From a virus: a stretch of DNA of 38,332 nt. The stretch is from positions 1-38,332 of the IMG/VR virus record IMGVR_UViG_3300045738_001810. One strand, 5' to 3'. The notes beneath the pieces are model-generated. The model was not told the origin of the DNA, did not search any database, and saw nothing but the letters and a program-made list of their open reading frames with translations. Each line of letters begins with the position of its first letter. The first letter of the stretch is position 1. This document shows positions 1 to 38,332 of this stretch, piece after piece. The translations under genes and the position numbers were made by a program.

Positions 1-100
1 CGAAGCCGCGAAGCGAGTCGATCTCTAGGATTTCAACCCAACGGACTAGGTCAAGTTGAGCAGTTTTAATTGGAGCGGATGTGTTATGTGTTATGTTCAT
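1..100 (-). CDS. N-terminal part of a small hypothetical protein, cut by the window edge
   Basis: An open frame starts at ATG 100-98 and stays open for 33 codons to the window edge; it begins MNITHNTSAPIKTAQLDLVR. I do not recognise the protein. Support comes from its context: it follows the gene ending at 115 by 14 bases on the same strand, and a TTGACA box lies upstream with a TACTGT -10-like element five bases before the ATG, so the message may be leaderless. No Shine-Dalgarno sequence is present. Its C-terminus and family cannot be judged here. Confidence 0.45.
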   Translation of the reverse strand, partial: MNITHNTSAPIKTAQLDLVRWVEILEIDSLRGF

Positions 101-105
101 GTTAT

Positions 106-135
106 ACAGTATGGTTATTTTGATGTGATTGTCAA
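106..135 (-). promoter_or_regulatory. Putative sigma70-type promoter for the gene at 1-100
   Basis: On the minus strand TTGACA (135-130) is followed after 18 bases by TACTGT (111-106), then five bases to the ATG at 100. The 18-base spacing and weak -10 make it the poorest member of its class. It lies over the 3' end of the preceding gene. Confidence 0.35.
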
Positions 136-291
136 GCGATTGCTGAAGTTTTTTTCCATGATCGCAACTTTTTTTACGCCGAAGATTAAGGCGAGGCGGC
201 TAGGTGTCTCACCTAGTAGGCGGTTATGTGTATAGCTGCACTGAGTGAGGTGGTCGATTGCGTCGGCGATTAGTTTTTCTGTGTTCTTCAT
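115..291 (-). CDS. Small hypothetical protein, 58 aa
   Basis: The frame starts at ATG 291-289 (MKNTEKLIADAIDHLTQCSY) and ends at TAA 117-115. It has no signal peptide or membrane segment. The middle (about residues 22-45) could form a short helix-turn-helix-like pair of helices, but no family is recognised. It is supported by a near-consensus promoter directly in front and by a second small gene directly downstream. It lacks a Shine-Dalgarno sequence, and the -10 box sits nine bases before the ATG, which suggests a leaderless message. A small early phage protein is the most likely role. Confidence 0.5.
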   Translation of the reverse strand: MKNTEKLIADAIDHLTQCSYTHNRLLGETPSRLALIFGVKKVAIMEKNFSNRLTITSK

Positions 292-300
292 TATGCTTAC

Positions 301-328
301 AGTATAGGGACACGAGACCCCGAGTCAA
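301..328 (-). promoter_or_regulatory. Strong sigma70-type promoter, leaderless layout
   Basis: On the minus strand TTGACT (328-323), a 16-base spacer and TATACT (306-301) are followed by nine bases and the ATG at 291. The initiation point expected about seven bases after the -10 falls within a few bases of the start codon, so little or no 5' leader would exist. The same layout recurs at 2025-2052, 34901-34928 and 35129-35156. Confidence 0.65.
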
Positions 329-556
329 TAGCTAATCGAAAAGAAAATAAAATACTTTTCTAGGATACACCCCCACCCATTGTCAAAAAACGCGACCTAA
401 GAAAACACAGAGAAGGCGGGGGGGAGAGTTTCTTCAATTTTCAAACACATTTTCACGATTGGAAACAACGGCGGAGCGTCCGCGCAAGCACCCACCCCCT
501 TTCTCAGAAAATAGGCGTACTTCTTTCTTGCGGGCAAATAAAAAAAATAAAAAAAA
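329..556. other. Non-coding stretch downstream of the HNH gene
   Basis: No convincing reading frame was found on either strand; the minus-strand ATGs open frames of fewer than 20 codons. The segment has GC-rich patches unlike its surroundings, including a run of seven G at about 418-424, complementary C-rich tracts near 490-500, and a small hairpin with arms GCGGA/TCCGC near 470-484. The region just after the HNH stop is a poly-T tract on the minus strand, which may aid termination, although no strong hairpin precedes it. Confidence 0.4.
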
Positions 557-982
557 TCACAACCCCTTTTTCTCAAACCTTAATGTCACGTCTCCGAGGA
601 TACTATAATACTTGTCTTCGACCCTATTACCCTTAGACATATTTTCCCTAGCGCCAAGATGCTGCAGGTTCCAAGGTACGTGCAAACCGCAAAAGAGCGA
701 ATGAACCAAAGGAAAGATGTGGTCTACGTGATTATTTTGGGCGCGGGCATACATATTTTTGATTTGGCTCTTATGGTAATCAGAAAGAAGGATGTTCTTG
801 GTTCTTCCTCTCCTTAGCTGAGCTTTCGCAATGTAATACGCTTTTTCCTTGTTGTAGTGTTTGCGATTTGACCTGTTGGCCCTCAATCTTTGTTCGCGCA
901 ACCACTCATGAGAGACCCACCTTTCCCTTTCACCTCTATATTTATAAAAAACTAAAGATTTATCGAGGTGTGGATCTCCCAT
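557..982 (-). CDS. HNH endonuclease
   Basis: A 141-aa protein with an HNH nuclease motif near its C-terminus: HVDHIFPL supplies the first His/Asp-His pair, followed by GLHVPWNLQ and ENMSKGNR, the order seen in free-standing phage HNH endonucleases. The basic N-terminal half is probably the DNA-binding part. These enzymes cut DNA and often act as homing endonucleases. The start at ATG 982 is preferred over a TTG at 1000 because GTGAGG lies six bases upstream as a Shine-Dalgarno sequence and the TTG overlaps the stop of the preceding gene. It is the last gene of the tRNA/redoxin group. Confidence 0.85.
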   Translation of the reverse strand: MGDPHLDKSLVFYKYRGERERWVSHEWLREQRLRANRSNRKHYNKEKAYYIAKAQLRRGRTKNILLSDYHKSQIKNMYARAQNNHVDHIFPLVHSLFCGLHVPWNLQHLGARENMSKGNRVEDKYYSILGDVTLRFEKKGL

Positions 983-996
983 TCTATACCTCACGA

Positions 997-1209
997 TCAA
1001 TCTAAGCCCAACTTCTGCGCGATTTCGTTTGCGCCAAAAATAAGTTCGCCGTCATCCGTCACCAGCGTGGGTACTGTGCGAATGTTATTTTGAGCAAAAA
1101 AATTGGGATCAACATCCATATCTTTGAATTCGACCTTTACCCCAGAACTTTCGATTCTGGCTTTTAATGTTTTACATGGAGCGCACCATGTTGCTGTTGC
1201 TAGTTTCAT
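997..1209 (-). CDS. Glutaredoxin/thioredoxin-like protein, CAPC active site
   Basis: A 70-aa protein with a thioredoxin fold signature: strand, then active site C-A-P-C at residues 9-12 (ATWCAPCK), then the cis-proline segment TVPTLV at about 45-50, and a C-terminal helix. At this length it is glutaredoxin or NrdH sized, and the likely job is to supply electrons to the ribonucleotide reductase encoded at 35164-38332. A longer frame reaches back to 1254, but that part overlaps the tRNA-Met gene, so ATG 1209 is chosen. It ends 14 bases before the start of the HNH gene. Confidence 0.85.
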   Translation of the reverse strand: MKLATATWCAPCKTLKARIESSGVKVEFKDMDVDPNFFAQNNIRTVPTLVTDDGELIFGANEIAQKLGLD

Positions 1210-1220
1210 ATTTTTTAAAT

Positions 1221-1296
1221 TGGTGGACCCACTGGGACTTGAACCCAGACTCAACGGATTATGAATCCGCTGCTTTAACCATTAAGCTATGCGTCC
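1221..1296 (-). tRNA. tRNA-Met (CAU anticodon)
   Basis: A 76-base cloverleaf with encoded CCA. The acceptor GGACGCA pairs with TGGGTCC with one G-G mismatch at pair 5. The D stem is GCTT/AAGC, and the anticodon arm GCGGA-TTCATAA-TCCGT gives CAU. G1-C72 pairs, so it is not an initiator. A lysidine-modified Ile-AUA tRNA with CAU cannot be excluded. Confidence 0.85.
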
Positions 1297-1318
1297 TATT
1301 TTGAATTTTTGTTTAAAG

Positions 1319-1395
1319 TGGTACTCCGAGCAGGACTTGAACCTGCGGCCCTCGGTTTAGAAAACCGATGCTCTATCCAGCTGAGCTATCGGAGC
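1319..1395 (-). tRNA. tRNA-Arg (UCU anticodon)
   Basis: A 77-base cloverleaf with encoded CCA: acceptor GCTCCGA/TCGGAGT, anticodon arm TCGGT-TTTCTAA-ACCGA, anticodon UCU. It decodes AGA/AGG, codons common in most genes of this window but almost absent from the major capsid gene. Confidence 0.93.
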
Positions 1396-1459
1396 GTTTA
1401 TAATAAGTAATATACGGCATTTTGGGGCTTTGTCAACAAAATACGAAAAATATAAAAAA

Positions 1460-1535
1460 TGGTACATCCTCCGAGACTTGAACTCGGAACCAATTGATTA
1501 AAAGTCAACTGCTCTACCGATTGAGCTAAGGATGC
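1460..1535 (-). tRNA. tRNA-Lys (UUU anticodon)
   Basis: A 76-base cloverleaf with encoded CCA: acceptor GCATCCT/AGGATGT, anticodon arm GTTGA-CTTTTAA-TCAAT, anticodon UUU for AAA/AAG lysine codons, which are abundant in this AT-rich genome. Confidence 0.93.
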
Positions 1536-1542
1536 ATTGAAA

Positions 1543-1617
<75 letters not shown>

Positions 1618-1622
1618 TAAAA

Positions 1623-1714
1623 TGGCGGAGGAAGTAGGATTTGAACCCACGGTCGCTTGAAATGCCAAGTTGGCATTTCAAGTCAGCCGCCTTAAGCCAC
1701 TCAGCCATTCCTCC
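1623..1714 (-). tRNA. Aberrant tRNA-Ser (UGA) with a palindrome in the anticodon arm
   Basis: A 92-base class II tRNA-like gene with encoded CCA. The acceptor GGAGGAA/TTCCTCC, a serine-type D arm, and the T arm GTGGG-TTCAAAT-CCTAC are intact. The 5' anticodon half GCTGA-CTTGAAA gives UGA, but the expected 3' stem (TCAGC) is missing. Instead, CTTGAAATGCCA is followed by ACT and its exact reverse complement (positions 1656-1682), so the anticodon loop itself would lie in a 12-bp stem. TGCCA-ACT-TGGCA could serve as the long variable arm. It may be a damaged or specialised tRNA. Confidence 0.6.
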
Positions 1715-1783
1715 TAAAAATAAACTGCCAAAGATCAATAACATTACTATACATACAAAAAAAAGAAAAGTCAATCACAAAAT

Positions 1784-2017
1784 TTAAAAACAAACAACAA
1801 AACCTAAACTATTATTCAGAAGCCCCAAAACATTGAAGTCAATCCATTCTTCAGCTTCAGGCTGTGTCCATTCGTTTTGTTTCATAAAAAGATCAAGCAT
1901 TAATTCATAATTATAAATCAATAGCCCATCTTGGCTGTGACCCATTACTGCTTCATCTAAACCATCAAGTATAATAGCTTCATCGTCTAACAAGTGTTGT
2001 ATCTCTTCGATTACCAT
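1784..2017 (-). CDS. Hypothetical acidic protein, 77 aa
   Basis: The protein starts MVIEEIQHLLDDEAI and is strongly acidic, with no Cys cluster, signal peptide or membrane helix; I recognise no family. ATG 2017 is chosen over the in-frame ATG at 2026 because the latter overlaps the -10 box of a good promoter (2025-2052), while 2017 lies seven bases behind it. It is the first gene of the minus-strand group that continues into the tRNA cluster, which may share its transcript. Small acidic early phage proteins are often modulators of host enzymes, but that is only a general expectation. Confidence 0.6.
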   Translation of the reverse strand: MVIEEIQHLLDDEAIILDGLDEAVMGHSQDGLLIYNYELMLDLFMKQNEWTQPEAEEWIDFNVLGLLNNSLGFVVCF

Positions 2018-2024
2018 ACAACGC

Positions 2025-2052
2025 ATACTACATACATATATGCAATTGTCAA
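2025..2052 (-). promoter_or_regulatory. Sigma70-type promoter, leaderless layout
   Basis: On the minus strand TTGACA (2052-2047), a 16-base spacer and TAGTAT (2030-2025) are followed by seven bases and ATG 2017. The element spacing matches the nrdB promoter at 35129-35156 exactly. Confidence 0.65.
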
Positions 2053-2074
2053 GGGAAAATATATTTTAGTTTAA

Positions 2075-2143
2075 CTAACGCTTTTCCAGTGTAATGTACA
2101 ACATGGCAGACGAATATGAATTTGATAATAGTTCTGGTGTCAT
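2075..2143 (-). CDS. Possible 22-aa micro-protein
   Basis: A short frame, MTPELLSNSYSSAMLYITLE followed by two residues and TAG. Its ATG lies one base after the TAA of the preceding 16-aa frame, so translational coupling is possible. No homology or motif can be argued at this length. It overlaps, on the opposite strand, the AGTGTAA element at 2088 and the start of the plus-strand frame at 2103, so one of the two readings may be meaningless. Confidence 0.2.
   Translation of the reverse strand: MTPELLSNSYSSAMLYITLEKR
2088..2094 (+). promoter_or_regulatory. AGTGTAA-class promoter element
   Basis: AGTGTAA followed by TGTACAAC and an ATG at 2103, the same spacing as in front of the tape measure and tail-tube-like genes. 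Its downstream frame is short (2103-2240) and lies antisense to the end of the 114-aa gene, so this may be a relic promoter. Confidence 0.4.
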
Positions 2144-2240
2144 ATTAATCCTTTTTCTGAAGTTCCTTAATTACCTTGATTGCAGATGCTGTCATGTAGA
2201 CTCGTCTTGCTCTAGTTCTAGTTTGGATGAATTTTCTTGA
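2103..2240 (+). pseudogene. Short frame behind an AGTGTAA promoter, possible gene remnant
   Basis: The frame runs 45 codons from ATG 2103. Its first residues (MADEYEFDNSSGVI) look like a normal protein start, but the rest becomes a Cys/Ser-rich sequence that is antisense to the end of the 114-aa minus-strand gene and lacks protein-like character. The likeliest reading is the promoter and first codons of a plus-strand gene whose remainder was replaced when the minus-strand block was joined here. A genuine 45-aa protein is possible but less likely. Confidence 0.3.
2145..2195 (-). CDS. Possible 16-aa micro-protein coupled to the 114-aa gene
   Basis: The ATG at 2195 overlaps the TGA of the preceding gene as ATGA, the usual sign of translational coupling, and the frame reads MTASAIKVIKELQKKD before TAA. 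It could be a helical peptide or a truncated gene start. Its small size leaves it unproven. Confidence 0.25.
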   Translation of the reverse strand: MTASAIKVIKELQKKD

Positions 2241-2536
2241 AGTGCGCGGGAGCCATTTTCAAGCAATAAAAAGTCACCCAATAAATCATCGAGACTCAGA
2301 GGTCTAAACCCAGCATCAATAGGGCCAATAATACTTGAGAATAATCCAAACTTATCCGCTTTTCTATTAAACTCCTGAACTACATGAACGAATATGTGAA
2401 AGTTTTGAGATTGGCTGATTGGGTATGAGCTTAACAGCGAAATTATCTCATTTTTAAAAGAGTCTGCAGTGCTAGCATCCCAATTAAATGTTCCGTGTAT
2501 TTCTTTCTCTAAAAGGTGAGGGTTTTTTATACTCAT
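2192..2536 (-). CDS. Hypothetical protein, 114 aa
   Basis: The protein starts MSIKNPHLLEKEIHGTFNWD and ends in an acidic tail (LEQDEST). It looks like a small soluble alpha/beta protein without transmembrane segments; no family is recognised. ATG 2536 is preferred to a TTG six bases upstream. A GTGTAA element lies 12 bases before the ATG, and directly upstream of that element is the terminator of the candidate small RNA, so this gene probably has its own promoter. The stop overlaps a downstream ATG as ATGA. Confidence 0.6.
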   Translation of the reverse strand: MSIKNPHLLEKEIHGTFNWDASTADSFKNEIISLLSSYPISQSQNFHIFVHVVQEFNRKADKFGLFSSIIGPIDAGFRPLSLDDLLGDFLLLENGSRALQENSSKLELEQDEST

Positions 2537-2548
2537 GTACAAGCTCTT

Positions 2549-2554
2549 TTACAC
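2549..2554 (-). promoter_or_regulatory. GTGTAA-class promoter element for the 114-aa gene
   Basis: On the minus strand GTGTAA (2554-2549) is followed by 12 bases and ATG 2536. The base before the core is T rather than the usual A. The element begins directly behind the poly-T tract of the terminator at 2555-2593. Confidence 0.4.
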
Positions 2555-2593
2555 AAAAAAAAGCCCCAAAGCCATAATATTAGACTTTGGGGC
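2555..2593 (-). terminator. Rho-independent terminator, minus strand
   Basis: The arms GCCCCAAAG and CTTTGGGGC (9 bp, perfect) enclose a 13-base loop and are followed on the minus strand by eight T. There is no matching U-run on the plus strand, so it acts on minus-strand transcription. No protein gene lies upstream on that strand, which implies a short non-coding transcript. Confidence 0.8.
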
Positions 2594-2655
2594 AAAATTT
2601 TGTACGACCTATATAGTAAAAGCACTCCACGCGATTAAGCTAAATGGAGGGTGAT
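2563..2655 (-). ncRNA. Candidate small non-coding RNA, roughly 90-100 nt
   Basis: A minus-strand AGTGTAA promoter element (2667-2661) and a strong terminator (2593-2555) bracket about 70 bases that contain no usable reading frame. The transcript would fold as an upstream hairpin with CTCCA pairing with TGGAG, followed by the terminator hairpin. Exact ends are inferred: initiation is assumed a few bases after the promoter element. No known RNA family is recognised. Possible roles are an antisense or regulatory RNA made at the same time as the structural genes. The alternative is that the hairpin merely insulates the divergent genes. Confidence 0.45.
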
Positions 2656-2660
2656 ATGTG

Positions 2661-2667
2661 TTACACT
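2661..2667 (-). promoter_or_regulatory. AGTGTAA-class promoter element for the candidate small RNA
   Basis: TTACACT on the plus strand reads AGTGTAA on the minus strand, preceded by an AT-rich tract as at the other sites. It is the only intergenic AGTGTAA not followed by a start codon within 30 bases; instead it is followed by a terminator about 70 bases on. Confidence 0.45.
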
Positions 2668-2716
2668 TAAAATATAAAAAAAAGAAAAAAAAATCGAAGA
2701 ATTAAAATACCAAAAA

Positions 2717-2723
2717 AGTGTAA
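2717..2723 (+). promoter_or_regulatory. AGTGTAA-class promoter element
   Basis: AGTGTAA followed by AGAAAATT and ATG 2732. No -35 hexamer and no Shine-Dalgarno sequence are visible. Together with the minus-strand element at 2661-2667 it forms a back-to-back control region. Confidence 0.6.
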
Positions 2724-2731
2724 AGAAAATT

Positions 2732-3556
2732 ATGTTCAACGGCTCGGAAGAAACAAATATTATTTTACAGGACACTTTGTTGACGGGCATTACCGATGTC
2801 TCATTTGACTATCAAGTAGAGGAAGAGGCTGTGTTGTTATTAGCTAATAGAGGTATCAATAGAAAAATAAACAAGGCTAGCTCAGCCTCATGCTCTATAT
2901 CCAAAAAATGCATAGGTAGAGATTTTATTCAGGAGCTAACTGGATACGCCAATCTTTCTGGGCAATTTATCTATGGTACGGGCGGTTTGGATTTTGACCA
3001 AGCAACGATCACAAACTACAAGATCTCTTTAAGCCCTCAAGACATACCAACGCTCTCAGCGGATTTGAAAATTTATGGGGATTTAAAGCCTGCCACAGGG
3101 TTGAGGTTAAATTCTTCATACACAGATAATAGTGGAGAAAATTTTGACCCAACCAGTATTGTTTTTAATTTAGACGACACTATATCGGCGGTCACTAGAT
3201 TCTCTTACTCTGTGGATTTTGACTCCAAGCCTACTTACGAGATAGAATCAGTAAAATCTTCCTCATCTAAAATACTCACACCTATAAAGTATTCAGTTTC
3301 AGCAGATATCGAAATGATAGAGCAGGAGTTTGAAAATATGACAGGGTTACTGCAGAACGAAGAATTTAATAGGGATGTATCTTTTTCTTTAATCGATAAC
3401 AGCGGCGTTGTTTTAAATAGCTTTTCTGTGCCAAACGCTAGCTTAAAATCACAAAAGATTAGCGCAACACCGTCAGACACTATTCAAGTGTCTTTAGATT
3501 ACGTCGGATATGGTTTAAATATACCAACAGGGATTGCCGCAAACTACCCCTCTTAA
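2732..3556 (+). CDS. Tail-tube-like structural protein (paralog 1)
   Basis: A 274-aa beta-rich protein without signal peptide. Its last 60 residues (about 215-265) match the pattern in the proteins at 16354-17484 and 30072-31127: a strand, then a segment of the form N/G-x-x-L/F-K/D-S-x-x-I/F-S, a short turn, and a final V-x-L-S/D-F strand. I therefore place it in the same tail-tube or tail-decoration family. It has its own AGTGTAA promoter, pointing to late expression. Unlike its paralogs it sits outside the tail module, next to phoH. It could be a minor tube or tail-tip protein. Confidence 0.55.
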   Translation: MFNGSEETNIILQDTLLTGITDVSFDYQVEEEAVLLLANRGINRKINKASSASCSISKKCIGRDFIQELTGYANLSGQFIYGTGGLDFDQATITNYKISLSPQDIPTLSADLKIYGDLKPATGLRLNSSYTDNSGENFDPTSIVFNLDDTISAVTRFSYSVDFDSKPTYEIESVKSSSSKILTPIKYSVSADIEMIEQEFENMTGLLQNEEFNRDVSFSLIDNSGVVLNSFSVPNASLKSQKISATPSDTIQVSLDYVGYGLNIPTGIAANYPS

Positions 3557-3663
3557 ACTTTGCCTGCGTAACACAAGCGGGTCTGTCTGTACCCAATATT
3601 CAAATACTTTAGTTTAAATTTTTGTGTATTTTAACGCATCTAGCAGAGCGTGAAGGTTTTTGA

Positions 3664-3670
3664 AGTGTAA
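3664..3670 (+). promoter_or_regulatory. AGTGTAA-class promoter element for phoH
   Basis: AGTGTAA followed by TATATATCGA and ATG 3681. It lies in a 124-base gap that shows no other clear signal. Its position decides the phoH start: a frame beginning with TTG 3660 would contain the element. Confidence 0.6.
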
Positions 3671-3680
3671 TATATATCGA

Positions 3681-4370
3681 ATGCCGAATTTAGAATTCAA
3701 ACAGTTGAGTCATAAAGTAAGATTCAAGGAACGTAAATTTAAATTTACTCAAAATCAGGTCGATTTCTTAAAAACAACTCTAGACCCAGAGACGAAACTT
3801 ATGTTTTTGGCTGGACCAGCTGGTACTGCAAAAACCTACATGGCTGTTTATTCGGCTCTGCAGTTGTTAATGGATGCTAACCTCGAAAAGGAAATTCTGT
3901 ACATCAGGAGCATAGCTGAAAGCTCTCAAAAGGGCCTTGGTTCTCTTCCTGGATCTATCGAAGAAAAGTTTGGGGTGTTTGCTGGGCCATTTTATGACAA
4001 GCTAGAGGAGATGATGCATCCGTCCGATGTAAAAATACTAAAAGAGAAGAATTTATTTGACTGCATCCCAGTTAATTTTGTTAGAGGGTCTAATTGGAAT
4101 GACACTATTGTTATTATTGATGAAGCTCAGAACTTTTGCCATAACGAATTAATGACAGTCCTAACAAGAATCGGAGAAGATTCGAAAATTATTATTTGTG
4201 GTGACATGATGCAGAGTGATATTCGTAATAGTGGATTCTCTAATATATTTGACTCTTTCGACGATCAAGAATCCAAGGACAATGGAATTCACGCCACAAG
4301 ATTTGGAACTGAAGACATCAAAAGAAGTGAAATACTGAAATTTATAGTTTCCAAACTAGAGAAAAAATAA
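3681..4370 (+). CDS. phoH: PhoH-like ATPase
   Basis: A 229-aa P-loop ATPase of the PhoH family, widespread in phages. Walker A is GPAGTAKT at residues 45-52 and Walker B is VIIDEAQN at about 144-151, followed by the sensor-like segment IIICGDMMQSD. PhoH proteins are linked to RNA or nucleic-acid handling and phosphate stress, but their role in phages is not settled. The length fits a single PhoH domain. ATG 3681 is preferred over an upstream TTG because the AGTGTAA element sits just before it. A TATAAT-type element for the next gene lies 25 bases behind the stop. Confidence 0.9.
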   Translation: MPNLEFKQLSHKVRFKERKFKFTQNQVDFLKTTLDPETKLMFLAGPAGTAKTYMAVYSALQLLMDANLEKEILYIRSIAESSQKGLGSLPGSIEEKFGVFAGPFYDKLEEMMHPSDVKILKEKNLFDCIPVNFVRGSNWNDTIVIIDEAQNFCHNELMTVLTRIGEDSKIIICGDMMQSDIRNSGFSNIFDSFDDQESKDNGIHATRFGTEDIKRSEILKFIVSKLEKK

Positions 4371-4394
4371 ATTTTAAAAAATAATATCTTATTG

Positions 4395-4400
4395 TATAAT
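4395..4400 (+). promoter_or_regulatory. TATAAT -10 element five bases before a start codon
   Basis: A consensus TATAAT followed by AGGGT and ATG 4406. No good -35 hexamer stands out, although an AT-rich stretch precedes it. A transcript from here would begin at or near the ATG. The same TATAAT-N5-ATG arrangement is found before the portal gene at 9230-9240. Confidence 0.5.
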
Positions 4401-4405
4401 AGGGT

Positions 4406-4720
4406 ATGACTAAATTTTGTTTTCATTGTGGAGGTAAGCTAGAGTACTCTTTCAGCCCCCCTAATTTTTGCTCTCATTGCGGGCAAGAAACAGGGGCTAA
4501 AGGTGCAAAAAAACAAGAACCTTCTTCTAAGTCTGTTGCGACAAAAGCATCAGAAGACTCAGAAGGTTACACCAACTCAGAATACATACCAAGCATCTCT
4601 AAATTAGAATATGAGCTTGAAGATTTTGGGTCCAGTGTCCAACAAACAATTGGCTCTCTTGGCGGTAAATCAGCTCCTAAGCGTCGCCTCAATAGTGTGA
4701 AAAGCTTAGATGATCTATAA
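4406..4720 (+). CDS. Small zinc-ribbon protein, 104 aa
   Basis: Two CxxC pairs (CFHCGG at residues 5-8 and CSHCGQ at about 22-25) form a zinc ribbon, followed by a Ser/Lys-rich, probably disordered tail of about 75 residues. It resembles zinc-ribbon modules that bind nucleic acid or polymerase, but nothing more specific can be claimed. Its TAA overlaps the ATG of the sigma factor gene as TAATG, so the two are translationally coupled. An accessory role in transcription is an inference from that linkage only. Confidence 0.65.
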   Translation: MTKFCFHCGGKLEYSFSPPNFCSHCGQETGAKGAKKQEPSSKSVATKASEDSEGYTNSEYIPSISKLEYELEDFGSSVQQTIGSLGGKSAPKRRLNSVKSLDDL

Positions 4721-5391
4721 TGCATTCCTTTGAAGATAAAATACAAGAGATAGAAATTGCGTTAGAAAGAAAAAGATCAAAATGGGATTTAGATGCCGTA
4801 GCTTATATAGATTATGATGATATAAAACAAATCATCATGACTCACATATATAAAAAATGGCATTTGTGGGATCAATCTAAATCTGTAGAACCTTGGTTGA
4901 ATAGGGTTGTATCTAATCAATTTAAAAACTTACTGCGTAATCATTATGGCAATTTTGTGCGTCCGTGCTTGAGGTGCGAATTTAACAATGGTGGTGACGG
5001 ATGCTCAAAAACAAGAAGTGGTATTCAGGAAAGTAGTTGTGCGGAATACAAACAGTGGGAACAAAAGAAAAAGTCAGCATACGATATCAAACTTGCAGTT
5101 ACGATGGAAAATCATTCTTATGAAATGAAATCAAAGCAGGACACTTTTTTAGATTTAGAAGAGGCTACAAAAAAACTAACTAACGCCATGAGGCCGCATT
5201 TAAACGATAGACTTTTTCAAGCTTTTAAAATGCTGTTTGTTCAAAACAAAAGCGACGAAGAGGTGGCTAAATATTTGGGGTTCAAAACAAACGAAAAGAA
5301 AAGGTCAGCTGGCTACAAGCAAATCAAAAACTTAAAGAAAATATTTCACGTTAAGGCTAAGCAAATTTTGGAAGAAAAGGATATATTATGA
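4720..5391 (+). CDS. Sigma-like factor with a Cys cluster (candidate late sigma)
   Basis: A 223-aa protein. Residues 24-75 resemble sigma70 region 2: DYDDIKQIIMTHIYKKW, then a Trp-bearing segment and NQFKNLLRNHYGNF. Residues 165-215 resemble region 4 with a helix-turn-helix (SDEEVAKYLG, then a basic recognition helix). Between them lie C83, C86, C95 and C107, a probable zinc-binding insert. Overall it recalls T4 gp55-type late sigma factors. It overlaps the zinc-ribbon gene before it (TAATG) and the gene after it (ATGA). Recognition of AGTGTAA promoters is an inference. Confidence 0.65.
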   Translation: MHSFEDKIQEIEIALERKRSKWDLDAVAYIDYDDIKQIIMTHIYKKWHLWDQSKSVEPWLNRVVSNQFKNLLRNHYGNFVRPCLRCEFNNGGDGCSKTRSGIQESSCAEYKQWEQKKKSAYDIKLAVTMENHSYEMKSKQDTFLDLEEATKKLTNAMRPHLNDRLFQAFKMLFVQNKSDEEVAKYLGFKTNEKKRSAGYKQIKNLKKIFHVKAKQILEEKDIL

Positions 5392-6434
5392 TAGATTTAT
5401 CTGAAGAGCAAAAAGATTTAATATTAAAAAGCTTTAAGTCTGACCCTAATATTATAAACATCACAAGAATTGTATTCGAAGATGATAAGCTTGATGGTCG
5501 GTCTAAAGAAGGGCGCACCGTCACAAAGTTCTTGGCAAAAAATGGCTACAAAGCTAAGACAACAAAACATGATAAAGCGAATGAGATAAAACTTACAGAA
5601 GGTCAGATTTCTAAAATTGAGGAGTTTAAGGAGGATGGTATGAACACCTCAGAAATCGCTGATATTATTTTTAATGAACCAGTAAAAAGGCTTTCAAAAG
5701 AGTGGAGAGTTATTAATGAAATAGTTAATCAAGAGAAGCAAGAAGAAAAGGAAAAAGGCCAAGACTCTTCTGGTAATTACATACCTCCCCAAGCCATTTC
5801 TAGAATAATTAAAAAAATCAATGATTCTACTGGTATTGGGCTGGAAGAAGGCAAGATGTCTAGAACCCACCACTCTTGCTGCAACAAACTAAGAATAAAT
5901 CTTAGCAACTCAAGATTTGTAGCGGTCGTTAATAATTATATTAATCCTAGAGACAAGGAATTATTTGAGCAGGAGATGATACGACTCACTTGGGACAAGC
6001 CAGACTTGACTGCAGATGAATTGAATTTGTATATGAACGTCTCTAAGGAAATTATTAATCTAGAATTAATTACTGGCCACCTACAGAAGCTGAACGAAAT
6101 GTTTGAGGATGCTGGACACCAAGATGAGATGACTGTTCGTTTAGCGGAGATAATTAAGGCTAAAAGCTCTGAGTACCATCAATGTGAGACTCGTATCGAA
6201 AACTTAACAAAGAAGCTCCAGGGGGATCGTGGTACGCGTTTAGCGAATCAACAAAAGGATACAGCGTCATTTCTGGCTATTGTCCAGCTCTTCCAAGAAG
6301 AGGAGGAAAGAAAAAATATGGTGCGTATAGCGGATATGCAAAAACAAACAATCAGAAAAGAGGCCGAGCGTTTGGAGGGTATGGCTGCTTGGAAGGCAAG
6401 AGTGCTAGGGATTGGCATTGAAGATGTCTTATAA
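5388..6434 (+). CDS. Helix-rich, possibly DNA-binding protein, 348 aa
   Basis: The N-terminal 120 residues hold two stretches that could be helix-turn-helix units (about 50-60 and 85-110, with TSEIADIIFNEPVKRLSKEW). The middle has a short HHSCC segment, and residues 230-348 are predicted long charged helices, probably coiled coil. No family is recognised. It lies between a sigma factor and the nuclease/terminase pair, so a small-terminase-like or transcription-cofactor role are the two main options. The gene overlaps its neighbours by 4 bases upstream and 11 bases downstream. Confidence 0.5.
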   Translation: MIDLSEEQKDLILKSFKSDPNIINITRIVFEDDKLDGRSKEGRTVTKFLAKNGYKAKTTKHDKANEIKLTEGQISKIEEFKEDGMNTSEIADIIFNEPVKRLSKEWRVINEIVNQEKQEEKEKGQDSSGNYIPPQAISRIIKKINDSTGIGLEEGKMSRTHHSCCNKLRINLSNSRFVAVVNNYINPRDKELFEQEMIRLTWDKPDLTADELNLYMNVSKEIINLELITGHLQKLNEMFEDAGHQDEMTVRLAEIIKAKSSEYHQCETRIENLTKKLQGDRGTRLANQQKDTASFLAIVQLFQEEEERKNMVRIADMQKQTIRKEAERLEGMAAWKARVLGIGIEDVL

Positions 6435-7341
6435 ATGCAAAGAATGCGGATTGGAATTCACTTCTGAAAAATCCCTACACGGTCACCTTAAAGCTCATAA
6501 AATTTATGTGGCAGATTACTATGTGAAACATTATCCGCGCTTTAATAAGCTCAACGGCAATCCCCTACCTTTTAAGAAAAAAGAAGAGTATTTCGAAAAT
6601 GATTTTATTAATAGATCACAACTAGTGGCTTGGTGCAAAAAATCCGACCCAGCCGAAGTCAAAGAATATATAATCGAATTAGCAAAAAGAAGAATAAAAC
6701 AAAAGAATTATAAAAATGCGCCTTTCCATATTGAGCTTTTAAAAAGACAGTTGCCAGACCTAGATGTTTTTAAAGAGCATTTCGGCACATATACAAAAGC
6801 TTGTGACGTAATGGGAGCCGAGCCAATATTTTATAAGGGTATGCCAAAGGAGTTTAAAGAAGATTTTGATGTCGAAGTATTAATCGATACTAGGGAGCAG
6901 CAGCCATTACAATTCCCCAAATCCCAAATTTTAAAATTAGATTTTGGAGATTACACATTAGGTGGCAAGGATTTTTCTAATACGTTTGTAGATAGAAAGA
7001 GTTCTGGCGATTTCTTATCCACGTTCGGGGGTCAGGTTGATAGGTTCAGGAAAGAAATGAAAAGATGCGTAGAGCTTGATAGTTATATGTATATAGTTAT
7101 AGAAAAACCAATAAAAGCAATTGAAAAGGAAGCTATTTTTACAAAAGGTAGAAGAGCGCCAAAACTGAGTTGGGTATTCTCTAATATGATTTCAATACAA
7201 CACGAGTTCGCTGGTAATTGTCAATTTATTTTTACTGACAACAGAATACATAGCGAAGAAATTATTCCCAAGCTTTTATATTTAGGTGACAAACTTTGGG
7301 ATGTAGATGTACAATATTTTTTAGATAAGGAGCAAATATGA
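6424..7341 (+). CDS. ERCC4-type nuclease with N-terminal C2H2 zinc finger
   Basis: A 305-aa protein. Residues 5-25 form a C2H2 finger (C5, C8, H21, H25; CKECGLEFTSEKSLHGHLKAH spacing). Residues 150-290 match the XPF/ERCC4 nuclease core: IDTREQQPL with D155 and E158, then GDY at 175-177, then VDRKS with D190-R191-K192 in place of the usual ERK. Such enzymes cut branched or structured DNA. It directly precedes the large terminase with a 4-base overlap, so trimming of replication intermediates for packaging is plausible. ATG 6424 is used rather than TTG 6412. Confidence 0.8.
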   Translation: MSYKCKECGLEFTSEKSLHGHLKAHKIYVADYYVKHYPRFNKLNGNPLPFKKKEEYFENDFINRSQLVAWCKKSDPAEVKEYIIELAKRRIKQKNYKNAPFHIELLKRQLPDLDVFKEHFGTYTKACDVMGAEPIFYKGMPKEFKEDFDVEVLIDTREQQPLQFPKSQILKLDFGDYTLGGKDFSNTFVDRKSSGDFLSTFGGQVDRFRKEMKRCVELDSYMYIVIEKPIKAIEKEAIFTKGRRAPKLSWVFSNMISIQHEFAGNCQFIFTDNRIHSEEIIPKLLYLGDKLWDVDVQYFLDKEQI

Positions 7342-9188
7342 GTTGGGATACAGGAAATCAAAAGCCGCTAGATAGGGAAGATATAAATAAACAAATTTTA
7401 GATCTTGATGGTTACCTTGAGGATAACAAAGCTAAGTATTACTTGTACAAGTTCCTAAAGGATAATGTAACATTTACAACAGAATTACTCACTGGGGTAG
7501 AATTATTTCCATTCCAACATATGGCTGTAAAGGCCATGATGGAGAACGATTACTTTTTGGGAGTATGGTCCCGAGGTATGTCCAAGTCCTTCTCTACGGG
7601 CATTTTCGCTTTACTAGACGCTATGCTAAACCAAGGGGTTCATATAGGTATTATTTCAAAGTCTTTTCGACAATCAAAAATGATTTTCCGTAAAATTGAA
7701 GATATATCTCTAGATAAAAAAGCAGAATTATTCAGACAATGCATTGGTAAGGTCAGCAAATCAAATGATGAGTGGTCGATGCAGATTGGTAAGAGTAGAA
7801 TCACAGCTCTACCTCTTGGTGATGGCGAAAAACTTCGTGGTTTCCGTTTTCAAAGAATTATTGTTGATGAGCTTCTGCTTATGCCAGAAAAAATTTTGAA
7901 TGAAGTCATTTTGCCTTTCTTGGCTGTTGTAGAAAACCCACAAGAAAGACAAAAAATTAGCGATGCAGAAGACGCTATGATTGCTGCTGGCAAAATGACA
8001 GAAGAAGAACGTACGGAATGGCCCTCCAATAAAATGATAGGGCTTTCGTCGGCATCTTATAAGTTTGAATATTTGTATAAAATGTATCAGGCTTATGAAA
8101 ATATGATCTTTAATCCTGGCGCTAAAAACCAAGGCAGAAGATGTATTATGCAGTTTAGTTATGATTGCGCCCCTAAAGCTTTGTATGATGAAAATCTTAT
8201 AACTCAAGCAAGAGGTACTATGAGCCAGTCTCAAATTGACCGAGAATTTAATGCTCAATTTACAGATGATAGCGCTGGTTATTTCAAAATAAGCAAGATG
8301 GCTGAATGCACTATTGAAGATGGAGAATCTCCAGCGGTTGAAGTAGGCGGAGAAGAGGGTGCTGAATATATCCTAGCATTTGACCCATCATGGTCTGAAT
8401 CTGAAGCTTCTGATGATTTCGCTATGCAGGTTATTAAGCTTATACCAGAAAATAAAAAAGGTGTTGTAGTTCACAGTTACGCTCTTCCTGGCACAAACCT
8501 AAAGAAGCACATGACTTACTTTAAATATCTTATTGATCATTTCAATATAATCATGGTTGTAGGTGACTACAATGGCGGCGTGCAATTCATGAATTCCTGT
8601 AACGAAAGTGACTTATTTAAAAAAGATAGACTGGAAATAGGAATGTTCGACGCTGGTTTGGACAACCCGCACGATTATGTAAAGGACCTGAAAGAGGCAA
8701 GAAGAGGTTATAATGTATCAAATAAAACTATTTGTTACTTAAGAAAACCAACTTCCGTTTGGATTAGAAATGGTAACGAAATGTTACAGACTGCTTTCGA
8801 TAGAAAAAAACTTTATTTTGCAGCTACAGCTATGGACGACAATTATTCGATCCAAAGAGCTAAAAAAATACCAATAAAAGATTTAAAATTCTCCAAATAC
8901 GAAGACGAAAAGAACGCTGGCGCAAAAATGATTGAATTTGTTGAACACCAGAAGGATATGATCGACCTAACAAAGGCTGAATGTGCTTTGATTCAAGTTT
9001 CTAGTTCTGCTGGCGGTACTCAAAGTTTTGATTTACCTAGCAACCTAAAAAGGCAGAAGGGAGTAGATAGACCGAGAAAGGATTCCTATTCAGCTCTAGT
9101 ACTAGGTAACTGGGGAATGAACATATATTACGACATGATGGACATACCAGAGGAAAGCAATCATGGCTTCACTCCTATGTTTATTTAA
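7338..9188 (+). CDS. terL: Terminase large subunit
   Basis: A 616-aa packaging motor. The N-terminal ATPase has a Walker A-like SRGMSKS at residues 78-84 and Walker B IIVDE at 174-178. The C-terminal RNase H/RuvC-like nuclease has its acidic triad at about D349 (LAFDPSW), D410 (VVGDYNGG) and D582 (RKDSYSAL). It pumps DNA into the prohead through the portal and cuts the concatemer. The length fits the family. It follows the ERCC4 nuclease with an ATGA overlap and is separated from the portal gene by a 52-base control region. Confidence 0.95.
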   Translation: MSWDTGNQKPLDREDINKQILDLDGYLEDNKAKYYLYKFLKDNVTFTTELLTGVELFPFQHMAVKAMMENDYFLGVWSRGMSKSFSTGIFALLDAMLNQGVHIGIISKSFRQSKMIFRKIEDISLDKKAELFRQCIGKVSKSNDEWSMQIGKSRITALPLGDGEKLRGFRFQRIIVDELLLMPEKILNEVILPFLAVVENPQERQKISDAEDAMIAAGKMTEEERTEWPSNKMIGLSSASYKFEYLYKMYQAYENMIFNPGAKNQGRRCIMQFSYDCAPKALYDENLITQARGTMSQSQIDREFNAQFTDDSAGYFKISKMAECTIEDGESPAVEVGGEEGAEYILAFDPSWSESEASDDFAMQVIKLIPENKKGVVVHSYALPGTNLKKHMTYFKYLIDHFNIIMVVGDYNGGVQFMNSCNESDLFKKDRLEIGMFDAGLDNPHDYVKDLKEARRGYNVSNKTICYLRKPTSVWIRNGNEMLQTAFDRKKLYFAATAMDDNYSIQRAKKIPIKDLKFSKYEDEKNAGAKMIEFVEHQKDMIDLTKAECALIQVSSSAGGTQSFDLPSNLKRQKGVDRPRKDSYSALVLGNWGMNIYYDMMDIPEESNHGFTPMFI

Positions 9189-9200
9189 AAAAAGTTAAAA

Positions 9201-9235
9201 AAGTAACTTTTAAATTGTGTAAAGTAACTTATAAT
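9201..9235 (+). promoter_or_regulatory. Portal promoter with two AAGTAACTT repeats
   Basis: Two copies of the odd-centred palindrome AAGTAACTT (9201-9209 and 9222-9230), 21 bases apart and thus two helical turns, flank a GTGTAAA element (9217-9223). The second copy runs into a consensus TATAAT (9230-9235) that ends five bases before ATG 9241. The repeats could be an operator bound by a dimer. The message would be leaderless. Confidence 0.45.
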
Positions 9236-9240
9236 ACATC

Positions 9241-11193
9241 ATGCCCAAAAGAAAATACACAAAAAAATCCGATTATTGGAATAACTTTAAAAGGGTTGCC
9301 CCAGAGGCTCCAAAATTTCAAGAAGTGGTCGAGCCTGCTACAATGGGCGAGGCATACCATGTTTCTCAGGGGTCGTACAATCGATCTGGTTCTGTGAGCA
9401 ATCTCTCATCGTCTACTACAAGCACAAGAATAAACAGATCTTCTGTTACGGCCCCACTAAACAAATTTAGTCAAATAAGAGCTGGGATGCTCCCCTACGA
9501 AATGGCTTCTGATGGAGCTAATGTCAGGGACGCTATTGAACTCTGCCAAAAGGCTTACGCTAATGTGCCTATCTTTAGAAATACTATTGATATGATGTCT
9601 GAGTTCGCGAATGCAGAACTCTATTTAGAAGGAGGCAGCTCAACTTCTAGAAAATTTTTCGAAAAGCTTCTTGATCGGATTAAAATTTGGGATCTTAAGG
9701 ATCAGTACTTTAGAGAGTATTATAGAAGTGGAAATATTTTCCTATACAGAGTGGACGGCAAATTCAGTATAGAAGATTATAAAAAGTTTTCCCAAACCGT
9801 TTCAGACGGACCTTCTTTAAATAAGTTCCCATTAAAATATGTTGTTTTGAATCCTTTCGAAATAGTAGCTAAGCGCAGTACCGTGTTTAACACAAAAGAT
9901 GGAGGTTACGCAAAAATCCTCTCTGAGTTTGATATAGAAAGATTAGCTAGTCCTAAAAATGATTATGACAAGGCTGTGTTTGACGCCTTAGATCCAGAAG
10001 TCAAAAAACAAATCAAGGACGGCGCTTATTTTAAAGACGGACTCATGATAAATTTAAAAAGCGAAAAGATGTCTTATAGCTTTTACAAGAAACAAGATTA
10101 CGAGCCATTCGCTATTCCATTCGGTTACCCAGTCCTTGAAGACATTAACGCTAAGATGGAAATGAAGAAGATGGATCAAGCCATCATGAGAACGGTCGAG
10201 AACGTAATCCTTATGATTACAATGGGAGCGGAGCCAGATAAAGGAGGCATCAACCCCAACAATGTAAAGGCTATGCAAACGCTTTTTCAAAACGAATCTG
10301 TTGGCCGTGTTCTAGTGTCAGACTACACGACAAAAGCAGATTTTGTTATTCCAGATATCAATAAAGTAGTCGGTCCTGGTAAGTATGAAGTTATTAACCA
10401 GGACATTAAAGACGGTCTACAAAACATAGCACTGAATGACGATAAGTATAATGGCGCTGAAATGAAGACTCGCGTCTTTTTGGATAGACTTAAGGAAGCT
10501 CGTGAGGCATTTATCCAAGACTTTTTGCAGCCAGAAATCCGCAGAATCGCTCTAGACTTAGGTTTCAGATCCTACCCCACTGTTAAGTTTAAAGATATTG
10601 ATTTGCGTGACGAAACTCAATTAATGAGAGTAGCCACAAGGCTTATGGAGCTTGGTCTTATTACCGCAGAGCAGGGAATGAAGCTTTTCCAAACTGGTGA
10701 ATTCCCGTTGGCGGAGAATCTAGAAAAGGCTCAAGAAAAATTCGTAGAACAGAGAGAGAAGGGTTATTTCAACCCAATAGTTGGTGGAGTCCCTATGATT
10801 GATTCAGAAACTGGCGAAGAAGAACCAGGAAAAACTAGCAAACCAACAAAAGGTATGTCTGGTCGCCCAGAAGGTTCAAAAGACCAGTTCTCTAGAGAAA
10901 ATATCCAAGGCACTATTTATGAAATAGAGGCGTTGAATTCTATAGCTAAAGAAAAAATGCTAGAAAAACTAAACTCAGAATCTCTTGACGAAAATCAAGA
11001 AAAAATGATAAGCCAATTATGTGAATCTGTTATCTGTGCGTCCAAAAAAGAAAATTGGACTGAGACAATGCTTTCTTGTGTAAATGACTTTACTGAGATT
11101 GAAAAACTAGGGACAATGGAAAACATTCTTGATGTCTCAGAAGCCCACAAATTAGAGATCTACCCTTCAGCAATTTTATATCACTCAAAATGA
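9241..11193 (+). CDS. Portal protein
   Basis: A 650-aa protein directly behind the large terminase and before the protease/scaffold and capsid genes, the standard portal place. Residues 70-480 carry a portal-like core, including the typical early segment (NVPIFRNTIDMMSEF), a long region with PFGYPVLEDI, and a helix-rich stretch (MKTRVFLDRLKEAREAF) near the stem/wing domain. The C-terminal 120 residues are acidic and helical. It forms the dodecameric DNA channel at the capsid vertex. The start at ATG 9241 is fixed by the TATAAT five bases upstream. The last codons overlap the next gene by four bases. Confidence 0.85.
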   Translation: MPKRKYTKKSDYWNNFKRVAPEAPKFQEVVEPATMGEAYHVSQGSYNRSGSVSNLSSSTTSTRINRSSVTAPLNKFSQIRAGMLPYEMASDGANVRDAIELCQKAYANVPIFRNTIDMMSEFANAELYLEGGSSTSRKFFEKLLDRIKIWDLKDQYFREYYRSGNIFLYRVDGKFSIEDYKKFSQTVSDGPSLNKFPLKYVVLNPFEIVAKRSTVFNTKDGGYAKILSEFDIERLASPKNDYDKAVFDALDPEVKKQIKDGAYFKDGLMINLKSEKMSYSFYKKQDYEPFAIPFGYPVLEDINAKMEMKKMDQAIMRTVENVILMITMGAEPDKGGINPNNVKAMQTLFQNESVGRVLVSDYTTKADFVIPDINKVVGPGKYEVINQDIKDGLQNIALNDDKYNGAEMKTRVFLDRLKEAREAFIQDFLQPEIRRIALDLGFRSYPTVKFKDIDLRDETQLMRVATRLMELGLITAEQGMKLFQTGEFPLAENLEKAQEKFVEQREKGYFNPIVGGVPMIDSETGEEEPGKTSKPTKGMSGRPEGSKDQFSRENIQGTIYEIEALNSIAKEKMLEKLNSESLDENQEKMISQLCESVICASKKENWTETMLSCVNDFTEIEKLGTMENILDVSEAHKLEIYPSAILYHSK

Positions 11194-11699
11194 AAAAAAT
11201 CAAAAACCCACTCGAAATGAGCTTAGACCGCTCCAACGGCAATATCGAAATTTCTATTGCGAAAAAATACAGCCAAACCGAAGAAGCTATGTATAAATCA
11301 TACATGAGCGTTTGCGCTATGGATGATAAAGCGCTGGTCGATACTTCGGAAATGGATGAGGAAGGCACTGCGAAAAGCTGTGGGATGCAGTACGACAAAA
11401 TGAGAGCGATGATGAATGAAGTTGGCGAAGGCGGCTTAACGGACAATCAAAAGAAATTGCCACCAGCTTTGCAAAAAGCGATTCTTGAAAAAATGAAAAA
11501 AGAAGGGAAAGCTTCGAAGTCTTATGCGGCAAAAGAAGACTTTAAACCTCATATGATGTATGATCCAAAAACTGGCAAAAGCTACGAAGCAAAAACCTAT
11601 GAGGATCATCTAAAAATGAAAGACATGGGATATACCCATGAAAAGCCTAGCGACAAAGAAGAAGGTGGGGCTGTAGAGAGCAAAAAAAAGGATGTATAA
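11190..11699 (+). CDS. Hypothetical virion-module protein, 169 aa
   Basis: A highly charged, Lys/Glu/Met-rich protein without membrane helices. A segment near the middle, LTDNQKKLPPALQKAILEKM (residues about 81-100), looks like an amphipathic helix and may be a binding peptide. The C-terminus is probably disordered. It overlaps the portal stop (ATGA) and the protease-scaffold start (8 bases), so it is translated together with head-assembly genes and may be a small scaffold or internal head component. No family is recognised. Confidence 0.55.
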   Translation: MKKIKNPLEMSLDRSNGNIEISIAKKYSQTEEAMYKSYMSVCAMDDKALVDTSEMDEEGTAKSCGMQYDKMRAMMNEVGEGGLTDNQKKLPPALQKAILEKMKKEGKASKSYAAKEDFKPHMMYDPKTGKSYEAKTYEDHLKMKDMGYTHEKPSDKEEGGAVESKKKDV

Positions 11700-13245
11700 G
11701 TATACCGCCACTTTCGAATTTGAAGTTAAAGCCTGCGAAGAAATAGCAGGAATTAATGTCAGCAAAGCTAATATTGAGAATCTTAGATCTTTAATACCAG
11801 AGTCGGTAGATCTAGAAAAAAATATAGATTTAATAGGCGTTGCGTTTAACGCTGCCGTTGTAAATGAATTTAATAAAAATGGAGATGGCATTGATACAAA
11901 AACAGCTATTGAATCCGTTCAGCAGTTTATTCATAAGCCTACAAATATAGAACACAACAAAACAAAAGTTGTAGGCCACATTGTTAATGCTGGATTTAGT
12001 GATTATTCAGACAGCACTGTTTTGATTAACATTGATGAAGACCAAAAAGATGCATTCAATATCGCTCTTGGCGCGGTTGTTTATAAAACTGTTGATAAAG
12101 ACTTTGCCACAATGCTTGAAAATAGCACTAACCCAGAGAACAAAATGCATAATACTATTTCTGCAAGTTGGGAAATAGGGTTTAGTGAATATAGCATCGC
12201 TATTGGCAGTAAAAATTTAAAGGACGCTGAAATTATTTCTGACCCCGAAAAGGTGATGGAAATGAAAGGTATTCTTAAGAGTTTTGGGGGCAAAGGCATG
12301 ACTGAAGATGGTCGTCCAGTTTACCGTTTGATCACTGGAAAAGTCTACCCTCTTGGTATTGGTTTTACTATGAAACCTGCGGCCAATGTTAAGGGTGTCA
12401 TCAGTAATGAATACACACAAAAAGAAGATGCCGAGCAAGAAAAGGAACAGCTTATTGATAATTCCAACAAAACTCAAGCAAAGCATTTAGAAAAAATATC
12501 TGACAAAATTTCACAAAAATTAAAAAATACTGTAAACAATACTAAAATCATGGACTTAGAAACACTCTTATCAGAATTGAAGGACTCTCTCGCAGAAAAG
12601 AAATTTTCTGAAGAAGCGGTCGCTGGCATGACTTCGACTTTTGCCGAAGCCATTAAACAAAAAGACGACGAGTACCAAGCTTCTCTTGAGGCTGCAGAAA
12701 AAGAAAAGACTGAAGTCGCAGCCGCGAGAGAAGAGCTTGAAAAATCTGTAGAATCTATCAAAGAGGAACTTAAGGTAGCTCAAGAGCGCATTGGCGGTTT
12801 TGAAACAGAGAAGAAAGCTGAAGAAGCTATCGCTCGTTTTAATGCACGCATGGAAGAAGTAGATTCTATTTACGACCTCGAAGAAAGCGATAGTTCTTTT
12901 ATCGCTGAAAAAATCAAGGGCCTAGATGAAACTGAAGAATCCTTTGCCTCCTTTAAAAGTGAGCTGGCTGTTTTCTGGTCATCTAAAAACAAAGAAGCTA
13001 AAGCTGAAATTGAACAAGAGATCAAAGCTCGCGTTGACGCAGAAATTGAAAAGCGCCTTAGCACAGCAGAAGCCTCTGAGGTTACCGTAGAAGCTACTAC
13101 CGAGGAAGTGGATGTTGAGCAAGCTCTTCAAAATGCAGAAGCTACCGACGTGACTCTACCTAACAATAACGAAGCTCAAGCTTCAAAAACAACTTTGAAG
13201 GAAAAATTCGCTGCTGCGTTTGGCCGCGAAAACATCCTTGGATAA
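11692..13245 (+). CDS. Prohead serine protease fused to scaffold
   Basis: A 517-aa protein. Residues 1-240 look like the prohead protease fold (T4 gp21/herpes assemblin type): a conserved NGDG turn at 63-66, the probable catalytic His in TNIEHN (H88) and the probable Ser in ISASWEIGFSEY (S159). Residues 287-450 are a long Glu/Lys/Ala-rich coiled coil typical of scaffold, followed by an acidic linker and a basic end (KEKFAAAFGREN) that may bind the capsid protein. It shapes the prohead, then cleaves itself and other head proteins. An internal start at 12550 may give free scaffold. Confidence 0.75.
   Translation: MYKYTATFEFEVKACEEIAGINVSKANIENLRSLIPESVDLEKNIDLIGVAFNAAVVNEFNKNGDGIDTKTAIESVQQFIHKPTNIEHNKTKVVGHIVNAGFSDYSDSTVLINIDEDQKDAFNIALGAVVYKTVDKDFATMLENSTNPENKMHNTISASWEIGFSEYSIAIGSKNLKDAEIISDPEKVMEMKGILKSFGGKGMTEDGRPVYRLITGKVYPLGIGFTMKPAANVKGVISNEYTQKEDAEQEKEQLIDNSNKTQAKHLEKISDKISQKLKNTVNNTKIMDLETLLSELKDSLAEKKFSEEAVAGMTSTFAEAIKQKDDEYQASLEAAEKEKTEVAAAREELEKSVESIKEELKVAQERIGGFETEKKAEEAIARFNARMEEVDSIYDLEESDSSFIAEKIKGLDETEESFASFKSELAVFWSSKNKEAKAEIEQEIKARVDAEIEKRLSTAEASEVTVEATTEEVDVEQALQNAEATDVTLPNNNEAQASKTTLKEKFAAAFGRENILG
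12529..12540 (+). promoter_or_regulatory. ACTGTAAACAAT element before an internal ATG
   Basis: ACTGTAAACAAT followed by ACTAAAATC and ATG 12550. The same 12 bases followed by a nearly identical AT-rich spacer precede the tail-tube gene (17496-17507, minus strand). The copy here lies inside a coding sequence, so its conservation suggests a signal for separate expression of the scaffold. Confidence 0.45.
12550..13245 (+). CDS. Possible separately translated scaffold protein, 231 aa (internal start)
   Basis: ATG 12550 is codon 287 of the protease-scaffold gene and opens the sequence MDLETLLSELKDSLAEKKFS, exactly where the protease-like part ends and the coiled coil begins. The 22 bases before it closely match the leader of the tail-tube gene. 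An internal scaffold start nested in a protease gene is an established arrangement (lambda C/Nu3). Here it is inferred from position and leader similarity. Confidence 0.45.
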   Translation: MDLETLLSELKDSLAEKKFSEEAVAGMTSTFAEAIKQKDDEYQASLEAAEKEKTEVAAAREELEKSVESIKEELKVAQERIGGFETEKKAEEAIARFNARMEEVDSIYDLEESDSSFIAEKIKGLDETEESFASFKSELAVFWSSKNKEAKAEIEQEIKARVDAEIEKRLSTAEASEVTVEATTEEVDVEQALQNAEATDVTLPNNNEAQASKTTLKEKFAAAFGRENILG

Positions 13246-13269
13246 AAAAATATTTAAATAAAAAAAATT

Positions 13270-13890
13270 ATGGCATTAAGATTACTCCCATTCAGACAAT
13301 ATAACGAGCATGACGTAGTAAATATGTTTGCTCTTAACTCCGCTTCGGTTCTTGAGTCCTCCACTGGTGATGGCGCAGGTTCCAATGGCGTTTTCGTTAA
13401 AGTAACAAACGGAAATCTTAACCAAGATACCATTACTTACGGTAGTGACGCTTATCTTGGTGATACAGATTACCCTTTCGTTGGTGGCGATATGTACCCA
13501 ACTAATCCTCTTGAAATCAGCCCAGCTGCTTCTGGTGAAACCCCTCTGGGACTCACTTTGAATCAAACAGCTAAGACTGATGAAAATGGAGAAAAACTCC
13601 TTTATAACGTAACCAAAAAAGAGGAGCTTCAAGCTATTCTTCCTGGTCAAAGCGTCCCTGTTGCAACTAGAGGTGTCTTCACCTTGAGTAAAAATGCTAT
13701 CGAAGGTGGAGCAGCATCTGTTTTCACTATTGGTGGCGGCTTCGAAGTTGCTGGTGCTGGCACCGTCGGTCCTGCTACTGCGGGTGCTACTGGTTGTCTC
13801 GGTACCATTCTTGGAACTGGCTCTCGCGCCTCACAAGGCGGTCTTACTGATCAATTCGCTGGTGACTATGTAGTCGTCAAGCTGGGTTAA
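13270..13890 (+). CDS. Probable capsid decoration protein
   Basis: A 206-aa Gly/Ala/Thr-rich, beta-rich protein located between the scaffold and major capsid genes, the usual place of head-decoration proteins. It has segments such as TYGSDAYLGDTDYPFVGGDMYPTNPLEI and a C-terminal barrel-like part (LPGQSVPVATRGVFTLS, then Gly-rich turns). Codon choice is like that of the major capsid gene (CTT, GGT, GCT, C-ending codons), which suggests high expression. No Shine-Dalgarno sequence is seen, only an A-rich leader. The family assignment rests mainly on position. Confidence 0.6.
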   Translation: MALRLLPFRQYNEHDVVNMFALNSASVLESSTGDGAGSNGVFVKVTNGNLNQDTITYGSDAYLGDTDYPFVGGDMYPTNPLEISPAASGETPLGLTLNQTAKTDENGEKLLYNVTKKEELQAILPGQSVPVATRGVFTLSKNAIEGGAASVFTIGGGFEVAGAGTVGPATAGATGCLGTILGTGSRASQGGLTDQFAGDYVVVKLG

Positions 13891-13912
13891 TAAAAAAAAA
13901 GAATTTAACAAT

Positions 13913-15010
13913 ATGAAAATTACTTTAAAAAACACTCCCGAACAAGTCGAACTCGTAAAAGCAATGGCTTCTCGCAACCGCGATGTTGCTTATGAAGCAC
14001 AAACTGCTCTTGCTGAATTTATCGGCCCTGTTCTCGCAGAAGTTATCAACAATGCTCCAGCATTGTCTAACCTCTTCACTACTCTTCAGTACAACGCTGA
14101 TGACAACCCTTCGATTCCTTTGGATCTGTACTTCGACGTTTCTGATGAAGATTATGTTCAAGTATTCAGCCAAAGCCGTGCTGGTGGCCTTCCTACTTCG
14201 GAAGTTCTTCCAACATCTGCCGAACTCAAGATCGCTACTTATAGCCTTGACTCTGCAGTAAGCTTTGATCGCCGCTATGCTGCTAAGGGCCGTATGGATG
14301 TTGTCGCTAAGACAATGACTCGTGTTGCTCAAGAAATCCTTCTTAAGCAGAACACTATCTCCGCTAACGTAGTCATGAAAGCTCTTGCTAATGCGACTAC
14401 AAATGGCTATAATCACGTTATCCCAGCTCAGCAAGCAAATCGTTTCACATTGGCTGATCTCAATGCTCTTATGACCCGCTCTAAGAGAATTGTTACTTCC
14501 TTTGTTGGTGGTACTGCTGACGCTCGTCAAGGCCGTGGCATGACTGACATCATCGTTTCTCCTGAAATCGTTGAAGAACTTCGTTCAATTGCTTACAATC
14601 CAATCAACACCAAGAACGCTGCTGGCACAGCCGCAGCAGGAGGACAAGAAGTTCAAACTGCTGACGTTATTGCTGAACAAGCATACCGTGCTGCTGGCGC
14701 TCCTGAGTTCTATGGCATCAATGTTATTGAGCTTAATGAGTTCGGTGATGGACAGAAGTTCAATGCTATCTACGGCGCAGCCGCTGGTGGTAGTTTCACT
14801 CCTGCTTCAGATCAAATCGTTGTTGGTATCGACCGTAGCCGTGAGTCTCTTATCCGCCCTGTAGCTGTTGACAGCGAAAACGGTGGAGAGTTCAGCCTTA
14901 TCGCTGACGATCAGTACAGCATCCGCCAAAACAAGATCGGCTACTTTGGTGGTCTTGAAGAAGGTCGCGTTGTTCTTGACAACCGCGCTCTTGTTGGTGT
15001 GACTGTCTAG
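13913..15010 (+). CDS. Major capsid protein, HK97-like
   Basis: A 365-aa protein in the canonical position after protease/scaffold. The N-terminal 60 residues are helical, followed by a long segment with PSIPLDLYFDV and DEDYVQVFSQSRAGG (E-loop/P-domain-like), a central spine-helix region, IIVSPEIVEELRSI, and a C-terminal A-domain ending in an EGRVVLDNRAL strand. It assembles the icosahedral shell. Codon use differs from that of its neighbours: about twenty Arg codons are CGT/CGC and only one is AGA, which fits a very highly expressed gene. A strong terminator follows 22 bases after the stop. Confidence 0.85.
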   Translation: MKITLKNTPEQVELVKAMASRNRDVAYEAQTALAEFIGPVLAEVINNAPALSNLFTTLQYNADDNPSIPLDLYFDVSDEDYVQVFSQSRAGGLPTSEVLPTSAELKIATYSLDSAVSFDRRYAAKGRMDVVAKTMTRVAQEILLKQNTISANVVMKALANATTNGYNHVIPAQQANRFTLADLNALMTRSKRIVTSFVGGTADARQGRGMTDIIVSPEIVEELRSIAYNPINTKNAAGTAAAGGQEVQTADVIAEQAYRAAGAPEFYGINVIELNEFGDGQKFNAIYGAAAGGSFTPASDQIVVGIDRSRESLIRPVAVDSENGGEFSLIADDQYSIRQNKIGYFGGLEEGRVVLDNRALVGVTV

Positions 15011-15032
15011 TTCAGATTAAACCCTTAAAAGG

Positions 15033-15065
15033 AAGCCGTCCCATTTATTTGGGGCGGCTTTTTTT
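15033..15065 (+). terminator. Rho-independent terminator after the major capsid gene
   Basis: AAGCCGTCCC and GGGGCGGCTT form a 10-bp stem with one wobble pair and an 8-base loop, followed by five more T, a G and TTT. It closes the portal-to-capsid transcript. Confidence 0.85.
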
Positions 15066-15103
15066 GTTTAAATTTGTATTGTTTATTTTAATATATAACA
15101 CAT

Positions 15104-15736
15104 ATGGACGAATTAAATAAAGACACTAAGGAAAAGCAAATTACAGATTACGTTGCAACCGCTATTATAAATGATGAAGTTAGCTACGGAGAGGGTAATG
15201 AAGTAGCGCCAATAGAAGAAGAAATCATTGAAAAAGAGGTGAGCCAGGAAACTTGTGCGTCAGAAGTTAAAAAGCCAAACATTTCTGATTTGGAATATGC
15301 TGACGGCAAGGAAAGGGATGATGTTGATGAAATAGAAGCCAAAGAAAAGCTTATGGGAGTAGACACTGTTTCCCCATTTGGTACGGGCAATCCTAGAGTT
15401 TTTAAAAGAAAGCTAGAGTCTATGGGTCATGTTAAAAAAGCCAGACTAGCAGAAAGGACAGGTACGAGAGTTTTTGCAGATGCAGAAACGCAGGACAAAG
15501 CCTTAATCACAGCTTTCAATCAGTGGAGAGGTGGTAATTGGAATTCTATGGGTAGCCAAACTGAAGCTAGGATCAATGTACTTACAGCGGATTCTGTGAA
15601 AGAGTTCGAAGGCACGCTAAAAAGAAAAACCCTTTCGGAGCTTCAAGAAATGGCAATGAAGTTGGGTTTTACTCCTAGTTTTGACAGAATCAGATTAATC
15701 TCAGCGCTAAGGCAGGAGTATTTAAAACGTGGGTAG
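15104..15736 (+). CDS. Head-module protein with C-terminal SAP-like domain
   Basis: A 210-aa protein. The first 110 residues are very acidic and probably disordered; the middle contains a basic stretch (FKRKLESMGHVKKARLAERT). The last 40 residues, LKRKTLSELQEMAMKLGF onward to SALRQEYLKRG, have the helix-extended loop-helix look of SAP or Rho-N DNA-binding domains. It lies behind the capsid terminator, so it has a separate message; an AT-rich TAATAT lies before its ATG. A role in head completion or DNA retention is a guess from position. Confidence 0.5.
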   Translation: MDELNKDTKEKQITDYVATAIINDEVSYGEGNEVAPIEEEIIEKEVSQETCASEVKKPNISDLEYADGKERDDVDEIEAKEKLMGVDTVSPFGTGNPRVFKRKLESMGHVKKARLAERTGTRVFADAETQDKALITAFNQWRGGNWNSMGSQTEARINVLTADSVKEFEGTLKRKTLSELQEMAMKLGFTPSFDRIRLISALRQEYLKRG

Positions 15737-15741
15737 TTTTT

Positions 15742-15748
15742 AGTGTAA
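15742..15748 (+). promoter_or_regulatory. AGTGTAA-class promoter element
   Basis: AGTGTAA followed by TATACTATA and ATG 15758, right behind the stop of the preceding gene. No -35 box and no Shine-Dalgarno sequence are present. Confidence 0.6.
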
Positions 15749-15757
15749 TATACTATA

Positions 15758-16201
15758 ATGAGTAATATCGGCAATTTAGCAACTTCTATATATATAAACG
15801 AATTTGATTCGACTGAAGTAACGGTTGAATCTATTTCTGGGTGGCTAGATAGCAATATAGGCCAACTCAATAATGTGTTATACACTAGTTTTTCTGGAGT
15901 AAGCGGGGATGTTTCTGGCCTTTACCTAGAAGAACAATCTGTATACAAGCAGATGTATTTATATCATTATTACACAAAGCAGACACGTAACACTATTCGT
16001 GGTATCGCCAACGATACAAACGGCAATATTCTAAGCGTTAAGGATGGCGACAACTCTATTACCTTTATCAATAAGAACGAAGTGTCCAAGGTATACAAAA
16101 CTCTTGCTCAAGATGCCTACAACGAGCTGCAGGACTTAGCTACTAATTACAACAGTTTCCAGGCTAGCCCAAGGCAGGTTGGCGGTATTGAAGCTTTGTA
16201 G
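15758..16201 (+). CDS. Probable head-tail connector protein, 147 aa
   Basis: A 147-aa protein without recognised motif. The first half (TSIYINEFDSTEVTVESISG, then WLDSNIGQLNN) and the helical second half with an Ala/Tyr-rich stretch resemble the general layout of small neck or adaptor proteins. It is the last gene of the plus-strand head block, has its own AGTGTAA element and is followed by a terminator at 16228. The inverted neck/tail-tube block begins on the other side of that terminator. Confidence 0.4.
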   Translation: MSNIGNLATSIYINEFDSTEVTVESISGWLDSNIGQLNNVLYTSFSGVSGDVSGLYLEEQSVYKQMYLYHYYTKQTRNTIRGIANDTNGNILSVKDGDNSITFINKNEVSKVYKTLAQDAYNELQDLATNYNSFQASPRQVGGIEAL

Positions 16202-16227
16202 ATTTACCTCAGAGTCTACCTCTGATA

Positions 16228-16257
16228 GCGTAATCTCGAAAGGGGTTGCGCTTTTTT
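16228..16257 (+). terminator. Rho-independent terminator, plus strand
   Basis: GCGTAATC pairs with GGTTGCGC (8 bp with two wobble pairs) around an 8-base loop, followed by TTTTTT. It ends the head-gene transcript. Confidence 0.7.
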
Positions 16258-16263
16258 GTGGGC

Positions 16264-16293
16264 ATAAAAAAACCCCGTCGAATTCGACGGGAT
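16264..16293 (-). terminator. Strong terminator for the inverted tail-tube block
   Basis: The 18-base perfect palindrome CCCGTCGAATTCGACGGG (16274-16291) is followed on the minus strand by GG and seven T. It ends minus-strand transcription from 19415-16354 and may also work weakly on the plus strand. Confidence 0.85.
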
Positions 16294-16353
16294 TAGTTTT
16301 AAATATAGGGGCTTCTTAGCGTTAGCTCCACCCCGAAATTATACCAACTATTC

Positions 16354-17484
16354 TTAAGAAGTAGGGTTACCAAGAACTGTGGTAGTGTTTGATCCAGAGA
16401 AGAAAACGTTATTAACGGTATCGTCTGGTCCACCAACTGAAAGCGAGAACGAAAGATCAACAGTCTTATTTGGACCGATGCTCGAACTAAATGATTCGCT
16501 ATCAAGTTTAAGGTTTGTCATCTTATAAGATGCTCTAGGGACACTATTTGAATCTTTAAATGTGAACTGAAGGTCAGAGATGAATGCATCACCATTGATG
16601 ATGTTAGTCAAAGCTCTAGTTTGAGTTTCAGAAACAATAGCAGAAACGGAGACAGTCGGTGTGATTGGGAAATCAACAACACGAGCAAACGAGAAACGAG
16701 TTCCAAGTCTGTCAATTGGCGTTCTTCCAAGAGGGATACTCATTGAAATACTTTGTACGTGAGCGCTACCTGCGCCATCTAGATCAACAATAGTGCTGCT
16801 ATCTGCATTTGCAAAAGATAGGGTAATATCTCCTGGGCGAAGAGCAGAAGGGATAGCTGCTCCAGTACCTTCAGAAGCTGCTGGGAATCTTACACCAGAA
16901 TTTTGAGATGGCAGAACTGTTCCTGCTTCTGGATCAATACCAGCACCAGAGATTCCAGAGAAACCAGCTGCAGAACCAGAGATACCAGCAGTAGCGTTCA
17001 TGTTTGTACCTTCAAGAGAAACACTAATGGTTGGGATGCCACCTACAGACGCTTCAAGAGAGTAGTCTGTTAGGAACGCATTACCTATACCGATTGTGCT
17101 GTAGTTGCTGGATGTTGTGTTGAAATTAGCATCTATGCCTTCTGGGGCTGTCAGAATATAAAGATTCTGACCGCTTGTTGAAGAGATTTGACCAGAAATA
17201 AAACCAGCATCAAAGCTAGTACCATTTTTGAATGCAAGACCTTGTTCGTTGTAGCCGTCTCCAAGATAGTAAGATGTATCAAACGACACTGTAGGTGACT
17301 CAAGAATGATAGCCTCAACTCTTGAAAGCTGACCAAATTGGTTAATATCTTGTCGTGTGATATTGAATGAATAATTAGCAGATTGTACTCTGCGAAGTTG
17401 GGCGTGTTCGTTGCTTCCAGTAGAATTTACTGTTTGGCTGGCGAACAGCGCGTCGGATTGATAAATAACTCTATTTTTAGCCAT
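16354..17484 (-). CDS. Probable major tail tube protein (paralog 2)
   Basis: A 376-aa beta-rich, Ser/Gly/Thr-rich protein. The N-terminus shows a repeated-strand pattern with SANYSFNITRQDINQFGQL, very similar in arrangement to GVDFSFDIQRTDVAALGTK in the 30072 protein. The C-terminus, KMTNLKLDSESFSSSIGPNK followed by VDLSFSLSVGG, is the shared family signature. Its high Gly/Ser/Ala content and position in front of neck genes make it the best candidate for the main tail tube subunit. It has its own ACTGTAAACAAT leader element and a very strong terminator, both consistent with high expression. Confidence 0.65.
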   Translation of the reverse strand: MAKNRVIYQSDALFASQTVNSTGSNEHAQLRRVQSANYSFNITRQDINQFGQLSRVEAIILESPTVSFDTSYYLGDGYNEQGLAFKNGTSFDAGFISGQISSTSGQNLYILTAPEGIDANFNTTSSNYSTIGIGNAFLTDYSLEASVGGIPTISVSLEGTNMNATAGISGSAAGFSGISGAGIDPEAGTVLPSQNSGVRFPAASEGTGAAIPSALRPGDITLSFANADSSTIVDLDGAGSAHVQSISMSIPLGRTPIDRLGTRFSFARVVDFPITPTVSVSAIVSETQTRALTNIINGDAFISDLQFTFKDSNSVPRASYKMTNLKLDSESFSSSIGPNKTVDLSFSLSVGGPDDTVNNVFFSGSNTTTVLGNPTS

Positions 17485-17495
17485 GATATTTTAAT

Positions 17496-17507
17496 ATTGT
17501 TTACAGT
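17496..17507 (-). promoter_or_regulatory. ACTGTAAACAAT leader element of the tail tube gene
   Basis: On the minus strand ACTGTAAACAAT is followed by ATTAAAATATC and ATG 17484. It resembles the AGTGTAA class (shared TGTAAA core) and matches the element at 12529-12540 in all 12 bases. Confidence 0.45.
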
Positions 17508-17527
17508 TAAAAGGTTTGAATGTGAAA

Positions 17528-18376
17528 TTAAGAGCGGGGAAATCTACTTGTACAGACTTCGAAGTCTATGAAGCCTATTTTCAAGCCCTTGGGTATTTTT
17601 GAGGTTGTTTTTTCTGAAAATTTAGACACCGTAACGTCCTCAATATAATAAGGGTTGGTATCTAAATAGGTGTTAGAAAGATTTGTGTAGTTGTATGATC
17701 CGCCTTTTAGGTCTCCATACTCTGTGGATGGGTATTCTGAGAATGGTATTTTAGCTATAACCTTACGTGCCGAATCGGCGAAAATTGATAAAACCCCATC
17801 TAGCTGATAAGAGTTTTCTGCGAAGACTACACCTTTGACGGTATTTGTTGTTTTATCTTCCCCTCCAAAAGCAAAGCCTTGGTTTCTCATGTACTCGCAA
17901 TTCAAAAAGACGGCTGGCACTACCTGATCGTAAGGGGCAATGCCACTTAGAGATTCTCCATACCTACTGTTTAATTCGAATGCATTTTCAAGAATAAGAT
18001 CTTCTTCTGTTTCGTTAGTGAAATATACATTAAAATCTTTAACAGCAAATGTCCCAGTTAAAACTTGATCTGGTTGAAAGTTGCCCCCAGTTTCGACAAC
18101 TCTTCCATTTTCAAAATCAAAAACAAGGTCGTCTGATCTATCGAAACCGTTAAACGAAGTTGGGATGATTGGGTTGATATCGCCAGTGACTGAAGAATCC
18201 GTTACCCACTGTTTGTACGAGCTTGAATAAGATTTAAAAGAGGTTGGCAGTCTTGAATCTTCAGAATAATAAAGAACACCAGTTTGGTTAGAGTACGCTT
18301 CGCCCTTTTGCAGTAATTGATTGTCGAACCAAAGCAAAAAACTGGTCATTAATTCATGTTGGTATTGGGCTTTCAT
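17528..18376 (-). CDS. Neck/tail protein, 282 aa
   Basis: No family is recognised. The protein is beta-rich and acidic, with the helical N-terminus MKAQYQHELMTSFLLWFDNQ and no signal peptide; the later part has repeated strand-turn elements (YGESLSGIAPYDQVVPAVFL). It overlaps the preceding neck gene by four bases (ATGA) and precedes the tail-tube gene by 43 bases. This position fits a tail terminator, tail completion or neck protein, but motif evidence is missing. Confidence 0.45.
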   Translation of the reverse strand: MKAQYQHELMTSFLLWFDNQLLQKGEAYSNQTGVLYYSEDSRLPTSFKSYSSSYKQWVTDSSVTGDINPIIPTSFNGFDRSDDLVFDFENGRVVETGGNFQPDQVLTGTFAVKDFNVYFTNETEEDLILENAFELNSRYGESLSGIAPYDQVVPAVFLNCEYMRNQGFAFGGEDKTTNTVKGVVFAENSYQLDGVLSIFADSARKVIAKIPFSEYPSTEYGDLKGGSYNYTNLSNTYLDTNPYYIEDVTVSKFSEKTTSKIPKGLKIGFIDFEVCTSRFPRS

Positions 18377-18957
18377 ATTTCTAGATTTTCAAATTTAATT
18401 TTATATTTTTTTATTAATGCAGATATGTAGGATATGTTATTAAACTTTACACCTTTTTTCCTTACTTTGCGTGGCGATTGAACGCCTAATCCAGATCTAC
18501 TGTTTTCTCTATCTACTTTTAGGTAGTAGCCTAAACCAGAGATTCCTGTTTCAATACCTTTCGCCCAGCTTCTTCCAGAGGCCCAAGGCATAGGGGTTGC
18601 CGCAAAAATTTCCTTTGCGTCTGGTATGTATACAGAGTATTCTATTGATTTGTTCGTGTACCTATCAAACTTGAACTCTGTTTTGTACAGCATACTTTCT
18701 ATGTCACCTGTCGGGTCAGACGTACTGTCGAACCCTATAAACGAAAAAAGATTTGTGATATTGTCCAATGTGCCGCTTAAATTTTTAGCTGCAATCCCCC
18801 CTTTTATTTCTATGGTGACTGGATGATTGAGAAATTCCGCAATCATTTCGTTTTTAACTCTTTGGAATGCCGCCCTAAACTGCTTATCAACTTGTGGCCT
18901 AGCCAGGCTCGGGATTTGTTTTGTTAGGCTATTTATTATATTAGGATCTAAAGCCAT
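18373..18957 (-). CDS. Neck protein, HK97-gp10-like by position, 194 aa
   Basis: A 194-aa protein with a helical N-terminus (QVDKQFRAAFQRVKNEMIAE, about residues 20-40), a beta region, then MPWASGRSWAKGIETGISGL and a basic C-terminal helix. The helix-beta-Trp-Ala-Gly layout is like that of phage tail-completion/neck proteins. Its start overlaps the stop of the upstream gene by one base (TAATG) and its stop overlaps the downstream start (ATGA), so the three neck genes are one translational unit. Confidence 0.45.
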   Translation of the reverse strand: MALDPNIINSLTKQIPSLARPQVDKQFRAAFQRVKNEMIAEFLNHPVTIEIKGGIAAKNLSGTLDNITNLFSFIGFDSTSDPTGDIESMLYKTEFKFDRYTNKSIEYSVYIPDAKEIFAATPMPWASGRSWAKGIETGISGLGYYLKVDRENSRSGLGVQSPRKVRKKGVKFNNISYISALIKKYKIKFENLEI

Positions 18958-19415
18958 TAATCTTCAATCGGGGATAGGTAAAACTGATAGTATTGAGGGC
19001 CAAACATTCCAGTTGGGTTGCCTTTGCTATTTATTGTATATTTTCTTCCTTCAAATTCACAGCGTTTTGCTTTTTTCATTATTTCAAATCCAGCTAAATC
19101 TACAGTGATTCTTACTGACCCATCTATTAGGTCTACGCCTAACTGGCTTTTTATTTCTGAATCTGAGACCCCTTGCTCTTTCGCGTTGATATATTTAATT
19201 CTTACATTAAGCGTGTGGGATACGATCACCTTGCTTGTGGTTTTCTGGCCGCTCGAAGTTCTACCGTAAATTCCATTAAATTCGGGACTAGCGGCGATTA
19301 AGATTTTTTCGCCCTCTTCGTATACTGTGATATTCCTAGCAAAGGTTTCGTGGATATCATCTATTATAGCTTTGATTGTGTTTTTTTGTGAGTCTGATAT
19401 TAGAGAGGTAGCCAT
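18957..19415 (-). CDS. Head-tail connector-like protein, 152 aa
   Basis: A mixed alpha/beta protein starting MATSLISDSQKNTIKAIIDD, with a central beta part (GRTSSGQKTTSKVIVSHTLN) and the end TGMFGPQYYQFYLSPIED. No family motif is certain; the place at the head of the neck operon suggests a stopper or connector. ATG 19415 is preferred over an in-frame ATG at 19448, because the region between them contains the minus-strand AGTGTAA element (19430-19424), eight bases before ATG 19415. Confidence 0.45.
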   Translation of the reverse strand: MATSLISDSQKNTIKAIIDDIHETFARNITVYEEGEKILIAASPEFNGIYGRTSSGQKTTSKVIVSHTLNVRIKYINAKEQGVSDSEIKSQLGVDLIDGSVRITVDLAGFEIMKKAKRCEFEGRKYTINSKGNPTGMFGPQYYQFYLSPIED

Positions 19416-19422
19416 ATCTGTT

Positions 19423-19444
19423 TTTACACTATTTTTAGTGTAAA
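19423..19444. promoter_or_regulatory. Palindromic divergent promoter (two AGTGTAA elements)
   Basis: The arms TTTACACTA and TAGTGTAAA are perfect inverted repeats of 9 bp separated by TTTT. Each arm is an AGTGTAA element, one pointing into the minus-strand neck operon (ATG 19415) and one into the plus-strand tail operon (ATG 19468). The loop is too short for both to be occupied freely, so the two directions may compete. Confidence 0.6.
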
Positions 19445-19467
19445 GCATGTTGTAGGTAAGGATTATT

Positions 19468-19758
19468 ATGATTGCAAAAGAGTTTTTAAATGATCGGTCG
19501 GATCATCATATTAGGTTTCTGTTTAAATATTTTTTACAGACCTTAGAGGAAATGCAGTCAATTCACGAAATTAATTTCGCCAAACTTTACGATAACCTGC
19601 CTGCAGAAAATCACCCAATAATCGAAATGGCAGATTATTTCGACGAGGAGCATTATGAATTGTATAGAAAAAAAATTCTAGATATTGGAAATTCCGTTTT
19701 GCGGGATTATAATAGTGAGTTAGATAATCTAACGGTAGAATTTAGGTTTAAACAATAA
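19468..19758 (+). CDS. Hypothetical tail-module protein, 96 aa
   Basis: A small, all-helical, acidic protein (MIAKEFLNDRSDHHIRFLFK at the start). A clear Shine-Dalgarno sequence, GTAAGGAT, lies six bases before the ATG, unusual in this window and consistent with the longer leader behind the AGTGTAA element at 19437. It is the first gene of the tail-assembly/tape-measure operon and is followed after three bases by the next gene. No family is recognised. Confidence 0.55.
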   Translation: MIAKEFLNDRSDHHIRFLFKYFLQTLEEMQSIHEINFAKLYDNLPAENHPIIEMADYFDEEHYELYRKKILDIGNSVLRDYNSELDNLTVEFRFKQ

Positions 19759-19761
19759 AAT

Positions 19762-20496
19762 ATGGCTAAGGAAATTATTTACGAATTCACGATTAAGAAA
19801 CCTGAAGTAAAGCAGGTCGAAACTCAAAGAAAAAATAAAGAGGGCGAACTAGAGACCGTTCTGTCTAATAAGACAGTGAAAACTCCAGTAAAAATTGTGG
19901 TCCAAAAGCCAACAAGGAGAATGGCTGACGACGCCGAAGTTCACTACTCTATACAACTTAGCAAGGCTATTAAAATGGGCATCGTGACAAAAGCGATGCT
20001 TATTAAGAAGTATGCAGACAACGGCGGAGCTTTGACCGAAGATGAATCGAGAGAGCTTTTAAGATCCCTTAAGAAACTGAATGAGTTAGAAAACGAGTAT
20101 AAATTAATCGCCACCAGGACAAAGGATAAAACAAACAAAGATAGGTCTGAAGAACTCGAAGTAGAGATTATTTTGCTAAAGAGAGATTTGCAGGCTCTAG
20201 AGTCTTCCTTGCAATCCGTTTATCAGCATACTGCAGACGCTAAGGCAGAAAGGTCTACGTTGATGTGGTATGTAATCAACCTAACAAAGCAGGAAAACAA
20301 AGACAAGGGACTCGTAAGCTTTTTTGAAGGTATCGATTTTGAGGAGCAGCTTGAAGATTTTTACGATAAGTACGAATTAAATGAAGGTTTTGACTTCGAT
20401 GTCGTCTCTAAAGTCTCCAAGATCGTTGGTTATTGGTTTTACGCTCAAGAGTCCACCAAGGAAGATATAGCGAAATTCATCGAAGACGATGGATAG
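19762..20496 (+). CDS. Candidate tail assembly chaperone 1, 244 aa
   Basis: A protein with a beta N-terminus (MAKEIIYEFTIKKPEVKQVE) followed by a long helical region (residues 60-165) and an acidic C-terminal helical part. It lies between the tail-tube/neck block and the tape measure, the usual place of the tail assembly chaperones, and is one of two overlapping genes there. No sequence motif confirms it. The overlap with the next gene is eight bases (ATGGATAG), a different frame, with no slippery heptamer seen, so coupling rather than frameshifting is likely. Confidence 0.5.
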   Translation: MAKEIIYEFTIKKPEVKQVETQRKNKEGELETVLSNKTVKTPVKIVVQKPTRRMADDAEVHYSIQLSKAIKMGIVTKAMLIKKYADNGGALTEDESRELLRSLKKLNELENEYKLIATRTKDKTNKDRSEELEVEIILLKRDLQALESSLQSVYQHTADAKAERSTLMWYVINLTKQENKDKGLVSFFEGIDFEEQLEDFYDKYELNEGFDFDVVSKVSKIVGYWFYAQESTKEDIAKFIEDDG

Positions 20497-21460
20497 CGAT
20501 AAAAATTTAGAAATTATTTCTGAAATATTACAAGGTACTACTGTCACTAGTAGTACCTTTGGTGTTTTATACTTTAAGCATCTATCTCAAAACGAGCAGA
20601 GAGCTATACTATCTAAAAAGAAAGTGTACGAGCAGGAAGCCAAAAAGAAAGGCTTGCAGTCAGAAGAAAAAGTTCTACTGGATCTTTTCGAGCAAGACAT
20701 GTGGAGCAAAGAAGAGGAAGAAGAAATAAAAACTTACGAACAAGAGATAGACAGCTTGTTTAAAATAATATCTCAAATAATACTCCCTTCAAAAAAGAAG
20801 CAGGCTCAAGAAAAATTAGAGATTAAGAGGGAAAAACTTGCCCATTTACAATCAGAAAAAAAGCAGATACTTGGTTTGACTGTTGAAAAGTATGTAGACT
20901 CTCATATCCAAAAATCTATTATAAATGATATACTATATCATGATCAGGAGTATACAGAAAAGGTTTTCGAAGATTTATATATAAATGAACCCTTTAAAGA
21001 GATTGAGATATACAGACTCCAAAAAGAGTTTTTTGAAAAATTTAGTGATGATAGTATTTCTAGGGCCGTGCTAAGCGATTACTTTTCTATGTATTTGCCT
21101 TTTTGCGAAGACGTGATTGGTGTTTTTGGTAAGCCTCTTAAGGAACTTACTAACTATCAATTAAAACTAATATCGTACGGAAGGTACTTTCTAAATATAT
21201 TTAAAAATTGCAACAAGAAGATACCTGAAAACGTTGCGAGAGACCCAGAGCTTTTGATTGGGTTTTATCAAAATCAGAAAGAAGACTCAAACAGTAAGAC
21301 CAAAAGCAGTGAAGGGGCATCTACTTATTTCGGTGCAGATGAAAAAGATATAGAAATGCTGAAGTCCGAAAATGAAGACGCCGTGGACTTATCAGAGGAA
21401 ATTAAGAAAAGAGGAGGCTCAATGAACATGAAAGAAATGATGGAATTGCACGGAGTTTAA
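20489..21460 (+). CDS. Candidate tail assembly chaperone 2, 323 aa
   Basis: A highly helical, charged protein with a long coiled-coil-like segment (residues 75-135, rich in Glu and Lys) and an acidic, flexible C-terminus ending KEMMELHGV. It starts inside the preceding gene and ends at the AGTGTAA element of the tape-measure gene, whose first A is the last base of its stop codon. Position supports a tail-assembly role, probably holding the tape measure during tube growth. No family is recognised. Confidence 0.45.
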   Translation: MDSDKNLEIISEILQGTTVTSSTFGVLYFKHLSQNEQRAILSKKKVYEQEAKKKGLQSEEKVLLDLFEQDMWSKEEEEEIKTYEQEIDSLFKIISQIILPSKKKQAQEKLEIKREKLAHLQSEKKQILGLTVEKYVDSHIQKSIINDILYHDQEYTEKVFEDLYINEPFKEIEIYRLQKEFFEKFSDDSISRAVLSDYFSMYLPFCEDVIGVFGKPLKELTNYQLKLISYGRYFLNIFKNCNKKIPENVARDPELLIGFYQNQKEDSNSKTKSSEGASTYFGADEKDIEMLKSENEDAVDLSEEIKKRGGSMNMKEMMELHGV

Positions 21461-21466
21461 GTGTAA
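21460..21466 (+). promoter_or_regulatory. AGTGTAA-class promoter element for the tape measure gene
   Basis: AGTGTAA followed by TACTTTGT and ATG 21475. It overlaps the stop codon of the preceding gene by one base. No -35 box is seen. Confidence 0.6.
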
Positions 21467-21474
21467 TACTTTGT

Positions 21475-24400
21475 ATGGCAAAGGCAAGAATACCAGTAGA
21501 GTTTGATCCAGTAGTGACTTCCAAGGTCGATGCGGCATTGGCTAGAATACAATCCAAGGCTAAAGGTATTGATTTTGGTGGTGGAGCCAGATCCCTTGAA
21601 AAACTCTCGCGGCCTCTAGGGAAAATAACAGGACAGGCTACGGAATTTCAAAAATCATTAGAAGCTTCTAATGCTCGTGTTTTGGCTTTCGGTGCTTCTG
21701 TAGCTGTCATAAACAAGCTTTCTCAAGCCTTTGGCGCTCTTGTCGGGAATACAATTAAAGTAGAGGCCACCTTCGCCAAAATTAACACCATTCTTGGCGG
21801 CACTGAAAAACAATTACAACAATTTGGTAATGGTATTTTTGCTGTAGCCCAGAAAACAGCCACGTCATTCGATGATGTAGCCGTGGGCGCTCTTGAATTA
21901 GCTCGTCAAGGCTTGAGTGTCGAAGAATCTCTTTCTAGGGTAGAGACAGCCTTGAAGCTTGTTCGTGTCGCTGGGGTTAGCTCAGAGCAAGCGGTGGCTG
22001 GTTTAACTGCAGCTATCAAAGGCTTCGAAGGTGCTGGTTTAACCGTTGCCGCTATTGGCGACAAGCTATCGGAAGTTGATACAAAATTTGCTGTATCTAC
22101 TGAGGATTTGATTAATGGTCTTGAGCGAGCGTCGGCATCTGCCCGTGTAGCTGGTGTTTCCTTTGACGAGCTTTTGGCTGTTGTTACGACGGTACAGGAA
22201 AGAACTCAACGTGGTGGTGCTGTTATTGGTAATGCATTTAAAACAATTTTTGCTAGACTAGGTAGGACAGATACTCTGGTTGCACTAGAAGACCTAGGCA
22301 TTAGTGTTTTAGATACTCAAGGTAATGTTAGATCAGCTATTCCACTGTTCCAAGAGTTAGCTGTAGAACTAAACAGACTTGGATTAAAAAGCGTTGAGGC
22401 TGGGGATATTATTCAAAAGGTCGCTGGTGTTCGCCAGAGAGATATTTTAATTAGTTTGGTTGAGGATTTAAATTCAAGCCAAAGTCAATTTGCAAAAGCT
22501 TTACAAACTTCAGCGACCGCTGCTGGAGCATTGGATTCGAAAAACAATTCACTCAATCAAACCCTGGAAGCCTTAATAAATAATTTGGTTGTGGGTGGTC
22601 AAAAACTAGCATCTGTTTTGGGTGAACTTGGTTTTACAGATAAAGTAGGGGATATATTGGAATTTTTTGGTGCTGTTGTCAACGGAATCACTGACCTTTT
22701 ACAAGGAGAGTCTCTTGGTGCTAAGTTTGCCCAAGGTCTAGTTAGGGGAATCGGTGGGGTTTTAACAGTCCCTGGTTTGGCTCTTATTGGCGGTATATTT
22801 ATAAAACTATTTGTAGACTTAGCTAAATTTGGAGCCTCGTCTCTAGGTAGTTTGCTGGGTATAAACAAAGCGTCGCAGGAGCAAAATGCTTTGCAGCAGT
22901 CTGTTTTGCAGACGCTGTTTCAAAATGAAAATGTACAAAGAGAGATTTTAGCTCTTGAGGGGAATAAGGTTGCCCAAGAACAACTACTTTTAAGAATTTA
23001 TAACCAACAGGTAGCCGCTTTAGCTAGAGTTCAAAAAGCAGCAGCGATAGTAACTCCTGCATTATTTGGTGCTGGGCTAAGAGGCGGATCTGAAGGCGTC
23101 ACTAGGAAAGGCGGAAGAGCTGCTGGTGGGTTTATCGCTAGTGAATCTCGTGATGTTTCTCGCGGGGTAGGCGGTGCGCCATCTAGCGCTAAGGTTGTTT
23201 CGATTCCTAATTTTGCTTTTGGTGGCGGTAAGCGCGGGACGATGGTCGCTAATACTAGCGAATACGTTGTGCCAAATTACGCTGGCGGTGGAGATGCTAT
23301 ATTTAATCAAGATATGGTTAAGACTATGGGTCTTCCTGCTGGAGCTAAGAAGTTGAATGCTGCTGGTGGGTTTATTCCGAATTTTGCCGCACCAAGAAGC
23401 TTGGAAAGATTAAGGGGACTGGCGAAGGGCAGAGGACCAAAAGCTCTTGAGGCGAAAGCAGAACTAGCAAATAGACAAAACCAAAAATCTTCTCAAAAAC
23501 TTATATACGATCCTCGTTTTGCTATGGTAGTTCCACAAGTTTTGGGCGCTAAGCAGCAAATACAGGGAACGAGAAAAGGCAAGAAGGTGGCTTTTGATTT
23601 GGTTGGCTATGAACCTGGTGTTGGTTCTAGGGTTAAAAATGACGAGCAGTTGGACCAATCTACTAGAAAATTTGCATTGGGTCTAGCAAACCAACAAGCG
23701 GGTCTAATGGGTGGCCCGCCACAGGCGAGTAAAATTTTAAAATTAGCAAATTCTGGAGCAATATCGGCTTTATCTGGAACTATTTTTGAGACAGCGGTGA
23801 GTTCTTTGTTATCTTCAAAGGATTTTGATTCAAGGTCTGAAATTTCTGCTTTTGACTTTGTTGGAAGTGGTGCAAATTCAAAATTAAAAAAACTTTTTCC
23901 ACAATTGGGGGCTGCCACACAAATAGAAGCTAAGATAAGACCCAGTCCAGATAATAAAAAAAGCATGTTTGATAAAGTGTTGAAGGCAACAGGTAATGCT
24001 GCTGGAGGTTATATCCCAAATTTTGCTGGCGGAGCTTTAGATCAAGCAGTCGCAAGAGAGCAATCTGCTGGTCTTCCAATAAACCAAATAAGAATTAATC
24101 AAAGCGGCAAACTACGTAACTCGCAAAACCCAATGGGTCTTGCTGTTACAAATACCAGAGACGAGCCAACTGGAGCTATTCCAAATTTTGCTGCTGGAGG
24201 AAGATCGACGCCAGCAACGCCAGGAGGTTCTTCTGATGGGGGCTTTGGTGGTGGGATGATAGCCGCTTCTACTGGGCTTTATTTCTTGAGCAGTGCGTTA
24301 AGTACTGCAGAAGGTGGTATTGGCAAATTTATTAGTCAAATAGCTCAAGCTGCTTCTGCTTTGTTCGCCCTCAATTTATTGAAAGGGCCAGTGGAAAACA

Positions 24401-26631
24401 TTGCGGCTAAGTTGAGTGGCTTTGGAACAAAAGTAGCTACATTTAATCCACAAGCCCCTGGAAAAAGAGCAGGACTTAAGGGCGGCTTAGGCAGAGGTAT
24501 AGCTGGAGTTGGCCGTGCGCTTCCTGGCATTGGTACTGCAGTTGCAATTGGCGCTGTCTTAGCTCCATTAGTTTTAGAGTTAACAAAAACAAAAACAGGA
24601 TTTGAAAGACTAAACGAAGAACTCAAAAATATTGATCTGGGAGAATTATCGTCTGGGTTAAAAGAAGCTTCCGCAGTTTTAAGGTTGGCATTTGTCGCCG
24701 ACTTAAAGGCGGCTAAGGATAAAGCAAATCTTGCTGCAAAATTAGGCGTTAAGGCGGATGCGGATATAGGAGAAATACTCGAAAAACAAATAAAAGGCTT
24801 AACGGGCATCAATAAAGGGTTTTTTGGCGGCTTAAAAGATAAAGAAACATTAAGTGCGTCTTTGGCAAAGGTTGGAGACAAAGATGCTTTGCAAGACATA
24901 ATAACCGCGAGTCAAAAAGACGTAAAAGAGCGTCAAACCTTTAGCAGTGGTACTACTATGGGAGGTACGGACAGCAGAATCGTAACCGTCAAGCAGTTTG
25001 ATGCAGAGTTGTTTGCCGAAAACATGATCAAGGCAATTGATGCTATTGATGCCGCCGCCAAAAAAGCTGCCGATACAGCCTTAATAGTTGCATCTGGTCT
25101 TGGCGAAGGCGCTTTTACAGGAGGTAAGGCAAAAAAGGATTTTAAAGAAAACATAGATCAAGGAAAATTTGCAGCTGGTGGATTTGGAAAGGGCGGAGCT
25201 AGATCCAACATAAGAGGTGGAGAACTTAAACTAGCCAAAGCTGTAACAACAGTAAGGAAAGTGGGTCTAGAAAATGAGATAGCTTTAAAGAAATTTCTCT
25301 TAGAGAAAGCTCAAGAAGAATTCAAAATCACACAGGACTACGTAAAATCAATCAAAGATGCTAGTGTTTTTAGTAAAAAACAGAAAGATTTTATAGAAAG
25401 TAGAGTTAAATCGGGTGCTGCTTTATTATCAATCCAAAGTGATCTAGAAAAATTGGGCATGTCGTTGACGGGGCAAGCTAAAACTGATTTTGACCTTGCT
25501 GTAGGTAAGGCAGAAAACCAAAAGAAGGTATTAAAAGACAAGTATGAAGAAGTAAAATTACAACAAGAAATCAATGACCTTAATAAACCGCAAGGATTTG
25601 GCGAGGGAATAAGGAAGGGTCTTGGTAATTTAGAAAATGATATAGTCTTCTTCGGTGATGAGTTGGGCGAAAATATACCAGCACAATTTTCTGACAACTT
25701 AGGGTCGGCTATTAAAGAAGCAGTCAGCGAGGCAAAAACCCTAGATCAGGCTTTGTCCGATGCTGGAAGAAACTTTTTAGGATTTATAAGAGATGCGTTT
25801 CTAGAGCAAGCAGCGGCCCAAACGACATCTGCATTGTTTGGGAGTTCGGAAGGCAAAGGTGGTTTATTAGGAGGAGCGAAAAGCTTGTTTGGAGGCAAAG
25901 GCGGCGCGGCTTCTCCAGATGGCACTGCGGGTAATCCAATATACACAGCAACTTCTGCTTCAGGCGCTAATCCAGTTAGTGCTTTAACTGGAGAAGGAAA
26001 GGGCGAGGGAATTTTTTCAAAACTCAAAGACACTCTGATGGAATCTTTTGGAAGGTTGAAAACCACATTTAGCGATTTGTTTGGAGGATTAAAAGAAGGG
26101 CTTGGTACTATTTTTAAAGGACTTACCACTAATTTGGGCAGCTTATTCACTGGAGGTAGCGGCGGCGGGGGAATTGGCGGACTTTTTACCACTGTATTAG
26201 GTGCTTTTGGTTTTGCAAATGGAGGTCCAGTAGGATTCGCTAATGGCGGATCAGTTGGGTCAACGGATACCGTCCCCGCAATGCTAACCCCTGGAGAATT
26301 TGTTATGAAAAAATCTGCGGTCGAGAAATATGGATCTGGGTTTTTATCAAGCATAAATGAGGGTGTTATGCCAATGCGAGGATTTCAGAATGGTGGCGTT
26401 GTTAGCCCTGTTTCTGCCGAGGCTGGGACTACATCCAATTCTGCATCTCAAGTAACAAACTCTTCTGACTTTACTTTTAATATTCAAGATGGCGGGGCAG
26501 AGCAAGCGGGCGAACAAGGCAGTGACGACCAACAGCGCGATTTTGCGCAGAAAGTCAAGGCAGCGGTTACCACAGTTGTTCAAGAGGAATCCAGAACTGG
26601 CGGGACATTAAGCTACTTATACAAAAAATAA
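21475..26631 (+). CDS. Tape measure protein with embedded nuclease-like domain
   Basis: A 1718-aa protein. Residues 60-360 match the TP901-type tape-measure core (helical, with AVAQKTATSFDDVAVGALEL and AGVSFDELLAVVTTVQERT); hydrophobic segments follow near 415-460 and again near 955-985. Four IPNFA motifs occur at residues 577, 634, 847 and 902. Between the second and third lies a 210-residue insert with E772 (GTIFETAV), D794 (AFDFVG) and E818-x-K820 (QIEAKI), the PD-(D/E)XK nuclease pattern. The C-terminus has coiled coils, Gly-rich stretches and PAMLTPGEFVMKKSAVEKYG, common in tape measures. It sets tail length and probably enters the host during infection. Confidence 0.9.
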   Translation: MAKARIPVEFDPVVTSKVDAALARIQSKAKGIDFGGGARSLEKLSRPLGKITGQATEFQKSLEASNARVLAFGASVAVINKLSQAFGALVGNTIKVEATFAKINTILGGTEKQLQQFGNGIFAVAQKTATSFDDVAVGALELARQGLSVEESLSRVETALKLVRVAGVSSEQAVAGLTAAIKGFEGAGLTVAAIGDKLSEVDTKFAVSTEDLINGLERASASARVAGVSFDELLAVVTTVQERTQRGGAVIGNAFKTIFARLGRTDTLVALEDLGISVLDTQGNVRSAIPLFQELAVELNRLGLKSVEAGDIIQKVAGVRQRDILISLVEDLNSSQSQFAKALQTSATAAGALDSKNNSLNQTLEALINNLVVGGQKLASVLGELGFTDKVGDILEFFGAVVNGITDLLQGESLGAKFAQGLVRGIGGVLTVPGLALIGGIFIKLFVDLAKFGASSLGSLLGINKASQEQNALQQSVLQTLFQNENVQREILALEGNKVAQEQLLLRIYNQQVAALARVQKAAAIVTPALFGAGLRGGSEGVTRKGGRAAGGFIASESRDVSRGVGGAPSSAKVVSIPNFAFGGGKRGTMVANTSEYVVPNYAGGGDAIFNQDMVKTMGLPAGAKKLNAAGGFIPNFAAPRSLERLRGLAKGRGPKALEAKAELANRQNQKSSQKLIYDPRFAMVVPQVLGAKQQIQGTRKGKKVAFDLVGYEPGVGSRVKNDEQLDQSTRKFALGLANQQAGLMGGPPQASKILKLANSGAISALSGTIFETAVSSLLSSKDFDSRSEISAFDFVGSGANSKLKKLFPQLGAATQIEAKIRPSPDNKKSMFDKVLKATGNAAGGYIPNFAGGALDQAVAREQSAGLPINQIRINQSGKLRNSQNPMGLAVTNTRDEPTGAIPNFAAGGRSTPATPGGSSDGGFGGGMIAASTGLYFLSSALSTAEGGIGKFISQIAQAASALFALNLLKGPVENIAAKLSGFGTKVATFNPQAPGKRAGLKGGLGRGIAGVGRALPGIGTAVAIGAVLAPLVLELTKTKTGFERLNEELKNIDLGELSSGLKEASAVLRLAFVADLKAAKDKANLAAKLGVKADADIGEILEKQIKGLTGINKGFFGGLKDKETLSASLAKVGDKDALQDIITASQKDVKERQTFSSGTTMGGTDSRIVTVKQFDAELFAENMIKAIDAIDAAAKKAADTALIVASGLGEGAFTGGKAKKDFKENIDQGKFAAGGFGKGGARSNIRGGELKLAKAVTTVRKVGLENEIALKKFLLEKAQEEFKITQDYVKSIKDASVFSKKQKDFIESRVKSGAALLSIQSDLEKLGMSLTGQAKTDFDLAVGKAENQKKVLKDKYEEVKLQQEINDLNKPQGFGEGIRKGLGNLENDIVFFGDELGENIPAQFSDNLGSAIKEAVSEAKTLDQALSDAGRNFLGFIRDAFLEQAAAQTTSALFGSSEGKGGLLGGAKSLFGGKGGAASPDGTAGNPIYTATSASGANPVSALTGEGKGEGIFSKLKDTLMESFGRLKTTFSDLFGGLKEGLGTIFKGLTTNLGSLFTGGSGGGGIGGLFTTVLGAFGFANGGPVGFANGGSVGSTDTVPAMLTPGEFVMKKSAVEKYGSGFLSSINEGVMPMRGFQNGGVVSPVSAEAGTTSNSASQVTNSSDFTFNIQDGGAEQAGEQGSDDQQRDFAQKVKAAVTTVVQEESRTGGTLSYLYKK
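23203..24192 (+). repeat. IPNFA repeat region in the tape measure gene
   Basis: Four copies of I-P-N-F-A start at codons 577, 634, 847 and 902 of the tape measure. The second and third have the fuller form AAGG(F/Y)IPNFA. They separate compact non-helical segments of 57, 213 and 55 residues. The 213-residue segment is the nuclease-like one. The repeats look like linkers or processing signals bounding inserted domains. Confidence 0.7.
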
Positions 26632-29600
26632 ATGAGTCAATCTACAAACAGATACGATAGAGATCACAATATAGACGGTCCTGTTTTCCCATTCACTTTT
26701 GTACCAGAATATGGATCAAAAGTGTCTTTTGAAAATAAAAACGTTCATTTTAACACAGCGGATAATTATTACAAAAAATTCTCAAAAGGCGTAAACGGAA
26801 CTAATTTAAAATTTAATTTAAAGTTCTCCAATAAAACAGAGGATGAGGCTAGGTCGTTTTTGCATTTTATAGAAGAAACTCTAGCTTCTAGTGGTGGCGA
26901 TTTTAATTTCAATACAACAGGTTCTAGTGGAGTAGAAATAGCTTTCCCAACTGGGTCTATATACAAAAACATAGACGAATTATTAATACAAAATTATGAC
27001 TTTAAATTTCATAACGGCCTTTTTGATATAGATTTAAATTTATTAAAAAATGGATACTCATCATTATTTAATTGGAGCGGGTCTTCTTATTTAAATACTG
27101 CAAATTTTTATTCTGGATGGGAAACTGGGATTGATTACAAGGAATTCGATGTAATTTACTACTCAGGATATGCCGAACAAAATTCTGATTATTTTGAAAC
27201 TGGAAATTATTATAGAATAGCAGATAGAAGAGAAAACTTTTACTACTGCAACTCTGGTCATGCATCCGAATCAGAAAACAGCCCTACTGGGTCAGGCTCA
27301 GCATGGTCGAAATCTTTTTTTTATGAAATAGATGATGATATATCTATAGGGTCAGATAGGTCGATTAATATTTTTGAGCTAAAGGATTCTTTTTCTTCTT
27401 TTATTAAGCAGGATCAAAACGGCGGACTGATAAAGGATTTATCTTTATCTTTGAAGAATAGATCGGACAAAGAGGTTAGGTCAATTATGCACTTCATGGA
27501 AAAACATGAAGATTACAGACCTCTTGAGTTAACCCTACCCCAGCTGTACAATAAGAAGAAATTTTTTGTAATAAAATCTTTGGATCATAAATTTGTATAT
27601 AAGGATTGCAATGACTTAGATTTGACTCTTGATGAAATATTTTTATTTAAAAAGCCTGATCTTTTTGATAATTATAGAACGATTTCAACTGATCCTGAAT
27701 TCTCTATGAATGTAGTGACTACACTCAATAATCAGCCAATACAAATTTCTGGTGAAAATGAAAGTGGAAATGATATAAAGATTGGGTGGGGAGATGGGCA
27801 GATAAGCACTATCACTGGGTATAACGACCCTGAAATGAGGCATGTATACGCAACCACTGGAAATTACAACATAAGGATAAGCGGTTACATACCAAATATC
27901 CGTCTACCTTATCATAAGCGAAAGGTTACGTCAGTCAATCAACTTGGTGTTGTAGGTTGGGATGACCTGAGCGAGGCTTTTTATGGCTGGGACAATATGA
28001 TTAGCTTTACGGCGGGCAATACAGATACTTCCTTGGTCACCAACATGGATGGAATGTTTCGGGATTGTTATGACTTAGTAAACTTAGACATGGATGGATT
28101 AGATTCTTCTAGCGTTACTGGTATGCAGCATATGTTTAGGAACTGTCAGTCATTAGATGCCCCAAACACAGATTTTTCTAAATTAGACACTTCTTCTTCT
28201 GTTGATATGAATTGGATGTTTAGCGGCTGCCGTGGTGTAGTTAATATGGATTTGTCTAGTTTTGATACATCTTCTGTAACTGGTATGCGTGCTATGTTTG
28301 ATCTTTGTGATGATTTGACGGGGTTAAATGTTTCTAATTTTGATACATCTTCGGTTGTAGATATGAGTAATATGTTTGCTGATTGTCGGGAATTAATATC
28401 TATAGATTTATCAAGCTTTAATACCCCCTTAGTCACTACTATGAATAACATGTTCAGTTACAGTTGGAGCTTAACTAGTATAGATTTATCTAGTTTTGGC
28501 TCATCTGCGGTTACTGATATGTATCGAATGTTTTACAATTGCTACGTTGCTAAGAATATAGATTTATCCAACTTTAATACATATGCGGCTACTAGCACGA
28601 AAGAAATGTTTTATAACTGCGCAAACTTAACTGATGTAAATTTCTCTGGCTTTAACACTTCCTCAGTTACCAATATGTCGAAAATGTTTCAATTTTGTAG
28701 AGATTTAACGGTTTTGGATCTTTCTGATTTTGACACTTCCTCGGTAACCACTATGAGAGAGATGTTCGATCGGTGTAGAAATATAATTAATCTGGATTTA
28801 TCCAGTTTTGACACGTCTTCTGTTGTTAATATGTTTCAAATGTTTGCAAACTGTAACAGGTTAACAAGTCTAGACGTATCTAGTTTTGATGGATCTTCCG
28901 TTGTTGATCTAAGTGAAATGTTTTTCGGTTGCGCCGACTTAACAGGTTTAGATCTGTCGAGTTTTAACACACCGTCTGCCACTAATATGCGGAAAATGTT
29001 TTCAAACTGTAATGACTTGATAGAATTAAATCTTTCTAATTTTAACACTTCCTCGGCCACTGATATGTATCAAATGTTTGGGCAGGCGTACGATTTAACA
29101 GGTTTGGATTTATCTAGTTTTGACACTTCCTCGGTCACCCTTATGACTAATATGTTTACAAGTTGCGACAGCTTAACGAGTTTAGATTTGTCTAATTTTG
29201 ATGGGTCTTCTGTTACCAGTGTAGCTTCGATGTTTAGCTCAACTAGCAACTTAAGTAGTGTAGATCTATCCAACTTCAACGCTCCTTTGCTTACAACCAC
29301 AAACAACATGTTTTCTTATTGCCCAGACTTAACTGGTATAAATTTATCTGGTTTTGATGCACCTTCAGTAACCAATCAAAGTCACATGTTTGCAGGTTGC
29401 AGCAGCCTCCTAAGTCTAGATTTATCTAGTTTTAGCGGCTCCTCCGCTAGTAGTACGTATCAAATGTTTGCATTTTGTTATAGTTTAACAAGTCTAGACG
29501 TATCTAATTTTAATACCTCCTCGGTCACTAGCATGTATCAAACGTTTGCAAGCTGTAATAGTTTAACAGGTTTAGATTTATCTAGTTTTGACACTTCCTC

Positions 29601-30063
29601 GGTTAACACCATGTCTCAAATGTTTGTAAACTGTAACAACTTAACAAGTCTAGACGTATCTAATTTTAATACCTCCTCGGTTACCAACATGTATAACATG
29701 TTTGAAGATTGTAACAATTTAACAGGTTTAGATTTGTCTAGTTTTGACACTTCCTCGGTCGTTGACATGCGGCAAATGTTTGATGATTGCAGTAGCTTAA
29801 GTGATATAATTGGTGTAGATCAATTCAATATAGAGGCTATTACCTCAACATCTAGACTGACATATTTTTGCAGAGGCGTGACTCTACCTACACCCCGCTA
29901 TGATTCTTTGCTGATAGCATGGGACGCTCAGAGCGTAAAAAGCTCAATGACTAACGTTCATTTTGGAGGTAGCTTATACACAGCTGGGGGAGCCGCAGAG
30001 GCGGCCAGAACAAATCTTGATACAGTCGATTTATGGACTATTATTGATGGAGGCCCTGCGTAA
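26632..30063 (+). CDS. Tail protein with PKD-like domain and BspA/DUF285 repeat adhesin
   Basis: A 1143-aa protein. Residues 40-150 and 265-345 are two related tail-protein modules (each with the pattern KFSNKTEDEARSFLHFIEE or KNRSDKEVRSIMHFMEK followed by a beta part). Between them, residues 165-235 resemble a small aromatic carbohydrate-binding module. Residues 360-425 look PKD-like (IGWGDG, HVYATTGNYNIRISG). Residues 463-1053 hold about 23 repeats of 24 residues of the DUF285/BspA type (LDLSSFDTSSVTNMxxMF). The end, with WTIIDGG, is typical of such bacterial surface proteins. The start follows the tape-measure stop directly. Host binding is the likely role. Confidence 0.8.
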   Translation: MSQSTNRYDRDHNIDGPVFPFTFVPEYGSKVSFENKNVHFNTADNYYKKFSKGVNGTNLKFNLKFSNKTEDEARSFLHFIEETLASSGGDFNFNTTGSSGVEIAFPTGSIYKNIDELLIQNYDFKFHNGLFDIDLNLLKNGYSSLFNWSGSSYLNTANFYSGWETGIDYKEFDVIYYSGYAEQNSDYFETGNYYRIADRRENFYYCNSGHASESENSPTGSGSAWSKSFFYEIDDDISIGSDRSINIFELKDSFSSFIKQDQNGGLIKDLSLSLKNRSDKEVRSIMHFMEKHEDYRPLELTLPQLYNKKKFFVIKSLDHKFVYKDCNDLDLTLDEIFLFKKPDLFDNYRTISTDPEFSMNVVTTLNNQPIQISGENESGNDIKIGWGDGQISTITGYNDPEMRHVYATTGNYNIRISGYIPNIRLPYHKRKVTSVNQLGVVGWDDLSEAFYGWDNMISFTAGNTDTSLVTNMDGMFRDCYDLVNLDMDGLDSSSVTGMQHMFRNCQSLDAPNTDFSKLDTSSSVDMNWMFSGCRGVVNMDLSSFDTSSVTGMRAMFDLCDDLTGLNVSNFDTSSVVDMSNMFADCRELISIDLSSFNTPLVTTMNNMFSYSWSLTSIDLSSFGSSAVTDMYRMFYNCYVAKNIDLSNFNTYAATSTKEMFYNCANLTDVNFSGFNTSSVTNMSKMFQFCRDLTVLDLSDFDTSSVTTMREMFDRCRNIINLDLSSFDTSSVVNMFQMFANCNRLTSLDVSSFDGSSVVDLSEMFFGCADLTGLDLSSFNTPSATNMRKMFSNCNDLIELNLSNFNTSSATDMYQMFGQAYDLTGLDLSSFDTSSVTLMTNMFTSCDSLTSLDLSNFDGSSVTSVASMFSSTSNLSSVDLSNFNAPLLTTTNNMFSYCPDLTGINLSGFDAPSVTNQSHMFAGCSSLLSLDLSSFSGSSASSTYQMFAFCYSLTSLDVSNFNTSSVTSMYQTFASCNSLTGLDLSSFDTSSVNTMSQMFVNCNNLTSLDVSNFNTSSVTNMYNMFEDCNNLTGLDLSSFDTSSVVDMRQMFDDCSSLSDIIGVDQFNIEAITSTSRLTYFCRGVTLPTPRYDSLLIAWDAQSVKSSMTNVHFGGSLYTAGGAAEAARTNLDTVDLWTIIDGGPA
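28018..29793 (+). repeat. About 23 tandem 72-bp DUF285 repeats
   Basis: The repeat unit encodes 24 residues with conserved Leu/Phe and the MF-x-x-C motif, and the unit count comes from the MF positions. The last five units (about 29480-29790) are nearly identical in alternating pairs at the nucleotide level, so the array has recently grown by pairs of 144 bp. Earlier units are more diverged, and two lack the Cys (MFSYS, MFGQA). Confidence 0.85.
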
Positions 30064-30071
30064 ATACAATT

Positions 30072-31127
30072 ATGCCTATAAATATAAATAGACCGATAAT
30101 AACTTATGAAAATATTGCCCTTTTGCAGAGCAGTACGCCCGCTTACGGAGCTGAGTCAAATAGTGGTAACAATATTTCATTTTTGCCTTTAGTGCAGGGC
30201 GTGGATTTTTCTTTTGATATTCAAAGGACAGACGTAGCTGCGCTCGGGACAAAAGGCTTTGTAAATCAATCCATCAAAAATGCTCCAGACGTAAATCTTA
30301 CAGTCAATGCTATAGAAAATTTTGGAGATTTGTTTTCTTCTATGTTTTCTTCGGGTGGGGTAAAAGACAATCTTGATTTAGATAGAAATTTTTATGCAGT
30401 GATTGGCGATCAGAGAGGGGTTGATTTTTCTGGTATAAACTTATCTGGAAAGACTGTTATTGGTTTTGGAAATTGTTTTTTAGATAGCATCTCCATGTCT
30501 CAATCTGTTAATGGAATAATAAATTCCGCATATTCTTTTGTGGGAAGCAATATTCAAGCTCAAGAGCTGGTGCAAAATAATAATATTTTTAGCGGACACT
30601 CTCCAGCAATAAACCTAACAGGAAATCAATTACAAAGTGGCACTGTTCAGTTTTCCGAAATGAGCGACTATTATTCGAATAGTATTAATGATATTGTGCC
30701 ATATTATTCAACCAATGTTTTAATTAGCGGAAATAGCTCTGTTGGAAATTTTTTAATTGAATCCGACTGTATTCAGGATTTTAGTCTAGACCTACCGATT
30801 AATAGAAAAACTATTTATGGAATAGGCAAGAAATACCCAATAATAAGAAAAGCTACATACCCTAACAAGGGGAGCTTTAAGTTCTCTAATAAAGTTTCGA
30901 CATTTGAAGTTAGTGGGGTTCGAGCGAATTTAAAGAATTTTTTAAATTTAGACGAGTCTTACAATTTAATTATTTCTGGCCAAAACTACGAGAAAACCGA
31001 CTTTAGTATAGAAATTAGCGGGGCCACGTTTAAATCCCAAAATATTTCCTCTTCTGTAGGTCAAGAATTAAGCTCTGATTTATCTTTTGATTTTGATATA
31101 AATAAGATAAGAACCGTACTCGCATAA
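30072..31127 (+). CDS. Tail-tube-like protein (paralog 3)
   Basis: A 351-aa beta-rich protein. Residues 36-60 (SFLPLVQGVDFSFDIQRTDV) parallel the N-terminal strand segment of the tail-tube protein at 16354-17484, and the C-terminus (IEISGATFKSQNISSSVGQE followed by LSFDFDIN) carries the same ending signature as paralogs 1 and 2. It follows the adhesin gene after eight bases and is the last plus-strand gene before the convergent Hsp20-side operon. It may be a tail-tip or minor tube protein attached to the adhesin. Confidence 0.6.
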   Translation: MPININRPIITYENIALLQSSTPAYGAESNSGNNISFLPLVQGVDFSFDIQRTDVAALGTKGFVNQSIKNAPDVNLTVNAIENFGDLFSSMFSSGGVKDNLDLDRNFYAVIGDQRGVDFSGINLSGKTVIGFGNCFLDSISMSQSVNGIINSAYSFVGSNIQAQELVQNNNIFSGHSPAINLTGNQLQSGTVQFSEMSDYYSNSINDIVPYYSTNVLISGNSSVGNFLIESDCIQDFSLDLPINRKTIYGIGKKYPIIRKATYPNKGSFKFSNKVSTFEVSGVRANLKNFLNLDESYNLIISGQNYEKTDFSIEISGATFKSQNISSSVGQELSSDLSFDFDINKIRTVLA

Positions 31128-31157
31128 TCAACCTTAACTGACGAAGTGCCTGATTTT

Positions 31158-31571
31158 TTACAACTCAACGTTAAGACCTTTTTTTTCTGCTTTTTTTATG
31201 GCTGATTTAAACTTTTCTTTTTGCTCATTGGGGTGCAGCTTTCCGTTTGTTTTTTTCTTATAATCATCGTAATACTTTTCTTTGACTGGGTCCTTGCCTC
31301 CGTTTTTTTGCGCTCGAATTTCTGACGCTTCTGCTGCTCTATTTTGTAGGTCTCCAAACGTATCATTTTTGTTAATGGTTGAAGCTACAAAAGATTTAGA
31401 GTCAAACGCATCCATCTTAGTGTCAAATGATAACCCAGGATTGACATAAACACGTCTCCAGAGGCTTTTCTCACTCCCATCCTCGCCGTCATACTCATGA
31501 GTATCGTTCATGCCTTGAAAGACCTCTACGACCTCTTTGGTTTCTTTGTTTTCGTATAAATATAATGGCAT
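31158..31571 (-). CDS. FmdB-like small protein, 137 aa
   Basis: The start MPLYLYENKETKEVVEVFQG fits the N-terminal strand pattern of FmdB-type putative regulators and related phage proteins, but the Cys pairs of a true zinc ribbon are absent. The C-terminal half is helical and very basic (KKTNGKLHPNEQKEKFKSAI). ATG 31571 is chosen because it is the first codon that gives this family-like start; an upstream extension would run through the terminator at 31580-31614. It is the last gene of the minus-strand operon, placed 10 bases behind that terminator, so it depends on read-through or an unseen promoter. Confidence 0.5.
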   Translation of the reverse strand: MPLYLYENKETKEVVEVFQGMNDTHEYDGEDGSEKSLWRRVYVNPGLSFDTKMDAFDSKSFVASTINKNDTFGDLQNRAAEASEIRAQKNGGKDPVKEKYYDDYKKKTNGKLHPNEQKEKFKSAIKKAEKKGLNVEL

Positions 31572-31579
31572 AATAAATA

Positions 31580-31614
31580 ATAAAAAAGCCCCCGATCTTT
31601 TCAATCGAGGGCTT
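31580..31614 (-). terminator. Rho-independent terminator after the Hsp20 gene
   Basis: On the minus strand AAGCCC-TCGAT pairs with ATCGG-GGGCTT (a 10-bp stem with one mismatch and a 7-base loop), followed by TTTTTTATTATT. It lies between the Hsp20 stop and the next start codon. Confidence 0.8.
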
Positions 31615-31618
31615 GAAT

Positions 31619-31984
31619 TTATTCTACAGAAATTTGAACTGTTTTGGAATTTTCGGATTTTGGAAGTTTTATTTCTAGAATCCCGTTTTTTAGTTTCGAA
31701 GAGATTTTCGAAGCATCGATGCAATCAGTATCTAATTTTAGACTGACAACATCAGTGGGTTTTTCCTTTTCATCGTTTACAAAAACTTTTAAAATGCTTT
31801 TTCGAATATTAGCTGTTATTTCAGCCGACTCGAATCCAACTATAACTTTTGTTACAATGTAATAACTTTCATTATCTACTATTTCCAACGGCCCAACATA
31901 ACCCTTTCCGTGTTTACGAAAAGAGCTATCACTAAAACCTTCGTAGAAGGCACTTTCAATTTGATCTATTAATTTTGTGTACAT
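31619..31984 (-). CDS. Small heat shock protein, Hsp20/alpha-crystallin-like
   Basis: A 121-aa protein with an N-terminal helix (MYTKLIDQIESAFYEGFSDS), then a seven-strand alpha-crystallin-type beta region, including the typical late motif LKNGILEIKLPKSE (G-x-L-x-I-x-L-P-K). The usual C-terminal I-x-I oligomerisation motif is represented by VQISVE at the very end. Hsp20 genes occur in several lytic phages and may help virion protein folding. ATG 31984 is preferred over an upstream TTG. It lies between the glycosyltransferase gene and a strong terminator. Confidence 0.8.
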   Translation of the reverse strand: MYTKLIDQIESAFYEGFSDSSFRKHGKGYVGPLEIVDNESYYIVTKVIVGFESAEITANIRKSILKVFVNDEKEKPTDVVSLKLDTDCIDASKISSKLKNGILEIKLPKSENSKTVQISVE

Positions 31985-32016
31985 AGGCTTTTCTATTTGC
32001 AAAGCGCGTGCCAATA

Positions 32017-33105
32017 TTACGCAATACCCTCAATCCCTTTAAGCAAGCGGTCTACAGAGCGACTGTACGAAAACTCTTCTTTTAGAAGCTCTCCATTAGT
32101 GTTATTTTGTCCCTTTTTTGAGACAGCGTCATCCATAGCTTGTGCCACAACGTCACTATCCCAGGTATAGATATTCCCTTGATTAAAGGCGGAGCCTTCA
32201 TGAAAAAACTTTCCATCGTAACACGGCTCAATTCCATTTGAGTCAACAATAATTGAGTTGGTGTCATTTGCCCAATCTTTATGCGCTGTTTCGTTTAACA
32301 CAATAGACCATTTTCCAAGACAGGTTGCATTAAAAGCTGGCAGATTCCATCCCTCTGCGCCACTTAAACCAGTTAAATCAATATCAATTGCATTGAGAAA
32401 ATCATTTACTTCTGAATTCGTTTTCAAGTAAGGAAGAAAATTAATATTAGTGCATCTTTTACCGCCTAAGCAGTTAGAGAGCATATTATTCATCTCTTCT
32501 TGTTTGAAGAAAGGATTGGTAACGCAAACGCTTAGCTGGTAAGCATTATTGTTTCCAAACTTAGAGATCCAAAGTTTAATGATTTTTTCTGTATGTTTCC
32601 TTTTTTCAAACTTACCCATTAGCCCGAAATGGGTTACACTTGGGTTTAGATACCGTTTACCTGTTTTATGTAGATCCTCGTCAAAACCAACTGGAAGAAC
32701 TTTAGCGTTAACGCCAAATTCTTTAAATTTATTAGCTGAATAATTGCTAGAAAAATAAACCAAGTCTTGGAATTTTGCCAAGTTAATCTCCGCTTCAGTG
32801 GGTTGATCAAGTTCGTAGAAAGTGTACAAAGCTTGTTTTGCGCCAATCCTACTTTGAGATCCATTCAAATGCCAAAGTTTAAGAGACGGCATTTCTGGGT
32901 CAATTTTTGAATTAGCTTTGTTCGCTGAATCTTGGAGCCATTTTCCAAATTCAGGATCAATTTTATCGAAAGCTCCAAAGTCGGAATTCCCGCTCAATGG
33001 GAACCACATAACGTTAACACCCTTCCGCCAGAGTTGGCGGAGGATGTTGTATGATACGTTCCCGAAAGATAGAGAATTAATTGGTGATTCTACAATCAGA
33101 TCCAT
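32017..33105 (-). CDS. Glycosyltransferase, GT4-like
   Basis: A 362-aa protein. The N-terminal part has a Rossmann-like start (MDLIVESPINSLSFGNVSYN) typical of GT-B enzymes. The C-terminal donor-binding part has a FGLMGKFEKRKH segment, and LSGAEGWNLPAFNATCLG near residue 245, the counterpart of the E-G-x-G-L-P/E motif of GT4 enzymes. It would transfer a sugar to an acceptor that is not evident, such as phage DNA, virion protein or a host surface molecule. Its start overlaps the SSB stop by one base. Confidence 0.75.
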   Translation of the reverse strand: MDLIVESPINSLSFGNVSYNILRQLWRKGVNVMWFPLSGNSDFGAFDKIDPEFGKWLQDSANKANSKIDPEMPSLKLWHLNGSQSRIGAKQALYTFYELDQPTEAEINLAKFQDLVYFSSNYSANKFKEFGVNAKVLPVGFDEDLHKTGKRYLNPSVTHFGLMGKFEKRKHTEKIIKLWISKFGNNNAYQLSVCVTNPFFKQEEMNNMLSNCLGGKRCTNINFLPYLKTNSEVNDFLNAIDIDLTGLSGAEGWNLPAFNATCLGKWSIVLNETAHKDWANDTNSIIVDSNGIEPCYDGKFFHEGSAFNQGNIYTWDSDVVAQAMDDAVSKKGQNNTNGELLKEEFSYSRSVDRLLKGIEGIA

Positions 33106-33491
33106 TAGAATGGGATATCTTCGTCCGAACCTGATTGTGAGGTTGGGGCTGATGGTGCTGAGCTTTGAGGAGCATCCTTTTGATTGTCTCCCTTTCCTCC
33201 AAGGAATTGAACATTGTCAGCCTTTACGTAAAGCTTAGACTGCTTCTTGCCGTCCTTTTCCCAAGTATCTTGGACTAGCCGACCATCTACTAGAGCCTGT
33301 CGCCCCTTGACAAGGTACTTTTGGCAAATTTCACCTAGCTTGCCCCAAGCTTCCACGTCTACATAAGATACCTTATCCTTGGAATAGGCGTCGTTAACTG
33401 CTACAACAAGACGGGTAACAGTTGTTTCCCCTGCTTGGCGTGATTCTGGATCTCTTGCGAGATTTCCTACTAGTACTGTTTTGCTATACAT
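33105..33491 (-). CDS. ssb: Single-stranded DNA-binding protein
   Basis: A 128-aa SSB of the bacterial type. The OB fold starts MYSKTVLVGNLARDPESRQ and includes VSYVDVEAWGKLGEIC and LVKGRQALVDGRLVQDTWEK; the linker is Ser/Pro/Gln-rich, and the acidic tip DEDIPF is the usual partner-binding tail. It coats ssDNA during replication. It is somewhat shorter than bacterial SSBs, mostly in the linker. The gene overlaps the sigma-factor stop by eight bases and the glycosyltransferase start by one. Confidence 0.95.
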   Translation of the reverse strand: MYSKTVLVGNLARDPESRQAGETTVTRLVVAVNDAYSKDKVSYVDVEAWGKLGEICQKYLVKGRQALVDGRLVQDTWEKDGKKQSKLYVKADNVQFLGGKGDNQKDAPQSSAPSAPTSQSGSDEDIPF

Positions 33492-34041
33492 ATTTTTTTA
33501 TTTCTGTTAAATTTTTATTGTGTATGTTTATACACCCTTGAATTGATAAGTCAAGTTTTTTCGCAATTTTTCTCCAAGGTGTTAGTTTTTCACCATCCTT
33601 GTATCTCATTTTGAAAATTTTTCTAGCTCTTTTGTCTGGTATTTTATTTAGTGCTTTAAAGATGTTTTCGATATTTTCTCTTTTTTCTATATTATTTATT
33701 TCAGAGCTGCAAGAAATTCGTTCATCAAAAATATCAGAAATACAAGACTGCGGAAACTTGATGTTTTTATTGTAAATATTCAAGCATTTCCATCTAGCTA
33801 AATTACCAATGTAAGTGCTGAATTTAGTGTTCTTTTTTTGATCAAAATTAAGAGCTGCATCATAAATACAAAACGATCTATCTTGTATAATATCTTCCTT
33901 ATGAATCCCCTCCATAGCGTCTGGGATGTATTTGTTTACCATGTCGATGTAAATTCCAGAATATCTTTCAATCAATTCGTTAATTGAATCTGTATCGTTA
34001 TCGTCTTTTACTTTATTTATTAAGTATAGGTCTTCTTCCAT
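33484..34041 (-). CDS. Second sigma70-family factor
   Basis: A 185-aa protein. Residues 10-95 resemble sigma region 2: a helical start (INELIERYSGIYIDMVNKYI), EDIIQD, then LNFDQKKNTKFSTYIGNLAR with the aromatic-rich region 2.3-2.4-like segment and WKCLNIYNKN. Residues 125-185 match region 4 with a helix-turn-helix (LTPWRKIAKKLDLSIQGCIN). It has no Cys cluster, unlike the protein at 4720. ATG 34041 is preferred over 34098, because upstream codons lie inside the dNMP kinase gene and add nothing sigma-like. Its place in the early operon suggests middle or early-to-late switching. Confidence 0.75.
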   Translation of the reverse strand: MEEDLYLINKVKDDNDTDSINELIERYSGIYIDMVNKYIPDAMEGIHKEDIIQDRSFCIYDAALNFDQKKNTKFSTYIGNLARWKCLNIYNKNIKFPQSCISDIFDERISCSSEINNIEKRENIENIFKALNKIPDKRARKIFKMRYKDGEKLTPWRKIAKKLDLSIQGCINIHNKNLTEIKKYV

Positions 34042-34604
34042 TTTTCTTCGTGGGTTTGTTTTAACATCTGCCACAAAATATGTGCGTGATCCATGCATTT
34101 ATCTACTTGATCTGAATTATAAGCTGGCCAAGTATGGTTTAAATCAGCCTCTTTGGCTACTAGAGGGTCGTTTAGTACTTCAATTTCATTTGGAGGAAGG
34201 TTTCCTATTTTAGATATATGAATAACTTGGCCATTTTCGTTTTTTATAGCCTCTACCTCAAAATCAAATCTTACATCAGAAATGATGGGGAAAAATTCCT
34301 TATACCTTAGATCTTCATGGATCGTACCTAATAATTCTTTAAGCCAAATATCTTTCCCAAATTTTTGCTTCATTTGCTCTCCATGAGCAACCATAATTGG
34401 TCTAATGATCTTTTTTTCTTCCGTGTCTTCCGTGAATGGCGAAAGGTGATAATAGCTTTCAAACAAATCATTCAACTGCCACTTTATAGGCCAAGCTAAA
34501 GAAAATATTTTTACATCAACACCCATATCAGCTTTTATGATTTCAGACAAATCGCTAGCTAATGTATCTTTTCCTGCTCTTGCTAAACCGCCTATTCCAA
34601 TCAT
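34020..34604 (-). CDS. Deoxynucleoside monophosphate kinase
   Basis: A 194-aa P-loop kinase. Walker A is GLARAGKDT at residues 6-14, directly at the N-terminus (MIGIGGLARAGKD), as in T4 gp1-type dNMP kinases. Later conserved-looking segments are the LAWPIKWQLNDLF region and the ISDVRFDFEVEAIK strand-helix with the Asp-Arg pair typical of the family. It converts dNMPs to dNDPs for DNA synthesis, working with the ribonucleotide reductase encoded nearby. Its start overlaps the preceding gene by four bases and its end overlaps the sigma gene. Confidence 0.8.
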   Translation of the reverse strand: MIGIGGLARAGKDTLASDLSEIIKADMGVDVKIFSLAWPIKWQLNDLFESYYHLSPFTEDTEEKKIIRPIMVAHGEQMKQKFGKDIWLKELLGTIHEDLRYKEFFPIISDVRFDFEVEAIKNENGQVIHISKIGNLPPNEIEVLNDPLVAKEADLNHTWPAYNSDQVDKCMDHAHILWQMLKQTHEEKWKKTYT

Positions 34605-34891
34605 CCTTTTAAATTTTTGATTATTTCTAAAATCGACCGAGATTCTTTATACATCCCAATGTCCGCGAATACTTTATCTATTCTAATCAGAACATCTGCA
34701 TCTTCAAAACTTTCTTCAATTTTCTTTATTCTAATACACGGAGAAACTTCTGCTAGATCTTCTAGCACGTCGATCCCCCTAGTAATAGCCTCACTTGCGG
34801 CTTTGTTTTCATCTCTAGCTTGAACTACGGTAGACCAGCCAGCCGTAGTGCAGAAATAAAAACTCTCTTTAGAACTATCCAATTTAATCAT
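34601..34891 (-). CDS. Hypothetical early protein, 96 aa
   Basis: An alpha/beta protein with SFYFCTTAGWSTVVQARDEN near the N-terminus and a helical C-terminus; no family is recognised. It is the first gene of the minus-strand replication operon. ATG 34891 is chosen over a TTG six bases upstream because it lies nine bases behind a good promoter. The stop overlaps the dNMP kinase start. Confidence 0.6.
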   Translation of the reverse strand: MIKLDSSKESFYFCTTAGWSTVVQARDENKAASEAITRGIDVLEDLAEVSPCIRIKKIEESFEDADVLIRIDKVFADIGMYKESRSILEIIKNLKG

Positions 34892-34900
34892 TTCCAAAAA

Positions 34901-34928
34901 CTATTACTTAAAAAGAAATAAAAGTCAA
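34901..34928 (-). promoter_or_regulatory. Proximal promoter of the replication operon, leaderless layout
   Basis: On the minus strand TTGACT (34928-34923), a 16-base spacer and TAATAG (34906-34901) are followed by nine bases and ATG 34891. The message would have almost no leader. A second, stronger promoter lies 150-170 bases upstream. Confidence 0.6.
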
Positions 34929-34984
34929 GACAAATCTTTTGGCTTATTGTTTATATATATTTATTAATCTATTAAATATTTATT

Positions 34985-35008
34985 AATATATATTTTAAAA
35001 TATATATT
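34985..35008. repeat. 24-bp perfect AT palindrome in an AT-rich intergenic region
   Basis: Twelve-base arms meet without a spacer in the middle of TTTT/AAAA, with flanks made of further TATTAAT and ATATAT repeats between about 34945 and 35015. The stretch would melt easily and could form a cruciform. It lies between divergent replication operons, so an origin or a control site for both is possible. Confidence 0.5.
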
Positions 35009-35063
35009 TTATATAACATCTCCCTTTGCCTCAGCGTTCCGCTTCGTTAAAGGAAGAAAATTA

Positions 35064-35091
35064 ATTATAATATGAATACACGATAAGTCAA
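35064..35091 (-). promoter_or_regulatory. Distal minus-strand promoter with consensus -10
   Basis: On the minus strand TTGACT (35091-35086), a 16-base spacer and TATAAT (35069-35064). The transcript would run about 165 bases to ATG 34891 and would include a small hairpin (CCTTT/AAAGG with an inner AGCG/CGCT, 35023-35053) and the AT palindrome. It is either a long leader of the operon or a separate short RNA. Confidence 0.6.
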
Positions 35092-35128
35092 GTAAAAAAA
35101 TCTATTTTTGCAAATTTGTTAAAAATAA

Positions 35129-35156
35129 TTGACATGTCGTCTCAATCGTGTAAATT
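35129..35156 (+). promoter_or_regulatory. nrdB promoter, sigma70-type, leaderless layout
   Basis: TTGACA (35129-35134), a 16-base spacer and TAAATT (35151-35156), then seven bases to ATG 35164. The -10 region also reads CGTGTAAA, that is the GTGTAA core of the other class, so both polymerases could use it. Confidence 0.65.
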
Positions 35157-35163
35157 GATTCAT

Positions 35164-36135
35164 ATGTTATTCGAAGAACAAATCTCTAGAAAACCGAACC
35201 TCTATCCCTGGACAGAGGACTTTGTAAACGCCATGCATAATGGATTTTGGACAGACAAGGAATTTAATTTCCAATCAGATGTTCAAGATTTTAAGGTGAA
35301 CATGAATGACCAAGAAAGAGAGATGGTCAAAAGAACTCTTTCCGCTATTGGTCAGGTTGAGGTCTCTGTTAAAAAGTTTTGGGCAAACCTTGGGGAACAT
35401 CTTCCACACCCAGGAATTACTGATCTTGGTTACGTTATGGCCAACATTGAGGTTATTCATAATAACGCCTACGAAAGACTTTTGAGCGTCCTTGGACTAG
35501 AAGATGCCTTTGAAGAAAACCTTAAACTCGACATCATCAAAGGAAGAGTCGATTACTTGAGAAAGTATCTCGATAAATGCTACAAAGACGAAAAGAAACA
35601 GTATGTATATTCTTTGATTTTGTTCACTTTGTTTGTGGAAAACGTATCATTGTTTAGTCAATTTTATGTCATTAATTGGTTCAATCGATACGAAAACCTC
35701 CTAAAAGACACAGCTCAGCAAGTTGCGTACACAAGCAAAGAAGAAGATATCCACGCAAAGGTAGGCATAAAAATAGTTAATGTTTTAAGAGAAGAATATC
35801 CAGAGATTTTTGATGACGATCTTATCTCTCGATTAAGAGAAGAAGCAGTCTGTGCTTTTGAAGCCGAGTCAAAAATTATTGATTGGATTGTGGGAGATTA
35901 CTCAAAAGAAAACATCAGCGCAGATATTTTAAAAGAGTTCATTAAAAACAGACTCAACGAATCATTAAAACAAATTGGTGTGGATGAGGTTTTTGACGTT
36001 GACAAAGAAGTCGTAGATCAAACAATTTGGTTTTCGGAAGATATTTTGGGAAACAGCGCCACAGACTTCTTTTTTAAACGCCCAGTAGAATACTCGAAAA
36101 AGGATAGAAGTTTCAACGAAGATGACCTGTTTTAA
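35164..36135 (+). CDS. nrdB: Ribonucleotide reductase class I, small subunit
   Basis: A 323-aa R2 protein. Metal-ligand positions appear as E66 (GQVEVS), E96 and H99 (NIEVIHNN), E159 (FVENVS), and E194 and H197 (EEDIH). The radical tyrosine is probably Y103, four residues after H99, as in classical R2. It makes the radical needed for dNDP formation by NrdA. ATG 35164 is chosen because earlier in-frame TTG/ATG codons (35116, 35134) lie in or before the promoter, and the family begins near the LYPW segment. Its end overlaps the HNH gene by 14 bases. Confidence 0.93.
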   Translation: MLFEEQISRKPNLYPWTEDFVNAMHNGFWTDKEFNFQSDVQDFKVNMNDQEREMVKRTLSAIGQVEVSVKKFWANLGEHLPHPGITDLGYVMANIEVIHNNAYERLLSVLGLEDAFEENLKLDIIKGRVDYLRKYLDKCYKDEKKQYVYSLILFTLFVENVSLFSQFYVINWFNRYENLLKDTAQQVAYTSKEEDIHAKVGIKIVNVLREEYPEIFDDDLISRLREEAVCAFEAESKIIDWIVGDYSKENISADILKEFIKNRLNESLKQIGVDEVFDVDKEVVDQTIWFSEDILGNSATDFFFKRPVEYSKKDRSFNEDDLF

Positions 36136-36712
36136 GAAGCGGTGTAATAAATGCAAAAAAGAAAAGCCCTTTGAAGATTTTAACAAAGACAAATCTCGAA
36201 AGGATGGCTTATCTTATCGCTGCAAGTCCTGTCAAAAGACGCTACATTCCAATCATTACAAAAAGAACACAAAAGAAAGATGTTTGCAAAATAAAGAGTG
36301 GTATGAAAAAAACAAAGATCAGAGACTAAAAAAATGCGCCGAATACTACCAAAACAACAAAGACAAAAAAAATGAATACCAGAAAATGCGCCGCAAGACG
36401 CACCCGCAAAGTAAAATTGCGGAACGTCTGCGTGGCAGAATCTGGCAAGCGCTCAAAGGAAACGCAAAAACCCACAACACGATTCAATTGCTAGGGTGTT
36501 CTGTGGAGGATTTAAAAACGTACCTAGAAAACAATTTTAAAAATGGAATGAATTGGGAAAATTACGGTACTGATGGTTGGCATATCGACCACATTAAACC
36601 CTGTGCATTGTTTAACTTGACAAAAGAACAAGATCAGTTACTATGCTTTAACTATACAAACTTACAGCCTCTTTGGGCAAAAGATAATTTACAAAAAGGA
36701 AAAAAATTCTAA
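36122..36712 (+). CDS. HNH endonuclease with zinc ribbon, inserted between nrdB and nrdA
   Basis: A 196-aa protein. C8-x2-C11 and C34-x2-C37 form an N-terminal zinc ribbon. The middle is a Lys/Asn-rich helical stretch (about 40-100) that may wrap DNA, and residues 145-190 hold the HNH core: WHIDHIKP with H154, D156 and H157, then NLQPL (N180) and AKDN (N189). It is probably a free-standing homing endonuclease. Its start lies inside nrdB and its TAA overlaps the nrdA ATG, so the three genes are tightly joined. T4-like phages keep mobE between nrd genes in a similar way. Confidence 0.88.
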   Translation: MTCFKKRCNKCKKEKPFEDFNKDKSRKDGLSYRCKSCQKTLHSNHYKKNTKERCLQNKEWYEKNKDQRLKKCAEYYQNNKDKKNEYQKMRRKTHPQSKIAERLRGRIWQALKGNAKTHNTIQLLGCSVEDLKTYLENNFKNGMNWENYGTDGWHIDHIKPCALFNLTKEQDQLLCFNYTNLQPLWAKDNLQKGKKF

Positions 36713-38332
36713 TGGAAAAATATTACTGGTTAAATAAAGATTCAAAAACTTTTCTCAAGCGCGGCTACCTTCAAGGCGACCAAACACCAGAGGGAAGAAT
36801 TAAAGAGATAGCAGGGGCTGCCCAAAAAACATTAGGCATCCCAGGTTTTGCTGATAAGTTTGAAGACTATATGTCAAGAGGCTGGTACAGTTTGTCTAGC
36901 CCAATTTGGGCAAACTTTGGGCTAGAGCGTGGTCTACCTATCTCTTGCTTTGGTTCATATATCTCAGACAAGATGGATGGGATTTTGGAAAAGGCTGCTG
37001 AAGTTGGAATGATGACAAAAGCTGGCGGAGGAACGTCTGGTTATTTTGGCGACTTAAGAGAAAGGGGTGCAGATATCAATAGCGGCGGCAAGTCTAACGG
37101 TCCCGTACACTTCATGGAGATCTTTGAAACAATTACAAATGTCGTATCCCAATCAAACGTACGCAGGGGTAGTTTCGCAGCATACCTCCCAGTTGAACAC
37201 CCAGATGTTTTAGAATTTCTAAAGATCAGGGGTGATGGCAACTCTATTCAAAATCTTTCCATCGGGGTAACTATTACTGACGAATGGATGAAGGAAATGC
37301 TGGCTGGAGATAAAGATAAGCGAAAAATTTGGGGCGCAATTATCAAGAAGCGTTTCGAGAGCGGATATCCTTATGTTTTCTTTTCGGACAATATGAACAA
37401 TAACTCCCCGCAAGTCTACAAAGATAAAGGGTTGAAAATCCACGCTAGTAATCTTTGTTCAGAGATAGCTCTACATTCAAGCGAAGATGAGTCTTTTGTT
37501 TGCAACCTTTCTTCAATGAATTTGCTTCACTACGACGAATGGAAAGATACTGATGCTCCAGAAATTTTAACATATTTCCTTGATTCGGTTATGACTGAGT
37601 TTATTGAAAAATGTCAAAAACTACCATTCATGGATGCTCCAGCTAACTTTGCAGAACGTCAAAGAGCGCTTGGTATTGGTGTACTTGGCTGGCATTCGTT
37701 CCTACAGTCTAAGATGATCCCGTTTGAGTCTTTCGACGCAAAACTATTAAACTCGGAAATTCATAAATTAATTTTTGAAAAAACCCAAGAAGCATCCAGA
37801 CAATTGGCTTTAGTTTATGGCGAACCAGAACTACTAAAGGGGTATGGAATGAGGAATGTAACTACAATGGCTATTGCCCCAACTACATCCAGTTCTTTTA
37901 TTCTTGGTCAAGTTTCGCCTAGTATTGAACCTCTGAACAGTAATTATTTTGTAAAGGATTTAGCTAAGGGGAAATTCACTTATAAAAACCCACACCTAGA
38001 AAATTTGCTAGAAAAATACGAAAAAAATACTCCAGAAATATGGAAATCAGTATTGGTAAGCGGAGGCTCTGTCCAACACTTGGACTTCCTAAACGAAGAG
38101 GAAAAAGACGTATTCAAAACATTTGGAGAAATCAGCCAAAAAGAAGTTCTAATTCAAGCTGCGCAACGCCAAAAGTTTATTGATCAAGCTCAAAGTCTAA
38201 ATATTATGATTCATCCCAAATCATCACCAAAGGATGTAAGCCAACTGATGATTTTTGCTTGGGAACAAGGTATTAAAAGTCTTTATTACCAGAGAGGTAC
38301 AAATCCGTCGCAAGAGTTAAGTAGAAATCTAC
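36712..38332 (+). CDS. nrdA: Ribonucleotide reductase class I, large subunit (3' end outside the window)
   Basis: 540 codons are present and the frame is still open at the window end. Active-site cysteines are C79 (LPISCFGS) and C264 (FVCNLSSMN) as the redox pair and C249 in NLCSEIAL (N247, C249, E251) as the thiyl site. The radical-transfer tyrosines are Y525-Y526 in SLYYQRG. It reduces ribonucleoside diphosphates together with NrdB. The protein begins MEKYYWLNKDSKTFLKRGYL, with no room for the roughly 90-residue N-terminal ATP-cone, so the dATP off-switch is probably absent. It starts at the HNH stop (TAATG). Confidence 0.95.
   Translation, partial: MEKYYWLNKDSKTFLKRGYLQGDQTPEGRIKEIAGAAQKTLGIPGFADKFEDYMSRGWYSLSSPIWANFGLERGLPISCFGSYISDKMDGILEKAAEVGMMTKAGGGTSGYFGDLRERGADINSGGKSNGPVHFMEIFETITNVVSQSNVRRGSFAAYLPVEHPDVLEFLKIRGDGNSIQNLSIGVTITDEWMKEMLAGDKDKRKIWGAIIKKRFESGYPYVFFSDNMNNNSPQVYKDKGLKIHASNLCSEIALHSSEDESFVCNLSSMNLLHYDEWKDTDAPEILTYFLDSVMTEFIEKCQKLPFMDAPANFAERQRALGIGVLGWHSFLQSKMIPFESFDAKLLNSEIHKLIFEKTQEASRQLALVYGEPELLKGYGMRNVTTMAIAPTTSSSFILGQVSPSIEPLNSNYFVKDLAKGKFTYKNPHLENLLEKYEKNTPEIWKSVLVSGGSVQHLDFLNEEEKDVFKTFGEISQKEVLIQAAQRQKFIDQAQSLNIMIHPKSSPKDVSQLMIFAWEQGIKSLYYQRGTNPSQELSRNL

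Follow-up and report, generated by a model that had tools for sequence, protein, structure and literature searches.

The tape measure protein (TMP) is the ruler that sets the length of a phage tail, and it is commonly viewed as both a ruler and a conduit for DNA. In the PD-(D/E)XK enzymes, the active-site residues follow a fixed order (a helix acid, a strand aspartate and a (D/E)xK motif in the next strand), and the canonical core is alpha-beta-beta-beta-alpha-beta. In the polyvalent proteins, known from phages and conjugative elements, a single polypeptide thought to be injected with the DNA combines several enzyme-like domains that are unrelated to one another (Iyer et al. 2017, PMC5512222); the word "tape" is absent from the main text of that paper. 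The Sle1-type effectors of the actinobacterial contractile injection systems comprise a tape-measure-related protein with an exchangeable functional domain, and one exchanged domain inhibits the growth of E. coli, presumably via nucleic acids (PMC13277306).

We analysed a whole stretch of 38,332 nucleotides of viral DNA (hereafter the window), which encodes a 1718-residue TMP. This identification is based on matches to tape measure profiles and on the next gene, which encodes a Phage_min_tail N-terminus. The protein bears IPNFA-type motifs at residues 577, 599 (VPNYA), 634, 847 and 902, and we propose that the segment enclosed by the motifs at 634 and 847 is probably a PD-(D/E)XK-type nuclease domain, which occupies a fixed, IPNFA-bounded slot of the TMP and is exchanged as a cassette. 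The features on which the analysis relies are as follows.

21475..26631, + strand: TMP open reading frame, 1718 residues (profile matches to PF10145, 3.7e-25, spanning residues 124-302 of the N-terminus, and to PHROG tape measure families, to 2.6e-42)
22759..22815, + strand: hydrophobic segment, residues 429-447, ahead of the slot, a possible membrane helix (Kyte-Doolittle 2.17)
23203..23283, + strand: IPNFA (577-581) to VPNYA (599-603), constant block ahead of the slot (motif positions)
23296..23373, + strand: AIFNQDM motif (residue 608) and 26 residues up to the slot (next IPN motif at +25/+26 in 76/76 relatives)
23374..23388, + strand: IPNFA 634-638, left border of the slot (swap breakpoint, L030 versus L071)
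23389..24012, + strand: cargo domain, with predicted helices, a beta-meander and an E..D..ExK..K core (AlphaFold pLDDT 84.9, pTM 0.73; alignments A2 and A4)
23788..23790, + strand: E772, in GTIFE, predicted helix 760-779 (alignment column, 49 rows)
23854..23856, + strand: D794, in FDF, short predicted strand (alignment column, 49 rows)
23926..23934, + strand: E818-A-K820, predicted strand (alignment columns, 49 rows)
23974..23976, + strand: K834, in the helix past the strand (47/49 rows; the 14-residue spacing between ExK and this lysine is repeated in A5)
24013..24027, + strand: IPNFA 847-851, right border of the slot (motif positions)
24028..24192, + strand: post-cargo conserved block of about 55 residues, with NPMGLAVTNTRDEP at residue 885, ending in IPNFA 902-906
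24520..24576, + strand: hydrophobic segment, residues 1016-1034, past the slot (Kyte-Doolittle 2.05)

The window comes from an aquatic long-tailed phage (siphophage) whose clade is uncultured. Its terminase large subunit (7338-9188) shows only about 25% identity to the nearest annotated phages (the Bacillus phages Slash, Stahl and Staley), a divergence that points to a deeply separate, uncultured phage clade. Directly preceding the terminase gene, with a 4-base overlap, an ERCC4-type nuclease with an N-terminal C2H2 zinc finger is encoded at 6412-7341. The gene following that of the TMP (26632-30063) combines the N-terminus of a minor tail protein (PF05939, below the cut-off) with a long DUF285 repeat array (422 bits). 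The antisense open reading frame at 23607-23966 was regarded as mechanical.

An alignment of 49 rows (16-95% identity to the window segment) left only five charged positions above 85% conservation, namely E772, D794, E/D818, K820 and K834. The E772 column contains 46 E, 2 D and 1 Q; aspartate is found at 794 and lysine at 820 in all 49 rows; position 818 is occupied by 40 E and 9 D, i.e., by an acidic residue throughout; and K834 is kept in 47 rows. An earlier note on this DNA had read the order of PD-(D/E)XK nuclease residues in E772, D794, E818 and K820, which lie exactly where it placed them (window positions 23788, 23854, 23926 and 23932), and it would have given up this reading had they not been conserved. 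They are conserved (46/49, 49/49, 49/49 and 49/49), and the order holds as a charged pattern that recurs in the 49 rows on the expected structural elements: E772 belongs to the first core helix (predicted helix 760-779), D794 to a two-residue strand and E818 to the strand 816-819, with K820 just beyond. The five charges, which follow one another in the expected order as E, D, E/D-x-K and K, argue for a nuclease, and the signature reads, at the level of residues, as that of PD-(D/E)XK. Membership in this superfamily rests on the residue signature because the predicted fold is incomplete and unmatched.

Two AlphaFold runs, based on alignments of 35 and 49 rows, yielded models that agree (pLDDT 80.5 and 84.9; pTM 0.69 and 0.73). 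In these models residues 634-851 are predicted to form a separate mixed alpha/beta domain flanked by the IPNFA motifs, in the order helices, three-stranded meander, helices, E772 helix, D794 strand, E818 strand and K834 helix, the meander standing ahead of the core. The view that this segment differs from the helical remainder of the TMP was thus borne out as regards its mixed alpha/beta nature, but much of it is still helix. As to the alpha-beta core that had been anticipated, a helix-strand-strand-helix arrangement surrounds the conserved residues in both models, but the canonical core is only partly present: the beta-1 region (about 782-788) has a pLDDT below 50, no strand lies past the last helix of the domain in either model, and no PD-(D/E)XK structure was matched. 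Searches with the two models using Foldseek (PDB, BFVD) and VIA-align 2 returned nothing above background and no PD-(D/E)XK entry, a result with which this fold is still compatible. None of the best matches was significant: they comprised alpha/beta sandwiches resembling GTPases (Z ≤4.2) and one nucleoid-associated protein, matched over 66 columns in BFVD.

Sequence searches gave a similar picture. No profile in Pfam, PHROGs, NCBIfam or PADLOC matches the cargo domain, nor does any PDB sequence, the searches of the latter with single proteins and with profiles returning noise only; no significant Pfam match was obtained for any cargo domain tested; Mrr_cat is absent from the window in the profile search; and a search with the segment in the annotated genomes of phages, plasmids and prokaryotes gave no match and no cultured relative. 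The cargo domain therefore adds a family that is missed by standard profiles.

Only two close relatives were recovered by a direct search for the segment. A scan of viral contigs for DNA coding AGG[YF]IPNFA yielded more than 119 stretches (a lower bound), nearly all of them in long TMP-like open reading frames whose motifs stand around residues 570-650 and then recur further on. The window itself has four matches to the DNA pattern of the motif, against 0.03 expected from shuffles. The enrichment of IPNFA relative to composition does not serve as evidence here, since most contigs were selected by this motif. One large cluster of the inter-motif segments contains the window segment. Of 150 non-redundant segments between IPNFA motifs, 86 contain the residue motif in order, as compared with 4 of 3000 shuffled segments. 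Profile comparison, run without the IPNFA ends because shared ends inflate the scores, linked the group pairs 0-3, 0-1 and 0-18 at 95-97% probability (reversed profiles, ≤2%), with GxxFE, FD and (D/E)xK in register in the pairs 0-3 and 0-1. The distant subfamily A5, whose invariants are G197, E201, F225, D226, K253 and K267, is similar to the window group in having G-xxx-E, FD, K, and then K at +14.

A second scan made use of DNA coding AIFN[QR]DMV, the motif just ahead of the slot. Together the two scans gave 76 distinct TMPs with the wider form of this motif, and in every one of them an IPN motif comes next, 25 or 26 residues on. Where the post-slot motif NPxGLxVxNxRDEP is also present (53 TMPs), the distance between the two flanks ranges from 277 to 791 residues, the window showing the shortest, and every slot is filled. 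Among 71 untruncated TMPs, picked by a motif outside the cargo domain, the nuclease-like superfamily was assigned to 68 by HMM and to 2 more by motif, the HMMs having been trained on the same loci, so that these figures are a classification and not an independent discovery; the last one (L139) has another D..ExK-like domain ahead of the end of its contig stretch. The nuclease-like domain is therefore no oddity of the window TMP, since it occurs in practically all TMPs sampled in this clade. Other types of slot cargo, in L082, L139, L055 and L079, also look by eye like D..ExK nucleases.

Further domains share the slot in some relatives. The nuclease-like domain is often preceded by a P-loop domain, recognisable by GPxGxGKST and, further on, ILSGAxRTKxGG (L015:6421-7032, L131:3925-4416 and others), with weak AAA matches only. 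Segments between IPNFA motifs look by eye like protein kinases (L125:3858-4442, L022:6760-7419, L098:4762-5415) or, when starting with LYRGMS or VFHGTT, like ADP-ribosyltransferases (ART; L022:7915-8550, L084:1703-2242). All three kinds were recognised by motif or by eye, and none has a significant profile match. On the other side of the slot, the post-cargo block (AxxxEQAAGLPINQIRINQSGKLRNSQNPMGLAVTNTRDEPTG) recurs in most relatives, with its motif in 53 of 76; it has no Pfam match over 24028-24192 and is possibly a linker or a processing module.

The cargo domain is exchanged independently of the protein that carries it. Pairwise identities of the N-terminal and cargo regions are uncorrelated (Spearman rho 0.03, 53 TMPs), and which type of cargo a TMP has does not depend on its backbone. 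L030 and L071 share 99.5% identity over 420 N-terminal residues and 18% in the cargo, and their DNAs hardly differ until the IPNFA codons are reached, past which they are unrelated; the swap contigs stem from different samples, and a chimeric assembly of one pair is possible. The window and L001 illustrate the reverse case, with a third-position identity of 99% in residues 721-851, as compared with 43-68% in residues 1101-1718 and 56-60% in residues 301-560. In L001 and L002 alike, residues 561-633 show 100% identity. With an omega of 0.15-0.30, the cargo is under purifying selection. The proposal of the earlier note that the IPNFA repeats serve as domain borders was confirmed by the fixed spacing in 76 TMPs and by the DNA breakpoint at the IPNFA codons: the motifs are both domain borders and recombination borders, and the domain is swapped as a cassette. 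The other role that it had suggested for them, as cleavage sites, is a guess.

The nuclease cassette is thus supported by the A5 signature, the profile links, the occupancy (68/71), the omega values, the swap breakpoints, the lack of empty slots and the hydrophobic segment ahead of the slot. Against a nuclease stand the lack of a structural or profile match, the vague beta-1, the missing terminal strand and the extra meander. Alternatively, a domain with a different fold, enzymatic or metal-binding and acting for instance in processing or nucleotide binding during tail assembly or DNA entry, may have converged on E..D..ExK..K, for the models are confident (pLDDT 85) and match no PD-(D/E)XK structure, and their best, insignificant matches are the GTPase-like sandwiches and the nucleoid-associated protein. 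We regard this as unlikely, because the order, spacing and flanking hydrophobics of the five charges suit PD-(D/E)XK well, and because the cargo of L082, L139, L055 and L079 also looks like D..ExK nucleases. It is still less likely that the domain is a structural spacer or assembly domain devoid of catalysis, whose conserved residues maintain the fold. Its place in a virion structural protein and its near-constant presence would fit such a role, but the invariance is confined to the active-site set while the remainder drops to 16-25% identity, and unrelated cargo types swap freely on an unchanged backbone.

The sharp DNA breakpoints at the IPNFA codons, together with the contrast in third-position identity between the cargo (99%, window versus L001) and most of the C-terminal half (43-68%), also call to mind a homing or self-spreading endonuclease, which would cut TMP genes bearing a different cassette and be copied in by repair at the IPNFA borders. 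Homing elements normally have empty alleles, yet none was found here (0/53), for which reason we rank this possibility low and consider it highly improbable; the alternative alleles differ in type but are almost never without a domain, cassettes of the P-loop, kinase-like and ART-like kinds reside in the same protein, and the domain stays in frame within a structural protein.

Returning to the nuclease cassette, a swappable domain with active-site residues suggests that the tail also brings an enzyme into the infected cell. We tentatively propose, with somewhat less than even confidence, that the TMP of this clade is an effector carrier, in which a fast-evolving nuclease of a new family is near-obligatory in an internal slot, swapped at IPNFA and delivered together with the genome, at times accompanied by P-loop, kinase-like or ADP-ribosyltransferase-like partners. 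In such an enzyme the metal would be held by E772, D794 and E818, and K820 would be the catalytic lysine. At infection, the TMP would enter the inner membrane with the slot beside its hydrophobic segments. A hydrophobic segment occurs ahead of the slot in 40 of 42 TMPs and behind it in 27 of them, and none lies inside the slot in these 42 proteins; if these segments span the membrane, as hydropathy would have it, the slot is a loop on one side of it. The cargo domain would then reach the cytoplasm at the same time as the phage DNA or shortly before it, and it would most likely act prior to phage gene expression, cutting host, plasmid or rival-phage nucleic acid, or serving an entry step on DNA. 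Host DNA is a possible target; among the window's other genes are those for a dNMP kinase and for the small chain of ribonucleotide reductase. A rapid turnover of domain types is what a changing target, or a changing host factor that opposes the enzyme, would be expected to bring about. Two points speak against this reading as a whole: the enzyme would adjoin the phage's own DNA, which may be spared by modification, by timing or by a substrate other than duplex DNA; and several folded 200-residue domains abreast would hardly fit the tail lumen.

If true, a fixed and almost invariably occupied slot with an exchangeable enzyme-like domain would make the TMP an early-acting effector carrier, and it would explain how siphophages that have no head-ejected proteins act before gene expression. 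The many natural cassette variants on near-identical backbones make the role of the domain testable by comparison.

How does this locus compare with the known systems? With the PD-(D/E)XK superfamily (Mrr-like and related restriction or repair nucleases) the cargo shares the GxxFE helix, the strand D, the (E/D)xK of the next strand and the basic residue of the next helix, but it differs in having no profile or fold match, a vague beta-1, no final strand and a preceding meander, and in residing inside a TMP. Like lambda gpH and other siphophage TMPs, the window protein has a PhageMin_Tail region, hydrophobic segments and a presumed role at the inner membrane; it differs from them in the enzyme-like slot between IPNFA motifs. 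Our literature search found no paper joining IPNFA or PNFA with a tape measure, and the papers naming a tape measure and "XK nuclease" seem, judging by their titles, to be genome descriptions or unrelated work. The polymorphic toxins likewise combine a constant carrier with recombining enzyme domains, at a C-terminal tip instead of an internal slot, and their carrier is not a phage virion protein. In principle, the nearest systems appear, by analogy, to be the polyvalent proteins and the Sle1 effectors. What sets this locus apart from the former is that the carrier is a tape measure, that its single, fixed slot has short motifs as borders, and that a nuclease-like domain is near-obligatory there; the window TMP has the nuclease-like domain only, and its relatives add P-loop, kinase-like and ART-like domains, as recognised by motif. 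As compared with the latter, in which the exchangeable domain is C-terminal, belongs to a bacterial nanomachine and is in one case accompanied by an immunity protein, the domain described here is carried by a phage, in an internal slot.
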